Under the pieces are notes generated by a model. The model was not told where the DNA came from. It searched no databases and saw only the letters and a program-made list of their open reading frames with translations. 64,000 nucleotides of DNA from contig NZ_OX216966.1 in assembly GCF_945605565.1 (NCBI RefSeq), positions 2,720,001 to 2,784,000 of the forward strand, read 5' to 3'. The DNA is from Paenibacillus dendritiformis. Its GTDB lineage: Bacteria; Bacillota; Bacilli; Paenibacillales; Paenibacillaceae. The position numbers and the translations under genes are program-made. This document shows positions 1-64,000 of this stretch, piece by piece. Position 1 is the first letter of the stretch; every line of letters begins with the position of its first letter.

Positions 1-1002
1 ATGACGGCCGATTTGCGCAATTATTCGGTTCGTACCGATTTGGCGTTGGAATCCAGGGAAATGGCATCCCCTGATCTCGCCGCGTCCATACCCGGGGTGC
101 AGGAGCATGTCGAGGAGGATCGTGGCGTCAAAATAACACGGATTCACGTGCAGACAGAGGAAGGATCACGTGCCATCGGCCGCATGCCGGGGCGCTACAT
201 CACGATCGAAGTGCCGGGCTTGCGTCGCAAAGATTCCGACCTTCAGGACCGCGTCGCCACATCGTTCGCGCAGTTGTTCGCTTCTTTTCTCGAAGAAATC
301 GGGATCAAGTCTTCCGCCAAAGTGCTTATCGTCGGTCTGGGGAACTGGAATGTGACTCCGGATTCGCTCGGGCCGCTCGTCGTCGAGAATGTGCTGGTCA
401 CCCGCCATTACTTCGAGATTATGCCGGATCAGGTCAGCCCCGGCTATCGGGAAGTGAGCGCCGTTGCCCCCGGCGTGCTCGGCGTGACGGGGATCGAGTC
501 AAGCGATATCGTGCAAGGCATCGTCGATCGAATCCGCCCCGATCTCATCATCGCGATCGACGCGCTTGCCTCCAAGGCGCTGGAGCGTGTCAATACGACG
601 GTCCAGATTGCCGATATCGGGATTCACCCCGGCTCCGGCATCGGCAACAAGCGGCGCGGGCTGACCCGGGAGATTCTCGGGGTGCCGTGCATCGCCATCG
701 GCGTGCCGACCGTATGCTACGCTTCGACTATCGTCAACAACGCGTTCGAAATGATGCGGGAGCACTTCAAGCAGGAGACGAATCAGACCCGGCAGATTCT
801 CGGCATTCTCGAAGACATCAATGAGCAGGACCGGCTGCTGCTGGTGAAGGAAGTGCTGGAGCCGCTTGGCCATGATCTGATCGTGACGCCGAAGGAAGTC
901 GACGAATTCATGGAGGATATGGCCAACATTATTGCCAGCGGCCTGAACGCGGCGCTGCACGAAGCAGTCGACAGCAGCAACGTGTCCGCCTACACGCACT
1001 GA
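1..1002 (+). CDS. gpr: Germination protease GPR (spore protease)
   Basis: Aspartic-type endopeptidase of family A25 that degrades small acid-soluble proteins (SASPs) in the spore core at germination; in Bacillus it is made as a zymogen in the forespore. The 333-residue product has the family signatures: the GLGNWNVTPDSLGP block with Asp121, IIAIDALA with Asp187 (the two conserved family aspartates), GIHPGSGIGNKR and the C-terminal LGHDLIVTPKEVDEFM block. The N-terminus (NYSVRTDLALE) is the usual propeptide region, so the ATG at the first base of the window is a plausible start, although the upstream ribosome-binding site cannot be seen. It is the first gene of the gpr-spoIIP-yqxA-lepA order known from Bacillus, but here spoIIP lies 5 kb away. 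In Bacillus gpr is sigma-G controlled; no promoter is visible here. Confidence 0.97.
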   Translation: MTADLRNYSVRTDLALESREMASPDLAASIPGVQEHVEEDRGVKITRIHVQTEEGSRAIGRMPGRYITIEVPGLRRKDSDLQDRVATSFAQLFASFLEEIGIKSSAKVLIVGLGNWNVTPDSLGPLVVENVLVTRHYFEIMPDQVSPGYREVSAVAPGVLGVTGIESSDIVQGIVDRIRPDLIIAIDALASKALERVNTTVQIADIGIHPGSGIGNKRRGLTREILGVPCIAIGVPTVCYASTIVNNAFEMMREHFKQETNQTRQILGILEDINEQDRLLLVKEVLEPLGHDLIVTPKEVDEFMEDMANIIASGLNAALHEAVDSSNVSAYTH

Positions 1003-1060
1003 CCATGGACGAAGGCCAGGAGCCTATCCGTATGCCTGGCTTCCCAAGGTGATAGAAATG

Positions 1061-1079
1061 GGGGAGCTGTAAGCTCCCC
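1061..1079 (+). other. Perfect hairpin downstream of gpr
   Basis: GGGGAGCT-GTA-AGCTCCCC, an 8-bp perfect stem with a 3-nt loop, 59 bp after the gpr stop. No T-run follows, so it is at best an mRNA-end or processing hairpin. The first canonical terminator on this strand is at 1945-1973. Confidence 0.5.
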
Positions 1080-1082
1080 TCG

Positions 1083-1240
1083 GATTGACCTGCGCGGAGT
1101 TGAGCGAGTTGATTGAAGTTGAATTTCCTGCGTTTGAGTTGATTGAGTCGCTTGAGGTTGACTTAGAATGAATTGACTTGATTAAGTCGTCTGAGTTGAT
1201 TGACTTGACTGAGTTGAGCAAGTGAATGGAATGAACTGGA
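1083..1240. repeat. Degenerate short-period repeat (TTGA-rich)
   Basis: The stretch is dominated by reiterated variants of GAGTTGATTGA and GACTTGA with an irregular period of about 10-15 bp. Both strands lack a convincing start and Shine-Dalgarno sequence, so no gene is called. It merges into the 18-bp array that follows. Confidence 0.6.
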
Positions 1241-1244
1241 AAAT

Positions 1245-1590
1245 TGAGTGTACTGAGTAAATAAGCGCGAAAAGAAAATTAAGCGTACTAAGTACTTTGA
1301 GCGTCCTAAGTAAATAGAGTGTGCTGAGTAAAATTAAGCGTATTAAGTAAACTGGGTGGACTAAGGTAAATAGAACGTGCTAAGTAAATTGGGTGGAGTA
1401 AGGTAAATAGAGCGTACCAAGTAATCTGGGTGGACAAAGTAAATGGAAGCGTACTAAGGTAAACTGGGTGGACAAAGTAATAGAGCGTACTAAGATAAAC
1501 TGAGTGCACTAAGTAAATTGAACGTACTAAGTAACTAGAGTGTACTAAATAGCGTGTGTTAAGTGAATCGAGTGAACTAAGTTGGCTACT
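1245..1590. repeat. 18-bp minisatellite, about 19 degenerate units
   Basis: Tandem array with consensus close to GAGCGTACTAAGTAAATT. About 19 units can be read by eye. Between roughly 1345 and 1500 two unit types alternate (GGGTGGACTAAGGTAAA and GAGCGTACTAAGTAAAT), giving a 36-bp higher-order period. Stops interrupt every frame except one weak antisense frame that lacks a Shine-Dalgarno sequence, so it does not look coding. Confidence 0.85.
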
Positions 1591-1630
1591 GTTGCTGAAT
1601 TGGCTATATTTGCCCAAGCTGTCCCCCAAA

Positions 1631-1820
1631 GCTGCAAAATTACAGCATTTTTATGAACATATCGATGCCGCAATGGGGTTCCTGCAAAAGTGCAGGAATT
1701 TCAGCCATATCGCGTAAATAGTTGATATAACTTGTGAAAATGATGTATTCTTGCAGCAATTTCATCCTAGAACGGCGCAACCGCCGCAAATTACTGTAGC
1801 CACGCAGCAATTTTCACTCC
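1631..1820. repeat. Interspersed repeat array 1 (core TGCAGCAATTTC)
   Basis: Four degenerate copies of a roughly 25-bp motif start near 1631, 1679, 1741 and 1791, spaced about 48, 62 and 50 bp. The core is TGCAGCAATTTC, preceded by CCTGTAAAA or TGATGTA variants. The same motif occurs in arrays at 56642-56891 and 58541-58715. The last two intervals (62 then 50 bp) recur as 63 and 49 bp in the array near 58.6 kb. Confidence 0.75.
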
Positions 1821-1833
1821 GGAACCGGACAAG

Positions 1834-1887
1834 CCGATCCAACCGTTCCAACTGAACCAATCGAACCAATCGAACCAACCGGTCGAA
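1834..1887. repeat. Six 9-bp tandem units
   Basis: Six successive 9-mers, CCGATCCAA, CCGTTCCAA, CTGAACCAA, TCGAACCAA, TCGAACCAA and CCGGTCGAA, with two adjacent exact copies. Eighteen codons of any frame are too short to call a gene. Confidence 0.85.
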
Positions 1888-1944
1888 GCCATTTCACCGC
1901 AACCCTGGGCATGCCGAAGGAAATTACCCCTAAGGCATCCCCAT

Positions 1945-1973
1945 TAAAAAACACCCTTAGCGGGTGTTTTTTT
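1945..1973. terminator. Bidirectional intrinsic terminator
   Basis: A-run plus CACCC-TTAGC-GGGTG plus a run of seven T. The stem extends through A:T pairs and the element reads as a terminator on both strands. It lies between gpr (+) and the M23 lipoprotein gene (-), so the 860-bp repeat stretch before it could be transcribed as a gpr 3' UTR. Confidence 0.85.
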
Positions 1974-1996
1974 GATGGCGGCATAGCCCTTGCTGG

Positions 1997-2260
1997 CTTA
2001 TCGCGACTTTACGCATAATGCTCTGAACGAGCCGCGTGCTGCTGGAGCTTGCGTGCTGCTGGAGCTTCGCTTACTGCGAACTTCACCTCCGCATGATGCT
2101 CCGAATGGAGCAGCTTGCTGGTGAAGTGCCGCTTATCGCGTGACGTAATCTACCCTTGCTGAATGAACTGCACGCTGCTGAAGCCTCGCTTATCGCGAAC
2201 ATAACCTGCGCATGATGCTCCGAATGAACTGCACGCTGCTCGTTACTGCTTATCCTGACC
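1997..2260. repeat. About 60-bp tandem repeat, four to five degenerate copies
   Basis: Units begin with GCTTATCGCGA variants near 1997, 2068, 2132, 2187 and 2248, and carry CGCATGATGCTCCGAATG and GAACTGCACGCTGCT blocks. The last copy runs into the 3' end of the M23 gene, so the final codons of that protein (DKQ) lie in repeat sequence. Confidence 0.75.
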
Positions 2261-3319
2261 CCGTACAAGATCTCCCCGTACCGGATCGGGATCGCTTCCA
2301 TCCTCGAACCGGATCCGAATCGACGACCCTTCCTCCAGGGAAGGGCTGTCTGACACCTGAAAGTGGATATGGGCATCCGAAGAATTGCCGGAATTGCCGC
2401 ACAGGCCCAGCCGATCGCCCTGCTTCACCGTATCCCCTTCCTTCACCAGAATGGAGTCCTTTTTGAAATGGGCCAGCACGCTGTATTCGCCGTTGCCATG
2501 ATCGATGACGACGTGATTGCCCGCTGCTTCCTCCGTAAGTGGCTTTTCGAACGGCACATTATCCGGATGCCCGTCCACGACCTTGACGACCTTGCCGCCG
2601 AGCGGAGCCACGACCGGCTCTCCGAACGCGAAGTAGCTGGCATTCTCCTTCGGATCTCCTTCCAGGCGGGCCCCGTCGCGCACGATGAACAAATCATAGG
2701 CATACCGCTGCGTTGGATATTCATAATGATAGTTCAGCATCGTGTTGGTTCCTCCCCAGGCGACCGTCCATTCCCCTTCGAACGGCATCCGGTAGGCATG
2801 ACGCGTATACTTCTCATCCGTGGCCCGGGGGTCGGACGGACGCAGGAGCAGGCCGTGAATCCGGCCTTCGTGCAGCACGGCGGATATGTACATCTTGCCG
2901 TCCTCGCTGCTCCATACGTATGTCTCCGTGCCGTCCGCCGCCAGCCGCGAGATTTGAACCGGAGCTTCTCCCTTTTTCCATGCTTGGCGAAGCAGCTTAT
3001 CGATATCCTCGGCGGTTACCTGCTCCTGGAACTCCGGCGAGAAATGCTCATATAGCTTGGCCGCCTCATGACCGGCGATCCAGCCGCTGACGTCGTCACC
3101 TGTCAACGTCTCTTGGCCCTTCGTCACTTTCTCCTGAGATTTTTGCGTCTGCTGTTCGTCTGCTTTCCCGCTCTGTCCGGAAGCCGGCTCCTTTTCCTTA
3201 ACCGTTCCAGCCTCCTCCTTCGGACTCTCCTTTGGGCTGCCTGCATTTCCCGAACATCCGCTAATGGCGATTACAGAGGAGAGGGCTAATATGCATACGG
3301 CGAGGGAGCGTTTCTTCAT
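2243..3319 (-). CDS. M23-family lipoprotein peptidase with DUF3887-like domain
   Basis: Predicted lipoprotein anchored to the outer face of the membrane. It has a lysine-rich start, a hydrophobic core and the lipobox ISGC (Cys21), followed by a Lys/Glu/Gln-rich linker. Residues about 75-165 resemble DUF3887, which often precedes M23 domains. The C-terminal LytM/M23 fold shows HVVIDHGNGEYSVLAHF and the HIHF (HxH) zinc motif; the other metal ligands probably come from NYH and YAYD. It would cleave peptidoglycan peptide cross-links if active; the substrate is not known. The start is supported by AAGGAAG seven bases upstream. The gene is divergent from the two-component system at 3558 and shares a 238-bp control region with it, which suggests but does not prove a regulatory link. 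Confidence 0.85.
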   Translation of the reverse strand: MKKRSLAVCILALSSVIAISGCSGNAGSPKESPKEEAGTVKEKEPASGQSGKADEQQTQKSQEKVTKGQETLTGDDVSGWIAGHEAAKLYEHFSPEFQEQVTAEDIDKLLRQAWKKGEAPVQISRLAADGTETYVWSSEDGKMYISAVLHEGRIHGLLLRPSDPRATDEKYTRHAYRMPFEGEWTVAWGGTNTMLNYHYEYPTQRYAYDLFIVRDGARLEGDPKENASYFAFGEPVVAPLGGKVVKVVDGHPDNVPFEKPLTEEAAGNHVVIDHGNGEYSVLAHFKKDSILVKEGDTVKQGDRLGLCGNSGNSSDAHIHFQVSDSPSLEEGSSIRIRFEDGSDPDPVRGDLVRGQDKQ

Positions 3320-3409
3320 GGGTCATCTTCCTTTCTTGGTCTGTCCTCTGCATTCATCATAAGCCTCGGGATTGAACTCCAGCGTAACGCCAGTTCATTT
3401 TTAGCTTAA

Positions 3410-3423
3410 CAATGACGTCATTG
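3410..3423. promoter_or_regulatory. 14-bp perfect palindrome CAATGACGTCATTG
   Basis: A perfect dyad in the divergent region between the M23 lipoprotein gene and the response regulator gene. It could be an operator; no specific regulator is recognised. Confidence 0.4.
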
Positions 3424-3443
3424 CTGCCCGGAAGCTGGGGGCC

Positions 3444-3498
3444 GTTAAGATTGCGTTAAGGTTGCGTTCCAACCGAAGACAGGCGCGCATGATACAAT
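3444..3498 (+). promoter_or_regulatory. Direct repeats typical of an OmpR/PhoB-type site, followed by a -10 box
   Basis: GTTAAGATTGC and GTTAAGGTTGC sit head to tail with an 11-bp period, the usual layout for winged-helix OmpR-family dimers. A TACAAT -10 hexamer follows at 3493-3498 and the -35 position (CAACCG) is poor, as at activator-dependent promoters. This suggests autoregulation of the response regulator gene that starts at 3558. Confidence 0.5.
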
Positions 3499-3557
3499 GA
3501 AATAAAAGCAAATCAGGGAGCCGCGGACGAATAGCAGCTAAGGAGGAATACGGCAAG

Positions 3558-4322
3558 ATGAATATATATGAAGGCCGAATCTTAATCGTGGAAGACGACT
3601 CCGCCATTGGCAAAATGGTGAGAACGGTGCTCGGGAAGGAAGGGTTTACGGATGTGGTCTGCGTAACTACGGGAGAGGAGGCTGTCCGGTACTGCGGCAG
3701 CCATCCCGTCCATTTGATCGTGCTGGATGTGATGCTTCCCGGAAAAAGCGGCTTCGAGCTGGCTCCGTTCCTGCGCGAGGCGACCGATGCCCCGATTATT
3801 TTCGTGACGGCCCGGACGACCGATCTGGATAAGCTGACCGGCTTCGCGCTAGGCGGGGACGATTATGTGACGAAGCCGTTCAATCCGTTGGAATTGGCGG
3901 CGCGGGTCAAGGCGCAGCTCAAGCGTTATCTGGCATCCGCAGGGAAGCCGGATCCGGAGCCGAAGGCTGCCCCGGCCGCCCGCTATATCTATGGAAGAAT
4001 CTCGGTCGATGAGGCGGCTGGCGAACTCCGGGTCGACGGAGTCCCGGTGGAATGTCCGGCGATGGTGTTCCAACTGCTGCTGTTCTTCTGCCGGCATCCG
4101 AACCGGATGTTCACGAAGCAAGAGCTGTATGAACGGGTATGGGGCTGTGACGCGATGAGCGATGACAATACCGTCATGGTTCATATCCACCGCATCCGCG
4201 AGCGGATCGAAGAAGTGCCTGGCAGGCCCCGCCTCCTCGTCACGGTGCGCGGGATGGGCTATAAGCTGGTCCCGCCGGAGCAGGACGGGGACCGACGGCC
4301 AAGCGGGAGGTCCGGCTTATGA
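3558..4322 (+). CDS. OmpR/PhoB-family response regulator
   Basis: DNA-binding response regulator of 254 residues. The N-terminal receiver domain has the acidic EDD cluster near residue 12, phospho-acceptor Asp57 in IVLDVMLPGKSG and Lys106 in VTKPFNP. The C-terminal winged-helix domain (about 140-240) has the family pattern ending in LLVTVRGMGYKL. AAGGAGGAAT lies in front of the ATG. The stop overlaps the start of the following kinase gene by 4 bp (ATGA), so the two are translationally coupled. Direct repeats upstream suggest it controls its own promoter. The stimulus is unknown. Confidence 0.95.
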   Translation: MNIYEGRILIVEDDSAIGKMVRTVLGKEGFTDVVCVTTGEEAVRYCGSHPVHLIVLDVMLPGKSGFELAPFLREATDAPIIFVTARTTDLDKLTGFALGGDDYVTKPFNPLELAARVKAQLKRYLASAGKPDPEPKAAPAARYIYGRISVDEAAGELRVDGVPVECPAMVFQLLLFFCRHPNRMFTKQELYERVWGCDAMSDDNTVMVHIHRIRERIEEVPGRPRLLVTVRGMGYKLVPPEQDGDRRPSGRSGL

Positions 4323-6082
4323 AATCAGGCAGACGGCTAGCCTGGCATTACGCATGGCAATGGCTCCTAATCGGCGCAATGCTGCTCGGCTGCATGTTTG
4401 CGGCTTTCCTGTGGGTTGCCGAGCGGATGAGCGCGCTGGACATGAGCCGTAATCTACCAACCAGCCAACTGAGCCGGATTGTCGAGTCGGTGCAGGTGGA
4501 TCGGCAGGGGCGGGTCGTCTGGCCGGACGAGGTGTTCCAGCGGCTGACATCGAGCGGGGGCTGGCTGCAGGTGCTGAATGAAGACGGCAAGGTGGTCGAT
4601 TCCTTCAATGCGCCCGGTGACATGCCAACCCAATATGCGCCGGGAGAAGCCGTCGCCTACGTCCAGGGGGAGCTGCCCAGCAAGTACGGTATCTTTATTT
4701 ATATTCGCTCCGTCGGCGGCCGCAACATTACGCTGCTATACGGGACTTACCCGCCGCAATTGCAGTTGCTGGATAAATGGCTGGCCTCACGGGAGAAAGG
4801 GATTCCGGCTGCGGAATCCGTCCGCAGGCTCCTGGTGCCGCATGACGCCTGGGTGGCCCGCCTGGATGCCGCCGGCCGCACCCTGGAGTCCTGGAACAAG
4901 CCCGCAGGCGTTGCCGAGCGTCTGACGCTGCAGGAGATCGCGCTGCGGTCGCTGCAGCCGGAGCATTATGCCCATTTGCTCGCGTATCGGTACAATCCGG
5001 CAACAGGCGACACATGGGTGCTTCAAATGCCCCATCAGACAGAGGGAGCGGGAGTAACTGCCGCCGGATTACGCATCGCTTCCTATCAGGATATTTTTTT
5101 CCTTGCCGTCGGGGGCGTCATCGCGACCATGATCATTGTGTTTCTGTTCATGGCTTGGTGGCAGAGCACACGGCTTGCCCGGCCCCAGCTTCATGTCATG
5201 CGCTGGACGGAGAGAATCGCGGACGGCATCTATGAAGAGCCGGCCGACCATCGCGGGCTGCCGCGTTCGGAACGGCGCAGCGGCAAGCTGAGGCGGAACT
5301 ACCGCATTTATGAAGACGTCATGCAGGCGCTCCGCCAGCTTGCTTCCCGGCTCCGCTCCGCCGAGGAGGAACGCCGGCAGCATGAGCGGCAGCGCGAGGA
5401 GTGGCTTGCGGGTCTCTCCCATGATCTGAAGACGCCGCTGGCCTCTATCGTAGGCTATGCGCGCATGCTGGAGGCGAAGCAGTACGATTGGTCGCGGGAA
5501 GAGGTGGCCGAATTCGCCGGCGTCATGACCGAGAAGGCGGAATGGATGGATCAGCTGCTGCAGGACTTGAATCTGACCTACCGGCTGCAGAGCGGAACTC
5601 TGCCGCTGCAGCGGGAGCGGCTATGTCTCGATGCGTGGCTGGAGGAGACGCTGGACGACATTCTCGATCTGCCGCAGCACCCGAAGGCGCTCATTCACTA
5701 TCAGCGGCCGGATATTCCGGTATGGTTCTCGTTCGATCCGAGATATTTTCGCAGAATCATAGAAAATATTTGCATGAATGCCTTTCTCCACAATCCGCCA
5801 GGCACAGCGCTGACGATCTCTTTTCTTGCTCGGGATGGCGAGGATGCGTTGGAATTTCGGGACGACGGCGCAGGCATGGATGGGGAGACGCTCAGTCATT
5901 TGTTCACGCGCTACTACCGCGGACTGTCTACCGATCGGGCGGCCGAAGGCAGCGGCCTGGGAATGGCGATCTCGCGACAGCTGGCCGAAGCGCACGGCTG
6001 TACGCTGGAGGCAAGCAGCGAGCCGGGCGGAGGCACGGTCATTCTATTATCTCTTCCTGGCGCCGAGCATCGAAAAATATAG
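4319..6082 (+). CDS. Membrane sensor histidine kinase
   Basis: 587-residue partner of the preceding response regulator. Transmembrane segment 1 is at about 13-33, an extracellular sensor region runs to about 255, and transmembrane segment 2 is at about 256-280. A coiled linker rich in Arg/Glu leads to the HisKA motif LAGLSHDLKTPLAS with His368 as the predicted phosphorylation site. The ATPase domain shows the N-box (NICMNAFLHNP), DDGAGM and GSGLGMAIS. The roughly 220-residue extracellular part is larger than in most kinases of this layout, with no recognised sensor domain. The start overlaps the response regulator stop. Confidence 0.94.
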   Translation: MKSGRRLAWHYAWQWLLIGAMLLGCMFAAFLWVAERMSALDMSRNLPTSQLSRIVESVQVDRQGRVVWPDEVFQRLTSSGGWLQVLNEDGKVVDSFNAPGDMPTQYAPGEAVAYVQGELPSKYGIFIYIRSVGGRNITLLYGTYPPQLQLLDKWLASREKGIPAAESVRRLLVPHDAWVARLDAAGRTLESWNKPAGVAERLTLQEIALRSLQPEHYAHLLAYRYNPATGDTWVLQMPHQTEGAGVTAAGLRIASYQDIFFLAVGGVIATMIIVFLFMAWWQSTRLARPQLHVMRWTERIADGIYEEPADHRGLPRSERRSGKLRRNYRIYEDVMQALRQLASRLRSAEEERRQHERQREEWLAGLSHDLKTPLASIVGYARMLEAKQYDWSREEVAEFAGVMTEKAEWMDQLLQDLNLTYRLQSGTLPLQRERLCLDAWLEETLDDILDLPQHPKALIHYQRPDIPVWFSFDPRYFRRIIENICMNAFLHNPPGTALTISFLARDGEDALEFRDDGAGMDGETLSHLFTRYYRGLSTDRAAEGSGLGMAISRQLAEAHGCTLEASSEPGGGTVILLSLPGAEHRKI

Positions 6083-6121
6083 TTCTATCTCATAGAATGC
6101 CCTCATAGATTCTACTAAATG

Positions 6122-6146
6122 CACTCTCGCAAGGGATAAGAGAGTG
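6122..6146 (+). other. Hairpin between the kinase gene and spoIIP
   Basis: CACTCTC and GAGAGTG form a 7-bp stem around an 11-nt loop. No T-run follows, so terminator activity is uncertain. Confidence 0.3.
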
Positions 6147-6174
6147 AGACAGCAGGATAAAGGAGGGCATTTCT

Positions 6175-7482
6175 ATGTTCCGCACGGTCAATGTTGCCAA
6201 ATGGAAGCAGAAATGGATGCAGACGCTGCTCATGGGACGCACATTTCTGCTATTATCGATTGCTTCTGCCATGTTTTTTATCGTGCTTGGCCTGGGAGGG
6301 TTGCTAGAACAGAAATTGGAGTCATCGCCGCTTGCTTCGATGAAAGGAGTCGCTGCTCAGCTGTCCAGCCGCATTTTTGTCGATATGCTTGCGATGGAAA
6401 TGCCGAATCTGCCCTCCGGAGAGGGAGAATCTTCCCTTACCCGGACACAGATTGCCCAATTCCTCGTACAGATGGCAACCAATGTGAATCCGCTTGATCC
6501 GAAATCACTGCTCGCCGGAGAGGTTCCGGGACTGAACAGCGAACAAGCGATTCCGCTCCGGCTAGGCATCGGGAATCAATCCGCCAAGGGGCCGGTTGAT
6601 TATCCTTCGCTTCCGGCGGAATCAACCTTGCCGGAGCACGGGGGAGAGCCTGCTGACGATTCCGGCGGAGCGGCTCCGCCGCAGACGGAGACCGTGCAGC
6701 CGCAGACTCCGCCGGATTCGGAACGAAGCGGGCCAAGCTCCAATCTGAAAGATTATGTCTTTATCTATCATTCCCATAACCGGGAGTCGTGGAACCCGGA
6801 ATTGAAGAAGGAGAGCACCAACCCGAACGACCCTAAAATCAACGTGACGCTGGTCGGGAAGCATTTGCAGAAGGAACTGCAGAAGAGAGGGATCGGAGCC
6901 GTTCATTCCAACCAGGACTATTCGTCAACGATCAAAGGGTATAGCTGGAACTATTCCTACAAATACTCGAAGCAAACGGTAAAGCAGGCGATGGCAGCGC
7001 ATCAGGATCTCCAGTTTTTCTTCGACATTCACCGGGACGCGCTGCGCCGCAAAGATTCGACGGTCGAGATTGACGGAACTTCTTATGCCCAAGTTTATTT
7101 TGTCATCGGCCGCGCCAATCCCGAATGGAGAGAGAACGAGAAGTTCGCCAAGGAGATTCATGACCGGCTGGAGAAGAAGTACCCCGGCATTTCAAGAGGA
7201 ATCTGGGGCAAGTCGACGGCGCAGGGGAACGGAGAATACAACCAATCGTTGTCGCCGAACAGTGTAATTATGGAGATCGGGGGGATCGACAATACGCTGG
7301 AGGAAAATTACCGGACCGCAGAGGTGCTGGCGGAGCTGATTGCCGAGATCGTGCGCGAGAAGACGAACGCGAAGCAGGTGATGAAGCCCGAGCAGAAGGA
7401 ACGGAAGCGTCAGGCGTCGGGCCAAGCGCCCGAACGGAATACGGCCAGCCGAAAGAACGCTCAGCCGGCGGCCAATGGGTAA
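6175..7482 (+). CDS. spoIIP: Stage II sporulation protein P
   Basis: Cell-wall hydrolase of the SpoIIDMP engulfment complex; family members have amidase and endopeptidase activity at the septum of the sporangium. The 435-residue product has an N-terminal membrane segment (about 24-44), a Pro/Gly-rich linker (about 145-185) and the catalytic domain beginning with the signature VFIYHSHNRESW, with His199 and His201 as likely metal ligands and FFDIHRDA further on. GGAGGG lies ahead of the ATG. It heads the spoIIP-yqxA-lepA order shared with Bacillus, where it is sigma-E dependent. The C-terminal 40 residues are basic and low-complexity. Confidence 0.96.
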   Translation: MFRTVNVAKWKQKWMQTLLMGRTFLLLSIASAMFFIVLGLGGLLEQKLESSPLASMKGVAAQLSSRIFVDMLAMEMPNLPSGEGESSLTRTQIAQFLVQMATNVNPLDPKSLLAGEVPGLNSEQAIPLRLGIGNQSAKGPVDYPSLPAESTLPEHGGEPADDSGGAAPPQTETVQPQTPPDSERSGPSSNLKDYVFIYHSHNRESWNPELKKESTNPNDPKINVTLVGKHLQKELQKRGIGAVHSNQDYSSTIKGYSWNYSYKYSKQTVKQAMAAHQDLQFFFDIHRDALRRKDSTVEIDGTSYAQVYFVIGRANPEWRENEKFAKEIHDRLEKKYPGISRGIWGKSTAQGNGEYNQSLSPNSVIMEIGGIDNTLEENYRTAEVLAELIAEIVREKTNAKQVMKPEQKERKRQASGQAPERNTASRKNAQPAANG

Positions 7483-7546
7483 GGAGCTGGAACGGCTTGG
7501 ACGGATGGGCCGGCCGATGGAAGAATGAGAGAAGGAGGCTACCGCT

Positions 7547-7951
7547 ATGTCCCGCTTCGCGAAGCAGGTTGTAGGCATGATGGTTCTGTTGGTTGTCGGC
7601 GTCTTCATTGGAATGGAGGTGACCTCCGTCAGCATCGAGCGGATATACGGTCCGGTCGATGCGAACCGAAGCTCCGTCCCCGCCGATTCGGCCTGGCCTG
7701 AACGGCCCGATCAGGAGCCGCTTGCGAGCCGGCCGGCCGAACCGGCGCCCGAGCAGGGCGGGGAAGCAGCGGCTCCGGACCATCCCGCGCGGGAATGGCC
7801 GCCGGAAGCCGCACTGCCGCCGGCGTCGGGGCTTCCGCCTGTCGAGGATGCGGCGGTCAACAAGCTGGCCGATCAGACGGCTGGCTTGCTGCAGACTTTA
7901 TCGCAAGCGGGCATCCGCGCCGTCGTCGGCTTGTTCGACGGATTATTTTGA
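7547..7951 (+). CDS. yqxA: YqxA-like membrane protein (DUF3679)
   Basis: 134-residue protein of unknown function with one N-terminal transmembrane segment (about 7-27, MMVLLVVGVFIGMEV) and the family-like SVSIERIYGP stretch just outside it. A Pro/Ala/Glu-rich linker and a short C-terminal amphipathic region follow. Assignment rests mainly on position: a DUF3679 gene sits between spoIIP and lepA in Bacillus. The start has AGAAGGAGG at good spacing. The linker is longer and more GC-rich than in Bacillus. Confidence 0.75.
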   Translation: MSRFAKQVVGMMVLLVVGVFIGMEVTSVSIERIYGPVDANRSSVPADSAWPERPDQEPLASRPAEPAPEQGGEAAAPDHPAREWPPEAALPPASGLPPVEDAAVNKLADQTAGLLQTLSQAGIRAVVGLFDGLF

Positions 7952-8010
7952 CGAACGAGGGCCTGGAATCGGTCTTTTTTCGACGCCGCGGGCCCATAAT
8001 CGCCTTTTTA

Positions 8011-8039
8011 TTGCTGTTCCCCCCTCAATCCGTTATAAT
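8011..8039 (+). promoter_or_regulatory. Sigma-A-type promoter for lepA
   Basis: TTGCTG at 8011-8016 and TATAAT at 8034-8039 with a 17-bp spacer, 45 bp before the lepA start. This gives lepA its own vegetative promoter, separate from the sporulation genes upstream. Confidence 0.7.
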
Positions 8040-8083
8040 GAATGAATTGAAACTTGGCTTAGTGGTGGGGGTATGGAATACGA

Positions 8084-9904
8084 ATGACGGAATTGCTGTC
8101 ACGACAAAAGAAGATTCGGAATTTTTGTATTATTGCGCATATTGACCACGGCAAGTCAACGCTTGCTGACCGGATTCTTGAATATACGGGAGCGCTGGCC
8201 GCCCGGGAAATGCAGTCACAGGTCCTTGACAAAATGGATCTGGAGCGGGAGCGGGGAATTACGATCAAGCTCCAGGCGGTCCGCCTGAACTACAAGGCGG
8301 ATGACGGAGAAGAGTACATTCTGAACTTGATCGATACTCCGGGCCACGTGGACTTCACGTATGAAGTGTCGCGGAGCTTGGCGGCCTGCGAAGGCGCGCT
8401 GCTTGTCGTTGATGCGGCGCAGGGCATTGAAGCGCAGACACTGGCGAATGTCTATCTCGCGCTGGACAACAACCTGGAGATTCTCCCGGTCATCAACAAG
8501 ATTGACCTGCCAAGCGCTGAACCGGACCGCGTCAAGCAAGAGATCGAGGACGTAATCGGTCTCGATTGCTCGAATGCGGTGCTGGCTTCCGCCAAAGCAG
8601 GGATCGGCATCCGCGAGATTCTCGAGCAGATTGTGAAGGAAGTGCCGGCGCCGACCGGGGATCCGGAGGAACCGCTGAAGGCGCTCATCTTCGATTCCCA
8701 TTATGATCCGTACAAAGGCGTCATCGTCTATGTCCGTGTCGTCAACGGTTCCATCCGCGCGGGCAGCAAGATTAAGATGATGGCTACGAACAAGACGTTC
8801 GAAGTTATTGAGGTGGGTGCGTTCAAGCCCCGCATGACGATCATCGACGAGCTGAACGTAGGCGATGTCGGCTTCGTCGTCGCCGGCATCAAAAATGTAG
8901 GCGACACTCGCGTCGGGGATACGATCACCGATGCGAAGCGTCCGACCGCGGAACCGCTCCCGGGGTACCGCCGCATCAACCCGATGGTATTCTGCGGACT
9001 GTATCCGATTGATACGTCGGACTACAATGATTTGCGTGAAGCGCTGGAGAAGCTGCAGCTGAATGACGCTTCGCTCTCCTTCGAGCCGGAGACCTCGTCG
9101 GCGCTCGGCTTCGGCTTCCGCTGTGGCTTCCTCGGCTTGCTCCACATGGAGATTATTCAGGAGCGCATCGAGCGCGAATTCAATATTCCGCTCATTACGA
9201 CGGCGCCAAGCGTTATTTATCATGTGACGCTGACGAGCGGAGAGACGCTGACGATCGACAACCCGTCGAACTACCCGGATCAGAGCAAGCTCGACTACGT
9301 CGAGGAGCCATACGTCAAGGCGTCCATCATCGTTCCGAACGATTTCGTCGGCGCGATTATGGAGCTGTGCCAGGGTAAGCGCGGCGAATTCGTAGATATG
9401 CAATATCTCGACACGACCCGGGTTACGATTACGTACCAGATTCCGCTGTCCGAGATCGTATACGATTTCTTCGATCAGCTGAAGTCAAGCACGCGCGGTT
9501 ATGCCTCGTTCGATTACGAGCTGTCGGGATACCGCAAATCGAACCTCGTCAAGATGGACATTTTGCTCAACAACGAGCAGGTCGATGCCTTGTCGATCAT
9601 CGTGCATAAGGATCGGGCGTACCATCGGGGCAAGCTGCTGTGCGAGAAGCTGCGCGAGCTGATACCGCGCCAGATGTTCGAAGTGCCGGTCCAGGCGGCC
9701 ATCGGAACAAAGATCGTCGCTCGCGAGACGGTCAAGGCGATGCGCAAGAACGTATTGGCCAAATGTTACGGGGGGGACATCTCCCGGAAGCGGAAGCTGC
9801 TGGAGAAGCAGAAGGAAGGCAAAAAGCGAATGAAGCAGGTCGGCAGCGTGGAAGTGCCTCAGGAAGCGTTCATGGCCGTGCTCAAAATTGATGATAGTAA
9901 GTAG
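8084..9904 (+). CDS. lepA: Elongation factor 4 (LepA)
   Basis: Ribosome-associated GTPase of the EF-G superfamily that acts on stalled or mistranslocated ribosomes. The 606-residue length is normal. GTPase motifs are present: AHIDHGKST (P-loop), DTPGHVDF (G3) and NKIDLP (G4). The specific C-terminal domain is complete, with [24 protein letters not shown] sequence near residues 555-575. There is no EF-G domain IV, which separates it from FusA. The Shine-Dalgarno match (GGTGGGGG) is rather far from the ATG, but no better in-frame start exists. An intrinsic terminator follows immediately. Confidence 0.98.
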
Positions 9905-9908
9905 CGGG

Positions 9909-9934
9909 GAGGGGGCGGATGCTCCCTCTTTTTT
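9909..9934 (+). terminator. Intrinsic terminator of lepA
   Basis: GAGGGGGC-GGAT-GCTCCCTC stem (one G:T pair) followed by six T, directly after the lepA stop codon. Confidence 0.8.
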
Positions 9935-9986
9935 AGAAGTTGTTCAAAACACTTAAGATAGAAGCAGGAAATGGGAGGGAATATGC

Positions 9987-11198
9987 ATGACACGGAACGA
10001 ACGAAGCGAAGGAGCACATCCTTCATCTGAAGGCCGCGCTCCGCGCGCGGTCTATATCCACATCCCGTTCTGCACGAATAAATGCCACTATTGCGATTTT
10101 AATTCCTATGTGCTTAAGGGGCAGCCGGTGATGGACTACCTGAGAGCGCTGGAGCAAGAAATGGAGCATACCGTTCAGCAGCATCCCCCCGGGGTGATTG
10201 ATTCGATATTCGTCGGCGGAGGAACGCCGACCGTATTGACGCCGGAGCAGATGGAGTATTTTCTGGCCTCGGTGCGGCGCGCCTTTCCGCAGTGGAGTCC
10301 GGATATCGAGTTCACGATGGAAGCCAATCCCGGCACGACCGATGCGGACAAGCTGCAGGTCATGCAGGAGGGCGGCGTGAACCGGATCAGCTTCGGGGTC
10401 CAGTCCTTCAACAATGATCTGTTGACCGGCATCGGCCGCATCCATAATACGGACGATGTCTACCGGAGCATCGACAACGCGAAGCGGGCCGGATTCGCCA
10501 ATATGTCCATCGACCTGATGTTCGGCCTCCCCAACCAGTCAGTCGAGATGGTAGGGCATAGCGTCGAGAAAGCGCTGGAGCTGGATCTCCCTCATCTGTC
10601 CATTTACAGCCTGAAGGTGGAAGAGAACACGCTGTTCCATGCGATGTACCACCGCAATGAGCTGCCGCTTCCGAGCGAAGAGGAAGAGCTCGACATGTAT
10701 ATGCTCATCATGGATCGGATGAAGGCGGCCGGCTATGAGCAGTACGAGATCAGCAACTTCGCGCGTCCGGGTTACGCGAGCCGGCATAATACGACCTATT
10801 GGCGCAATGAGGATTATTACGGCCTCGGCGCCGGCGCGCATGGATATGTCGGCCGGCAGCGTCATCTGAACATCAAGGGCGTCACTCCGTATAATGACGC
10901 CTGCAAGCAAGGCTTGCCGCGCCTGGATTCATTCCGGATCGAGGAAGCGGAAGCGATGGAAGATTTCATGATGGTCGGCCTGCGGATGCTGGAAGGGATA
11001 AGCATTGAGCGCTTCTCGGAGCAATTCAACGGCGCGCTGCTCGACAAAGTGTTCGCTCAGCCGATCAAGCGGCTGCTGAAGAAGGGGCTGCTGGAACCGA
11101 CGGAAGCGGGGTATCGGCTGACAGAGCAGGGGCTGTTATTCGGCAATGATGTGTTCGCCGCATTTGTCGGCGCGCTGGAACAAGGAATAAAGCAATAA
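9987..11198 (+). CDS. hemW: HemW, radical SAM haem chaperone (HemN-like)
   Basis: 403-residue radical SAM protein related to oxygen-independent coproporphyrinogen oxidase. The cluster motif CTNKCHYC (Cys29, Cys33, Cys36) lacks the fourth cysteine of true HemN just after it, which favours HemW, a haem-trafficking protein; older annotations call it HemN. GGGTPTVL, EANPGT and GVQSFN blocks of the SAM barrel are present, as is the C-terminal HemN domain (about 310-395). GGAGGG precedes the ATG; a competing ATG four bases earlier is out of frame. The lepA-hemW-hrcA order is the Bacillus one, with two extra genes between hemW and hrcA here. Confidence 0.93.
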   Translation: MTRNERSEGAHPSSEGRAPRAVYIHIPFCTNKCHYCDFNSYVLKGQPVMDYLRALEQEMEHTVQQHPPGVIDSIFVGGGTPTVLTPEQMEYFLASVRRAFPQWSPDIEFTMEANPGTTDADKLQVMQEGGVNRISFGVQSFNNDLLTGIGRIHNTDDVYRSIDNAKRAGFANMSIDLMFGLPNQSVEMVGHSVEKALELDLPHLSIYSLKVEENTLFHAMYHRNELPLPSEEEELDMYMLIMDRMKAAGYEQYEISNFARPGYASRHNTTYWRNEDYYGLGAGAHGYVGRQRHLNIKGVTPYNDACKQGLPRLDSFRIEEAEAMEDFMMVGLRMLEGISIERFSEQFNGALLDKVFAQPIKRLLKKGLLEPTEAGYRLTEQGLLFGNDVFAAFVGALEQGIKQ

Positions 11199-11248
11199 GG
11201 TAACGAAGCAAGAACCATACAAGAACCATAGGCATGTGCCGCAGGCGG

Positions 11249-11287
11249 CCGCCGCAACTTGATCTTGATCAGGTTGCGGCGGTTTTG
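11249..11287 (+). terminator. Intrinsic terminator after hemW
   Basis: CCGCCGCAAC pairs with GTTGCGGCGG, with an inner GATC/GATC pairing in the loop, followed by TTTTGTTAT. It lies between convergent genes. Confidence 0.85.
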
Positions 11288-11312
11288 TTATATGTTACGG
11301 CTCGAAGCCGGG

Positions 11313-11495
11313 CTAGCGTTTTAGCAACAAACGTATGAAGAGGGAGACGGCGAAGCCCATGAACAGCGAGCCGATCAGCAGACCTGCGAATGTGAATACG
11401 ATATCGCCCATCGAAGGCTCGATCATTTGCGGAATAACGAACATGGAGCTGATGACCGCGAAAAATACAGTAAGCAATAACACTCTTTTTGTCAT
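11313..11495 (-). CDS. Small two-helix membrane protein, unknown
   Basis: 60-residue hydrophobic protein beginning MTKRVLLLTVFF, with two predicted transmembrane segments (about 4-22 and 32-55) and a basic C-terminus (RLLLKR). I chose the internal ATG because GGTGAGTAAGG lies just upstream; an open extension of 54 residues further upstream has no membrane or family character. The family is not recognised. The gene is convergent with hemW and separated from it by a strong terminator. Confidence 0.55.
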   Translation of the reverse strand: MTKRVLLLTVFFAVISSMFVIPQMIEPSMGDIVFTFAGLLIGSLFMGFAVSLFIRLLLKR

Positions 11496-11678
11496 ATAGT
11501 CCTTACTCACCTGCCTTCTTATGAGACGATGCGTCATTGCTAGTATGTCCCGGGCAAGCGGAGTCATGTACCGCATGAGCAGGTTTTCGCGAAGGCGGCC
11601 GTCTGGAGGCGGGCAATATGGAATGATGAGGATGCAGGGACAGGGGATGTCGGGCATGAACGGAAGGGAAAATTCTCC

Positions 11679-11707
11679 TTGAAAAACTATGCATCATGTT
11701 GTATATT
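11679..11707 (+). promoter_or_regulatory. Sigma-A-type promoter of the acetyltransferase gene
   Basis: TTGAAA at 11679-11684 and TATATT at 11702-11707 with a 17-bp spacer, 48 bp before the start codon. Confidence 0.75.
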
Positions 11708-11723
11708 CATACGTAAAACACAA

Positions 11724-11739
11724 TGTGAGGCAGGTCACA
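11724..11739. promoter_or_regulatory. CRP/FNR-type palindrome TGTGA-N6-TCACA
   Basis: TGTGAGGCAGGTCACA is an exact match to the consensus half-sites of CRP/FNR-family regulators; the Bacillus Fnr box has the same form. It lies 17-32 bp downstream of the -10 box, i.e. just past the expected transcription start, where binding would repress rather than activate. Confidence 0.55.
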
Positions 11740-11755
11740 CTCGGAGGGACTCAAC

Positions 11756-12217
11756 ATGATACCCATCGTAAGAAAAGCTGTACCGGAAGACATTGACGCT
11801 TTAACGGAACTTATTCGTTTTTATGCAGAGCAAGGGATCATGCTTCCTCGTTCGCGCAAGGTGCTGGAGGCGCAAATGGAGCACTTCGTGGTGGCTGAGC
11901 TCGATGAGCAGCTGGTTGGCTGCGGCTCCCTGTGCCAGCTCGGGAGCGATCTGGTCGAGATCCGCTCGCTAGGCATCGTTCCCGAATGCAAGGGCCGGGG
12001 CATTGGCTCGCTCCTGGTTGACAAGCTCCTGGAAGAGGCGGAGGCCCGCTCGATACCGAAGGTGATGGCCTTGACGTATGAAGCGCGGTTTTTTCAGAAG
12101 AACGGCTTCGAGATCGTAGAGAAGGAGATTTTCCCGGAAAAGGTATGGACCGACTGCGTCCATTGCAAAAAGCGGCACTGCTGCGATGAAATAGCTGTCC
12201 TGAAAGTACTGAACTGA
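11756..12217 (+). CDS. ArgA-like GNAT N-acetyltransferase
   Basis: 153-residue single-domain GNAT protein. The sequence IRSLGIVPECKGRGIGSLLV is the acetyl-CoA pyrophosphate-binding motif. MLPRS near residue 30, the ALTYEARFFQKNGF block and the C-terminal Cys cluster (DCVHCKKRHCCDE) are typical of the short N-acetylglutamate synthase (ArgA-like) proteins of bacteria lacking a full-length ArgA. The likely reaction is acetyl transfer from acetyl-CoA to glutamate for arginine synthesis, but other amines cannot be excluded. CGGAGGG precedes the ATG. It has its own promoter with an FNR-type site, and the hrcA promoter begins right at its stop codon. Confidence 0.75.
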   Translation: MIPIVRKAVPEDIDALTELIRFYAEQGIMLPRSRKVLEAQMEHFVVAELDEQLVGCGSLCQLGSDLVEIRSLGIVPECKGRGIGSLLVDKLLEEAEARSIPKVMALTYEARFFQKNGFEIVEKEIFPEKVWTDCVHCKKRHCCDEIAVLKVLN

Positions 12218-12218
12218 C

Positions 12219-12248
12219 TTGACAATCGTCTTGTCCGTTTGGTATTTT
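12219..12248 (+). promoter_or_regulatory. Heat-shock operon promoter
   Basis: TTGACA at 12219-12224 and TATTTT at 12243-12248 with an 18-bp spacer, starting 2 bp after the acetyltransferase stop. CIRCE follows at the expected transcription start. Confidence 0.8.
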
Positions 12249-12259
12249 TGTAGTGACGG

Positions 12260-12286
12260 TTAGCACTCGACGATGATGAGTGCTAA
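12260..12286. promoter_or_regulatory. CIRCE operator
   Basis: Perfect consensus TTAGCACTC-N9-GAGTGCTAA, the HrcA binding site. It overlaps the predicted start of transcription of the hrcA operon, so HrcA would repress its own operon, with relief on heat shock. Confidence 0.99.
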
Positions 12287-12319
12287 CGGATATCCTACTA
12301 CATCTAAGGAGGGATGCGC

Positions 12320-13348
12320 ATGTTGACGGAACGCCAGCGTATGATTTTGAATGCCATCATTGATGATTATATCCGTTCTGCGGAGCCTGTCGGATCTCGC
12401 AGCATTTCGAAGCGGGGCGACGTGAATTTCAGCCCGGCTACGATTCGCAACGAGATGGCCGATCTGGAAGAGCTCGGATATCTGGAGCAGCCGCACACGT
12501 CAGCAGGGCGCATTCCATCTCATAAAGGGTACCGTTATTATGTCGATCATCTCGTTCGTCTTGATCGCCTGTCCAGCGAAGACGTCATGCGGTTGAAATC
12601 CGTCTTCGCGGAGAAGATAACAGCGATGGAAGAGATTGTGCAGCATACGGCATCGATTTTGTCTCAATTGACCAATTATACGTCAATCGCGCTGGGGCCG
12701 GAAGTTTTCGACGCCTCGCTTCGTCATTTTCAGCTGCTGCCGCTGAACGAGAATACGGCGGTCGCGATAGTCGTGACGAGCACGGGCCATGTCGAGAACA
12801 AGACCGTCACGCTGCCGGAGGGCGTCTCCGCCTCCGAGCTGGAGACCGTGGTCAACCTGCTGAACGCGAAGCTTGTCGGCGTTCCTCTATATAAACTGCG
12901 CGCGCAGCTGTATAACGAGATTGGACAGGAAATGAGCCAATATGTGTCGCATGTTCAGGAGCTGATGGCGCTCGTGGAAGGCGTCTTGGCCGACAATAAC
13001 GACCATCGGCAAGTCTATTTGAGCGGGGCCACGAACATGCTGATCCAGCCTGAATTCCAGGATGTCGACAAGATTAAGACGATCTGGGAGCTGCTCGAAG
13101 AGACGCCGGCCTTGATCAAGGTCGTGGGCTCTGCCCCTTCCGGCATCCAGGTCCGCATCGGCCAAGAGAATGCGCATGCCGCGATTACGAACTGCAGCAT
13201 GATTACCGCAACCTATTCGGTCGACGGACAGACGCTGGGTACGGTCGGCATCCTGGGGCCGACCCGGATGGAGTATGCGAAGGTCATCACATTGATGAAC
13301 CATCTGTCCGGTCAAATGGCGTTATTCATGCATCAATGGTATAAATAA
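12320..13348 (+). CDS. hrcA: Heat-inducible transcription repressor HrcA
   Basis: Represses CIRCE-controlled operons; in Bacillus its activity depends on the GroE chaperonin. The 342-residue product has the N-terminal winged helix (about 1-75, with ATIRNEMADLEELGYLEQPHTSAGRIP) and the GAF-like and dimerisation domains, ending with the VGILGPTRMEYAKVI family motif. An ATG at 12314 is in frame, but it touches the AAGGAGGG Shine-Dalgarno sequence; the ATG at 12320 is properly spaced and gives the usual MLTERQR start. It is the first gene of the operon and 17 bp from the chaperonin gene. Confidence 0.97.
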   Translation: MLTERQRMILNAIIDDYIRSAEPVGSRSISKRGDVNFSPATIRNEMADLEELGYLEQPHTSAGRIPSHKGYRYYVDHLVRLDRLSSEDVMRLKSVFAEKITAMEEIVQHTASILSQLTNYTSIALGPEVFDASLRHFQLLPLNENTAVAIVVTSTGHVENKTVTLPEGVSASELETVVNLLNAKLVGVPLYKLRAQLYNEIGQEMSQYVSHVQELMALVEGVLADNNDHRQVYLSGATNMLIQPEFQDVDKIKTIWELLEETPALIKVVGSAPSGIQVRIGQENAHAAITNCSMITATYSVDGQTLGTVGILGPTRMEYAKVITLMNHLSGQMALFMHQWYK

Positions 13349-13365
13349 GCGGGAGGGGGCGGCTT

Positions 13366-14949
13366 GTGACTCAAGGACAAGGACAAGTACAGGAGACCGA
13401 TGAGCGCTATGCGACGCTCCTGAATAATGCCAATGCCGTCCGGGCGCTCAGCTCGGCTGTCGAGGGCACGCTTGGCCCGAAGGGGCTGGACGTCATGCTG
13501 GTCGGCGCCAATGGCGACGTCGTCATTACCAATGACGGCGTCACCATTTTGGAGAAAATGGATGTGAGCCATCCAGCAGCCCGGCTGCTCATCCAGGTGG
13601 CGCGCGCCCAGCAGAGCGAAGTCGGCGACGGCACGACGACGGCGACGGTACTGGCCGGTGCGCTTGTGCAAGAAGGCGTCGCCCAGGTGACGAGAGGCGT
13701 GCCCGCGGCGAAGGTCGTGACCGGGATGCTCGAGGGCATCCGTGTCGCGTCAGACCGGCTGGCGGAACGCGCGCTTCGGCTCGATGGCTGGAGCGACCCG
13801 AAGCTGCACCGCGCGGTACATATCGCAGGCCGGGAGCAGGCAGACATCGTCCGCCTTGTGCTGGAGGCGGGACAGGCGGTAGGCTGGGAGCAGCTGCAGG
13901 ATCCGGCCTACCGGCTCGCCGAACAGATTGTCGCGCACGAGAAGGCGAGCAATGAATGGTTCCACGGCGTGCTCCTGAAGCAAAAGCCGCTGCAGCGGGA
14001 CTGGCTGCCGGAACGGACCGGCTGCCGCGTTCTCATCCTGCAGGATGCGCTCGAACCGGACACGCTCGACGAGCAGCTGCTGACGACCGAAGCCGGCTTC
14101 CAGCAGTATATGGCTCACCGTTCTGCCTTCATGGACCGGCTGCAGCGTCTTCACGAGCTGGGGGTCGGCTTCCTGGTGCTGGAGCGGGGCCTTCATCCGG
14201 AAGCGGAGCAATTTTGTCTCGACCATGATATGATGGTCGTGCAGCGGGTCAGCCGCGAAGACATTATGCGCGTCTGCCGCCTTACGGGCGGCAAGCCGTT
14301 GAAGCGCGCCGCCCTGTCCAAGGATGCGGCGGTGCTGGAGCCGCTGCTCGGCCGCACCGCCTGCGTGCGCTACGATGAGCGCCTGGAGCGCGTGCGGCTG
14401 TACGCCCCGCAGATGGCGCTCAGCTCTGCCGGCTCGGGCGGCACGCCGGAGCCGGCGGGCATGCGCCGCGGTCAGGTGACGCTCATCGTGGGCGCGAGCA
14501 CGCGCGAGGTCGTGGGCGAGCGGGCGCGCATCGCCCAAGATGCCGCCGCGGCGCTGCAAGCCGCGATCCAGAGCGGCGTTCTGCCGGGCGGCGGCACGAC
14601 GGAGCTGGCGCTCTCCTACATGCTGGAGCGCTACAGGGAGACCGTCCGCGGCATGGAAGCCTTCGGCGTAGCCGCGGTAGCGCAGGCGCTGCGCAAGCCG
14701 ATGGCCCAGATTGTGCTGAACGCCGGCTTCAACCCGCTGGAGAAGCTGGAGGAAGCGCGGGCGGCGCAGACCGCGTCGGCATCCGATGCCATCGGCATTG
14801 ACTGTGACAGCGGAGCGCTGCTTGACTATGTCGACGCAGGCATCGTCGACCCGGCCGCCGTGAAGCTCCACGCGCTGCGGGCGGCCGGCGAAGTGGCCGC
14901 CGCCGTGCTGCGGATTCACACGGTCATTAAGATGAAGCCGGAAGCGTAA
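13366..14949 (+). CDS. Archaeal-type (Group II/III) chaperonin, Cpn60/TCP-1 family
   Basis: 527-residue chaperonin subunit that is not GroEL. ATP-site motifs are present: LGPKG (36-40), NDGVTI (56-61), GDGTTT (87-92), LPGGG (406-410) and DAGIVDP (490-496). The apical region starts FHGVLLKQ near residue 199 and contains a stretch at about 230-266 that aligns by eye with the helical protrusion (built-in lid) of thermosome subunits. This is followed by FLVLERGLHPEAEQF, matching the Group II pattern rather than GroEL, and the GroEL Gly-Met tail is absent. Archaeal-like Group III chaperonins inside dnaK operons are known from Carboxydothermus and some other Firmicutes. The GTG start has GGGAGGGGG ahead of it. 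Client proteins and ring size are unknown. Confidence 0.88.
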   Translation: MTQGQGQVQETDERYATLLNNANAVRALSSAVEGTLGPKGLDVMLVGANGDVVITNDGVTILEKMDVSHPAARLLIQVARAQQSEVGDGTTTATVLAGALVQEGVAQVTRGVPAAKVVTGMLEGIRVASDRLAERALRLDGWSDPKLHRAVHIAGREQADIVRLVLEAGQAVGWEQLQDPAYRLAEQIVAHEKASNEWFHGVLLKQKPLQRDWLPERTGCRVLILQDALEPDTLDEQLLTTEAGFQQYMAHRSAFMDRLQRLHELGVGFLVLERGLHPEAEQFCLDHDMMVVQRVSREDIMRVCRLTGGKPLKRAALSKDAAVLEPLLGRTACVRYDERLERVRLYAPQMALSSAGSGGTPEPAGMRRGQVTLIVGASTREVVGERARIAQDAAAALQAAIQSGVLPGGGTTELALSYMLERYRETVRGMEAFGVAAVAQALRKPMAQIVLNAGFNPLEKLEEARAAQTASASDAIGIDCDSGALLDYVDAGIVDPAAVKLHALRAAGEVAAAVLRIHTVIKMKPEA

Positions 14950-14968
14950 GGCTCCGGCTTCCCGGAGC
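14935..14968 (+). other. Two mutually exclusive hairpins at the chaperonin-grpE junction
   Basis: AAGCCGGA (14935-14942) can pair with TCCGGCTT (14953-14960), or GCTCCGG (14951-14957) with CCGGAGC (14962-14968). The stop codon lies in the first loop. There is no T-run. Such structures can set mRNA ends within heat-shock operons. Confidence 0.4.
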
Positions 14969-15008
14969 AGGAAGATAGAAGCTTGACTACATAAGGGAGG
15001 TGCAAGGA

Positions 15009-15596
15009 TTGAACCCGGAACAAGAAGAGAAGATCGAGAGGAACGATCAGGTGGACTCGGAGGCTGTGGAGACAGCCGACGTTGAACATAATCAGGAGGC
15101 CGAGGAGACATCCGAGGCAGAAGGAAAGGCAGCAGAGGAAGCACAGGGGGCAGGGCTGAAGGAGGCCCGCGCGCAAGCGGAGGAGCTTCAGCAGCGCCTG
15201 CTGCGTGCCCAGGCGGACTTCGATAATTTCCGCCGCCGTACGGTGAAGGAGAAGGAAGAACTGGCGCAGTACGCATCGTCCAAGCTGGTGACCGAGCTGC
15301 TTCCGGTGCTCGATAACTTCGAGCGCGCCTTGGCCGCAGCGCAGACGGGCAGCGAGGAGCAATCGTTCGTCAAAGGCGTGGACATGATCTTCCGCCAATT
15401 CATGCAGGTGCTGGAGCAGGAAGGCGTGAAGGCGATGAACGCCGTGGGCGAGCCTTTCAACCCGGAATTCCATCAGGCGATTATGCAGGTGGAGTCGGAG
15501 GAGCATGAGGAAGGCATCGTCGTGGAAGAAGTCCAAAAAGGCTATATGCTCAAGGATCGGGTGCTTCGCCCGGCCATGGTCAAGGTAAGCGGCTAA
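15009..15596 (+). CDS. grpE: Nucleotide exchange factor GrpE
   Basis: ADP-release factor for DnaK. 195 residues: an acidic, Glu/Ala-rich N-terminal tail, the long coiled-coil helix (about 45-95, with LRAQADFDNFRRR) and the C-terminal beta domain ending in GYMLKDRVLRPAMVKVS. A GTG at 15000 is in frame but sits inside the AAGGGAGGTG Shine-Dalgarno sequence; the TTG at 15009 is correctly spaced, so I place the start there. Confidence 0.95.
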   Translation: MNPEQEEKIERNDQVDSEAVETADVEHNQEAEETSEAEGKAAEEAQGAGLKEARAQAEELQQRLLRAQADFDNFRRRTVKEKEELAQYASSKLVTELLPVLDNFERALAAAQTGSEEQSFVKGVDMIFRQFMQVLEQEGVKAMNAVGEPFNPEFHQAIMQVESEEHEEGIVVEEVQKGYMLKDRVLRPAMVKVSG

Positions 15597-15644
15597 GAGA
15601 TGGCGTTCACATGCTATCCGCTTGGTTAATATGAAATAGATTGA

Positions 15645-17507
<1,863 letters not shown>

Positions 17508-17525
17508 GCGCGGATGGACAGGGTC

Positions 17526-17548
17526 AAAGCCGGGTTTCACCCGGCTTT
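17526..17548 (+). other. Strong hairpin between dnaK and dnaJ
   Basis: AAAGCCGGGT-TTC-ACCCGGCTTT, a 10-bp perfect stem. The following GGCTTTGCCTGTTT is not a clean T-run, so it may act as a partial terminator or mRNA stabiliser that raises DnaK over DnaJ. Confidence 0.55.
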
Positions 17549-17692
17549 GGCTTTGCCTGTTTACAATGAAGAATGCGGGACAGCACGGCGTTCGCGCCGT
17601 GATGCATCAACCCGGCAACCGATCCGTTCTGACGGCACACGGTGGAGCGGATGCATGGAACCGGGCTTTCAAGTTGCAATGGGGGTGGAAGA

Positions 17693-18817
17693 GTGGCGCA
17701 AAAGCGAGATTATTATGAAGTGCTCGGCGTAAGCAAAGGAGCAGGCGAGGATGAAATCAAAAAAGCCTACCGCAAGCTTGCGCGTCAATATCACCCTGAC
17801 GTGAACAAGGCAGCGGACGCGGAAGAGAAGTTCAAGGAAGTCAAGGAAGCGTACGATGTGCTTGGGGACGATCAGAAGCGGGCGATGTATGACCAGTACG
17901 GGCATGTAGATCCGAATCAAGGCATGGGCGGAGGCGGGTTCTCCGGCGATTTCGGCGGATTCGGCGATATATTCGATATGTTCTTCGGCGGAGGAGGACG
18001 CACCCGCGATCCGAATGCGCCGCAGCGAGGCAGCGATCTGCAGTACACGATGCAGATTGAATTCAAGGAAGCCGTCTTCGGCAAAGAGACGGATATTACG
18101 ATTCCGCGGACAGAGCAGTGCGACACTTGCTTCGGAACCGGAGCCAAGCCTGGCACGAAGCCGGATACCTGCTCGGCCTGCCACGGATCGGGACAACAGG
18201 AAGTCGTGCAAAATACGGCGTTCGGCCGCATGGTCAACCGGCGTACTTGTACGGTATGTCAAGGCAAGGGCAAAATTATCCGCGAGAAATGCGGCACCTG
18301 CCATGGCAGTGGAACCGTGAAGAAGCAGCGCGTCATTCATGTGCGCATTCCGGCAGGGGTAGACGATGGAGCCCAACTTCGCATGAGCGGAGAAGGCGAG
18401 AGCGGATTGCGCGGCGGTCCGAACGGCGATTTGTACATTGTCATCCGCGTGAAGCCGCATGAATTTTTCGAACGCGACGGCGACGATATCTACTGCGAGG
18501 TGCCGCTCACATTCGCTCAGGCGGCGCTCGGCGACGAGATTGAGATCCCGACGCTGACGGAGAAGGTCAAGCTCAAAATTCCGGCCGGCACGCAGACAGG
18601 AACCTTCTTCCGACTGCGCGGCAAAGGCGTTCCGCGTCTGCGGGGCCACGGACAAGGCGATCAGCATGTCAAGGTTGTCATCGTGACGCCGACGAAGCTG
18701 AATGACGAACAGAAAGAGCTGCTCCGACAGTTCGCGGCGAGCGGCGGCGAGCACACGAACGGCGGGCACGAGGAATCGTTCTTCGATCGGATGAAGCGGG
18801 CGTTCCGGGGAGACTAG
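17693..18817 (+). CDS. dnaJ: Chaperone protein DnaJ
   Basis: Type I Hsp40 of 374 residues that stimulates DnaK ATPase and delivers substrates. The J domain has the HPD motif (His34-Pro35-Asp36). A Gly/Phe-rich linker and four CxxCxGxG zinc repeats ([32 protein letters not shown]) follow, then the substrate-binding C-terminal domains. The GTG at 17693 gives [13 protein letters not shown], the normal DnaJ N-terminus. An open extension 17 codons further upstream has no homology and is ignored. This is the last gene of the operon; a terminator follows. Confidence 0.98.
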
Positions 18818-18899
18818 ACCTCGGGCCCGCTTGAACACATGGTCCATATCATTTATCATACTCGTAAAAGTTCATCACATGGGTCGGAGATACGGATCA

Positions 18900-18957
18900 G
18901 GACCACAACTGCGCATAGAGGACACTCTGTGCGATCGTTGTGGTCCTTTTTTATTTT
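18900..18957 (+). terminator. Terminator of the hrcA-dnaJ operon
   Basis: GGACCACAAC pairs with GTTGTGGTCC (10 bp) around a 27-nt loop with an inner GCGCATAGA/TCTGTGCG pairing, followed by TTTTTTATTTT. Confidence 0.93.
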
Positions 18958-18994
18958 CGTCGAAGGAAAGACATGATTTCTAAGCAATCTGCTG

Positions 18995-19024
18995 TTTACA
19001 TTCCGTTTATATTTGTCGTATATG
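18995..19024 (+). promoter_or_regulatory. Possible promoter of the ABC exporter operon
   Basis: TTTACA at 18995-19000 and TATATG at 19019-19024 with an 18-bp spacer, about 47 bp before the start codon. The -10 match is moderate. Confidence 0.4.
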
Positions 19025-19070
19025 ATGGACTTCATAGCATAGTTGGCGTGTGTAAAGAGGAGTGGATGTT

Positions 19071-20840
19071 ATGGAGAATCAAATCAATCAGACGAAAGGC
19101 TCGATAGGCAATTGGCGGCAATTTCTGAATCTCATTAATGAGACCAAGCCGTCCAAGCTCATGTTATTCGTCGCTTTGCTGATGAGCATCGGCGGGGCGG
19201 CCGTATCGCTCGTCATTCCGATGTTCACCAAGGGGATGGTGGACAACTTCGCCATGTCGCAGTTGGATACGATGCAGATTGCAGCGTTGGCGATCGCGTT
19301 TATTGTCCAGACGGTGGCCGCCGGCTTGTCCATCTATATGCTCAATCTTATCGGACAACGCGTCGTTGCGGGGTTGCGAGACCGGCTATGGAAGAAGATG
19401 CTGGTGCTCCCGGTGTCCTACTATGACCAGAACAAGACGGGCGAGACGGTCAGCCGCATTACGAATGATACGGGGATTGTAAAAGGGTTCATAACGGAGC
19501 ATCTGTCCAGCTTCTTCACCGGCATCATCTCCGTCATTGGCTCGCTCATTGTACTGTTGTATCTCGATTGGCAAATGACGGTCATTATGCTCCTCGTTAT
19601 ACCGCTCGCCGCATTGGTGCTGTTCCCGCTTGGCAAGCAAATGTTCAACATATCCAAAGGATTGCAGGATGAGACGGCTTCTTTCACGGCCGTATTAAGT
19701 CAGGTGCTGTCGGAAATACGACTGGTGAAAGCATCCAATGCCGAAGCGAGGGAATACGAGAACGGGCGCAAGGCCATTACCCGTCTGCTTCGCTTCGGCA
19801 TTAAGGAAGGCGTCGTGCAGGCGTTGATTTCGCCCATTATGTCGTTCGTGCTTATGGTGCTGCTTGTCGTCATTATTGGCTACGGCGGCATGCGCGTATC
19901 GTCCGGGGTGCTGACCGCAGGCGAACTGGTCGCCTTCATTTTGTACCTGATTCAGATTGTGATGCCGATGAGCCAGTTGTCCATGTTTTTCACGCAGCTT
20001 CAAAAGGCGATTGGTGCAACCGATCATATGATTGCGATTTTACAGGCGCCGGAAGAAGATCCTATGCATGGGAAAGAGGCCGGACAGGCGAATTTGCCGA
20101 TTCATGCGGAGCATGTGCACTTTGCATATGCCGAAGGAGAGCCTATACTTGAAGACGTAAGCTTTACGATCAGTCCGGGCAAGGTAACGGCTATTGTCGG
20201 GCCTAGCGGGAGCGGCAAGACAACGCTGTTTTCCCTCATCGAGCGATTCTACTTGCCAACTTCCGGTGTCATCAAGCTGGGGAACGACGACATTAATGAC
20301 TTCTCGCTGCATTCCTGGCGCGCTCTGATTGGCTATGTGTCGCAAGAGAGCCCGCTGATTGACGGGACGATTCGAGATAATATTTGTTACGGAATGAATC
20401 GGGATGTAACGGAAGAGGAGCTGAAGCGGGCCGCCGCAATGGCTTATGCGGACAGCTTCATTGAAGAACTGACCGACGGATACGATACGGAAGTGGGCGA
20501 GCGCGGCATGAAGCTGTCAGGCGGACAGCGCCAACGGATTGCCATCGCGCGGGCGCTGCTTCGCAATCCGCGCATCCTGATGCTGGATGAGGCGACGTCG
20601 AGCTTGGACAGCAAGTCCGAGATTGTCGTTCAGAAGGCGTTGAACAATCTGATGAAGGGACGGACGACGCTGGTCATTGCCCACCGGCTGTCCACTGTCG
20701 TTGACGCGGATCAGATTTTGTTCATCGACAAAGGCAAGCTGACAGGCTGCGGCACGCATGAACAACTGTTGGAGAGCCATTCCATGTACCGGGAGTTCGC
20801 AACGCAGCAGCTCAAAATTCAGGAGCAGCATGGGGCTTAA
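19071..20840 (+). CDS. ABC exporter half-transporter, BmrA-like
   Basis: 589-residue fused permease/ATPase that should act as a homodimer exporting drugs or lipids. Six transmembrane helices (about 25-320) contain [18 protein letters not shown] and [14 protein letters not shown], closely like Bacillus BmrA. The ATPase has Walker [10 protein letters not shown], signature [15 protein letters not shown] and Walker [17 protein letters not shown] at 19062 is in frame, but the ATG at 19071 is better spaced from AGAGGAG. A two-component system follows and may form one operon with it, as is common for stress-inducible exporters. Confidence 0.92.
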
Positions 20841-20884
20841 ATTTCGATAACGACCTATCAACGAGAAAGGCGGTATTGTTCGAG

Positions 20885-21559
20885 ATGGCAACCATTCTTG
20901 TCGTAGATGACGATCCTCATATTCGCGAATTTGTCACCGTATTATTGCAGAAGGAGGGCTTCCGGACGACGGAAGCCTCTGACGGCGTGGAGGCGCTCCG
21001 TCTTATGGAGTCGGACAGAGCCGATCTTGTCGTACTCGATATCATGATGCCGAATATGGATGGATGGGAACTATGCCGCGAGCTGAAGGCGCTGCATGAT
21101 ATTCCGCTGTTGATGCTGACTGCCAAGGGAGACACATCGCAGAAGGTGAAAGGCTTCAATCTGGGAACCGACGATTATTTGGTGAAGCCGTTCGAGCCGA
21201 TGGAATTGGTCGTGCGGGTCAGGGCGCTGCTGAGAAGGTACCAGATTGCGGCATCGCAGATTGTTCATATCGGCCGGGTGGTGGTGAACCGCCAGACATT
21301 CGAGATCACCTCGGGAAGCGAGAAATTCACCTTACCGTTGAAGGAATTCGAGCTGCTCTTCAAGCTGGGCGGTGTTCCCGGCAGGACATGCTCCAGAGAG
21401 CAGCTAATTGAAGAAATATGGGGCTATGATTATGAGGGGAACGAGCGGACGCTGGACGTACACATTAACCGCCTGCGCGAGCGATTCTCCGCTAGCGAGC
21501 ACGGCTTCCGGATCAAGACCATTCGCGGGCTTGGTTATCGGCTAGAGGTGCTCGAATGA
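20885..21559 (+). CDS. OmpR-family response regulator
   Basis: 224-residue response regulator. The receiver domain has an acidic DDD cluster near residue 8, phospho-acceptor Asp52 in VVLDIMMPNMDGW and Lys101 in LVKPFEP. The C-terminal winged helix ends with TIRGLGYRLEV. I chose the ATG at 20885 (MATILVVDDD). A TTG nine bases upstream is in frame and closer to the AAAGGCGG element, so the start is uncertain by three codons. The stop overlaps the kinase start by 4 bp (ATGA). Confidence 0.93.
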   Translation: MATILVVDDDPHIREFVTVLLQKEGFRTTEASDGVEALRLMESDRADLVVLDIMMPNMDGWELCRELKALHDIPLLMLTAKGDTSQKVKGFNLGTDDYLVKPFEPMELVVRVRALLRRYQIAASQIVHIGRVVVNRQTFEITSGSEKFTLPLKEFELLFKLGGVPGRTCSREQLIEEIWGYDYEGNERTLDVHINRLRERFSASEHGFRIKTIRGLGYRLEVLE

Positions 21560-22701
21560 GGCTGCCCGAACGATTGAAAAGGTTCAAGACAACGAAGACG
21601 TGGAGAAAGATTAAGTTCATAGGCAGCATTGTCGTCATCCTGTTGTTCATGTACGCGTCATGGTCGATTGCCTATCTCATCAATCCGATACTGCTAAGGT
21701 GGTTCGGATGGGAATTGACGGAATACGGGGCCTTTCTCATGACAGGGACGGTAGGTTTCCTGATTCTGTGGGCTATAATCGGGATCTTTATGCCTTTTGC
21801 GCGCAATAAGTATCTCCTCTTCTATCATTCCATCATCGACGCCGTCAACCGGATTTCCAAGGGAGATTTCGATGTGACGATCAAGATGAATGAAGATTTT
21901 GAACATGAATACGGCATGCTGATCGACAGCATCAACAAGATGGCTGGCGAGCTGGGGGTAATGGAGAAGATGCGCCAGGAATTTATTTCGAATGTGTCCC
22001 ATGAGATTCAATCGCCGCTTACGTCGATTCGCGGATTTGCCCATGCCTTGCAAAATGACGAATTGAGCGAGAAGGAGCGTCAGCATTACTTGCAGATTAT
22101 CGAGATGGAAACGACAAGACTGTCCAAGTTAAGCGACAATTTGCTGAGGCTGACGTCCTTGGAATCAGAGCATCATCCGATCAAGCCTCAATCGTATCGC
22201 CTGGATCAGCAATTGCGCAATCTCGTATTGGCGAGTGAACCGCAGTGGGCTGCCAAAGCATTGGATGTCGAGTTGAACCTGGATAACGTTCATATTACGG
22301 CAGATGAGGATATGCTGAGCCAGGTGTGGGTCAATCTGATTCATAATGCCATCAAGTTCACGCCGGAGAGGGGCTTCATTCACATCGGACTGACGGTGCG
22401 CGAGCCCTATGTTGAAGTGAGGATTGAAGATAGCGGCATTGGAATCGATAAGGAGCATATCCCGCATCTGTTCGAGCGATTCTTCAAGGCCGATGTGTCC
22501 CGCAACCGGATGCAAGGAGGCAGCGGCTTGGGGCTATCCATCGTGCAAAAGATTGTTCAGCTCCATCAAGGAACGATTGCCGTGAGCAGCGAGAGAGGAA
22601 GCGGGTCTGTCTTTTGCGTGAAGCTGCCGCTGCATATGTCGGACCGCTATCAACAGGTTGAAAAAGAAGCGTACGCTAACCGTTGGGGGAACGGCGAATA
22701 A
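21556..22701 (+). CDS. Sensor histidine kinase
   Basis: 381-residue partner of the preceding response regulator. Two transmembrane helices (about 22-42 and 59-79) with a very short extracellular loop point to sensing within the membrane or through the adjacent exporter. A HAMP-like linker follows (about 80-135), then FISNVSHEIQSPLTSI with His149 as the predicted phosphorylation site. The ATPase domain shows NLIHNAIKF, EDSGIGI and GGSGLGLSI. Confidence 0.93.
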   Translation: MRLPERLKRFKTTKTWRKIKFIGSIVVILLFMYASWSIAYLINPILLRWFGWELTEYGAFLMTGTVGFLILWAIIGIFMPFARNKYLLFYHSIIDAVNRISKGDFDVTIKMNEDFEHEYGMLIDSINKMAGELGVMEKMRQEFISNVSHEIQSPLTSIRGFAHALQNDELSEKERQHYLQIIEMETTRLSKLSDNLLRLTSLESEHHPIKPQSYRLDQQLRNLVLASEPQWAAKALDVELNLDNVHITADEDMLSQVWVNLIHNAIKFTPERGFIHIGLTVREPYVEVRIEDSGIGIDKEHIPHLFERFFKADVSRNRMQGGSGLGLSIVQKIVQLHQGTIAVSSERGSGSVFCVKLPLHMSDRYQQVEKEAYANRWGNGE

Positions 22702-22736
22702 CCGAACTGATGATGAGCCGGTATAAAATATCGGCA

Positions 22737-22776
22737 TGACCATGCCCGATCCGGTAGCCCAGATCGGGCATGGTCA
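22737..22776. terminator. 15-bp perfect inverted repeat between convergent genes
   Basis: TGACCATGCCCGATC pairs perfectly with GATCGGGCATGGTCA around a 10-nt loop. It lies between the convergent kinase and glycerophosphodiesterase genes and probably ends both transcripts, although neither side has a strong T-run. Confidence 0.6.
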
Positions 22777-22798
22777 CGAGGAATCAGGTGCCAGCCAT

Positions 22799-23509
22799 TT
22801 ATCCCAGTTGATCCGGCACGTTGGAGAAGATGCCGTCGATGCCGGCTTGCCGCAGCATGGCGGCCCACTCCGGCCGATCGACGGTGTAGGCGTACACCTT
22901 GCAGCCTGCCCCATGGCATTCCGCGATGAAGTCCGCGCCTGCGAACGAAAAATGGGGATGGACGCTGTAGACCGGGAAGGGCAGCGACTGGATATATTGC
23001 CCCGGACGGTAGAGGCGATCGGCCATTAGCATGCCGAGCTTCACGCCGGGCTCCAGGCGGGCTATCTTATCCAGCGCCTGATGGTCGAAGGAAGAGACGA
23101 TAATCCGATCCAGCAGGCCGCGCTTCTTCACGGCATCGAGAAGCTTTTGTTCAATTCCGTCATAGAAGAACGGGATGTTCTTAATCTCGATGTTGGTGAT
23201 CAGATCCTGGTCCTGCACCAGATCGAGGTATTCCTCAAGCAGCGGAATCCGTTCCTCCGTGAAGTCCCTGTGGAACCAGCTTCCCGCGTCAAGCGCGCGC
23301 AGTTCCTCCCAAGTCAGGTCCGCGATATAGCCCTGGCCCGACGTCGTGCGGGCGACATTTTCATCATGGATAATGACGAGCCGGCCGTCCTTCGTCTGTT
23401 GAATATCGAGCTCGATGCCGGCACAGCCGCGATCGATTGCCGCCCGAAAAGCGGCCATCGTATTTTCCGGCGCATATCCCGATGCGCCCCGGTGGGCAAA
23501 TATGAACAT
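22799..23509 (-). CDS. Glycerophosphodiester phosphodiesterase (GDPD/UgpQ-like)
   Basis: Hydrolyses glycerophosphodiesters to glycerol-3-phosphate and an alcohol. 236-residue TIM barrel with the family motifs FAHRGASGYAPENTM, ELDIQQTKDGRLVIIHD and NIEIK. No signal peptide is evident, so it should act in the cytoplasm on imported substrate. I chose the ATG at 23509 because AGGGGG lies nine bases upstream; a longer frame begins about 20 codons earlier without a ribosome-binding site. It is the last gene of the minus-strand ugp cluster, 81 bp after the binding-protein gene. Confidence 0.92.
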   Translation of the reverse strand: MFIFAHRGASGYAPENTMAAFRAAIDRGCAGIELDIQQTKDGRLVIIHDENVARTTSGQGYIADLTWEELRALDAGSWFHRDFTEERIPLLEEYLDLVQDQDLITNIEIKNIPFFYDGIEQKLLDAVKKRGLLDRIIVSSFDHQALDKIARLEPGVKLGMLMADRLYRPGQYIQSLPFPVYSVHPHFSFAGADFIAECHGAGCKVYAYTVDRPEWAAMLRQAGIDGIFSNVPDQLG

Positions 23510-23590
23510 GTTCGCCAACCCCCTGTTCATGATGGAGGCGGACAGGGAAGCGGAGGTCATTCTCCGCATCCTTGCCCGCCGGTTTATGGT

Positions 23591-24928
23591 TTATTTCGGC
23601 GCGTTCACCTTGTTGTCCTCTTCGATGAGCTTGTCGATTTTCGCGGTCAAGTCATCAACGGCCTTCTGCGGAGCGTCTCCCTGGTAGAGCTTCTCGATCG
23701 CTGTCGCGACTTCGTTGCGCGTCTCCGGGAAGACGGAGATCAGCGCTCCGCGGGTAGCGGAACCAATCTTCGTATTCTGGAGCTGCTTCACGGTCGTAAG
23801 GAACTGCGGCGCCTGCTCGTATTTCTCCTTCAAGACCGGTTCTTCATGCGCCGCTTTCGTGATCGGGAAATATCCGGTGCCCGCCGCCCATTCGGCCTGA
23901 ACGGCAGGGGTCGTTACATATTTCATGAAGTCCCAGGCCGCTTCCTTCTCTTCTTCGGCGACGCTGTTCATCAGCCAGAGCGAAGCGCCGCCTACGATGA
24001 CGCCGTTCGCCTCCTTGCCGTCCGGCGTCGGCAGGAACCCCGTGCCGACCTCGAAGGGCGAAGCCTGCATCACGCCCGCAATGCCCGCGGTCGAGTCCAT
24101 ATACATGGCGACCTTGCCGGCGCTGAAGGCCGCACGGATGTCATCCCATTGCCGCCCATAGTTGCCGAGCGTGCCGTCCTTGTTCATATCGTCAAGCCAT
24201 TGGAAGATGCCGAGGCTTGCCGGGGAATTGAGCAGCGACTTGGTTGCGAGACTGTCGCGCCCATTGCCGTTATCCACGAAGTCGGCTCCTTGGTTGGCCA
24301 GCAATTGCTCGATGAACCAGCCGTAGATAAGCAGCGCGAACCCTTTTTCATTTTTCGCATTGTCGGTCAGCTTCTTGGCCATTTCCCGGACTTCCCCGAA
24401 GGTCTTCGGCGGCGCCTCCGGATCGAGTCCGGCCGCTTTGAATTTGTCCTTGTTGTAGATTAAGATGGCGTTCGATGTGTTGAACGGCAGCGAGTAGAGC
24501 TTGCCGTCGATTTGATAATAGCTGAGGATATTCTCCTCCCATTGGGACAGGTCGAATTTGTCTTGGTCAATCAGGTCCTGAACCGGCTGGATATAACCGC
24601 TGTTGACCATATACTTCGTTCCGATCTCCTGCACCTGCATCAGCGTCGGCGCTTCGGACGTGCCGCCCACCGCCTTGAGCTTCGTCAACGATTCCTCGTA
24701 CGAGCCTTGGAAAATCGCATCGACGAAGTATTTGTCCTGCGATGCATTGTAGTCGTCCGCCATCTTGGCGATCAGTTCCCCGGCATTGCCGCTCATGGCA
24801 TGCCAGAAGGTCACCTTGATACGTCCGTCATCCGATGTTCTCGCCTCCGAGCCGGACGAATTCGTGCAGCCGATAGCGGACAGCGACAGCACCGCCAGCA
24901 GCAGCATAACCACGCCTGCTTTCTTCAC
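23591..24928 (-). CDS. ABC transporter substrate-binding lipoprotein, UgpB-like
   Basis: Extracellular solute-binding protein of family 1, about 445 residues, anchored by lipid: a KKAGVVMLLLAVLSL signal and the lipobox SAIGC. The body starts VTFWHAMSGNAGELI, a pattern typical of glycerol-3-phosphate binding proteins. The gene order permease-permease-binding protein-phosphodiesterase supports glycerol-3-phosphate or glycerophosphodiesters as substrate. The start is taken at the GTG that gives an MKKAGV-type N-terminus, eight bases after GAGGGGG; an ATG two codons earlier is too close to that site. Confidence 0.87.
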   Translation of the reverse strand: MKKAGVVMLLLAVLSLSAIGCTNSSGSEARTSDDGRIKVTFWHAMSGNAGELIAKMADDYNASQDKYFVDAIFQGSYEESLTKLKAVGGTSEAPTLMQVQEIGTKYMVNSGYIQPVQDLIDQDKFDLSQWEENILSYYQIDGKLYSLPFNTSNAILIYNKDKFKAAGLDPEAPPKTFGEVREMAKKLTDNAKNEKGFALLIYGWFIEQLLANQGADFVDNGNGRDSLATKSLLNSPASLGIFQWLDDMNKDGTLGNYGRQWDDIRAAFSAGKVAMYMDSTAGIAGVMQASPFEVGTGFLPTPDGKEANGVIVGGASLWLMNSVAEEEKEAAWDFMKYVTTPAVQAEWAAGTGYFPITKAAHEEPVLKEKYEQAPQFLTTVKQLQNTKIGSATRGALISVFPETRNEVATAIEKLYQGDAPQKAVDDLTAKIDKLIEEDNKVNAPK

Positions 24929-24982
24929 TTGCATATCCCCCTCGCGAAATTTTATCGATTGCGACAAGCCATGCTGATGAAT

Positions 24983-25804
24983 CTATCCTTTTAATGCCCC
25001 GGACATCAAGCCGCGCTTGAGCTGCTTGAGGCTGAGGAACAAGAAAAGCAAGGTTGGCACGAGCACGATGACGACGCCGGCCATGACGACAGGCCAATTC
25101 GTGTTCGTCTCCTGGGCCTGCATCATCTTCAAGCCGATCTGCACGGTGCGGACGGAATTGTTGGTCGTCGTCAGCAGCGGCCATAGATACATGTTCCAGG
25201 TCGTCAAAAACCCGTAGACGCCGAGCGCGCTCAGCATCGGCAGGGACAGCGGAACGACGAATGACACCAGATAGCGCAGCCGGCCGCAGCCTTCCAATTG
25301 AGCGGATTCATGCAGCTCCTGCGGCAGCGTCAGAAAATGCTGGCGGAGCAGAAACACGCCGAAAGCCAGCGCGAAGAACGGCATCGACAAGCCTTGATAT
25401 GTATTGACCCAGTTCAGGCCGACGATGGTCAAATAGTTCGGAATCATCGTCGCTTCCCACGGAATCATCATCGTTGAAATCAACAGGAAGAACACGAAGT
25501 TGCGGCCTTTGAACGGAATAAACACGATGGCGTAGGCCGCCAGGCTGCATACGATGATCTGGCCGATCATGACGGTGAGCGAGACGATCAGGCTGTTCAC
25601 CATGAACTTGAGCAGCGGCACGCTCTTGAGCGCCATCGTGAAATTGTCGAATACGAAGCTGGCAGGGAACAGCTTGCCGGTCATAATCTCCTCGGTCGTC
25701 ATCAGGCTGGCGAGGAGAGCATAGACGATCGGGAAGAACATGAGGCCAGCCGCCGCCAGCAGCAATATGTAGAACACCCATTTCTGGTAGAGCGCCATTT
25801 TCAT
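24983..25804 (-). CDS. ABC transporter permease, UgpE-like
   Basis: 273-residue inner-membrane permease of the carbohydrate uptake family 1 type (MalG/UgpE). About six transmembrane helices; the EAA loop is visible as ELHESAQLEGCGRLRYLVSFVVPLS near residues 185-210. Its ATG overlaps the TGA of the upstream permease gene (ATGA), so translation is coupled. No ATPase gene is present in the cluster, so a shared ATPase such as an MsmX- or UgpC-type protein encoded elsewhere must power it. Confidence 0.9.
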   Translation of the reverse strand: MKMALYQKWVFYILLLAAAGLMFFPIVYALLASLMTTEEIMTGKLFPASFVFDNFTMALKSVPLLKFMVNSLIVSLTVMIGQIIVCSLAAYAIVFIPFKGRNFVFFLLISTMMIPWEATMIPNYLTIVGLNWVNTYQGLSMPFFALAFGVFLLRQHFLTLPQELHESAQLEGCGRLRYLVSFVVPLSLPMLSALGVYGFLTTWNMYLWPLLTTTNNSVRTVQIGLKMMQAQETNTNWPVVMAGVVIVLVPTLLFLFLSLKQLKRGLMSGALKG

Positions 25805-26709
25805 TGATAATGCACCTTCTTTTCGCCGACTTTGAACTGAATCAGCGTCGCCAGCAGGACGATCAGGAACAGAATAATCGCTTGCGCGCTCGCGATGCCG
25901 AATTTGTAGTGAATAAAGGCGTTCTGATAAATGGAATACACAATGAGATTGGTGGATTCTGCAGGTCCGCCCTTGGTCAGGATGTCGATCTGGCCGAACG
26001 ATTGAAAGGAATGGATGACAGTCACGATGATGACAAAAAACAGGGTCGGCGAGACCATCGGCAGCGTAATGCGGAACAAGCGGGACCAATAGCCGGCCCC
26101 GTCAATGCGGGCGCTCTCGTAAATGTCCTCGGGTATGCTCTGCAGCCCGCCGAGCAGGATGATGTAATTGAAGCCGACACCCATCCAGATGCTCGTCGCC
26201 GCGATAGAGATCAGCGCCCACTTCGGATCGGTGAGCCAATGAATCGGAGGCAGTCCTATCCAATCCAGCACATGGTTCAGGAACCCGATGCTGGGATGGA
26301 ACAGGAACAGAAAGATCATCGAGCCTGCGGCCACCGATACGCCGACCGTGGAAGAGAAAATAACGCGGAAAAACTCGATTCCCCGCAGCTTCTCACTTGA
26401 GATGACGGCCAGAAAGAAGGCGAAGGCAACGCCAAGCGGCACCGTATAAAGCACGAACAAGAACGTGCCGGTCATGCTTGTCAGGAAGCTGTCGGACTGG
26501 AACAGGCCGGCGTAATTATCGAAGCCGACGAACATCACCGGAACGCCGCGCGCGTTCGTGGAGAAGAAGCTGTAATAAAGCGTTTTCAACATAGGGTAAA
26601 ACGTAAAGGCCGATAAAATGATGAGCATCGGACTTAAATAGAGCAGGCCCGCTGCCAGGAGGCGCAGCGGCGAATCTTTCTTGCGGAGGGTTGTGGCAGA
26701 TGGATCCAT
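25801..26709 (-). CDS. ABC transporter permease, UgpA-like
   Basis: 302-residue permease, first gene of the operon. About six transmembrane helices, with the EAA loop IYESARIDGAGYWSRLFRITLPM. The ATG at 26709 (MDPSATTLRKK) has AAAGGGGAA ahead of it; an upstream open stretch is part of the leader. It pairs with the UgpE-like permease to form the channel. Confidence 0.9.
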   Translation of the reverse strand: MDPSATTLRKKDSPLRLLAAGLLYLSPMLIILSAFTFYPMLKTLYYSFFSTNARGVPVMFVGFDNYAGLFQSDSFLTSMTGTFLFVLYTVPLGVAFAFFLAVISSEKLRGIEFFRVIFSSTVGVSVAAGSMIFLFLFHPSIGFLNHVLDWIGLPPIHWLTDPKWALISIAATSIWMGVGFNYIILLGGLQSIPEDIYESARIDGAGYWSRLFRITLPMVSPTLFFVIIVTVIHSFQSFGQIDILTKGGPAESTNLIVYSIYQNAFIHYKFGIASAQAIILFLIVLLATLIQFKVGEKKVHYQ

Positions 26710-26744
26710 TTGACGATTCCCCTTTCTTAAGCAGCACAACGGTC

Positions 26745-26808
26745 AGAAAAAAAGAAGACCACAGAACGACCAAATGGCAGCTGCCAATTGGAACAAGCGT
26801 GGTCTTCT
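26745..26808 (-). terminator. Intrinsic terminator in the leader of the ugp operon (candidate GlpP target)
   Basis: On the minus strand AGAAGACCAC pairs with GTGGTCTTCT (10 bp), enclosing an inner, nearly perfect CCAATTGGCAG/CTGCCATTTGG stem, followed by seven T. It lies between the promoter (26844-26872) and the first gene (26709), so transcription should stop before the operon unless it is antiterminated. A CCGGTTTC/GAAACGG hairpin just upstream (about 26810-26826) could be the competing or protein-bound element. Confidence 0.8.
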
Positions 26809-26843
26809 CCGTTTCCCGAAACCGGAATATTAACTTGCATCCC

Positions 26844-26872
26844 AGTATAAGTCACACAATATTAAAAATCAA
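26844..26872 (-). promoter_or_regulatory. Promoter of the ugp operon
   Basis: Read on the minus strand: TTGATT (26872-26867) and TATACT (26849-26844) with a 17-bp spacer. The expected start near 26836 gives a leader of about 127 nt. Confidence 0.75.
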
Positions 26873-26926
26873 TACAAATTATGGTTGTTTGATGTGATAT
26901 TTGCGCTTGACGCGATGGCGGGGATG

Positions 26927-26955
26927 TTGACGGGACGGCGGGAGGGCATTACGAT
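26927..26955 (+). promoter_or_regulatory. Promoter of glpP
   Basis: TTGACG at 26927-26932 and TACGAT at 26950-26955 with a 17-bp spacer, 67 bp ahead of the glpP start. Confidence 0.55.
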
Positions 26956-27021
26956 AGCGGTAGCAGCAAGATTACCGCATAAGTGAAGAAGTAGAGCCAT
27001 AGACCGAAGGGGGAGCGAGCT

Positions 27022-27594
27022 ATGCATTTCGCCAACCAGTCCATCCTGCCGGCCGTAAGGCAGATGAAGGATATGGAAAAGCTGCTGGTCAGTCCGTTCG
27101 AATACATTGTGCTGCTGGATGTCCATATCGCGCAGCTGAAGCCTATTTTTCAGATGGTTCGTCCGCATAACAAGAAGCTGCTGCTGCATGTGGATCTGAT
27201 TCAGGGGCTGCAGAACGATAGCTACGCGGCGGAATATCTGTGTCAGGAATTTACTCCGTACGGGCTTTTGTCGACGAAGGCGAGCGTCATCATCCGCGCG
27301 AAGCAGAAGGGCGTCGTCGCCATTCAGCGCATTTTCCTGATCGACAACAGCTCCTTCGAGAAGAGCGGCGCTTTGCTGGAAAAGACGAATCCCGACTATA
27401 TCGAGGTGCTGCCGAGCCCGATGCTGCCTTATCTGAAGGAGTGGAAGACCGGACGCGACATTCCGCTTCTCGCCGGCGGCTTCATCCGGACCGAGGATGA
27501 TGTGAACAGGGCGCTCCAAGCCGGAGCCGTGGCGGTCACCACCTCCAGCCAGACGCTCTGGAAGCAGTACGCCGCCGCGGGAGCGCGTCGGTAG
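27022..27594 (+). CDS. glpP: Glycerol-3-phosphate-responsive mRNA antiterminator GlpP
   Basis: 190-residue protein closely matching Bacillus GlpP along its length: NQSILPAVRQMKDMEKLL, LHVDLIQGL, YLCQEF, AKQKGVVAIQRIFLID, PDYIEVLPSP, LAGGFIRTEDDVNRALQAGA and VTTSSQTLWKQY. In Bacillus, GlpP with glycerol-3-phosphate binds leader mRNAs of glpFK, glpD and glpTQ and prevents termination. Here it is divergent from a ugp operon whose leader carries an intrinsic terminator, which makes that operon the obvious target. GGGGGA lies ahead of the ATG. Confidence 0.94.
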   Translation: MHFANQSILPAVRQMKDMEKLLVSPFEYIVLLDVHIAQLKPIFQMVRPHNKKLLLHVDLIQGLQNDSYAAEYLCQEFTPYGLLSTKASVIIRAKQKGVVAIQRIFLIDNSSFEKSGALLEKTNPDYIEVLPSPMLPYLKEWKTGRDIPLLAGGFIRTEDDVNRALQAGAVAVTTSSQTLWKQYAAAGARR

Positions 27595-27695
27595 TCATTG
27601 GCAAGGGCGGGCCGAGGCCATCGTATAAAGTCCCCGCTTCCTACTCATGTTATAGATGACCGTCTATGAAATGATGAGATAAAGGAGGAAGGGCA

Positions 27696-27893
27696 ATGAC
27701 CAATTACCGGGACAGCCGCCGGAAGAACCATCTCAACGCCTTCGAGGAGCAACCGGATATCGTCATCGGCAAGACCAATGCGTCTGCCGGCAAGAACGAA
27801 GACGTGGAATTCTCGATCGAGCAGGCGGACGCCGACGATCTGGAGGCGCTGGAGCGCGCCAGACGAGCGGATGAACGGGCGGAACGCCCATGA
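27696..27893 (+). CDS. Small hydrophilic protein, possibly YfhD family
   Basis: 65-residue charged protein. A basic N-terminus and the acidic stretch DVEFSIEQADADDLEALERARRADERAE resemble the YfhD family of small Bacillales proteins of unknown function; I base this on pattern alone. AAAGGAGG is well placed before the ATG. Its stop overlaps the start of the next gene by 4 bp (ATGA), so both are probably real and co-translated. Confidence 0.6.
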   Translation: MTNYRDSRRKNHLNAFEEQPDIVIGKTNASAGKNEDVEFSIEQADADDLEALERARRADERAERP

Positions 27894-28084
27894 GTTACAT
27901 TGAAGTGAAATTCCAGGACGAAGCGAAGGCCGAATCATGCGGGCGCAAGCTGAACGCGCTGCGGGCGCATGCCATTCAAGTCGTTCCCCGGGAAGATGGT
28001 TATATCGTATCGGCCGATGTGAACCATGCCGTGCTGGATCAGGCATATGCCGTCATGCGCGATTACGAGGGCACGCTATTGTAA
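27890..28084 (+). CDS. Small conserved-looking protein, unknown
   Basis: 64-residue soluble protein beginning MSYIEVKFQDEAKAES. Its predicted beta-alpha-beta character and regular charged helix suggest a folded domain, but no family is recognised. It is translationally coupled to the preceding gene and followed directly by an intrinsic terminator, so the two form a short unit. Confidence 0.6.
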   Translation: MSYIEVKFQDEAKAESCGRKLNALRAHAIQVVPREDGYIVSADVNHAVLDQAYAVMRDYEGTLL

Positions 28085-28090
28085 CGGAAC

Positions 28091-28143
28091 AGAACTCCTG
28101 CGGCGAGCGGGCAAGACCGCTCGTTGTCTGGAGTTTTATTTTT
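28091..28143 (+). terminator. Intrinsic terminator
   Basis: AACTCC and GGAGTT form the outer stem and CGAGCGG/CCGCTCG the inner stem, followed by TTATTTTT. It closes the two-gene unit before prmA. Confidence 0.85.
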
Positions 28144-28152
28144 GTGTACAAT
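28124..28152 (+). promoter_or_regulatory. Possible promoter of prmA operon
   Basis: TTGTCT at 28124-28129 and TACAAT at 28147-28152 with a 17-bp spacer. It overlaps the 3' side of the preceding terminator. Confidence 0.4.
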
Positions 28153-28240
28153 AAATAGAATGTGCGGACGGTTATAAATCGTACGGGGGAACACCGTTAA
28201 ACTTGTCGGCACCGATATTATTCATAGGGGGAGTACCATC

Positions 28241-29218
28241 GTGCGCTGGCATGAATTAACGATACATACAAGAGAAGAAGCGGTTGAGATGATCTCGAAC
28301 TTCCTGCATGAGGCGGGCGCGGGAGGCGTCTCGATCGAGGAATCCGGGACGCTGAACAAGGAGCGGGATACGACCTATGGCGAGCTGTATATCGCCCCGC
28401 TGAACGATATTCCCGAAGGCGAAGCGAAGATTCAAGGCTACTTCGCGGAAGGGACGGATCTGGCGGCGATCGAGGACGAGGTGGCCGGCCGCATTCAGGA
28501 GCTGCGGACGTACGGAATCGATCCGGGCGAGGCTTCCCTGTCCTGGCGCTCCGTTCATGAAGATGATTGGGCGGATGCCTGGAAGCAATATTTCAAGCCG
28601 GCGCGCATTACGAGCAAGCTGACGATCAAGCCGTCATGGGAGCCTTATACGCCGACGGCGGAGGAGCAGGTGATCGAGCTCGATCCCGGCATGGCCTTCG
28701 GCACCGGAACCCATCCGACGACGTCGCTCTGTCTCCAGGCGCTGGAGAGCGTCATTCAGGGCGGGGAAGACATCATCGATGTCGGAACCGGCTCCGGCAT
28801 CCTGGCGATCGGGGCGTGCAAGCTCGGCGCCCGGCATGTGCTCGCCATCGACCTGGATCCGGTGGCGGTGAAGAGCGCCCGGGAGAATGTGGCGATGAAC
28901 GGGCTCCATGACGACATTACGGTGCGGGAAGGGGATCTCCTCTACATGCTGAAGGCGAGCGGGACGGACGAAGCGCCGGCGCTTGGCGTAACGCTTCCTG
29001 TCCAGATCGTGGTCGCCAACATTTTGGCCGAGGTGATCCTGCTGTTCGTGGAGGATGTGTTCGCGGCATTGCAGCCGGGCGGAATATACATTGCCTCTGG
29101 CATTTACAAGAACAAGGAAGAAGCGGTAGAGCGGGAGCTGATTCGCCACGGCTTCCTCATCGATGCGAAGCATCGCGAGGAGGACTGGGTTGCTTTCGTC
29201 GCCACAAAACCAATGTAA
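28241..29218 (+). CDS. prmA: Ribosomal protein L11 methyltransferase PrmA
   Basis: SAM-dependent enzyme that methylates lysines of ribosomal protein L11. The 325-residue product shows the PrmA signatures: WADAWKQYFKP, the LDPGMAFGTGTHPTT loop, SAM motif I VGTGSGILAIGA and ANILAEVI. The GTG start follows AGGGGGAG. As in Bacillus, it lies just downstream of the dnaK operon in the backbone and upstream of rsmE, but here 9 kb of other genes separate it from dnaJ. Confidence 0.96.
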   Translation: MRWHELTIHTREEAVEMISNFLHEAGAGGVSIEESGTLNKERDTTYGELYIAPLNDIPEGEAKIQGYFAEGTDLAAIEDEVAGRIQELRTYGIDPGEASLSWRSVHEDDWADAWKQYFKPARITSKLTIKPSWEPYTPTAEEQVIELDPGMAFGTGTHPTTSLCLQALESVIQGGEDIIDVGTGSGILAIGACKLGARHVLAIDLDPVAVKSARENVAMNGLHDDITVREGDLLYMLKASGTDEAPALGVTLPVQIVVANILAEVILLFVEDVFAALQPGGIYIASGIYKNKEEAVERELIRHGFLIDAKHREEDWVAFVATKPM

Positions 29219-29275
29219 AAAAGAATAGGAAAACCAGACTTTTTGAACATGTATGAGAAGAAAGCGAGGGAAGAT

Positions 29276-29959
29276 ATGGATTTTTTCAATAACTTTTTCG
29301 CCGTCAAGCTGGAGATGCTGCCGTTTCTCGTGTCGGTGCTGCTAATCGCCTTTACGGTCCATGAATTCGCGCATGCCTATTTTGCCTGGAAATTCGGGGA
29401 TCCGACAGCGAAGCTGCTTGGCCGAGTCAGCCTGAATCCGGCGAAGCATGTCGACTTCCTCGGCATGCTGTTCTTCGTCATCGCCGGCTTTGGCTGGGCG
29501 AGGCCGGTGCCGGTGAACCGGGATAACTTCAAGCATCCGCGGCTGATGGGAATCGTCGTGTCCGCCGCCGGACCAATCAGCAATCTGCTGCTGGCTTTTA
29601 TCGGGACCATCGTGATTCATCTTGGCCTCAAGTTCGGCTTCGTGCAGTTGGGATCTCCGGATCGCGTCCATTTGGCCATCTATTACTTTTTGAATTATTT
29701 CATCACTTATAACGTGCTGCTGTTCCTGTTCAACCTTATCCCGCTGCCGCCGCTGGACGGGTACCGCATTGTCGAGGATCTGGCGCCGCGCAGCCTGCGC
29801 CTGCGATTGCAGCAGTTCGAGCAATGGTCGATTCTCATTTTCTTCATGCTTGTATTGATTCCGCCGCTGCGGAACATGACGCTTACGCCGCTCTTCAATT
29901 TGATCGAGCCGATCGTCTTTAACTTTTCGCGGACCGCCGCTTATCTGGTCGGCATGTAG
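29276..29959 (+). CDS. Site-2 protease family (M50) membrane metalloprotease
   Basis: 227-residue integral membrane protein with about five to six helices. The zinc motif HExxH appears as FTVHEFAHAYF near residues 24-34, and the second metal site as the PLPPLDGYRI (LDG) motif near residue 160. This is the short M50 type without a PDZ domain, different from RasP and SpoIVFB. The substrate is unknown. The ATG at 29276 follows GAGGGAAG; an in-frame ATG 11 codons upstream has no ribosome-binding site. Confidence 0.87.
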   Translation: MDFFNNFFAVKLEMLPFLVSVLLIAFTVHEFAHAYFAWKFGDPTAKLLGRVSLNPAKHVDFLGMLFFVIAGFGWARPVPVNRDNFKHPRLMGIVVSAAGPISNLLLAFIGTIVIHLGLKFGFVQLGSPDRVHLAIYYFLNYFITYNVLLFLFNLIPLPPLDGYRIVEDLAPRSLRLRLQQFEQWSILIFFMLVLIPPLRNMTLTPLFNLIEPIVFNFSRTAAYLVGM

Positions 29960-30063
29960 AATACCGTCCGGCGGGCGGAGGGATGGCGTGGACTTTCTGG
30001 AAATATCGCTGCAAATCTAGCGCATTGCGCTCAAAACGTGTATGATGAGGAATGTTGATTACG

Positions 30064-30828
30064 ATGCAAAAATACTTTGTCAGCCCCGAAGCGTTCGGGG
30101 ATCAGCACATACGGATTACCGGCGCGGATGCCCATCATATTGTCAATGTGATGCGGGCCAAGCAGGGCTTCACTTTTCTGGTGAGCGACGGCGCCGGCCG
30201 CGAGGCCGTGGCCGTGTTCGAGAGCGGCGACGGCGAGACGGCGATCGCCCGGCTGGAGGAGCTGGTCGCTGCCGATCGCGAAGCCGCAGTCGAGGTGACC
30301 ATCGCCCAGAGCCTGCCGAAGGGCGACAAGATGGAACTGATTATACAGAAATGCACGGAGCTGGGGGCGGCGGGATTCCTTCCGTTCCTGTCGGAACGCA
30401 CAGTGGTGCAGTATGACGCGAAGAAGGAAGCGAAGCGGCTGGAGCGCTGGGCCAAGATTGCGAAGGAAGCGGCCGAGCAGTCGCACCGCAACCGCGTCCC
30501 TGATATTGCGGCGCCTGTCGCCTGGGCGAAGCTGACCGGCCAGTTCGCGGCCTATGATCTCGTGCTGATCTGCTATGAGGACGAGCAGGGTACGCGGCTC
30601 CGCGACGTGCTGGAGCCTTTCTGCGAAGCGCAGCGCAGCCGGGAGGCAGCCCGCATTCTGGTCGTGATCGGACCGGAAGGCGGGTTTTCGCTGCGTGAGG
30701 TGGAAGCGGCCACGGCGGCCGGGGCGGCCTGTGTCAGTCTCGGGCGCCGCATTTTGCGGACAGAGACGGCGGGTATGGCGGCCTGCGCCTGTATCATGTA
30801 TCAATTCGGAGAAATGGGAGGAAGTTGA
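30064..30828 (+). CDS. rsmE: 16S rRNA m3U1498 methyltransferase RsmE
   Basis: SPOUT-class methyltransferase that makes 3-methyluridine at 16S position 1498. An N-terminal PUA-like domain is followed by the knotted domain with LVVIGPEGGFSLREVEA and VSLGRRILRTETA. The start is uncertain: the ATG at 30064 gives the usual MQKYFV N-terminus but is 12 bases from GAGGA, while an in-frame ATG at 30052 is almost touching it. Its stop is 4 bp from the mtaB start. Confidence 0.94.
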   Translation: MQKYFVSPEAFGDQHIRITGADAHHIVNVMRAKQGFTFLVSDGAGREAVAVFESGDGETAIARLEELVAADREAAVEVTIAQSLPKGDKMELIIQKCTELGAAGFLPFLSERTVVQYDAKKEAKRLERWAKIAKEAAEQSHRNRVPDIAAPVAWAKLTGQFAAYDLVLICYEDEQGTRLRDVLEPFCEAQRSREAARILVVIGPEGGFSLREVEAATAAGAACVSLGRRILRTETAGMAACACIMYQFGEMGGS

Positions 30829-30831
30829 ACA

Positions 30832-32181
30832 ATGCCATCGGTAGCGTTTTATACGTTGGGCTGCAAGGTGAACTTCTACGATACGGAAGCCATTTGGCAG
30901 CTGTTCAAGCAAGAAGGTTATGAGCAAGTCGACTTTGAAGCGACGGCTGACGTCTATTTGATCAATACATGCACCGTTACAAATACCGGCGACAAGAAGA
31001 GCCGCCAGATTATCCGGCGGGCTGTCCGCCGCAATCCGGACGCCATCATTGCGGTGACCGGCTGCTACGCGCAGACCTCCCCGGCCGAGATTCTCGATAT
31101 TCCGGGCGTCGATCTCGTCATCGGCACGCAGGATCGGGACAAGCTGATGGATTATATCGCCCAGCTTCAAGCCGAGCGCCAGCCGATCAACGCCGTGCGC
31201 AATATTATGAAGACGCGCGCGTTCGAGGAGCTGGACGTACCGGATTTCGCGGAGCGGACACGCGCATTTTTGAAGATTCAGGAAGGCTGCAACAATTTCT
31301 GCACCTTCTGCATCATTCCGTGGTCCCGTGGGCTGTCCCGCAGCCGCGACCCGCAAAGCGTCCTGAACCAGGCCCGTCAGCTTGTGGCGGCAGGCTATAA
31401 GGAGATTGTGTTGACCGGAATCCATACCGGAGGCTACGGCGACGATCTCGAGAACTATGATCTGACCGATCTGCTCTGGGATCTGGACCGCATCGACGGA
31501 TTGGAACGGGTGCGCATCAGCTCGATCGAAGCGAGCCAGATCGATGATCGGATGATCGACGTGCTGAACCGTTCGTCGAAGATGTGCCGCCATCTCCATA
31601 TTCCGCTGCAGGCCGGCAACAATGAAGTGCTGAAGCGCATGCGGCGCAAATATACGGTAGAGGAGTTCGGCGACAAGATCGCCCGCATCCGCGAGGCGAT
31701 GCCGAATGTGGCGATTACGACGGATGTAATCGTCGGCTTCCCGGGCGAGACGGATGAACAATTCCGGGAAGGCTACGAATTCATGAAGCGGGTCGGATTC
31801 TCCGAGATGCACGTCTTCCCGTACTCCAAGCGTACCGGAACGCCAGCGGCGCGCATGGAGGATCAGGTGGACGAGGAAGTGAAGCATGCACGCGTTCACG
31901 ATCTGATCGATCTGTCGGAGCAGATGCAGCTCGCCTACGCCGAGACGTTCGTCGGGCAAGTGCTTGACGTCATTCCGGAACGCGATTATAAAGGGGCTCC
32001 GGGAAGCGGCCAAGTGATGGGCTATTCCGACAACTACCTGCAGATCGTGTTCGACGGCGACGAGTCGCTGATCGGCCAGCTGTGCCGCGTCAAGGTGACA
32101 AAGGCCGGCGTGAACGAATGCTTCGGCGTGCTGACCCGGGTGCTCGGGGAAGAAACGGGCGCGCAGGCAGCCAATATGTAA
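30832..32181 (+). CDS. mtaB: tRNA t6A37 methylthiotransferase MtaB
   Basis: Radical SAM enzyme that converts t6A37 to ms2t6A in tRNA-Lys (the YqeV type of Bacillus). 449 residues: N-terminal UPF0004 domain (FYTLGCKVNFYDTE, INTCTVT, VTGCYAQ), a radical SAM core with the cluster motif EGCNNFCTFCIIP, and a C-terminal TRAM domain. The LGCKVN sequence favours MtaB over MiaB. Last gene of the prmA-M50-rsmE-mtaB unit; a terminator follows. Confidence 0.96.
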   Translation: MPSVAFYTLGCKVNFYDTEAIWQLFKQEGYEQVDFEATADVYLINTCTVTNTGDKKSRQIIRRAVRRNPDAIIAVTGCYAQTSPAEILDIPGVDLVIGTQDRDKLMDYIAQLQAERQPINAVRNIMKTRAFEELDVPDFAERTRAFLKIQEGCNNFCTFCIIPWSRGLSRSRDPQSVLNQARQLVAAGYKEIVLTGIHTGGYGDDLENYDLTDLLWDLDRIDGLERVRISSIEASQIDDRMIDVLNRSSKMCRHLHIPLQAGNNEVLKRMRRKYTVEEFGDKIARIREAMPNVAITTDVIVGFPGETDEQFREGYEFMKRVGFSEMHVFPYSKRTGTPAARMEDQVDEEVKHARVHDLIDLSEQMQLAYAETFVGQVLDVIPERDYKGAPGSGQVMGYSDNYLQIVFDGDESLIGQLCRVKVTKAGVNECFGVLTRVLGEETGAQAANM

Positions 32182-32192
32182 TGAGGTAGAAC

Positions 32193-32250
32193 AAAGAGGA
32201 TTCCACTGTCGCTTCGTATGCAAGGAGCAGGTGAAATCCTCTTTCCTTTC
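32193..32250 (+). terminator. Intrinsic terminator after mtaB
   Basis: AAAGAGGATTCCAC pairs with GTGAAATCCTCTTT (14 bp, one G:T), followed by CCTTTC. The T-tract is interrupted. Confidence 0.75.
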
Positions 32251-32342
32251 GGTTACGATATACATATTCATCAGTTTCAATTAGGCGGGCTGAAAGAGGC
32301 AGGAGCACGCCGCATACTTTGTACGTTGGAGGATATCGCGAA

Positions 32343-32768
32343 ATGAAAGAAATATCAGCGGGAGGCGTCGTCTATCGACGTCGCGGAGAGCAAATCGAGT
32401 TCCAGTTGATTCAGGATCGTTACGGCAAGACTTCCCTCGCCAAAGGAAAGATGGAGCCCGGGGAGACCATCGAGCAGACCGCTCTGCGGGAAATCCGGGA
32501 GGAGACCGGGATTGAAGGCACCATTGTCGGCAAGCTGGACACCATCCGTTATCAATATACGTCGCCGGAAGCCGGCACGGTGGACAAAGAGGTTCATTAT
32601 TTTCTGGTCGAGGCGACAGCAGGGCAGCTCACGCCCCAGGTGGAGGAGATCTGGAGCGTCGAATGGTACGAGCCGCAAGCGGCATGGGCGAAGCAGACCG
32701 AATCCGGGTATGATAACAATGACGGCATTCTGAGCAAGGCCTTTGCGCAATTGGGGATTGCCTTGTAA
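32343..32768 (+). CDS. Nudix hydrolase
   Basis: 141-residue single-domain Nudix protein. The box GKMEPGETIEQTALREIREETGI (about 37-59) matches GX5EX7REUXEEXGU exactly. The start ISAGGVVYRR and the later EVHYFLVEA resemble diadenosine polyphosphate or NTP pyrophosphohydrolases, but the substrate cannot be read from the sequence. TTGGAGGAT precedes the ATG at 32343. Confidence 0.9.
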   Translation: MKEISAGGVVYRRRGEQIEFQLIQDRYGKTSLAKGKMEPGETIEQTALREIREETGIEGTIVGKLDTIRYQYTSPEAGTVDKEVHYFLVEATAGQLTPQVEEIWSVEWYEPQAAWAKQTESGYDNNDGILSKAFAQLGIAL

Positions 32769-32903
32769 GCGGCCGCGTTAGCCTTCCGGACCCGGGCCGG
32801 GAGCGCAATAACCTTGCTGCAGACGCCGCAACAGGTACACACAGGGGATACGTGCAGTAATCGTACGCTTCAACTCTAATCTGACTGCGAAGGGTGATTA
32901 CAG

Positions 32904-33617
32904 ATGAACGAACAAATCCGATTGGCCAGCCTGATTGACCACACCTTGCTCAAGCCGGAAGCGGTGCGGAGCGATATTGAGAAATTGTGCGACGAGGCGC
33001 GGCAGCACGGCTTTTACAGCGTGTGTGTAAATGGGACCTGGGTTCCGCTCTGCCGCGAGCGGCTTGCCGGATCCGAAGTGCGCATCGCGGCCGTATGCGG
33101 GTTCCCGCTCGGAGCCGGCGCATCCTCCGCCAAGGCGTTCGAAGCGGCAAGAGCCGTGGAGGACGGGGCGTCGGAGATCGATATGGTGCTCCAGATCGGC
33201 CGCCTCCTAGACGGCGACGTGAAGGCGGTGGAAGCCGATATCGCCCAGGTGGTCCGCATGGTGGAAGGGAAGGCTATCGTCAAAGTCATCTTAGAGACGG
33301 GGATGCTGACGACCGGGCAAAAGATCGAGGCGTGCAAAGCCTCGGAAGCCGCAGGGGCGCATTTCGTCAAAACGTCGACCGGGTTCGGCCGCGGCGGTGC
33401 TACTATCGAGGATGTCCGGCTTATGCGCGCCAACGTAGCGCCGCATATCGGCGTGAAGGCTTCGGGCGGCGTAAGGGACACGGCGACCGCGCTCGCCATG
33501 ATCGAGGCCGGCGCGACCCGAATCGGAACGAGCTCGGGAATCGCGATCGTTACCGGAGCCGGTCCCACAGCTTCAGATAGCACAGCGGGAGCGCCAGGAC
33601 AGAGCTCGCAATATTGA
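32904..33617 (+). CDS. deoC: Deoxyribose-phosphate aldolase DeoC
   Basis: Cleaves 2-deoxyribose-5-phosphate to glyceraldehyde-3-phosphate and acetaldehyde in deoxynucleoside catabolism. 237-residue TIM barrel with the Schiff-base lysine in FVKTSTGFGRGGAT (Lys156), the assisting lysine in GVKASGGVRD (Lys185), and IDHTLLKPEA at the N-terminus. The last 20 or so residues are Gly/Ser/Ala-rich and are encoded where the gene overlaps the 3' end of the convergent Na/Pi gene by 68 bp. Confidence 0.94.
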   Translation: MNEQIRLASLIDHTLLKPEAVRSDIEKLCDEARQHGFYSVCVNGTWVPLCRERLAGSEVRIAAVCGFPLGAGASSAKAFEAARAVEDGASEIDMVLQIGRLLDGDVKAVEADIAQVVRMVEGKAIVKVILETGMLTTGQKIEACKASEAAGAHFVKTSTGFGRGGATIEDVRLMRANVAPHIGVKASGGVRDTATALAMIEAGATRIGTSSGIAIVTGAGPTASDSTAGAPGQSSQY

Positions 33618-34515
33618 ATACCGTCTGGGCGCGGGCGATCTGGGCGGCCGGATCGTCGGTGAACCAGGCGGACAGCGCATGGAGCTGACCGATTAGCGGA
33701 TAGAACAGGATCGCCCCGCCCACATTGAGCACGATATGGCTCCAAGCCACGAATTGGCCGTGGCGGCTTCCGCCGAGCGATGCGATGAGCGCGGTGAAGC
33801 AGGTGCCGACATTGGAGCCGATGACGATGGCGATGCCGATCTCGACCGGCAGGGCGCCGGTAGCGGACAAGCCCATCGCCATGACGATGATGGCCGCGCT
33901 GCTGTGAACGACGGCCGTAATGATCATGCCGGCCGCAAGCGCCCAGAGCAGACTGTCGTTGGACCGCTCGAGGAACCAGGTGAACATGCCGCGGTGCTGC
34001 AGCGGCCCCCCGATCTGCTTCATCCATTCGATGCCGAGCAGAATGAGGGCGAAGCCGGCGGCGGCCAGCGAGCCGAACTGCAGCGGATGCAGCAGGGAGG
34101 CGAGCCGCTTCGGCAGGGGCAGGCGGTATTCGCCGCCCAGAATCGCCGCGCTCCAGCAGGCGAGCGAGCCGATAAGCAGCGGCAGCGCGTAGCGGCTGAT
34201 GTTGAGTCCGATCAGCTCCGTCGTCAGGCAGGTGCCGACATTCGTACCGAGAATGATGCCGAGCGAGCGCGAGAAGCTCATCAGCCCGGCGTTCACCAGC
34301 CCGATGGTGATGACCGTGATGGCGGTGCTGCTCTGAAGCAGCGCCGTCATGCCGGAGCTGAACAGCATGCCGTGCAGCGGCGTCCGCGTGGAACGGTGCA
34401 GGAAGCGGTTCAAATAAGGCCCTGCCCATGCGTGAAGGGCGAGCTCCATCGTTTTCATGCCAAAAAGAAACACAGCCATTCCGCCTAGCAGCGGATACCA
34501 GATTTCTGCAAACAT
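33550..34515 (-). CDS. Na+/phosphate symporter family protein (NptA/PNaS-like)
   Basis: 321-residue membrane protein with two inverted Na/Pi cotransporter repeats. The first carries TALLQSSTAITVITIG and GTNVGTC, the second AVVHSSAAIIVMAMG and GSNVGTC. The C-terminal PhoU-like domain of longer family members is absent. The probable role is sodium-coupled phosphate or other anion transport. The ATG at 34515 follows GAAGGAG; a longer frame nine codons upstream is not supported. Its 3' end overlaps deoC. Confidence 0.88.
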   Translation of the reverse strand: MFAEIWYPLLGGMAVFLFGMKTMELALHAWAGPYLNRFLHRSTRTPLHGMLFSSGMTALLQSSTAITVITIGLVNAGLMSFSRSLGIILGTNVGTCLTTELIGLNISRYALPLLIGSLACWSAAILGGEYRLPLPKRLASLLHPLQFGSLAAAGFALILLGIEWMKQIGGPLQHRGMFTWFLERSNDSLLWALAAGMIITAVVHSSAAIIVMAMGLSATGALPVEIGIAIVIGSNVGTCFTALIASLGGSRHGQFVAWSHIVLNVGGAILFYPLIGQLHALSAWFTDDPAAQIARAQTVFNIASSVLALPLCYLKLWDRLR

Positions 34516-34576
34516 ATGCCGGACTCCTTCGTCATTCCACACAAAATGCGGGTTCTATCATTCGAGCTGGAACAGC

Positions 34577-34606
34577 TTGAGAGGGAATAAGTGAACAGCC
34601 TATACT
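34577..34606 (+). promoter_or_regulatory. Promoter of the rRNA methyltransferase gene
   Basis: TTGAGA at 34577-34582 and TATACT at 34601-34606 with an 18-bp spacer, 60 bp before the start codon. Confidence 0.6.
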
Positions 34607-34665
34607 GTCACTGTATGCTTGCGGATGGACAACAATGACAAGCCCGGCTGAAGCCGAGAGGGGAC

Positions 34666-36051
34666 ATGCAATTGAAGCAATCGACAACAGCAACAGTAAT
34701 CTTGAGCCGGAATCGCAAAAAACGGACGGAGCACGGGCACCCATGGGTGTTCCATTCCGAAATCGAGCGCGTGGAGGGCAATCCGCAGCCGGGGGCGCTG
34801 GTCGACGTCATGAATGCCCAAGGCCAATATGTGGCAACCGGATACTATAACCCCGCTTCCAAAATCATGGTGCGCGTCATCGGCTATCAGCCTGCCGACG
34901 CGATGGATGCCGGCTTTTTCAAGGAGCGGCTGCGTCAGTGCCTGGAGCATCGCAACCGGTTCCTGCCGGGAGCGACGGCATACCGGCTCGTCTATGGCGA
35001 GGCCGATTTTCTGCCGGGGCTGATCGTCGATCGATTCGGCGATGTGCTCGTCGTGCAACTATTGACGCTCGGAATGGACCTGGCGCGCGATGCGATTGTG
35101 CAAGCCTTGGTAGAGGTTATGAATCCGCGCGGCATTTACGAACGAAGCGATGTGCCGATTCGGGAAAAGGAAGGCCTCGAACAGAGAACGGGCGTGCTGT
35201 ACGGGGAATGCCCGCGCCATGTGCAGATTACAGAGAACGGACTGCAGCTTGAAATCGATATTGTCGAAGGGCAGAAGACAGGCTATTTCTTCGACCAGCG
35301 CGAGAACCGGGCAGCGATAGCGCCGCTGATGACCGGATGGGGCGCCCGCAGCGGGATTACGCTCACGGATATCGAGACGGAGGCAGGGATACGCACCGTG
35401 CCGGTCAACGCGAACGGCAAGGAAGTGACCTTTCCTTGGTGGGACGGAGCCACCGTGCTGGAATGCTTCTCCCACACGGGAAGCTTCACTTTGCATGCTT
35501 GCAAATATGGGGCCAAGAAGGTGACTTGTCTCGATATTTCTGAGCATGCGATCGAGAGCGCAAAGCGCAATGTGGAGCTGAACGGATTTGCGGATCGGGT
35601 GGAATTCGTGGTGGCGGACGCGTTTGCGTATTTGCGGGAGCAAGTGCAGGGGAGAGAGGAGCGCATCCAGCGCGGCGCAAGCCAAAAGACGGATACGTCG
35701 AAGCCGATGACCGCGGGCGGCGGCCGCACCTGGGATGTCGTCATTCTCGACCCGCCTGCGTTCGCCAAGACGAGACAGGCGGCGGACGGGGCGTACCGCG
35801 GCTACAAGGACATCAATCTGCACGGGATGAAGCTCGTTAATGAGGGCGGATATTTAGTGACGGCGAGCTGCTCCTATCATATGAAGCCGGAGCGCTTCCT
35901 GCAGGCGATCCAGGACGCCGCCCATGACGCGGGCAAGGTGCTGCGCCTCATCGATTGGCGCACCGCAGGGAAGGATCATCCGCAGGTGGCCGGGGTCGAA
36001 GAAGGACATTATTTGAAATTCGGCATTTTCGAAGTCCGCTCCAGACGATAG
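34666..36051 (+). CDS. Class I SAM-dependent rRNA methyltransferase, RlmI/RlmK type
   Basis: 461 residues: an N-terminal PUA domain (LSRNRKKRTEHGHPWVFHSEIERV), a linker domain with YGEADFLPGLIVDRFGD, and a Rossmann methyltransferase domain with ECFSHTGSFTLHA, DILDPPAF-type VVILDPPAFAKTR and SCSYHM. It probably makes 5-methylcytosine in 23S rRNA, as E. coli RlmI does; the exact site is unknown. Two insertions relative to the usual family spacing are visible: about 38 residues between QRENRAAIAPLM and ATVLECF, and about 20 residues before the DPP motif. GAGAGGGGA precedes the ATG. Confidence 0.87.
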   Translation: MQLKQSTTATVILSRNRKKRTEHGHPWVFHSEIERVEGNPQPGALVDVMNAQGQYVATGYYNPASKIMVRVIGYQPADAMDAGFFKERLRQCLEHRNRFLPGATAYRLVYGEADFLPGLIVDRFGDVLVVQLLTLGMDLARDAIVQALVEVMNPRGIYERSDVPIREKEGLEQRTGVLYGECPRHVQITENGLQLEIDIVEGQKTGYFFDQRENRAAIAPLMTGWGARSGITLTDIETEAGIRTVPVNANGKEVTFPWWDGATVLECFSHTGSFTLHACKYGAKKVTCLDISEHAIESAKRNVELNGFADRVEFVVADAFAYLREQVQGREERIQRGASQKTDTSKPMTAGGGRTWDVVILDPPAFAKTRQAADGAYRGYKDINLHGMKLVNEGGYLVTASCSYHMKPERFLQAIQDAAHDAGKVLRLIDWRTAGKDHPQVAGVEEGHYLKFGIFEVRSRR

Positions 36052-36058
36052 CATGATG

Positions 36059-36099
36059 AAGAAGCACCTCATGGCCAATCCCGCCGCGAGGTGCTTCTT
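36059..36099. terminator. Bidirectional hairpin terminator
   Basis: AAGAAGCACCTC pairs with GAGGTGCTTCTT (12 bp) around a 17-nt loop. It lies between the convergent methyltransferase and DUF1835 genes. Confidence 0.75.
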
Positions 36100-36135
36100 G
36101 CGATTCCGGTATATTGTTGATTGACAAGCTGTGAC

Positions 36136-37101
36136 TTATGGAGTCGGATTGGTAACGAAAGCGCCGCCAAGCCAGCGCGCGTATCCCCGTTCGCGGGCCC
36201 AATTGCTCTCGCCGCTTCGCACTCTCCGGCCCGCCTCGGTGAGCAGGAGCCGTCCGGCGGACGATTCGACCGGCCGCAGCGGCTCCGGCAGCGGATCGGA
36301 AGCCGCGGACAGGGACAATAGCGGGACTTCTCCGGAAGTCAACCGGCGCAAATATCCCCAATACTGCATGTCGCCGAGTCCGTACTCCGGCACATGCGGT
36401 CCGATATGCTGATACAGCTCCAGGAAGGAGCTGGCTCCATCGGCGACGGCATCCAGCGTAAGCCGCTCCACGACGCCCAGCCCGTCGTCGCGTGAAGGGA
36501 AGCGGCGGAGATGGAACCGCATCGCTTCTACGATGGCGTCAAATGGAGCCTCCACTGTGCCGGATTCCTCGATCCAGCGCACCAATTTGCGCGGATTCGG
36601 GCTCGTATAGGCAAGCCAGGCATGGTGCATCCATGAGATCGCTTCCACATTCAGCCGGATGCCGTGCTCGCGGTAGAGCGCCAATTGGTCCGCGTCGAGG
36701 GCTCCGAAGCCGTGGTAACGGTCATGCCCGGGCACGGCCGAAATGTCGATCCAGTAGACGGCGGCCTCCGGATGCTCCCGGGACAGGCGCTCAGTCAATC
36801 GCAGCAGCATCGTGATATCGAACAGATCATGCTCGAACCAGAGGGCGATTTCCGGGTGCTGCAGCACCTCCGCTTTCCAGGACCGCTCCTGCTCGTTGCT
36901 CATTTGCAGGTAGAGGGATGCGGGCAGGCCGCACATTTTTTCCAATTGAAGCGCGCGGTACGCCAAATAACGTTCAAAAATGGGATAAACGGGTCCTTCG
37001 GTCAACAGCTCGCGATAGACCCATACTTCTTCGTTCCAGCGCTCCCGGGCGACCGGGCGAAGCCGTTCTGCCACAATATCTCCATTCACGATATGAATCA
37101 C
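36136..37101 (-). CDS. DUF1835-domain protein
   Basis: 321-residue soluble protein. The N-terminal part (MIHIVNGDIVAERL, then VYRELLTEGPV and WFEHDLFDITMLLRLTERL) matches the DUF1835 pattern found in many Bacillales proteins of unknown function; a more variable helical C-terminal domain follows. The GTG start lies eight bases after AAAGGAGG. No operon partner is evident. It is divergent from addB. Confidence 0.8.
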   Translation of the reverse strand: MIHIVNGDIVAERLRPVARERWNEEVWVYRELLTEGPVYPIFERYLAYRALQLEKMCGLPASLYLQMSNEQERSWKAEVLQHPEIALWFEHDLFDITMLLRLTERLSREHPEAAVYWIDISAVPGHDRYHGFGALDADQLALYREHGIRLNVEAISWMHHAWLAYTSPNPRKLVRWIEESGTVEAPFDAIVEAMRFHLRRFPSRDDGLGVVERLTLDAVADGASSFLELYQHIGPHVPEYGLGDMQYWGYLRRLTSGEVPLLSLSAASDPLPEPLRPVESSAGRLLLTEAGRRVRSGESNWARERGYARWLGGAFVTNPTP

Positions 37102-37201
37102 GCGGTGTGCCTCCTTTTCTCTCCGGCGGTAACGTCAGCCAGGGGCTTGAATTCCTTCCTGCACATTCCAAACGTGTGTTCCAGTCTGCTCGCGATAATA
37201 T

Positions 37202-37209
37202 GCTATAAT
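37202..37209 (+). promoter_or_regulatory. Extended -10 promoter upstream of addB
   Basis: TGCTATAAT is a perfect extended -10 (TGnTATAAT); no good -35 box is seen. It implies a roughly 205-nt leader before addB, which contains an AGAGAC/GTCTCT hairpin near 37231-37252 and a GTAAA/TTTAC pair near 37320-37336. Confidence 0.45.
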
Positions 37210-37422
37210 AAAGCAAGGTTTCCGTAAAAGAGACGATTTGCGCAGTCTCTGTCTAATGAGGAAATACCGGGATCCGGCCTTTTTGGACTTATTCTTATTT
37301 TTAATCCTTTCTTGCGATTTGTAAATACACTTTTACACACGGCTTTTTTGGAAAAAGTCAGCATACGGCATGGCAGCGTACATATTCAGTGGTCAGTTGT
37401 ACGGGAAAGCGGGGGATATACA

Positions 37423-40400
37423 TTGGCTTTGCATTTCGTAATCGGACGCTCGGGGAGCGGCAAGTCGGCGCATCTGCTGAATGAGATTCGGCAGAGGCTG
37501 GAGACTCAGCCCGAAGGTCCGCCGATGATTCTGCTCGTGCCTGAGCAGGGAACGTTCCAGGCGGAGCATGCGCTCGTCACCTCGGAGCGCCTGTCGGGGA
37601 TGCTGCGGACGCAAGTCCTGAGCTTCCGGCGCTTGGCGTACCGCGTCATGCAGGAGACTGGCGGCACGGCGCTCACGCCGATTGGAGAGGAAGGCAAGAA
37701 GATGCTGCTGTACAAAATTTTGCAGCGGCGCAAGTCCGACCTGCCTCTGTTCGCCGGAGCGGCGGAGCAATTCGGCTTCATCGAAAAACTGAATGATCTG
37801 TTCGACGAGATGAAGCGGTACCGGATCCAGGCTTCCGAGGTGGATGAGCATGCCGCGTTCGTCCAGGAGCATGTGGACGGCCAGCCGCTCCTGTCGGCCA
37901 AGCTGCACGATTTGTCCGCCGTGCTGCACGAGTTCGAGACAGAGCTGGAGCAGCATTATTTGGACGGCGAGGATGTGCTTGTCCGGCTGGCGGAAGGCAT
38001 TCCGCACTCGGACTATGTCCGGCAGGCGGAGATATGGATTGACGGCTTCAACGGCTTCACGCCTCAGGAATATGCCGTGCTGGCATCGCTGCTGCTGCAT
38101 GCCCGCCACGTCACCGTAGCGCTCTGCCTGGATCGGCCTTACGCCTTGGGGGAGGAGCCTCATGAGCTGAACCTATTCCATCCTACGGCGACGACCTTTC
38201 TCAAGCTGAGCAGCATCGCCGGTACGCTCGGCGTCGATATGGGAGAAGTCATACAACTGGGCGGACAGGGCAGGCTGCCAAGATTCGCTTCCTCGCCGAT
38301 GATCGCCCATCTAGAGCGTCATTTCGACCGGCGTTCGGCTTATCGTCCCGCCTCCCCGGCCGGCGAGCGGGCGGAGATTCGCGTCCATGCCGCGGTCAAC
38401 CGCCGCGCGGAAGTGGAAGGGGCAGCGCGCGACATTTTGCGCCGGGCGCAGACGGAGGGCGTTCGCTGGCGGGAGATGGCCGTCATGGTCAGGAACTTGC
38501 CGGATTACGCGGAATTGATCGATACGGTCTTCGGCGATGCGGGCATTCCTTATTTCACGGATCAGAAGCAGGCGGTGCTCCATCATCCGTTCGTCGAGAT
38601 GACGCGCGCCGCGTTGGACATCCTGATCGGTTGCTGGCGCTATGATGCGGTATTCCGCTATGTGAAGACGGACTTCGTCCTGCCGGAAGACGGGAGCGTG
38701 ACGAGGGAATCCTTCGATCGGCTGGAGAACTATGTGCTGGCCTGCGGCATCGAGGGCTCGAAATGGACGAACGGACGCCCGTGGCCGGCCGAACCGCGGC
38801 AGTCGCTGGATCCTGACGATCCGGCCGCCGCCGAGACGGCCGAGGCCGTGCCGCAGCATGCGCCGGAATGGGCGGAGCAGTGCCGCCGCCGGATTGTCGA
38901 GCCGCTCTCTGCGCTGCAGCGCTCGCTCGCGCGAAGCCGGCATGTGCAAGACATGTGCGAGGCGCTGTACACGTTCTGGATCCGTCTTGGGGTGCCGGAC
39001 AAGCTGGAGCGGATGAGTCAGGAGGCGCTGCTGGACGGCGATGTGCAGCGTTCCCGGGAGCATCGCCAGATCTGGGGCGAGATGCTCAATATATTGGACC
39101 AGATGGTGGAGATGCTGGGCGGAGAGAAAATGCCGCTCGAGCTGTTCGCCGGGATGCTGGAGACAGGCTTCGAGAGCGTGAAGCTGGCGCTCGTGCCTCC
39201 CGCGCTTGATCAGGTGCTGATCGCGTCCATGGATCGGACGCGATCAAGCCAGATCAAGCATCTGTACGTGCTTGGGGTCAACGACGGGGTGATGCCTGCG
39301 CGCCCGATAGAGGATGGGCTGTTGACCGAGTATGAGCGGGATCTGCTGCTCACGATCGGGATGGAGCTGGCGCCCGGCATCCGGCGCAAGCTGCTGGACG
39401 AGCGCTTCGTCATCTATCATGCCTTCACTTCTCCGAGCGAGAGCTTGTGGCTCAGCTACGCGCTGGCCGACGAGGAAGGCCGCTCGCTGCTGCCTTCGGA
39501 GACGGTGCGGCAGATCCGTGGCCTGTTCCCGGGCATGCAGGAAGCGCTCCTGTTGGCGGAGCCGAATGAGTTTCTGCCGGAAGCGGAGCAGGCCGATTTC
39601 ATCGCCTATCCGGAAGCGGCGCTTAGACAATTGATTGCCCAGCTGAGGGAATGGCGGCAGGGCCGCCCAATCGCGGATCTGTGGTGGGACGTGTACCGGT
39701 GGTTCGCAGGGCAGCCGGCTTGGCGGGATCGGCTGAAGACGGTGCTCGGATCGCTCGCCTACCGCAATCAGGCGCAGGCGCTGACGGCCGACACGAGCCG
39801 GCAGCTGTACGGGCAGCTGCTGCGGACGAGCGTCTCCCGCATGGAGCGGTTCGTTGCCTGCCCGTTCTCGCATTTCGCCTCGCATGGCTTGAAGCTGAAG
39901 GAACGAAGGCTGTATCGGCTGGAGGCGCCGGATATCGGCCAGCTGTTCCATGCGGCGCTAAGCCGCTTTGCCGGCGAGCTGCAGGCCCAGCACCGCTCCT
40001 GGGCGGAGCTGACGCCCCAGGAATGCGAGGCGGAAGCGGATCGCATCGTCGATCTGCTGGCGCCCCGGCTTCAAGGGGAGATTCTGCTCAGCTCCGAGCG
40101 GTACGGCCATATATCGGGCAAGCTGAAGCGCATCGTCGGCCGGGCCGCGGCCGTGATGGGCGAGCATGCCAAGCGGGGGCAATTCGAGCCGGTGGCGCTG
40201 GAGATGGATTTCGGCCCCGACAAGCCGCTGCCGCCGCTTCGCTTCACGCTGGACAACGGCTGCACGATGGAGATCATCGGCCGCATCGACCGCGTCGACA
40301 AGGCGGAGAGCGAGCGGGGCGTCCTGCTGCGGGTGATCGATTACAAGTCGAGCCAGACGGATCTGGCTCTTCATGAAGTGTACTATGGGCTGTCGCTGCA

Positions 40401-40956
40401 GATGCTCACCTATTTAGACGTGCTCCTTACGTATGCGGAGGAGTGGCTCGGCACGGAGGCGCTAGCCGCCGGAACGCTTTATTTCCATGTGCATAATCCG
40501 CTCCTTCAGGCGGCCAACGGCTTGAATGAGGAGCAGGCTTACGAGCAGCTGCTCAAGCGATTCAAAATGAAGGGACTCGTCCTGGCCGACCGCGAGACCG
40601 TCCGCCTGATGGACGGATCGGTCGAGCAAGGGCATTCCCAGGTGCTTCCGCTCGCGGTGAAGGCGGACGGATCCTTCTACAGCAATTCCTCCGTCGCTAC
40701 GGAGGAGCAGTGGGACCTGCTTCGGGGGACCGTCCGCTCGGTCATCCGGGATATCGGCACGCGCATCACGAACGGCGATGTGGTGATCGATCCGTACCGG
40801 AGCGGCACGGCGACGGCATGCGATTTCTGTTCCTATAAGCCGGTCTGCCAATTCGACGAATTGGTCGACGGCAATCAATATCATCTATTGCCGCGGCTGG
40901 GCAAAGACGAAGTATGGGCGAAGCTGAAGGGAGGCGAAGCGAACGATGGACAATAA
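37423..40956 (+). CDS. addB: ATP-dependent helicase/deoxyribonuclease subunit B, AddB
   Basis: Subunit of the AddAB helicase-nuclease that resects double-strand breaks to a Chi site for RecA. 1,177 residues from the TTG at 37423, which gives LALHFVIGRSGSGKS with Walker A at the N-terminus and GCGGGGGA upstream; the longer frame adds 37 unsupported residues. The nuclease domain has GRIDRVDK and VIDYKSSQ. The four cluster cysteines are present at 813 (FVACPF) and 1133, 1136 and 1142 (CDFCSYKPVC), predicting the iron-sulphur staple. It overlaps addA by 11 bp. Confidence 0.96.
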   Translation: MALHFVIGRSGSGKSAHLLNEIRQRLETQPEGPPMILLVPEQGTFQAEHALVTSERLSGMLRTQVLSFRRLAYRVMQETGGTALTPIGEEGKKMLLYKILQRRKSDLPLFAGAAEQFGFIEKLNDLFDEMKRYRIQASEVDEHAAFVQEHVDGQPLLSAKLHDLSAVLHEFETELEQHYLDGEDVLVRLAEGIPHSDYVRQAEIWIDGFNGFTPQEYAVLASLLLHARHVTVALCLDRPYALGEEPHELNLFHPTATTFLKLSSIAGTLGVDMGEVIQLGGQGRLPRFASSPMIAHLERHFDRRSAYRPASPAGERAEIRVHAAVNRRAEVEGAARDILRRAQTEGVRWREMAVMVRNLPDYAELIDTVFGDAGIPYFTDQKQAVLHHPFVEMTRAALDILIGCWRYDAVFRYVKTDFVLPEDGSVTRESFDRLENYVLACGIEGSKWTNGRPWPAEPRQSLDPDDPAAAETAEAVPQHAPEWAEQCRRRIVEPLSALQRSLARSRHVQDMCEALYTFWIRLGVPDKLERMSQEALLDGDVQRSREHRQIWGEMLNILDQMVEMLGGEKMPLELFAGMLETGFESVKLALVPPALDQVLIASMDRTRSSQIKHLYVLGVNDGVMPARPIEDGLLTEYERDLLLTIGMELAPGIRRKLLDERFVIYHAFTSPSESLWLSYALADEEGRSLLPSETVRQIRGLFPGMQEALLLAEPNEFLPEAEQADFIAYPEAALRQLIAQLREWRQGRPIADLWWDVYRWFAGQPAWRDRLKTVLGSLAYRNQAQALTADTSRQLYGQLLRTSVSRMERFVACPFSHFASHGLKLKERRLYRLEAPDIGQLFHAALSRFAGELQAQHRSWAELTPQECEAEADRIVDLLAPRLQGEILLSSERYGHISGKLKRIVGRAAAVMGEHAKRGQFEPVALEMDFGPDKPLPPLRFTLDNGCTMEIIGRIDRVDKAESERGVLLRVIDYKSSQTDLALHEVYYGLSLQMLTYLDVLLTYAEEWLGTEALAAGTLYFHVHNPLLQAANGLNEEQAYEQLLKRFKMKGLVLADRETVRLMDGSVEQGHSQVLPLAVKADGSFYSNSSVATEEQWDLLRGTVRSVIRDIGTRITNGDVVIDPYRSGTATACDFCSYKPVCQFDELVDGNQYHLLPRLGKDEVWAKLKGGEANDGQ

Positions 40957-43900
40957 CCGTGATGAACGGAATAGCCGTGAATACGAGAGCGGCAGCGAGG
41001 CTGGCGGGGCTTCCCGCTTGCCTGTTGCTGGGGAGGACGGCGAAGGACGCGTCCTGACAGCCGCAGCGGCGTCTGTGGGCGAAGCAGAAGCGCCTGCGAA
41101 GCTGCCGCCGAGGCCGCCCGAGAGCACGTGGACCGAGGAGCAGTGGCAAGCCATCGTCGACGGCGGCGAGAACATTTTGGTCGCGGCGGCAGCCGGTTCC
41201 GGGAAGACGGCCGTCTTGGTCGAGCGCATTATCAGCCGCATCAGCGATGAAGCGGCGATGCTGCATGTCGATCAACTGCTCGTCGCCACCTTCACCAAGG
41301 CGGCCGCCGCCGAGATGCGGGAGCGCATCCGGCTGGCGCTGGAGCGCAAGCTTGAGGCGAACCCGGATTCGGAGCATTTGCGCCGCCAGCTCGCCCTGCT
41401 GAACCGCGCCTCGATCACGACGCTGCACTCCTTCTGTCTGGAGGTGATTCAGCGGCATTTCCAGGCGGTCCAGTTGGATCCGGCCTTCCGGGTCGCGAAC
41501 GAGACCGAGATCGAGCTGCTGCGCCAGGACGTGCTGGAGGAGCTTTTTGAAGAGCGCTATGCCAGTAAAGAGCCCGCCTTTGCGCGGATGGTCGATTGGT
41601 TCAGCGGAGAGCGCAATGACGAAGCCGCATTCCGGCTCGTCCACCGGCTCTATGATTTCTCCCGCAGCCATCCGTGGCCGGAGGAATGGCTGGACAGCAT
41701 GACGGCTTCGTTCGGTCCCGCGGACATCGCCGAGCTGGGCCGCTCCCCGTGGGCGGACAGCATTATGGCGGCGGCGCGGCTGACGCTGAACGGCATCGTC
41801 GAGCTGCTGCGCCAGGCGATCGCCCTGACGACGGCTCCGGGCGGTCCGGAGCCGTACCGCGCCGCACTGGAGCAGGAGCTGGCCGGAGCGGCTGCCTTGG
41901 CGGACGCCGCCTCCTCCGTCCCGTGGGAACGGATGCATGAATCGTTCGGGCTGCTGAGCTTCGGACGGCTGGCGGCCTGCCGCGGGGATCAATATGACAA
42001 AGAACTGCAGGAGCAAGTGAAGCGACTGCGCGATCAGGCGAAGAAGCGCCTGCAGCAGGTGAGCGACGAGCTGTTCCGCCGGACGCCGGAGCAGTTCCTG
42101 CAGGAGCTGCATGCGATCCGGCCGGTGCTTGAAACGCTGGCTTCTGTGGTGCGCGAATTCGGCGCCCGGTTCGAGGCGGCCAAGCGGGCGAAGGGATGGC
42201 TTGATTTCGCCGATTTGGAGCATTACTGCCTGCGCATTTTGCGCGATCCTTCCTCTACGCCGGAACGGCCGGTGCCGTCGGCAGCCGCGCTGCAGTACCA
42301 GGAGCAATTCGCCGAGATATTGCTGGACGAGTATCAGGATACGAATATGGTCCAGGAAGCGATCGTGGACTTGATTACCCGGCCCGGACAGGGGAACCGG
42401 TTCATGGTAGGCGATGTAAAGCAGAGCATCTACCGGTTCCGCCTGGCGGAGCCGGGCTTGTTCCAGAGCAAGTATACTTCTTACGGGAAGCAAGGCCGCG
42501 GAGATGGCATCCGCATCGATCTGGCCCGCAACTTCCGCAGCCGTCAGGGCATCGTCGATACGGTCAATATGGTGTTCCGCCAGATTATGAACGCCGACGT
42601 GGCGGAACTCACCTATGATTCCGCGGCCGAACTCGTATGCGGGGCGTCCTACCCGTCTGCCGAAGAGATTGCGGCGGAGAGCCGCCGCAGCCGGGATGAG
42701 TTCGGCATGCCGTATTTCGCGACCGAGCTGCTGCTTATTGACAAGGGCGTGCCGGCCCCGGCGGACGAAGCGGCAGAGGATGAGGACGGCGAGACGGAAC
42801 GGGCTGCGGCGGATGCCGCCGAGCTGGAGACCGCGCGCCTGGAAGCGAGGGCAATCGCTTCGCGCATCCGCCGCATGACGGGAGACGAAGGGGAGCCCCC
42901 TTATCTCGTGTACGACAAGGATCAGAAGCGGATGCGCCCGGTCACGTACCGGGATATGGTCATTCTGCTGCGGGCGACCCAAGCCTGGGCGCCGCTGATG
43001 CTGGAGGAGCTGAGACGGGAAGGAATACCGGCTTATGCCGAGTTCAGCACCGGATATTTTACGGCGACGGAAGTGGAGATCGTCTTGTCCCTGCTTCGCG
43101 TCATCGATAATCCGCAGCAGGATATTCCGCTCGCCGCGGTGCTGCGTTCGCCTATCGTCGGCTTGCAGGAGGAAGAGATGGCCCAGATTCGGCTGTACGG
43201 AAAGGGCAAGCCTTTCTATTACGCGGTCATGGAAGCGGCTCGGGCGGAAGCGGAGGACGGCTCTCCGGCAGCGATGCAGCTGGAACTGGAGCTCCCTCTG
43301 TCAGCGGATGAGGGAGCGGATATGCCCCCTCGGCAAGGACGCGGCAGCTGGCAAGCGAAGCTGATCCGCTTCCTCGACCGGCTGGAGCAGTGGCGGATTG
43401 CCGCGCGGCAAGGGCGGCTGTCCGAATTGATCTGGCGAGTGTACCGGGAGACCGGGTACTACGAGTGGGTCGGGGGGCTGGCCGGCGGCCTGCAGCGCCA
43501 GGCGAATCTTCGCGCCTTATATGATCGGGCCCGGCAGTATGAATCGTCCTCGATCCGGGGACTGTTCCGCTTCCTGCGGTTCATCGACCGGATGCGGGAT
43601 ACCGGCGGGGATCTCGGTACGGCCCGCGCGCTCGGCGAGCGGGAAGACGTCGTCCGCATTATGACGATTCACAAGAGCAAGGGGCTCGAATTCCCGGTCG
43701 TTATCGTCGCGGGGCTGTCGAAGCGGTTCAATCAGCAGGATCTGAACGCGTCCTTCCTGATGCACAAGCATCTCGGGTTCGGTCCGAAGTATGTCGATGA
43801 GGAGAAGCGGGTCGCTTATCCGACGCTGCCGAATCTGGCGATTCGCCGGCAGATGAGGCTGGAGCTGCTGGCCGAGGAGCAGCGCGTGCTCTACGTGGCC

Positions 43901-45277
43901 TTGACCCGGCCGAAGGAGAAGCTGATTCTCATCGGCACGGTGCAGGACGCGGAGAAGTCGATTCGCAAATGGGGCGAGGCGCTTGATGTCGAGCGGCTGT
44001 TGCTGCCGGATTATTTGGTGGCGGAGGCCCGATCATATCTCGACTGGATCGGGCCTGCGATCATCCGGCACCCGGCCGCGGCCGAATGGCGCCGCTATGC
44101 CGGCCTGCCGAACCGGAACGGGGAATGTCTGCTGGAGGATTCGTCCCGGTGGCAGCTGGCGATGGTGCCGGCATCCGTCATTGCGGCGGACGAACGTCTG
44201 GCGGAGATGCCGGAAGATGAAGAGCGGGCGCGCCGCATGAAGGCGCTGCGCAAGCTGGAGACGGATGACTCGTTCCCCCGTTCCGCTTGGGCGGACCTGA
44301 TCGGGGAACGGCTATCCTGGCGCGATCCGCACCGCATCGTGACGCTGCTGCCGTCGAAGACATCGGTCACGGAGATGAAGCGGCTGGCCGCTACTGATGA
44401 TTGGCCGCCGGAGGACTGGGTTGGCGCTCCTGCCGGGGCTGAAGGAGAAGCGGAGGAAACAGCGGAGAAGCCAGGGGGCCTAGAGGCCGCGGAGACAGCA
44501 ACGGGCGGCAATGAACCGGCCGCAGCGGCGGGAGCGGCTGCAGGCGGCGATCAGGCGGCGTCCGGACCGTATGCCGATCCGTCCCGCACCTTGTATCTGC
44601 GGCGGCCGAAGTTCATGGAACGGCGCGGCATCACTCCTGTCGAACGGGGGACAGCCTACCATCTGCTGATGCAGCATCTTCCGCTGGATCGCCGGCTGAC
44701 AGCGGCCGAGGTCAATCATACCCTCGACGCTCTGGTGGCCCGGCTTATTATGACCCGGCTGCAGGCGGATGCGCTGGATGCGGAGAGCGTTGCCGCTTTC
44801 TTCGACAGCGAGGTCGGCCGGCAGCTGGCCGAAGCATCGTGGGTAAAGCGGGAGCTGCCCTTCAGCTACGGCCTGTCGGCAACGGAAGCGTACACGATCG
44901 AGGGCCTTCGCCGGCGCGAATCGGTAACGGCCGCCGCCGAAGCGCTGGGAAGCGGGACTGCTTCCGCATCGGGGAATGAGCCGCGCTTCGTCGCGACCCC
45001 GGCCTTCGCCGCGATGGATTCATCCGGGCAGCTCGATCAAGAGATGGTGCTCGTGCAAGGGATTATCGATTGCCTGTTCGAATGGAACGGGGAGCTGGTT
45101 CTGCTCGATTACAAGACCGACAAAGTGCTGGCCCATCGGGGCGGTCTCCGCGGGCTGACGGAGCATTACCGGTTCCAGCTGGAGCTGTACGCGCGGGCGA
45201 TTGAAGACATATGGAAGCGGCCGGTCAAGCGGAAGGTGCTGTACTTCTTCGACGCGAAGCAGGCTTGCGAGCTGTAA
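40946..45277 (+). CDS. addA: ATP-dependent helicase/nuclease subunit A, AddA
   Basis: UvrD-family helicase with a RecB-type nuclease domain, partner of AddB. 1,443 residues, longer than the roughly 1,230 of Bacillus. An acidic N-terminal extension of about 60 residues precedes the Q-motif region (TWTEEQWQAI). Walker A is AAAGSGKTAVL (Gly84-Thr88). Motifs include TFTKAAAAEMRERI, LLDEYQDTN, MTIHKSKGLEFPVVI and VLYVALTRPKEKL. The C-terminal nuclease has IIDCLFEWNGELVLLDYKTDK. A Glu/Ala/Gly-rich insertion of about 45 residues lies before the nuclease domain. Ribosome-binding site GGGAGG lies inside addB. Confidence 0.96.
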   Translation: MDNNRDERNSREYESGSEAGGASRLPVAGEDGEGRVLTAAAASVGEAEAPAKLPPRPPESTWTEEQWQAIVDGGENILVAAAAGSGKTAVLVERIISRISDEAAMLHVDQLLVATFTKAAAAEMRERIRLALERKLEANPDSEHLRRQLALLNRASITTLHSFCLEVIQRHFQAVQLDPAFRVANETEIELLRQDVLEELFEERYASKEPAFARMVDWFSGERNDEAAFRLVHRLYDFSRSHPWPEEWLDSMTASFGPADIAELGRSPWADSIMAAARLTLNGIVELLRQAIALTTAPGGPEPYRAALEQELAGAAALADAASSVPWERMHESFGLLSFGRLAACRGDQYDKELQEQVKRLRDQAKKRLQQVSDELFRRTPEQFLQELHAIRPVLETLASVVREFGARFEAAKRAKGWLDFADLEHYCLRILRDPSSTPERPVPSAAALQYQEQFAEILLDEYQDTNMVQEAIVDLITRPGQGNRFMVGDVKQSIYRFRLAEPGLFQSKYTSYGKQGRGDGIRIDLARNFRSRQGIVDTVNMVFRQIMNADVAELTYDSAAELVCGASYPSAEEIAAESRRSRDEFGMPYFATELLLIDKGVPAPADEAAEDEDGETERAAADAAELETARLEARAIASRIRRMTGDEGEPPYLVYDKDQKRMRPVTYRDMVILLRATQAWAPLMLEELRREGIPAYAEFSTGYFTATEVEIVLSLLRVIDNPQQDIPLAAVLRSPIVGLQEEEMAQIRLYGKGKPFYYAVMEAARAEAEDGSPAAMQLELELPLSADEGADMPPRQGRGSWQAKLIRFLDRLEQWRIAARQGRLSELIWRVYRETGYYEWVGGLAGGLQRQANLRALYDRARQYESSSIRGLFRFLRFIDRMRDTGGDLGTARALGEREDVVRIMTIHKSKGLEFPVVIVAGLSKRFNQQDLNASFLMHKHLGFGPKYVDEEKRVAYPTLPNLAIRRQMRLELLAEEQRVLYVALTRPKEKLILIGTVQDAEKSIRKWGEALDVERLLLPDYLVAEARSYLDWIGPAIIRHPAAAEWRRYAGLPNRNGECLLEDSSRWQLAMVPASVIAADERLAEMPEDEERARRMKALRKLETDDSFPRSAWADLIGERLSWRDPHRIVTLLPSKTSVTEMKRLAATDDWPPEDWVGAPAGAEGEAEETAEKPGGLEAAETATGGNEPAAAAGAAAGGDQAASGPYADPSRTLYLRRPKFMERRGITPVERGTAYHLLMQHLPLDRRLTAAEVNHTLDALVARLIMTRLQADALDAESVAAFFDSEVGRQLAEASWVKRELPFSYGLSATEAYTIEGLRRRESVTAAAEALGSGTASASGNEPRFVATPAFAAMDSSGQLDQEMVLVQGIIDCLFEWNGELVLLDYKTDKVLAHRGGLRGLTEHYRFQLELYARAIEDIWKRPVKRKVLYFFDAKQACEL

Positions 45278-45707
45278 GCGAACGGCGGGCGGCTGCGGCT
45301 GCCTGCGCGGGGGCCGGCGATCTGCATTGCTCCGGCGCAAGTCCTTGCGAGGTTGCGGGGATAGTCTTCGCGTTCCGGGCGTCGTCCGGGTCGGTCTACC
45401 GATCTACACGTGTTCGGGTTTTAGTTCGGGCGCGGGTCCGGCAGCCGTCTATACGTGCCCGGGCATTCGTTTGCATGTGGCGCCAGTGTGCTCGGGTCCG
45501 CGTCGTTAATTCGGATGTGGATCTGGCGACGGTCTGTGCATGTGCGGGCGTTAGTTCGCATGCGCTCTGCTGCCCGTCTGCTTATGTCCCGGCCGAGTCT
45601 GTGTGCGGGCCTGGCGTAAAGCCTGGGGGTGGCGATAGAGCCGCTGAAGATGGGCGGTTCTTCATGGTTGGTTTGAATTTAGTTTTGGCGAGGATGGTGA
45701 TAGATTC
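45278..45707. repeat. Gene-free stretch with about 44-bp minisatellite (45403-45617)
   Basis: About five degenerate units of 40-45 bp, each beginning TCTRYRCRTG and carrying CGGGCGTTAGTTCG-like and GGTCCGGC-like blocks. The 430-bp gap separates addA from sbcD. A frame stays open across it by virtue of GC content, but its product is Arg/Val/Cys-rich low-complexity sequence without a ribosome-binding site. The last 60 bp before sbcD are unique sequence. Confidence 0.65.
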
Positions 45708-46904
45708 ATGCGTATATTACATACCGCCGATTGGCATTTCGGACGGACGCTGGAAGGGCGGAGCCGTCTGGAGGAACAGGCGGCGTTCGTAGACGAGCTG
45801 GTGGCGCTGACGGAGGAGGAGCGGGTCGATCTCGTTCTGATCGCGGGGGATGTCTATGACTCCGTCAATCCTCCGGCTGCCGCGGAGCAGCTGTTCTATG
45901 AGGCGGTGGCCCGCTTGTCGGACGGGGGCCGCCGACCGATCGTCATTATTTCCGGGAATCATGATCATCCGGAACGGTTATCAGCCTCGGCTCCGCTCGT
46001 CGGGGAGCGGGGCGTTGTCCTTATCGGCCAGCCGACGCTGGAGGCGGTCGTCGTGCCGTGCGCGCGGACGGGGGAAGAGGCGGTCATCGCGGCTCTGCCG
46101 TACCCGTCGGAAGCGCGGCTGGGCGAGCTGCTGTCGGATGAGGCCGAGGAGCAGGCGGTACGCCGGGCCTATAGCGCCCGCGTGTCGCAATTGCTGGCGC
46201 GTCAGGCGCAGCGGTTCCGGCCGACGGCGGTCAATCTCGCCATGAGCCATCTGTATGTGCTGGGCGGGGCGGAGTCCGACTCGGAGCGCCCGATTCAGGT
46301 CGGGGGCGCCTATACGGTCGATCCGTCCGCCTTCGCCTGCCAGGGCGCGCCGGCCGCGCCCCAATATACGGCGCTGGGGCATTTGCACCGGCCCCAGTAT
46401 GTCAAGGGCCCGGGCGTCATCCGCTACAGCGGCTCTCCGCTCGCCTACAGCTTCTCGGAGGCCGGGCAGGCGAAATCGGTGACGCTGCTCGATCTGGCGC
46501 CCGGGGCAGAGGCGATGGTCGAGGAGCGCTATCTGTCATCCGGCCGTCCGCTTGCGGAGTGGAATGCCCGCGGAGGCTATGAGGAAGTGATGCGCTGGAT
46601 CGAGGAAGGGCGGGACAGCCGCGCCTGGCTGGATGTGAGCTTGACGCTGACGGAGGCGCTGACGATGGACCAGATTCAGAAGCTGCGCCGCGCCCATGAC
46701 GGCATCGTTCATATCCGGCCGGTATATGCGGAAGCGGAACGGGAGACGGAGGACGAGGTCCGGCTGAGCGAGCTGCCAGTGCAGGAGATGTTCCGCCGCT
46801 TCTATGAGCGGCAGACCGGCGGCGCTCAGCCGGATGACGCGCTTGTCGCCTGCTTCCTCGAATTGATTGAGCCGGAAACCGCAGAGAAGGAGGAGAGCGC
46901 ATGA
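45708..46904 (+). CDS. sbcD: Exonuclease subunit SbcD
   Basis: Mre11-type phosphoesterase subunit of SbcCD, which opens hairpins and trims protein-blocked DNA ends. 398 residues. Metal motifs: HTADWHFG (Asp8, His10), LIAGDVYD, ISGNHDHPER and ALGHLHRPQ. The capping domain is C-terminal. The start codon lies 4 bp after a weak GATGGTGAT site. The stop overlaps sbcC by 4 bp (ATGA). Confidence 0.95.
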   Translation: MRILHTADWHFGRTLEGRSRLEEQAAFVDELVALTEEERVDLVLIAGDVYDSVNPPAAAEQLFYEAVARLSDGGRRPIVIISGNHDHPERLSASAPLVGERGVVLIGQPTLEAVVVPCARTGEEAVIAALPYPSEARLGELLSDEAEEQAVRRAYSARVSQLLARQAQRFRPTAVNLAMSHLYVLGGAESDSERPIQVGGAYTVDPSAFACQGAPAAPQYTALGHLHRPQYVKGPGVIRYSGSPLAYSFSEAGQAKSVTLLDLAPGAEAMVEERYLSSGRPLAEWNARGGYEEVMRWIEEGRDSRAWLDVSLTLTEALTMDQIQKLRRAHDGIVHIRPVYAEAERETEDEVRLSELPVQEMFRRFYERQTGGAQPDDALVACFLELIEPETAEKEESA

Positions 46905-49900
46905 AGCCGATCGAATTGAGGCTGGCAGGCCTGCAGAGTTACCGCGAAGAGCAGCGGATCGATTTCGAGAAGCTGTGCGAGACCGGGCTATTCGGCATTT
47001 TCGGCCCGACGGGAAGCGGCAAATCCTCCATTCTCGACGCAATGACGTTGGCACTGTACGGCAAGGTCGAGCGCGCGGCGGGCGGAACACAGGGAATCCT
47101 CAACCAGATGGAGAATACGCTGTCGGTCTCCTTCACCTTCGCTCTGCACGGCGCGACCGGCAAGCGCACATTCCGGGTCGAACGGCGCTTCAAGCGAACC
47201 GGCGAGGTGACGGTGGGCAGCACCTTGACCCGCTTCATCGAGCTCCGGCCGGAAGCCGATATCGTACTGGCGGACAAGCTGGCGGATGTGAACCGCTGCG
47301 TGGAAGAGCAGATCGGGCTGAAGATGGACGATTTCACGCGGGCGGTCGTGCTGCCCCAAGGCAAATTCGCCGAGTTCCTCTCCTTGAAGGGAAGCGAGCG
47401 CCGGCAGATGCTGCAGCGGCTGTTCTCCCTGGAGAAATACGGCGACGAGCTGGCCGCCCGGCTGGCCCGCCGCGTGAAGGAAACGGATGTCCGCTTGAAG
47501 ACGTGCCTGGCCGAGCAGCAAGGGCTGGGCGACGCGTCTGAAGAGGCGGTCCGCGAGGCGGAGACGGCGCTGGCTGCGGCGGTGCGCCACGCCGAAGAGG
47601 CCAGATCTGCCCGACTGGAAGCGGAACGGGTTCAGCGGGAGCTGACCGAGCTGCGGGAACGCCTTCAGGAGCAGGAGCGGCTGCTCGCCAGACGGGGCGA
47701 GTTGGAGCAGGAGGCGCCGAAGCGCGCGGCGGAGCGGACAGAGCTGCAGCAGGCGCGGGAAGCGGACGCGCTGCTTCCGTATGTCAGCGAGCTGGAAGAG
47801 CTGGAAGCCCGGCTGGAGAAGGCTGCCGCCGGGCTCGAGGCAGCCCGGGCCGCCGCAGCCGCAGCCGCGGAGCGGGCGGCGCAGGCGATTCGGGCGGCCG
47901 ACGATGCGCTCCGGCGCAAGGAGGCGGAGGAGCCGGAGCTGATGAGCCGCCATGCCCGCCTGCAGGAAGCGGTCCGCCTGTATCAGGACAGCGTGCGGCT
48001 GCGGGAGGAGGCGGAGCAATGGACCGCGAAGCGGACCGGGGCCGCCGGCCGGGCGGAGCGGGCGGAAGCCGAAGCTGCCCGGGCCCGCGACATGCTGCGG
48101 AAGGCGGCCGACCGGCAGGCGGAGCTGCGCGAAGCGATGCAGGCGCGCGAGAAGCCGGCCGAGGAGCGCGACCGGTTCCAGCAGGCGGTGAGCGAGCGGC
48201 AGCTGCTCGCCGTGCAGCACGGCCGGTGCCGAGAGCTGGAGGAGAACTGCGGCAAGCTGGCCGCCCGGACGGAGCAGTCCGGGCAGACATGGCTCGAGCT
48301 CCTGCAGGCGTTAACCGGCCAAGTGTTAGCCGGACAGGCGGCGGCACTGGAGGGCCGGCGGCTCGAGTCGGCGTGGCAGCGGCTGCATGCGCAGGCAAGC
48401 GATGCGCTGGAGGAAGCGGAACGCGAGCTGGCGGCGGCGAGGGAGCGGCAGTGGCAGCAGGCGGCCGAGGAGATGGCGGCCAAGCTGGCTTCCCGGCTGG
48501 AGGACGGCCAGCCGTGCCCGGTCTGCGGCTCGACTTGTCATGCCCATCCGGCGCAGATGCCGGCCGCTTCCGAAGCGGTCAGCGAAGGCTGGCCGGAATG
48601 GGAGGAAGCGAGAGACAAGCGGCGGGAGGCCGTGAGGCTGGCAGAGCAGGGCAAGGAGCGCTGCGCCGGCGCGGTGCGCCAATGGAGCGAGCGGATGGCG
48701 GAGCTGAACAGCCGGCTGCGGCCGATGCTGCGCCTCTGGGAAGCGGGCGCGGCCTCCCTGCCGTCACCGGCGGCGCAGATGGCGGCCGCCTTGGAGGAAG
48801 GCGTTCCGGTTCCGGGCGAGCCGGACGGCCCGGGCGGGCATGAAGCGGATGCCTCCTGGGAGGCGGCGCTATTGAGCCTGCAGGAGCGGACCGCAGCTTG
48901 GGAACGCGGCATGGAGCAGAGTCTGCAGCGGATTACAGACAGCCAATGGGAGCTGCAGCAGGCATGGTCGGCATATGAGTCGGCCGAGGCGGCCCGGCGG
49001 GAAGGCGAGGCTGAATGGAAGCGGACTGGGGCCGAATATGCCCGTTCGGCGGAACGGTGGGCAGCCCGGTATGAGCCGGCGGGCTGGAGCTTGGGCGAGA
49101 TGGATGCGATCGCCGAGCGGTGGCGCGAGGATGAAGCGTTCGTGAACGATTGCCGGGCCCGGCTGGACAAAGGGGCCGCCTATGTCGAGGAGATGCAGCA
49201 GCGGCTGCGTCAGCTTGAAGCGGAGATGCAGCAGGCGGAGATGCAGCGCGTCCAGGCGGAGTCCGAGCTCAATGGCGTCAACCGGCTGCTGTCCGAGTAC
49301 GGGCAGCGGCTCGAGCCGTGGGCAGGCGGTCCTCCGATCGAGCGGCAGGCCGCCGAGGCGGAAGCGCAGCTGCATGCGCTGCGGGAACAAGCCGCCCGCA
49401 CCGCCAGAGAAGCGGAAGGGGCGCGCCAGGCCCAGGGAGAGGCGGAACGGATCGCGGCGCTGGCAGAGCAGCAGCGGGCCGATCTTGGCGAGCGCGCAGA
49501 CGGTGCGCGAGAGCGCCTGGCGGTGAAGCTGGCGGCTTCCTCGTTCGAGGCTGCCGGCGAAGTGATGGCGGCGCGCCGCAGCCCGGATCGCTGCCTGGAG
49601 CTGGAAGGCGGCCTGGCGGCATATGACGAGGAGCTGCGCGATCTTCAAGCCCGGCTGGCCCGGCTGACGGAGCAGCTTGGCGGCCGCACCGTATCCGCCG
49701 CGGAGTGGCAGGAAGCGAAGGAGCGGTGGGAGATGGCGGTCGAACGGGACGAAGCGGCGCTCGGCAGCCGGGCCCGGGCCGAACGCGACGCCGAGCATAT
49801 TCGCAGCAAGCATGAGCGCTGGATGGCGCTCGAGGGCGAGCGGCTGCGCGCGGAGGAGCAGCTGGGAAGACTCCAGCAGCTCCAGAGCATATTCCGCGGC

Positions 49901-50374
49901 AACGCCTTCGTTGAGTTCATCGCAGAGGAGCAGCTGATGCAGGTAAGCCGGGCCGCGTCGGAACGGCTGAAAAACTTGACCAAGCAGCGGTATGCGCTCG
50001 AAGTCGATTCGGGCGGCGGCTTCGTCATCCGGGACGACGGGAACGGAGGCATCCGGCGGCCGGTATCCACGCTGTCCGGAGGCGAGACCTTCCTGACCTC
50101 CTTGGCGCTGGCCTTGGCGTTGTCGGCCCAGATTCAATTGCGGGGAATGTACCCGCTCGAATTTTTCTTCTTGGACGAAGGATTCGGTACACTCGACCCC
50201 GAGCTGCTCGATACTGTCGTTACGGCACTGGAGAAGCTGCATCACGATCGGCTGGCGGTCGGGGTTATCAGCCATGTGCCGGAGCTTCGGGCCCGCTTGG
50301 CGCGCAAGCTGACCGTGCTTCCGGCGGAGCTGACCGGTTCCGGTTCGCGCATCCGGATGGAAAAAGCGGATTGA
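46901..50374 (+). CDS. sbcC: Exonuclease subunit SbcC
   Basis: Rad50-type SMC-like ATPase of 1,157 residues, partner of SbcD. Walker A FGPTGSGKSSILDAM is near residues 35-49. Two long coiled coils rich in Glu/Ala/Arg flank the zinc hook CPVC (Cys539, Cys542). The C-terminal lobe carries TLSGGETFLTSLALALALS and the Walker B sequence FFLDEGFGTLD. Translation is coupled to sbcD. The coiled-coil region is unusually GC-rich, which leaves long open frames on the opposite strand that are not genes. Confidence 0.95.
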   Translation: MKPIELRLAGLQSYREEQRIDFEKLCETGLFGIFGPTGSGKSSILDAMTLALYGKVERAAGGTQGILNQMENTLSVSFTFALHGATGKRTFRVERRFKRTGEVTVGSTLTRFIELRPEADIVLADKLADVNRCVEEQIGLKMDDFTRAVVLPQGKFAEFLSLKGSERRQMLQRLFSLEKYGDELAARLARRVKETDVRLKTCLAEQQGLGDASEEAVREAETALAAAVRHAEEARSARLEAERVQRELTELRERLQEQERLLARRGELEQEAPKRAAERTELQQAREADALLPYVSELEELEARLEKAAAGLEAARAAAAAAAERAAQAIRAADDALRRKEAEEPELMSRHARLQEAVRLYQDSVRLREEAEQWTAKRTGAAGRAERAEAEAARARDMLRKAADRQAELREAMQAREKPAEERDRFQQAVSERQLLAVQHGRCRELEENCGKLAARTEQSGQTWLELLQALTGQVLAGQAAALEGRRLESAWQRLHAQASDALEEAERELAAARERQWQQAAEEMAAKLASRLEDGQPCPVCGSTCHAHPAQMPAASEAVSEGWPEWEEARDKRREAVRLAEQGKERCAGAVRQWSERMAELNSRLRPMLRLWEAGAASLPSPAAQMAAALEEGVPVPGEPDGPGGHEADASWEAALLSLQERTAAWERGMEQSLQRITDSQWELQQAWSAYESAEAARREGEAEWKRTGAEYARSAERWAARYEPAGWSLGEMDAIAERWREDEAFVNDCRARLDKGAAYVEEMQQRLRQLEAEMQQAEMQRVQAESELNGVNRLLSEYGQRLEPWAGGPPIERQAAEAEAQLHALREQAARTAREAEGARQAQGEAERIAALAEQQRADLGERADGARERLAVKLAASSFEAAGEVMAARRSPDRCLELEGGLAAYDEELRDLQARLARLTEQLGGRTVSAAEWQEAKERWEMAVERDEAALGSRARAERDAEHIRSKHERWMALEGERLRAEEQLGRLQQLQSIFRGNAFVEFIAEEQLMQVSRAASERLKNLTKQRYALEVDSGGGFVIRDDGNGGIRRPVSTLSGGETFLTSLALALALSAQIQLRGMYPLEFFFLDEGFGTLDPELLDTVVTALEKLHHDRLAVGVISHVPELRARLARKLTVLPAELTGSGSRIRMEKAD

Positions 50375-50427
50375 AGCGGCGCGCTCGAACGGACTGTGAA
50401 GTTCGTCACAGTAACAGTTGTAACCCG

Positions 50428-50437
50428 CTGTTATAAT
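50428..50437 (+). promoter_or_regulatory. Extended -10 promoter of a candidate RNA gene
   Basis: TGTTATAAT is a perfect extended -10 element downstream of sbcC. No clear -35 box. The expected start is near 50444. Confidence 0.55.
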
Positions 50438-50443
50438 ACAGAT

Positions 50444-50596
50444 AGCCGACATCTTATCCAATGGCACCTCGATGACCGTACTGCTTCTGCAAGCGGTGCA
50501 GGCTCTCTGCAGCCGCATTTCGCTTGCAGGTGCACTACGTTCATAGCGTCCGTGACGCTGCCCGCTTGCGAGCGGGGGACGAGGTGCTCTTTTTTT
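50444..50596 (+). ncRNA. Candidate structured RNA with terminator-like closing stem
   Basis: A roughly 150-nt segment between an extended -10 promoter and a run of eight T. GCACCTCG (50464-50471) pairs with CGAGGTGC (50580-50587), closing a junction with three internal hairpins: CTGCAAGCG/CGCTTGCAG (50487-50495 with 50521-50529, with a further TGCAG/CTGCA inside), AGCGTC/GACGCT (50545-50559) and CCCGCT/AGCGGG (50561-50576). I do not recognise it as 6S, SRP RNA, tmRNA, RNase P or a known riboswitch. It could instead be a cis-regulatory leader; the next gene starts 165 bp downstream. It could also be just a composite terminator of sbcC. Confidence 0.45.
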
Positions 50597-50760
50597 TGTC
50601 TTGAAAACGATAGGTTTTGCGTTCATGCGGCTCTTGCAGTGGAGAAAACCGTTTTTTTCAAGCCGCCACGACAGGAGCCATTCCCTCCTCTGCACTTCTG
50701 GGCGATTGGGCGAATACAGTATCGTATAGCAACAATTCGTGCAGAAAGTGGGAGAGCGTG

Positions 50761-51184
50761 ATGGAGAAGAAGGTTACGGGCGTGAAGCCGATAGTCAAGC
50801 CGGCTCCCGTCGCGAAGAAGGGGGCGTGGCGGGAGAGAAGCACCCGATGTAGGAATTGTGTCTGAAGCATATGCACCGGTATGTGAAGGTTCACACCCAT
50901 GACGGCTGCTGCTATAACGGCATTGTGGAGCATGTGGATGACGAGCACCTTTACCTTGCGGTTCCGGCGGGGCAATGGATGCATTACGGGGAGCGGGGGC
51001 TTCGATGGATCGCGCTTATGTGCCGTACGGCTATTTTGGCGGAGGCTATCCCGGCTATTACCGGGGCTATTATTATGGCGGCTATTATCCGGGGTATTAC
51101 CCGTACGGCTACTACCGGCCGTTCAACCGGTTGATTCTGCCGCTGGTTGCGCTGACGGCCTTGGCGCTGCTGCCGTATTATTGA
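50761..51184 (+). pseudogene. Frameshifted gene for a small Tyr/Gly-rich protein
   Basis: Three overlapping fragments in three frames read as one protein. Frame 1 (from ATG 50761) gives MEKKVTGVKPIVKPAPVA and KKGAWRER. Frame 3 then continues EKHPM-stop-ELCLKHMHRYVKVHTHDGCCYNGIVEHV. The remaining frame gives MDRAYVPYGYFGGGYPGYY and ends in FNRLILPLVALTALALLPYY. The first shift is explained by an extra AG within GAGAGA near 50835, followed by a TAG at 50850; the second shift lies near 50985-51000. The gene is either decayed or these are sequencing errors; the three protein segments together would give about 140 residues. A hydrophobic C-terminus follows the Tyr/Gly repeats. Function unknown. 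Confidence 0.55.
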
Positions 51185-51190
51185 TGGGAG

Positions 51191-51239
51191 AAGGCTTGTC
51201 TGCTTCGGGCGAACCACTGCTGCAGACAGGCCTTCCTTT
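51191..51239. terminator. Bidirectional terminator
   Basis: AAGGCTTGTCTGC pairs with GCAGACAGGCCTT (13 bp, one G:T) around an 18-nt loop, followed by CCTTT. It lies between the decayed gene and the convergent hydrolase gene. Confidence 0.75.
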
Positions 51240-52005
51240 ACGTTCCGGATACATGTAACGTTGCGATCCAATCGACAATCGTGCCGACCGTTTCCCGAAT
51301 TTGCTCATCGTCCGATATGGTCGCGCCCTTGTCCTTCTTTTGCACGCCGTAGTCTCCGAACTGGGCATGATTGCCTCCCTCGATGACACGCTCCTCGAAG
51401 GAATCCGGCATATAGGATTTACTGTTCGTATACCGCTCCAGATCGAGTACCCCATCCTGGGAGCCATAGATAGAGAGGACCGGGATGTTCAGATGGCTGA
51501 TGTCGCTGTTAGGGTATGAGGCCAGAAACACGATGCCCTGAACGTTGATCGTAGAGTTCTTCACATATTCAGCCGCCATCGTACCGCCGAGCGAATGCCC
51601 GCCGATAATATTGATCCCGCGGGGATTCAACAGCGGAAGCGCCCGCTTGGCGCCTTGGATATCGAGAACCGCCAGGTTGAGCGGCATCGCGATAATATAC
51701 GTATTGACCCCTTTGGCGGCCAAGGAGCGAGCCAGCACGGCGTAGCTTTCCGGCTCGACCAATCCTCCCGGATAGAAGATGAAGTTGGCCACCGGCTCGG
51801 CGGTCGTCTCGAACCGCAGCACGCCGTCTTCCTTCGTGACGGTGACATCCTCGCCGGGAGCCATGGCCTGCTCCGCCTTCGTGCCCGCGGGGTAGGGGCG
51901 CAAATAGATGGCGAGAGCGGCGGCAAGCACAAGCAGGACGGCAGCGGCCCCGATAAGGATGCGCATCCCTCTGCGGCGCCTCGGCTGGTCATGGGGTGAA
52001 GACAT
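51238..52005 (-). CDS. Alpha/beta hydrolase, membrane-anchored
   Basis: 255 residues with a basic N-terminus and one transmembrane segment (about 14-36), so the catalytic domain is probably outside the cell. Alpha/beta hydrolase fold: nucleophile elbow GGHSLGGTMAA, an acid in YGSQDGVLD and the histidine in EGGNHAQFGDYG. The closest pattern is the dienelactone hydrolase/lipase-like group; the substrate is unknown. AAAGGAGG precedes the ATG. Divergent from the HIT gene. Confidence 0.85.
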   Translation of the reverse strand: MSSPHDQPRRRRGMRILIGAAAVLLVLAAALAIYLRPYPAGTKAEQAMAPGEDVTVTKEDGVLRFETTAEPVANFIFYPGGLVEPESYAVLARSLAAKGVNTYIIAMPLNLAVLDIQGAKRALPLLNPRGINIIGGHSLGGTMAAEYVKNSTINVQGIVFLASYPNSDISHLNIPVLSIYGSQDGVLDLERYTNSKSYMPDSFEERVIEGGNHAQFGDYGVQKKDKGATISDDEQIRETVGTIVDWIATLHVSGT

Positions 52006-52120
52006 CGGGATATCCTCCTTTCAGTTGGACGAGCCCTTAGTTTTTGATATGATAACAGTATCCGAGATTAACCGACTGATCCGTTATCAGATGGTGAGAA
52101 AATAGAAGGAGGCCGTTCAA

Positions 52121-52471
52121 ATGGACTGTATTTTTTGCAAAATTATCGAAGGTTCGATCCCTTCCAAAAAGGTATTGGAAAATGATCATGTCGTCGCCTT
52201 TCACGACATTACGCCCCAAGCGCCTGTACATATTCTTATTATCCCCAAAAAGCATATCGCAACGATGAACGATCTACAAGCAGAGGATGCTTCCCTGATG
52301 GGGGAAATCCACCTGGCTGCGCAGCAGATCGCCCGGGAAATGGGGATTGCCGATTCGGGCTACCGCTTGATCAACAACTGCGGGAAAGACAGCGGACAGG
52401 TTGTGTTCCATCTTCACTACCACCTGCTGGGAGGAGAGCCGCTGGGCGCTCTGATCGGGCCTAAAGCGTAA
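52121..52471 (+). CDS. HIT-family protein (HinT-like)
   Basis: 116-residue histidine-triad hydrolase that cleaves nucleoside phosphoramidates or related adenylates. The triad is VFHLHYHLLGG (HxHxH) near residues 98-108, with the N-terminal CIFCKIIEGSIPS of bacterial HinT. AGAAGGAGG lies ahead of the ATG. It stands upstream of rpsU-yqeY, which has its own promoter. Confidence 0.94.
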   Translation: MDCIFCKIIEGSIPSKKVLENDHVVAFHDITPQAPVHILIIPKKHIATMNDLQAEDASLMGEIHLAAQQIAREMGIADSGYRLINNCGKDSGQVVFHLHYHLLGGEPLGALIGPKA

Positions 52472-52552
52472 TGGACAGGAAGAGGATTCCAGCGGCCGAT
52501 TCGCTGTTCCTGATTTCCGATGCATAAATGTAGATAGAATGCGCCGTCAAGG

Positions 52553-52582
52553 TTGACACTCACTTTTACAATCACATATAAT
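52553..52582 (+). promoter_or_regulatory. Strong sigma-A promoter of rpsU-yqeY
   Basis: Consensus hexamers TTGACA (52553-52558) and TATAAT (52577-52582) with an 18-bp spacer. The leader to rpsU is about 55 nt. Confidence 0.88.
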
Positions 52583-52640
52583 GTAGTTTGATAACCGTGT
52601 TGTTGTTCTTGGACGGTCTGGTCGGAGGGAGGGAAAACTG

Positions 52641-52814
52641 GTGTCTGAAACGAAAGTTCGCAAAAACGAGACAATCGATGCTGCACTTCGTCGCTTTAAG
52701 CGCTCCATTGCAAAAGATGGCGTATTGGCTGAAGTTAAAAAGCGTAAGCACTATGAAAAGCCAAGCGTTAAGCGCAAGAAGAAGTCCGAGGCTGCCCGCA
52801 AGAGAAAGTTCTAG
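52641..52814 (+). CDS. rpsU: 30S ribosomal protein S21
   Basis: 57-residue basic protein beginning [20 protein letters not shown] and ending [12 protein letters not shown], the full S21 pattern. The start is GTG, preceded by GGAGGGAGG. A consensus promoter lies upstream and yqeY follows after 15 bp, with the yqeY Shine-Dalgarno overlapping the rpsU stop (CTAGGAGGAA). The rpsU-yqeY pair is the Bacillus order. Confidence 0.98.
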
Positions 52815-52829
52815 GAGGAATACGCACCA

Positions 52830-53273
52830 ATGGATCTTAGCCAAAGATTGAACGAAGATATGAAGCAAGCGATGAAAAGTCAAGACAAGTTCAAACTCTC
52901 CACCATCCGGATGGTACGTTCAGCGATCAAGAATGTTGAGATAGATGTTAAGAGAACTTTGAATGACGATGAAGTGCTTGAGATTCTAGGTCGTGAAATC
53001 AAACAGCGGAAAGATGCCCTCCAACAATTTGAAAGCGCAGGTCGAGACGATTTAGCTGATTCATTGAAAGACGAGATCGAGATTTTGACACAGTATCTTC
53101 CTGCCCAACTTTCCGAAGAAGAAATTAAAGAGATTGTACAGAAGGCTATCCAAGAGACCGGTGCTTCTTCGAAAGCCGACATGGGGAAATTGATGGGTGC
53201 CCTGATGCCGAAGGTAAAAGGGCGCGCCGACGGAAAGCTGGTCAATACGATAGTTCAACAATATCTGCAGTAA
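52830..53273 (+). CDS. yqeY: GatB/YqeY domain protein
   Basis: 147-residue helical protein, complete relative to the YqeY family (MDLSQRLNEDMKQAMKSQDK ... MGKLMGALMPKVKGRADGK). The C-terminal part resembles the tail domain of the GatB amidotransferase subunit, so a tRNA-related role is suspected but unproven. Co-transcribed with rpsU; a strong terminator follows. Confidence 0.95.
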   Translation: MDLSQRLNEDMKQAMKSQDKFKLSTIRMVRSAIKNVEIDVKRTLNDDEVLEILGREIKQRKDALQQFESAGRDDLADSLKDEIEILTQYLPAQLSEEEIKEIVQKAIQETGASSKADMGKLMGALMPKVKGRADGKLVNTIVQQYLQ

Positions 53274-53302
53274 GCGTCTTTGACAGCCTTATGCAACGTG
53301 AC

Positions 53303-53338
53303 AAAAACACTCCTTTTCAAGAAAGGGAGTGTTTTTTT
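53303..53338 (+). terminator. Intrinsic terminator of rpsU-yqeY
   Basis: AACACTCC and GGAGTGTT (8 bp, extended by A:T pairs) around TTTTCAAGAAAG, followed by seven T. Confidence 0.92.
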
Positions 53339-53350
53339 CTAGCGATTTCC

Positions 53351-53379
53351 TGGAACGTACGTAAGGATTGTAACGTATT
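53351..53379 (+). promoter_or_regulatory. Sigma-W-type promoter of nfeD-floA
   Basis: TGGAAC (53351-53356) and CGTATT (53374-53379) with a 17-bp spacer resemble the ECF sigma-W consensus TGAAAC-N16/17-CGTA. In Bacillus subtilis the orthologous yqeZ-yqfA-yqfB operon is sigma-W controlled, which supports the call. Confidence 0.65.
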
Positions 53380-53422
53380 ACTGCATAGACTGACTGAATA
53401 GGGAAGGGGGTACACTAGAGAG

Positions 53423-54796
53423 ATGAAACACCCGTTCAAGCATCGATTAGCAGCCATAGGCATTATATGGCTGATGGCCGCAGCCGTTCTTCTCGGCATG
53501 CTGGGAACCGCCGTCTCATTCGTTCAGGCCGAAGGAGAAGCGGGCAAGGGCATCGCGGTCGTTATTCCAATCAAGGGGACGGTCGATCCGGTCATGAAGT
53601 CTTTCCTGTTCCGTGCGCTTGAGGAGGCGGAGCAGCTTCAGCCGGACGCTGTCATTTTCGATATGGATACTCCTGGAGGATATGTAGATGTATCGATGGA
53701 GCTTAGCCAGCGGATCATTGAGAGCCCTGCGCGGACGGTCGTGCTCGTTCACGGCAAGGCGGCTTCGGCGGGGAGCTTCCTGGCCCTCAGCGCGAACGAA
53801 ATCGCGATGACTCCGGGAAGCGCTATCGGCTCTGCCGCGCTGGTCGATTCCTCCCACAACTATGTGGATGATCCGAAGGCCGTCGCGCTGTGGGTCAGCC
53901 AGATGGTATCGGCCGCGGAGAACAACGGCCGGGATACCGGCGTCGCTACGGCGATGGCGGATCTGCAGGCCAAGGTGGAGCTTCCGCAGTTGAACCGCAC
54001 GAAGCAGCCGGGAGAGGTCCTCTCCCTGAGCGTCCATGAGGCGAAGAAGGTAGGGTATTTGGAATATGAGGCTTCTTCCGTGCCAGATTTGCTGTCCCGC
54101 ATGAAGCTCGACGGCGCTCAAATCGTTCACATCGAGCCGTCGACAGCGGAACGAGTCGCATCTTATGTCGTAACTCCGGCGATTGCAACGCTTCTGCTGT
54201 TCCTTGGCATCGCGGGTGTGGCGATTGAATTGATCGTGCCAGGCTTTGGCGTTCCGGGTGTTCTGGGCGTCATCGGATTCGGTTTATACTTTTTTGGCCA
54301 TTTTATAGCCGGACTAGCGGGGGTGGAGACCATCGTATTGCTGCTGATTGGGTTAGTGCTGCTGGCACTGGAGATGTTCATTCCAAGCTTCGGAATTCTG
54401 GGCATCCTGGGTGCGATCAGCTTGATTTCCGGGGTGGTCCGCGCGGCCTACGATACGGGGAACGCGCTCATGTCCTTGGGCACCGCCTTCGTCGCAGCCG
54501 TTATCGTCGTCGTCATTATTGCGCGAATCTTCAAGCATCGCGGCATCTGGAACCGGTTCATCCTCAAGGATGCGCTTACGACGGAGCAAGGCTTTGTATC
54601 GACGGCCGATCATGCGGATCTGATCGGCAAGGTCGGGAAGGCGATTACGCCGCTTCGTCCGGCCGGGACCATCCTGCTCGACGGCCATAAATATGACGTT
54701 GTCACGGACGGCACTTTTATCGCGAAAGATGAGCAGGTCGTCGTCGTTATGACGGAGGGCTCGCGCATCGTCGTCAGCCCGCATGAAGGTTCTTGA
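53423..54796 (+). CDS. NfeD-family membrane serine protease-like protein (YqeZ)
   Basis: 457 residues. Signal or transmembrane segment at about 10-32. An extracellular ClpP/SppA-like serine protease domain has DMDTPGGYVD and the HGKAASAGSFLAL motif (Ser115 the likely nucleophile). Four to five transmembrane helices follow (about 250-370), then a C-terminal cytoplasmic OB fold (about 390-455). NfeD proteins are paired with flotillins in membrane microdomains, and floA is the next gene. The ATG follows GGAAGGGGG at longer than usual spacing. Confidence 0.92.
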   Translation: MKHPFKHRLAAIGIIWLMAAAVLLGMLGTAVSFVQAEGEAGKGIAVVIPIKGTVDPVMKSFLFRALEEAEQLQPDAVIFDMDTPGGYVDVSMELSQRIIESPARTVVLVHGKAASAGSFLALSANEIAMTPGSAIGSAALVDSSHNYVDDPKAVALWVSQMVSAAENNGRDTGVATAMADLQAKVELPQLNRTKQPGEVLSLSVHEAKKVGYLEYEASSVPDLLSRMKLDGAQIVHIEPSTAERVASYVVTPAIATLLLFLGIAGVAIELIVPGFGVPGVLGVIGFGLYFFGHFIAGLAGVETIVLLLIGLVLLALEMFIPSFGILGILGAISLISGVVRAAYDTGNALMSLGTAFVAAVIVVVIIARIFKHRGIWNRFILKDALTTEQGFVSTADHADLIGKVGKAITPLRPAGTILLDGHKYDVVTDGTFIAKDEQVVVVMTEGSRIVVSPHEGS

Positions 54797-54877
54797 GAGA
54801 GAAGGCTGGATTCATTTTAGTGTCTCCAGATGATTCATTGACCCTGGAACACTTTCATTGTATCGTTGATAAGAATC

Positions 54878-54896
54878 GACTGCCGATATGGCAGTC
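54878..54896 (+). other. Hairpin between nfeD and floA
   Basis: GACTGCC-GATAT-GGCAGTC, a 7-bp perfect stem without a T-run. It could act as an mRNA processing or stabilising element that separates NfeD and FloA levels. Confidence 0.4.
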
Positions 54897-54933
54897 CCGC
54901 ATTTACATATTACAAATGGAGGTTTGACTGCTT

Positions 54934-55926
54934 ATGGATCCACTTGTTAGCACCCTGCTTATCGGGGCGATTATTGTTATCGCTCTGAGTGTGTTTTTCA
55001 GCTTTTTCCCGGTGATGCTCTGGATATCCGCCATTGCATCCGGAGTCCGCATCGGCATTATTACGCTGGTGGCGATGCGTCTGCGCCGGGTAACCCCGAG
55101 CCGGATCGTTAATCCGATGATCAAGGCGACGAAGGCGGGACTTGGACTGTCCATCAACCAACTGGAGAGCCATTACCTTGCCGGAGGTAATGTTGACCGC
55201 GTTGTCAATGCCCTTATCGCGGCGCAGCGGGCCAACATCAGCCTCGAATTCGAGCGTGCGGCCGCGATTGACTTGGCAGGCCGGGACGTTCTGCAAGCCG
55301 TGCAAATGAGCGTTAACCCGCGCGTTATCGAGACGCCGATCGTCGCTGCGGTGGCGAAGGACGGGATCGAGGTCAAGGTTCGTGCCCGCGTGACGGTTCG
55401 GGCCAATATCGACCGTCTCGTCGGGGGCGCCGGGGAAGAGACGATTATCGCCCGTGTCGGCGAAGGTATCGTTACGACGGTCGGTTCGAGCTCCACGCAC
55501 AAGGATGTTTTGGAGAATCCCGACCTTATTTCCCGCACTGTGCTTGGCAAGGGTCTTGATGCCGGAACCGCGTTCGAAATTCTGTCCATCGATATCGCCG
55601 ATGTCGACGTAGGCAAGAACATCGGTGCGCATCTGCAGACCGAGCAAGCGGAAGCAGACAAGCGCATCGCTCAGGCGAAGGCAGAGGAACGCCGCGCGAT
55701 GGCGGTCGCGGAAGAGCAGGAGATGAAGGCCCGCGTCGTCGAGATGCGCGCCCGCGTCGTTCAGTCCGAATCCGAGGTTCCGATCGCGATGGCGGATGCT
55801 CTTCGCACAGGCAAGCTCGGGGTCATGGATTACATGAACCTGAAAAACATCGAAGCCGACACCCATATGCGCGGCACGCTCGGCAAAATGGGCGAAAACG
55901 GCAGCGACAACAAATCGGAAAGCTAG
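54934..55926 (+). CDS. floA: Flotillin-like protein FloA
   Basis: 330-residue scaffold of membrane microdomains (YqfA type). N-terminal membrane hairpin or helix (about 5-45), then the SPFH/PHB domain ([20 protein letters not shown]) and an Ala/Glu-rich coiled coil ([20 protein letters not shown]). Full length for the family. GGAGG lies ten bases before the ATG. Pairs functionally with the upstream NfeD protein. Confidence 0.97.
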
Positions 55927-55936
55927 GCGATGAGCC

Positions 55937-56419
55937 ATGGATATCTTTGAAAAGGTATTGCGTTTTCTGTTGAACAATCCATTTCTGGCCGTCATTCTGA
56001 TCGGCTTCGTGTTCTCCATCTTGCGGAAGGGCAACAAGCCGGCCAATCGGATGCCGAGCTTCGGCGGCGATACGGCGGGGAACCGGCCGGGCTCCGAACC
56101 GGACGAGCGCGATGACGAGCCGATGCTGGATGAGGAACGGTCCTATCCGGTCTATGCGGAGGAGGAGCGCAGCTCCCAAGCCGGGCTGCCGCAAGGATAT
56201 GCTTCACAGGACAGCATCACGTTGGAAGAGAGAATTGCCGCAATGAAGCCTTCGGTGCGTCCGGCCAGCGCCCCGCGGCATGCGGAGTCAAGCAACAAGG
56301 AATCCGCTGCTGCAGCTTCTGCGGTGATTCGCCCGGAGGAGGCGCTGAAGGGCGTTCTCTGGTCCGAGATTCTGGGACCGCCGCGGGCAAAGCGCCCTTA
56401 TGGCCGCCGCTCTTCCTGA
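55937..56419 (+). CDS. Membrane-anchored hypothetical protein
   Basis: 160 residues: one N-terminal transmembrane segment (about 10-30, LLNNPFLAVILIGFVFSIL) followed by a polar, acidic, probably disordered tail with a short LEERIAAMKP helix and a WSEILGPPRAKRPY C-terminal motif. Position, 10 bp after floA, suggests it belongs to the nfeD-floA operon. It is not recognisably YqfB. Function unknown; the tail may bind a cytoplasmic partner. Confidence 0.75.
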   Translation: MDIFEKVLRFLLNNPFLAVILIGFVFSILRKGNKPANRMPSFGGDTAGNRPGSEPDERDDEPMLDEERSYPVYAEEERSSQAGLPQGYASQDSITLEERIAAMKPSVRPASAPRHAESSNKESAAAASAVIRPEEALKGVLWSEILGPPRAKRPYGRRSS

Positions 56420-56517
56420 ACTGTTGCTCTACTCGGTTTGAAGCGGCTTCTCGCATCGTCGAGAGGTTCGTCTGTTCATTGGTTACTATGTTTTTGTTAG
56501 CCGGCTCTGAGAGCTGC

Positions 56518-56583
56518 AAGCCAGGTCCACGCGGGGATGATGTGACGGGACACCGTACGAATCTTCGCGGGCCTGGCTTTTTT
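56518..56583 (+). terminator. Terminator of the nfeD-floA operon
   Basis: AAGCCAGGTCC pairs with GGCCTGGCTT (with GCG/CGC further in) around a long loop, followed by TTTT. From here to 56641 I see nothing else. Confidence 0.75.
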
Positions 56584-56641
56584 AGATGTGTGACCTTAGA
56601 GGAGGGAGTTAGCGCCAGCTCTGACTCCCTGTCTAGAATAC

Positions 56642-56891
56642 AATCCTGCTAGAATGCAGTATTTTTCTTTTGTTAAAGCAATTTGGGTGCAAATTGCTGC
56701 AAAACCCAGGCTGTTGAGAAAGTCCAAGGGATTTTTTGGCACTTCATCAGGACCTGTCTCTCAGTAGAAAAATTTTATCTGATCGAAGTGCCTGAAAACT
56801 GCACAATGAAATGTCTATCCGATAGGCGAAGTCCTCAAAACTGCACGGTTTCGCAAGACACGTTGATTCAGTAGGCAAAATCCTGCACAAA
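56642..56891. repeat. Interspersed repeat array 2 (truncated by the IS element)
   Basis: Degenerate copies of the TGCAGCAATTTC motif near 56642-56667, 56690-56706 (inverted), 56791-56813 and 56831-56854, plus a fifth starting at 56879 (AATCCTGCACAAA) that is cut by the IS element and continues at 58541 (TACAGCAATTCG). No gene is seen in this stretch. Confidence 0.7.
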
Positions 56892-58536
56892 AAGTCAATT
56901 TCATAATTCCTTTCGTTCAAAGGGGTTGGACTAAGCCAAAATTGCAGATTCATTTTTTTTTGAAGATTACGCAACCTTCTTAGCTCCAAGGATGCTTTTG
57001 TTTAGGCGGTCTAACGCAAGTTTGCATAGGGTGTATGTCAGACAACTCAAGTCTAGATCGACAAAAGCACGTTTCTTCAGTTTTCTGCTTGAGCCCAATT
57101 CCATGTACAGCTTCAAATAGGCAAAAACACGTTCAATCGCTACTCGCTGCTTGAATAGTTCAGCAAACTTTTTGCTTCCACGTCCGGGTGCAGTGTATTT
57201 CCGAACATCTTCATCAATGCGAAATTTGAAAACTTTCTGGCAGCCGTCCGTTTGAAACGGGCAGGAGGCGCATTCCTTTGGCCTTGTGAATTTTATGGTA
57301 TCTCGCTTGGCATCGTAACTATCATAGACGTACGCATGACCTTGCTTGCAAGTCGGGCGAAAGTGCTTATCCACCCCTTCAGGTAGCTTGCTGCGATGAA
57401 TAAGCGGGATGATCGGTAACGCACCAATATCCCGGATTTGGCGGTAAACCGGTTCGCTGTCATACCCCTTATCAGCTAGCACATAGTTTGGTTTGAGAGA
57501 GGGAAATCGCTCCTTCATATATTTCAGAAGAACAATCGCCGCTCGCTGATCGTTCACATGAGCAGAACAGGTCACTCCGGCCACAATGTACTGGCTTTGG
57601 CAATCCACCAAGAGATTCTGTTTGTAGCCATGCCAATATTTCACCCGGCGCCGCCCTCCCCGTGGGTCACCCTTTGCACCTACACTTGCGTGTTGCGGCA
57701 TATCAGCGAGAAGCTGCTCGTAAGTGGCGGGCAACATATCGGCGACCTCCCGTTCAAATAGGCTGAGCGAGGCCTCGTACGCTTCAACTTCGGCACGCCA
57801 AGCCGCTTCTTCGGCTTTCGGAACGCGTCCACGCTTTGCACGCTTGGGTTTCTCTGGTTTAGGTTTCTCTTCTGCCTTGCTGGAAGACTCGTCCAGAAAA
57901 GTAGGTTCATCGGTTTCGGGCGTGAGCTTCGGTAATGATTTACCGGCGTCCAAATGGGGATTGCGATCAAAGGACTCGATGTGAGAAGAATCTATGGCCA
58001 GTACGTTTCCCTCAAGAAACCCTTCCGTAATCGCCTGGTTTACAAGGTCCTCCTGTGTCGTTCGAAAGAAACCGCATTGACTGAGCTTTGTAGTGAGCCG
58101 GGAATAGGCTGCTTCGCTGGGCACACGATCGGAACCGGTAAAACGGCAGCGAGTACGAAATTCAAGACTCTCCTTCAAACGGCTGACCAAATCCTTGGTA
58201 AAGCGGATGTGCTCCATTTTGCCGATGACGAGTGAGTATATCATCGCTCTTGTATTTAAACTTTCAGGACGGCCCCGACGATTGTAGCTGCTAATGGCGT
58301 GAAGAATTTTTCCGATCGGCAGATGTTCTAAAACGAAATCCGCTTTAGGGGAAGGCGCCATTTTCATCATTTCCTCAAAGGAAAATAGCTCTTCTTGTCG
58401 AATATGATACATGGGAGTACTCCTTTCTCAGTTTTTGGTTTAGTCACCTATAACTTCGAGAAAATGGGGAGGTACTCCTTTTTTCTGTGCCTAAAACTCC
58501 AGCAACCGCAAGGGTTTCGAATTATGAAATTGACTT
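56892..58536. mobile_element. IS1182-like insertion sequence, 1,645 bp
   Basis: Perfect 18-bp terminal inverted repeats AAGTCAATTTCATAATTC (56892-56909) and its complement (58519-58536). The flanks are CAAA on both sides (56888-56891 and 58537-58540), a 4-bp target duplication. Removing the element plus one CAAA restores a normal copy of the interspersed repeat, which confirms the ends. The element has one transposase gene on the minus strand and a visibly lower GC content than its surroundings. Confidence 0.93.
56967..58412 (-). CDS. IS1182-like DDE transposase
   Basis: 481 residues, apparently intact. N-terminal domain with the LPIGKILHAISSYNRRGRPE block and a helix-turn-helix region; catalytic triad predicted as Asp141 (VLAIDSSHIE), Asp314 (VLADKGYDSE) and Glu427 (RVAIERVFAYLKLYM). 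A Lys/Glu/Pro-rich spacer (about 178-205) and a Cys cluster (Cys381, Cys384, Cys391) match members of the IS1182/IS5-like group. AAAGGAG lies ahead of the ATG. No frameshift or stop interrupts it, so it may be active. Confidence 0.93.
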   Translation of the reverse strand: MYHIRQEELFSFEEMMKMAPSPKADFVLEHLPIGKILHAISSYNRRGRPESLNTRAMIYSLVIGKMEHIRFTKDLVSRLKESLEFRTRCRFTGSDRVPSEAAYSRLTTKLSQCGFFRTTQEDLVNQAITEGFLEGNVLAIDSSHIESFDRNPHLDAGKSLPKLTPETDEPTFLDESSSKAEEKPKPEKPKRAKRGRVPKAEEAAWRAEVEAYEASLSLFEREVADMLPATYEQLLADMPQHASVGAKGDPRGGRRRVKYWHGYKQNLLVDCQSQYIVAGVTCSAHVNDQRAAIVLLKYMKERFPSLKPNYVLADKGYDSEPVYRQIRDIGALPIIPLIHRSKLPEGVDKHFRPTCKQGHAYVYDSYDAKRDTIKFTRPKECASCPFQTDGCQKVFKFRIDEDVRKYTAPGRGSKKFAELFKQRVAIERVFAYLKLYMELGSSRKLKKRAFVDLDLSCLTYTLCKLALDRLNKSILGAKKVA

Positions 58537-58540
58537 CAAA

Positions 58541-58715
58541 TACAGCAATTCGGTAGGGACGACTTCACCAGAAAGGGAATCCTGTAAAACTGCAGCAATT
58601 TCACCCGTTTCTCCTCGACTTAGCTAAAAAGGGCCTAAAATGATGTAGCCGTGCAGCAATTCCTCGAAATGTGGACTCATTGAGCCGAAAATCCTGTAAA
58701 ATAGCAGCAATTCCC
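58541..58715. repeat. Interspersed repeat array 3
   Basis: The right half of the IS-split copy (58541-58552) is followed by copies at 58578-58604, 58641-58666 and 58690-58715. The cores are TGCAGCAATT or AGCAGCAATT; the 63- and 49-bp intervals and the TGATGTA-type middle copy reproduce the layout of array 1 near 1.7 kb. Arrays 2 and 3 were one array before the IS insertion. Confidence 0.78.
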
Positions 58716-59449
58716 TCCACACGTTAAAACCCCAGGAGATTAGGATGTCTCCAGAAGGCGATGACGCTCTGAATGCCAAGTTTCGATTAGGTACTCACCC
58801 TAAGCATCTTCTTCAATCGAATGAGCTCGGCAGGGACTTGCCCCTCACGGATTCTCTTCCTCACTCGGCCCGTTGGTTCCCCCAACTCGGGAGGCTAGCC
58901 TGCCAGAGGCGCGCTGCAACCGCTGATCGAGGCGATGCGCCAAGCCCCGAGGGAGCAGAAGCCTGGATCTGAGCCGCTGGCGGACAAACCTTGTCAAGCC
59001 GCACTGCGGCAGCAACACGCTCCGAGGGAGGGATGCGTGTCCTATCTGCCGCAACGCGCTCTCCAGGGAGTCGTTCGCTCCGGCCGCCGCAACGTGCTCC
59101 CAGGGAGGGATGCGTGTCCTGTCTGCCGCCACGCGCTCTCCAGGGAGTCGTTCCCCCCGGCCGCCACAACGCGCTCCGAGGGAGCAATGTGCTCTCAGCC
59201 GCCACAACACGCCCCAAAGGAGCAAAGCGCCCAAGCCGCCGCAACGTGCTCCCAGGGAAGGATGCGTGTCCTATCTGCCGCCACAGCCTCAATGTAGCAA
59301 CGCCCCTGGCCCGCCAACGCGCCCCCGCCGCCGCATGTTCACGCGTGACGGCAGCGACTTCGCCGTCCGCCCTTTCCGTCCCCCCATATTTCATAATCCG
59401 GCCTTGTTCCGCATAGGTTGTAAAGTACAGGAAGGGGGCCTTTGCCAAA
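58716..59449. repeat. Gene-free stretch with about 38-bp minisatellite (59020-59289)
   Basis: Seven units of 37-39 bp begin near 59020, 59059, 59097, 59136, 59174, 59212 and 59249. Each starts CTCYSAGGGAG, a small inverted repeat, and ends near GCCGCAACGYG. Two unit types alternate (with GGATGCGTGTCCTATCTGC or with TCGTTCGCTCCGGCC), giving a 77-bp period. Open frames cross it on both strands but without ribosome-binding sites. 58716-59000 and 59290-59430 show nothing else convincing. Confidence 0.8.
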
Positions 59450-59743
59450 ATGAGCCGCATTGCCCGCAAATTGCGCCAGTGGTCCGTAAATTGGTTCGAT
59501 CTGCCGCAGGATATGATCACGGATATGCCCCGTCTGGTCATGACTGGCAATCGCAAGCTGGTCGTAGAGAATCATCAGGGCATTCTTCACTTCTCCGATC
59601 AGCATATGCGTCTCGCCTTGGCAGCGGGCCAACTGGAAGTGTACGGAACCGACTTGACGATTCGCGCCATCTATACCGAGGAAATCTGTATCGAGGGCGT
59701 TATCAACGATATCAAGTATCACGGAACGGGGGGAACGTCGTGA
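59450..59743 (+). CDS. yqfC: Sporulation protein YqfC
   Basis: 97-residue YabP/YqfC-family protein (LPQDMITDMPRLVMTGNRKL, then VENHQGILHFSDQHMRL). In Bacillus it is sigma-E dependent and of unknown molecular function in the mother cell. AGGAAGGGGG lies about 10 bases before the ATG. Its TGA overlaps the GTG of yqfD, so the two are coupled. Confidence 0.94.
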   Translation: MSRIARKLRQWSVNWFDLPQDMITDMPRLVMTGNRKLVVENHQGILHFSDQHMRLALAAGQLEVYGTDLTIRAIYTEEICIEGVINDIKYHGTGGTS

Positions 59744-60981
59744 AAGCTCCTTCATTTGCCCGCCTGCGCGGCTATGTCCGTGCCAGTCTGCGCGGCGACA
59801 AAATCGAAACCTTTATCAATGCCGCCTCACTGCAACACATCAGAATTTGGGATGTCCGGCGTCTCCCGAACGGTAAGGCGGAATGTTTTTTGCTGGTCGC
59901 CGATTACTTGCGCCTTCGTCCGCTGTTGAAGGAGACAGGCTGCCGCATTCACGTGGAACAGCGGTTCGGGTTTCCATTCTCTATCGTACGCATCCGCCGG
60001 CGTAAGTTTTTTGTCATGGGCGGAATTCTTTTTTTGCTCGGATTGTACATGCTGTCTTCTCTCGTCTGGAGCATCGAGGTAACGGGCAATGTCCGCATTC
60101 CGACGGAGGAAGTGCTGAAGCAGGCGAGACAGCAGGGCATTTACCCGTTCCAATGGACCTTCCGGCTGCGTGATCCGGACGCCGTCTCCAAGGCGATGAA
60201 TACGCAGCTCAGGGGCGTCTCGTGGATAGGCATTGAGCGGAACGGGACAAGAATCCGGATTCATGTCGTGGAGTCGACCTTGCCTGACAATAAGGGGCTT
60301 GTTAACCCGCGGCATCTTGTGGCCAAGACAGACGGGATCATTACGCATATTATCGCGGAACGGGGCCGCCCGGCCGTCAGGCAGCATTCTCGGGTCAAGA
60401 AGGGAGACATTCTCATCTCGGGGCGAATCGGAACCGAGGAGCTGCCGAGCACGGTGGCGGCCAAGGGAGAGGTGCGGGCGCTCGTATGGCATGAATACGA
60501 TGTCGCCGCCCCCCTTGTCACCAGGCGCAAAGTATATACCGGAGAGGAAAAAGAGCTTCGCTACGTGACGGCAGGAGAGAGGCGCTTGCAGATTGGCGGC
60601 TATGGCAATATTCCATTCGACAGCTATGAGACGATCGTGGAAGCGAAGCGGCTGCAATGGAGGCAGTGGGTGCTGCCGTTCGGCTGGCAGACGGAGGTGC
60701 TGAAGGAAGCTCATATCATCTCGGAAGAGCGAAGCGAGCAGGAGGCGGCGGCTGCGGGGCTGCAGGAGGCCCGTGCCGATGTGCTTGCCAAGAACGGTCC
60801 CGATGCACGCATTCATGAGGAAAAAATTTTGCATCAGAAGGCGGAGAATGGTAAAGTGGTCATGAAGGTGCTTTTTGAAGTGGAGCAGTCGATTGCGGAA
60901 GAATTGCCGATTGTGCCGCAGGCACAGCCGGACCCGGGTGCGCAGGATGAGAACGCGGCGCCTCCACAAGCGAGAGGATAA
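59740..60981 (+). CDS. yqfD: Sporulation protein YqfD
   Basis: 413-residue mother-cell membrane protein with one transmembrane segment (about 88-108, FVMGGILFLLGLYMLSSLV) and a large domain beyond it starting with SIEVTGNVRIPTEEVL. The family is complete, with GIERNGTRIRIHVVES and VKKGDILISG. The start is the GTG at 59740 overlapping the yqfC stop (KAPSFARLRGYVR); the frame is open much further upstream only because of GC-rich repeat DNA. In Bacillus it is needed for efficient sporulation. Confidence 0.95.
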   Translation: MKAPSFARLRGYVRASLRGDKIETFINAASLQHIRIWDVRRLPNGKAECFLLVADYLRLRPLLKETGCRIHVEQRFGFPFSIVRIRRRKFFVMGGILFLLGLYMLSSLVWSIEVTGNVRIPTEEVLKQARQQGIYPFQWTFRLRDPDAVSKAMNTQLRGVSWIGIERNGTRIRIHVVESTLPDNKGLVNPRHLVAKTDGIITHIIAERGRPAVRQHSRVKKGDILISGRIGTEELPSTVAAKGEVRALVWHEYDVAAPLVTRRKVYTGEEKELRYVTAGERRLQIGGYGNIPFDSYETIVEAKRLQWRQWVLPFGWQTEVLKEAHIISEERSEQEAAAAGLQEARADVLAKNGPDARIHEEKILHQKAENGKVVMKVLFEVEQSIAEELPIVPQAQPDPGAQDENAAPPQARG

Positions 60982-61007
60982 TGAACGTTTAAGGAGACTG
61001 AGATTTT

Positions 61008-61976
61008 TTGACGCAACCAACAATTGTCAAGCTTACACTGCAGAACGTTGCCGAGGGACTGGCTCTCTTCGGCCCCCAGGACAAGTACCTGCGCCTGATT
61101 CAGAGCAGCACGGACGCGAACGTTATGTCGCGGGATGCTGAGATTTCTATTTCGGGAGAGGCGATGGAGGTTGAGAAGCTGCAGCAGCTGTTTGAAGTCC
61201 TGCTGGAGCTTGTGCGGAACAATATCGCTCTGTCCGAACGCGACATTCAATACGCCATCGATTTGGCGCAAGATTGGAAAGTCCACGAACTGCTCGATCT
61301 GTTCAAAGGCGAGATTGCCCATACGTACCGGGGCAAGCCGATACGGGTAAAGACGATCGGGCAGCGGCATTATGTATCCACCATTAAGAAGAAGGACATC
61401 GTGTTCGGCATCGGTCCGGCCGGGACGGGCAAGACGTATTTGGCCGTCGTCCTGGCGGTGATGGCGCTGAAGGAAGGAGCGGTCAAGCGGATTGTATTGA
61501 CCCGCCCGGCCGTAGAGGCCGGCGAGAATCTGGGCTTCCTTCCGGGGGATCTGCAGGAGAAGGTGGACCCGTATTTGCGTCCGCTCTATGATGCGCTGTA
61601 CGACGTCATAGGCCTTGATCAAGTCGGGAAAGCATTGGAACGGGGACTGATTGAGATCGCGCCGCTTGCTTACATGCGCGGCCGCACGCTTGATGACGCG
61701 TTCATTATTTTGGACGAAGCCCAGAATACGACGCCCGAGCAGATGAAGATGTTCCTGACACGGCTCGGATTCGGCTCGAAGATGGTCATCACCGGAGACA
61801 TTACCCAGATCGATCTGCCGCGCGGCAAGCGCTCGGGCCTGGTGGAGGCTTCTCATATTTTGCATGAGATTGAAGAAATCGGCTTTGTGCACTTTGCCGA
61901 GCAGGATGTCGTTCGTCATTCCTTAGTGCAGAAAATTATTACAGCTTATCAGAAGGATAGCGAAAACCAAGGATAG
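61008..61976 (+). CDS. phoH: PhoH family protein
   Basis: 322-residue P-loop ATPase of the PhoH group; biochemical role unsettled, with RNA helicase or RNase-associated functions suggested for relatives. N-terminal KH-like region (about 10-90), Walker A FGIGPAGTGKTYLA, RPAVEAGENLGFLPGDLQEK and Walker B AFIILDEAQNTTPEQMK. TTG start, with AAGGAG 11 bases upstream. In Bacillus phoH stands next to yqfD and yqfF, as here. Confidence 0.95.
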   Translation: MTQPTIVKLTLQNVAEGLALFGPQDKYLRLIQSSTDANVMSRDAEISISGEAMEVEKLQQLFEVLLELVRNNIALSERDIQYAIDLAQDWKVHELLDLFKGEIAHTYRGKPIRVKTIGQRHYVSTIKKKDIVFGIGPAGTGKTYLAVVLAVMALKEGAVKRIVLTRPAVEAGENLGFLPGDLQEKVDPYLRPLYDALYDVIGLDQVGKALERGLIEIAPLAYMRGRTLDDAFIILDEAQNTTPEQMKMFLTRLGFGSKMVITGDITQIDLPRGKRSGLVEASHILHEIEEIGFVHFAEQDVVRHSLVQKIITAYQKDSENQG

Positions 61977-61991
61977 AGAGGGTTGTTCTCT

Positions 61992-64000
61992 ATGCTAAAG
62001 ACAAATCGTTCCGGCGACGGAAGCAAGCCGGCCCGGCAAGTGAATATGTCCGGTTGGAAATACAGCGTCGGCGTGCGCTTTCTTTTGTTTTTTCTCATCA
62101 CGCTGTTGTTCTATCTCAGTCTGGCTCCGAGCGTGCTGCCGGAGAAATTCGATATCGAGGTCAACGTGCGGAGCGAGAAGGACATTATCGCGCCGATTCA
62201 GATACCCGACAAGAAGGCGACGCTCAAAGCCCAGGATCAGGCGGCCGAACGGGTGCAGCCGATTTACGATATCATTTCCTTGCGCAACGAGCGTCTGTCC
62301 GACAGCATATTCGATCGGATTGAGCAATTGAACTCGGACGAGACGATCTCCTATTCCCAGAAGGTGGACGTGTTCCGCCGGGAAATTCCGGAGATGGTGA
62401 AGGATCATGTGCGCCAGTTCCTGACGACGGGACGGAATACCAACACCTATTCCAGCGTGATGCTGGAGGAAATTAGCAAGCGTCTCGAAGAGCAGACGTA
62501 CCGGATTCCCGAGGAAACGTATATCAAGATCGCGAGACTGACCAAGGAAGATATTACGGAAATGAAATCGGTCGCGCGGGAGCTCGTATCGAAGCTGATG
62601 AGCGATGCGGTTCCCGAAGCGGCGATCGCCAGGGCGAAGGTGCCCGAATACGTGAACGCCAGCTCCCTGAACAAGCGCTCGGCGCGTGAAGTCGTGCAGG
62701 AACTGGTCCGGCTCGTCATTACGCCGAACAAGTTCTATGATGATGAAGCGACGAAGGAAGCGAAGGTTCAGGCGCGCGAGAATACGCCGCCGGTATTTAT
62801 TAAGCAGGGCGATATTTTCGTCAAAAAGGGCCAGCTGATTACGCAAGAAATGTATGACTTGCTGCGTGAGAACGATCTGCTGAAGACCGAAGTCAATTAT
62901 TGGCCGCAATTCGGCCTGCTGCTTCTGTCGGCGCTGTTCTCGCTCGTCTTGTTCATGTTCATGCGCCAGGCGAGCCATACGCATTTCAAATTCAACAATG
63001 TTCAGCTGCTGATGCTGCTGCTTATTTTCACGATCAATATCATTGCCGTCCATATTATCGCGTACTCGCAGACGGAAGACGCGATATTTATCGGCTACGC
63101 GGCGCCGGTCGCCATGGGCGTCATGCTGATCACGCTCCTGATCGATCTGCCGCTCGCCTATATTAGCGCGGTCGTGCTGAGCGTCGTCGCGAGCATTATT
63201 TTGAATACGCATCAGGGCGCGGTGTTCGATTTCCATTTCGGATTTTTCGCCCTCGTTACATCCTATGCGGCGATATTCGCGATTCACCGGGCGAGCCAGC
63301 GCTCGACGATATTGAAGGCAGGCATTATGGTATGCATCTTCGGCAGCTTGACGGTACTGACGCTGTCCATGCTGAACGGGGATGCGCTCAACCAGCGCGA
63401 TACGATGCTCGCTGCGGCGTTCGCCTTTGCGAGCGGACTGTTGAATGCGGTTCTGGTGATGGGACTGATGCCGTTCTTCGAAGTGACCTTCGGTATTTTG
63501 TCCGCGCTGAAGCTGGTCGAGCTGTCGAACCCGAACCATCCGCTGCTGCGGAAGCTGCTGACCGAGACGCCGGGTACGTATCATCACAGCGTCATGGTCG
63601 GCAATCTGGCCGAGCAGGCGGCCGAAGCGATCGGAGCCAACGGGCTGCTCTGCCGCGTGGGTGCGTTCTATCACGATATCGGCAAGACGAAGCGTCCGAG
63701 CTATTTCATCGAGAATCAGACGAATATGGACAATCCGCATGATTTCATCGATCCGAAGCTGAGCACTTCGATAATCGTGGCGCATGCCCGCGACGGGGCC
63801 GATATGCTGAAGGACTACAAACTTCCGAAGCCGATTCGGGATATAGCCGAGCAGCATCATGGCACGACATTTTTGAAGTACTTCTATTACAAGGCGTTGA
63901 AGCTGGCCAAGGAGCAGGGCAAGGAGCCCGATTTCACGGAAGATGACTTCCGTTATCCGGGGCCGAAGGCGCAATCGAAGGAGGCGGCCGTCGTCGGCAT
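61992..64000 (+). CDS. pgpH: 7TM-HD family cyclic di-AMP phosphodiesterase PgpH (partial, runs off the window)
   Basis: The frame opens at ATG 61992 (GAGAGGG nine bases upstream) and is still open at the end of the window, with about 669 residues visible. Layout: a cytoplasmic N-terminus, transmembrane helix at about 25-45, a large 7TM-HDED extracellular domain (to about 300), seven-helix membrane region (about 305-500), and a C-terminal HD domain with YHHSVMVGNLAEQA and FYHDIGKTKRP. In Listeria the orthologue hydrolyses c-di-AMP; the Bacillus name is YqfF. Only the last few tens of residues are missing. Confidence 0.95.
   Translation, partial: MLKTNRSGDGSKPARQVNMSGWKYSVGVRFLLFFLITLLFYLSLAPSVLPEKFDIEVNVRSEKDIIAPIQIPDKKATLKAQDQAAERVQPIYDIISLRNERLSDSIFDRIEQLNSDETISYSQKVDVFRREIPEMVKDHVRQFLTTGRNTNTYSSVMLEEISKRLEEQTYRIPEETYIKIARLTKEDITEMKSVARELVSKLMSDAVPEAAIARAKVPEYVNASSLNKRSAREVVQELVRLVITPNKFYDDEATKEAKVQARENTPPVFIKQGDIFVKKGQLITQEMYDLLRENDLLKTEVNYWPQFGLLLLSALFSLVLFMFMRQASHTHFKFNNVQLLMLLLIFTINIIAVHIIAYSQTEDAIFIGYAAPVAMGVMLITLLIDLPLAYISAVVLSVVASIILNTHQGAVFDFHFGFFALVTSYAAIFAIHRASQRSTILKAGIMVCIFGSLTVLTLSMLNGDALNQRDTMLAAAFAFASGLLNAVLVMGLMPFFEVTFGILSALKLVELSNPNHPLLRKLLTETPGTYHHSVMVGNLAEQAAEAIGANGLLCRVGAFYHDIGKTKRPSYFIENQTNMDNPHDFIDPKLSTSIIVAHARDGADMLKDYKLPKPIRDIAEQHHGTTFLKYFYYKALKLAKEQGKEPDFTEDDFRYPGPKAQSKEAAVVG

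Follow-up and report, generated by a model that had tools for sequence, protein, structure and literature searches.

What is a thermosome-like chaperonin doing between hrcA and grpE in a bacterial heat-shock operon, and does it replace, supplement or compete with GroEL in the feedback on HrcA? The question is raised by a locus of Paenibacillus dendritiformis, lying in a window of 64,000 nucleotides (the whole stretch of DNA that was analysed). The account we favour, with a probability of about 85%, is that the gene encodes an HrcA-controlled Group III chaperonin that would serve as an accessory beside GroEL, was inherited with the operon and has been lost several times.

The operon and its operator

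The genes hrcA, chaperonin, grpE, dnaK and dnaJ follow one another on the plus strand, and the whole unit, with a promoter-like site and a CIRCE ahead of the genes, occupies positions 12219-18817. The candidate sigma-A-like promoter (12219-12248, plus strand), recognized by consensus match only, is TTGACA-N18-TATTTT with a TG ahead of the second hexamer and agrees at 10 of 12 consensus positions. It is separated by 11 bases from the CIRCE operator, the HrcA site (12260-12286, plus strand), which reads TTAGCACTC-N9-GAGTGCTAA without a mismatch. The heat-shock repressor gene hrcA (12314-13348, 344 aa) matches TIGR00331 with 356.9 bits (cut-off 197.2). The chaperonin gene (13366-14949, 527 aa) has a GTG start with a GGAGG stretch just 5' of it, and matches the Pfam model Cpn60_TCP1 with 329.8 bits (cut-off 34.3). 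Open reading frames and family models also define grpE (15000-15596, 198 aa), dnaK (15672-17507, 611 aa) and dnaJ (17693-18817), all on the plus strand, and the matches of the neighbours to the HrcA, GrpE, Hsp70 and DnaJ models are all above the Pfam cut-offs. The positions that an earlier, sequence-only reading had given for the locus (12260-18817) and for a 527-residue chaperonin between hrcA and grpE (13366-14949) are correct. For dnaJ, the start at 17642 in the list of open reading frames is probably too early; since the model matches begin at residues 19-23, the GTG at 17693 is likelier. Large minus-strand reading frames (for example, 13750-15276) overlap the real genes and were set aside. 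Identical gene order, with a perfect or one-mismatch CIRCE, was found again in relatives, so the arrangement is more than chance.

A hairpin in the RNA that spans the chaperonin stop codon (14934-14961, plus strand; -21.1 kcal/mol and z -4.0 for a 55-base piece) was considered as a conserved processing site and rejected. It is strong in the window's closest kin (loci L007-L012, z -2.8 to -4.4) and was not kept in the more distant of the 22 loci compared; L028 has a different hairpin (z -2.8). No known structured RNA reached the gathering threshold in loci L003, L005, L007 and L163.

The sequence-only reading had proposed a search of the same genome for groESL and its CIRCE, and both were found. 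The htpG gene is also preceded by a CIRCE and, for this reason, HrcA probably governs Hsp60, Hsp70, Hsp90 and the Group III chaperonin jointly. In B. subtilis, the hrcA operon and groESL likewise each have a CIRCE in front (excerpts of PMC8957991), whereas here there is also a chaperonin inside the hrcA operon and a CIRCE at htpG.

A Group III chaperonin

The 527-residue protein is a Group III chaperonin, that is, a bacterial thermosome-like protein of the Ch-CPN type, and neither a GroEL nor an archaeal thermosome, because the tree, the lid length, the signature residues and the AlphaFold2 model all agree. It is monophyletic with Ch-CPN and apart from Groups I and II in a quick tree of 62 rows (99, with a long-branch warning) and again in a careful tree of 33 of these rows (99/99, with a long-branch warning and a bootstrap that had not settled). 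The careful tree leaves out 29 rows and keeps 12 of the 24 archaeal thermosomes. In these trees Group I is connected to the remaining chaperonins through a long branch, the row of Ch-CPN is long as well, and Groups II and III come out separate under a root placed by hand; Group III as a whole may be a relic from a common ancestor or may stem from an early archaeal transfer. The closest relatives are Bacilli that share the operon. The phylogeny proposed in the sequence-only reading therefore places the protein with Group III and not inside GroEL/Group I.

The same reading had seen a helical-lid segment at about residues 230-266 and ATP motifs common to all chaperonins, and both are borne out. 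Across the columns of residues 222-270, all 28 Group III rows have 49 residues, all 24 Group II rows 53 and all 10 GroEL rows 36. In the AlphaFold2 model of a single subunit, whose best match is a solved Group III chaperonin, helices are predicted at 236-240 and 242-264, which argues for a built-in lid (about residues 231-264, codons at 14056-14157, plus strand) and against a GroEL-like apical domain. By alignment, the lid residues L239, F245, Y248 and F255 correspond to the conserved L237, F243, Y246 and F253 of Ch-CPN, R156 to the gamma-phosphate arginine R155, and D57 and D392 to the catalytic pair D56 and D373. The region of the nucleotide-sensing loop is 25 residues long in all 28 Group III rows and 31 in all 24 Group II rows; as the 10 GroEL rows have 24, its length separates Group III from Group II only.

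A diverged paralogue of GroEL whose apical domain is still GroEL-like has next to no probability: chaperonin fold and ATP motifs are indeed shared, but the protein branches away from GroEL in both trees, its lid region has 49 residues against 36, and no groES match was found in the operon locus L007. The Group I features, branching with GroEL and the lack of a built-in lid, are thus both missing. Recent acquisition of a Group II thermosome from archaea is hardly more credible. The nearest NCBIfam models are thermosomes, yet the match is far below their cut-offs (243 against 671 bits); Group III stands apart from the 24 archaeal thermosomes of the quick tree (12 in the careful tree), the six-residue sensing-loop stretch of Group II is missing, and the nearest kin are Bacilli rather than archaea. 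A search of plasmids gave no Group III match, all 27 plasmid records with a match being haloarchaeal, and transfer of the chaperonin on a plasmid was rejected. What the archaeal thermosome shares with this Group III protein is the built-in lid and the overall fold; it differs in its clade, in a lid region four residues longer, in having the sensing-loop stretch, in its host and, as a rule, in its operon.

The closest well-described system is Ch-CPN of Carboxydothermus hydrogenoformans (PDB 5x9u, 5x9v), which shares the clade, the lid residues, the R155/D56/D373 equivalents, the ball residue (L439, here L458) and the dnaK-operon setting reported for Group III. It is 42% identical to the present chaperonin, comes from an extreme thermophile and not from a Paenibacillus relative, and has the socket residues K109 and Y414 where R110 and F433 are found here. 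Nor does it have the additional loop of some 17 residues around 350-366 (codons 351-366, at 14416-14463, plus strand), which lies at the junction of the apical and intermediate domains, has low confidence in the model and varies in length among near kin (L008, L013, L016).

Much closer in sequence (97% identity) are Paenibacillus TCP-1/cpn60 proteins such as that of P. thiaminolyticus (P0001), already in public records as a TCP-1/cpn60 chaperonin family protein; our literature search found no dedicated study of these annotated proteins. The sequence-only reading had placed Group III chaperonins in dnaK operons of Carboxydothermus and "a few other Firmicutes". The operon setting was indeed known, but "few" is too low: 195 Group III sequences, all but one in dnaK operons, were counted in 2017 (PMC5635000, as far as its text was available), and matches were found here in 58/394 genomes of the family and in 61/398 of the class sample. 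The name Paenibacillus was not found in the main text of PMC5635000. What is new here is therefore another Group III chaperonin, in the known operon of that group.

Patchy presence beside GroEL

The chaperonin gene has a patchy distribution at one site. Directly 3' of hrcA in 49/49 loci (L007-L055), it was followed there in the best-scoring loci and not in a random sample (the best 30 of 58 in the family and the best 20 of 61 in the class, one being the window's own); in relatives without it, hrcA adjoins grpE. When mapped on a tree of the operons from 60 relatives, presence requires at least six changes, with the broken copies of two of them (split in G011, a remnant in G041) scored as present. 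Because of these changes and the two broken copies, the chaperonin looks dispensable and repeatedly lost, the direction (loss, not gain) being our inference.

It is quite improbable that the gene is a relic on its way out and no longer useful. The 336/394 family genomes with no match and the split and remnant copies would fit such decay; against it, the gene is unbroken in 18/19 genomes of the genus, intact copies are under purifying selection (dN/dS 0.034-0.136 in 10/10 pairs), and the catalytic and lid residues are kept.

Of the three relations to GroEL that the sequence-only reading had left side by side, only supplementation stands: the chaperonin supplements GroEL, as groESL with a CIRCE occurs in the same genome and GroEL turned up in 60/61 class-sample genomes with a Group III match. 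Replacement was rejected, its sole candidate being the remaining genome (G490), a 360-contig draft at 95% completeness with no GroEL match.

Proposed role and the link with HrcA

Group III chaperonins are hexadecamers of two octameric rings that close with ATP and need no co-chaperonin. The present subunit, with the built-in helical lid of its single-subunit model, would accordingly resemble them in forming an ATP-driven, GroES-independent double ring. We propose that it is transcribed from the vegetative-type promoter, under repression by HrcA at CIRCE, together with hrcA, grpE, dnaK and dnaJ; given this shared operon, its level would be expected to increase alongside that of Hsp70 under heat or folding stress. 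The chaperonin would then offer an accessory folding chamber beside GroEL/GroES. Its clients would most likely be handed on by DnaK, as suggested by the operon position and by a hypothesis put forward in PMC5635000 and PMC5220055; prefoldin is said to be absent from bacteria (PMC5220055).

The invariant place beside hrcA could also signal a link with HrcA. The chaperonin might mainly be a second HrcA sensor, which binds and matures the repressor as GroE does in B. subtilis, adjacency keeping the two in proportion. Besides the position directly downstream of hrcA in all 49 best-scoring loci, this would explain why chaperonin and HrcA distances correlate (Spearman 0.83 over 57 loci, with 0/500 permutations as high; L015, L212, L191, L211, L129 and L061 were excluded for split, broken or cut genes). 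HrcA and DnaK distances correlate likewise (0.84), however, and joint inheritance alone suffices for such a correlation. Moreover, 33/33 relatives without the chaperonin still have hrcA, preceded by a CIRCE with no more than one mismatch, and a GroEL-type match. We consider this explanation unlikely. The accessory chaperonin would instead have come down with the operon and disappeared several times while HrcA/CIRCE and GroEL were kept; GroEL is therefore most likely still the main modulator of HrcA, and the chaperonin would have no essential part in HrcA control. With similarly little confidence, the Group III chaperonin of these Bacilli can be imagined as a second, Hsp70-linked modulator of HrcA: a single repressor would sense how heavily two different chaperonins are loaded and adjust Hsp60, Hsp70, Hsp90 and Group III levels together, lineages that lost the gene having fallen back to GroE-only feedback.

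In the literature searched, Group III chaperonins have so far been studied in one extreme thermophile and in the form of a reconstructed ancestor. The present analysis finds the gene beside hrcA in a good part of the sampled Bacilli, with many close relatives lacking it. Because some relatives have the gene and others do not, the chaperonin is useful for study: they form natural pairs in which the role of a thermosome-type chaperonin beside GroEL can be tested, and which also make it testable whether it receives clients from DnaK or acts on HrcA.

A Group III chaperonin in the hrcA operon

ORF and profile analysis of the window (bases 2720001-2784000 of a single-contig genome of 6.72 Mb) upheld the placement made by the sequence-only reading for CIRCE (12260-12286), hrcA (12314-13348), the chaperonin gene (13366-14949), grpE (15000-15596), dnaK (15672-17507) and dnaJ, which ends at 18817. 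The dnaJ start in the ORF list, 17642, is probably 17 codons too early (compare 17693). A sigma-A-like promoter matching 10 of 12 consensus positions lies on the forward strand at 12219-12248, 11 bases upstream of CIRCE. The forward strand between 12100 and 19100 yielded no terminator-like site; both hits are on the reverse strand. A strong RNA hairpin spans the chaperonin stop codon (window 14934-14961) and, among 22 loci, was found in the Group III loci L007-L012 only.

The encoded protein shares 97% identity with a protein cluster named after Paenibacillus thiaminolyticus and 94% with a P. popilliae cluster. Feature lengths and residues were read off a MAFFT alignment of 62 rows. Within each group the lid region has a constant length, of 49 residues in Group III (28/28 rows), 53 in Group II (24/24) and 36 in GroEL (10/10); the sensing-loop region measures 25, 31 and 24 residues, respectively. 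According to the Ch-CPN paper, the sensing loop is missing from Group III (PMC5635000). The column of Arg155 (Ch-CPN numbering) holds Arg in 28/28 Group III and 0/10 GroEL rows, and is mixed in the Group II rows, where the alignment may be wrong. The Ch-CPN lid-tip residues L237, F243, Y246 and F253 correspond to L239, F245, Y248 and F255 of the window protein and are conserved in 27, 27, 26 and 26 of the Group III rows, while the inter-ring ball residue L439 (L458 here) is conserved in all 28. Unlike Ch-CPN, the window protein carries an additional loop at about 351-366, also found with variable length in three other loci (L008, L013 and L016). The entry PDB 9rwq, whose sequence is Group III-like, gives ACII as molecule name in the sequence file and ACIII in the structure title.

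This kind of chaperonin and its operon setting were already known (PMC5635000), as were publicly annotated Paenibacillus copies. No study of a Group III chaperonin in Paenibacillus was found in open-licence PubMed Central.

Distribution and inheritance

The chaperonin gene or its remains were found in 27 of 60 relatives: 19/19 in the genus, 3/18 in other genera of the family and 5/23 in other families of the order. Wider surveys gave a match in 58/394 genomes of the family (E 1e-30) and in 61/398 of the class, spread over 38 of 146 genera. The order hrcA-chaperonin-grpE-dnaK is present in all 49 best-scoring loci of these surveys (L007-L055, the window's own included) and in 7 of 8 Group III loci of named genomes (L056-L060, L129, L130), the eighth, L061, stopping within the chaperonin gene. 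In L129 (Desulforamulus aquiferis) the chaperonin match at 4501-5969 is fragmented, perhaps because the frame is broken or the draft contains an error. In 27/27 carriers among the 60 relatives the chaperonin gene lies immediately 3' of hrcA, and grpE follows it in 26, the remaining locus (L186) ending too early. In all 33 non-carriers grpE comes after hrcA with no chaperonin gene in between, across an estimated gap of -5 to 374 bases (25 measured). The hrcA match of L212 (genome G017) is in two parts around residue 100, possibly a sequencing error in this draft genome; the chaperonin gene there is unbroken.

On a tree of concatenated HrcA, GrpE and DnaK pieces from the 60 relatives, with broken copies scored as present, at least six presence/absence changes are needed, three of them forced by well-supported branches; these counts do not separate gain from loss. 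Two copies are broken and still adjoin hrcA, as two overlapping frames in G011 (L211) and as two separated remnants in G041 (L191). Because the site is identical and broken copies occur, we favour repeated loss. Distances between chaperonins correlate with those of HrcA (Spearman 0.83, 57 loci; 0/500 permutations as high), DnaK (0.76) and GrpE (0.71); joint inheritance of the operon would be expected to give such a correlation with HrcA. In 10/10 pairs the chaperonin dN/dS was 0.034-0.136, and the gene is therefore under purifying selection.

A thermosome gene followed by grpE, dnaK and dnaJ on the same strand was observed in Euryarchaeota archaeon S06.Bin063 (L093, 4152-9585), the only one of the archaeal loci compared to show a DnaK match in the available flanks (4.5 kb at most, often shorter). 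This thermosome is Group II in the 62-row tree, and the cluster may have arisen independently of the Group III one.

GroEL and the CIRCE sites

The search for groESL and its CIRCE suggested by the sequence-only reading found both in the same genome. Its two PF00118 genes are the Group III chaperonin and a 542-aa GroEL whose tail is rich in Gly and Met. The groEL gene is preceded by groES, and a CIRCE (one mismatch) lies about 105 bases upstream of groES. GroEL-type matches occur in 60/60 relatives and in 60 of the 61 class-sample genomes with a Group III match, the exception (G490) being a fragmentary draft. The Group III chaperonin does not replace GroEL.

CIRCE lies shortly upstream of hrcA in 97 of 98 loci (a few genomes counted twice), 95 of them perfect and 2 with one mismatch. 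The exception is L011 of a close relative (G008), where an insertion of about 1.8 kb (L282 7283-9089) separates the operon from its perfect operator; it contains an IS110-type transposase gene (L282 7451-8695, reverse strand), and the sequence upstream of the promoter region carries a second insertion, about 245 bases long.

Outside the window, a third perfect CIRCE of the own genome (G000:C1:1766721-1766747, or L003 1501-1527) precedes a gene that we take, on inspection by eye, to be htpG (Hsp90). Sites with at most one mismatch number three in 48 of the 60 relatives, two in 8 and four in 4; a reversed control pattern gave zero in 59 and one in G052. An htpG match was obtained in 57/60 genomes, and 29 of the best 30 of these 57 loci, the own genome included, have such a CIRCE upstream; its distance to the match start is 25-132 bases in 28 of them and 505 in one. 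The remaining locus has a CIRCE with two mismatches. Judging from these sites, the HrcA regulon of the order is therefore likely to comprise the hrcA operon, groESL and htpG. The CIRCE at htpG differs from the B. subtilis regulon as described in PMC8957991, in which GroE tunes HrcA and the repressed targets are the dnaK and groE operons. We make no claim of novelty for htpG as an HrcA target.

Proposed role

Most likely, the chaperonin would act as an accessory, GroES-free folding chamber, made jointly with Hsp70 once HrcA is inactive. DnaK might pass clients to it, as hypothesized from operon position in PMC5635000 and PMC5220055. A putative role in HrcA feedback is possible and not needed, because 33 relatives without the chaperonin retain hrcA, CIRCE and GroEL-type genes. 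The useful addition of the present analysis is the patchy presence of the chaperonin at one site while GroEL is retained.
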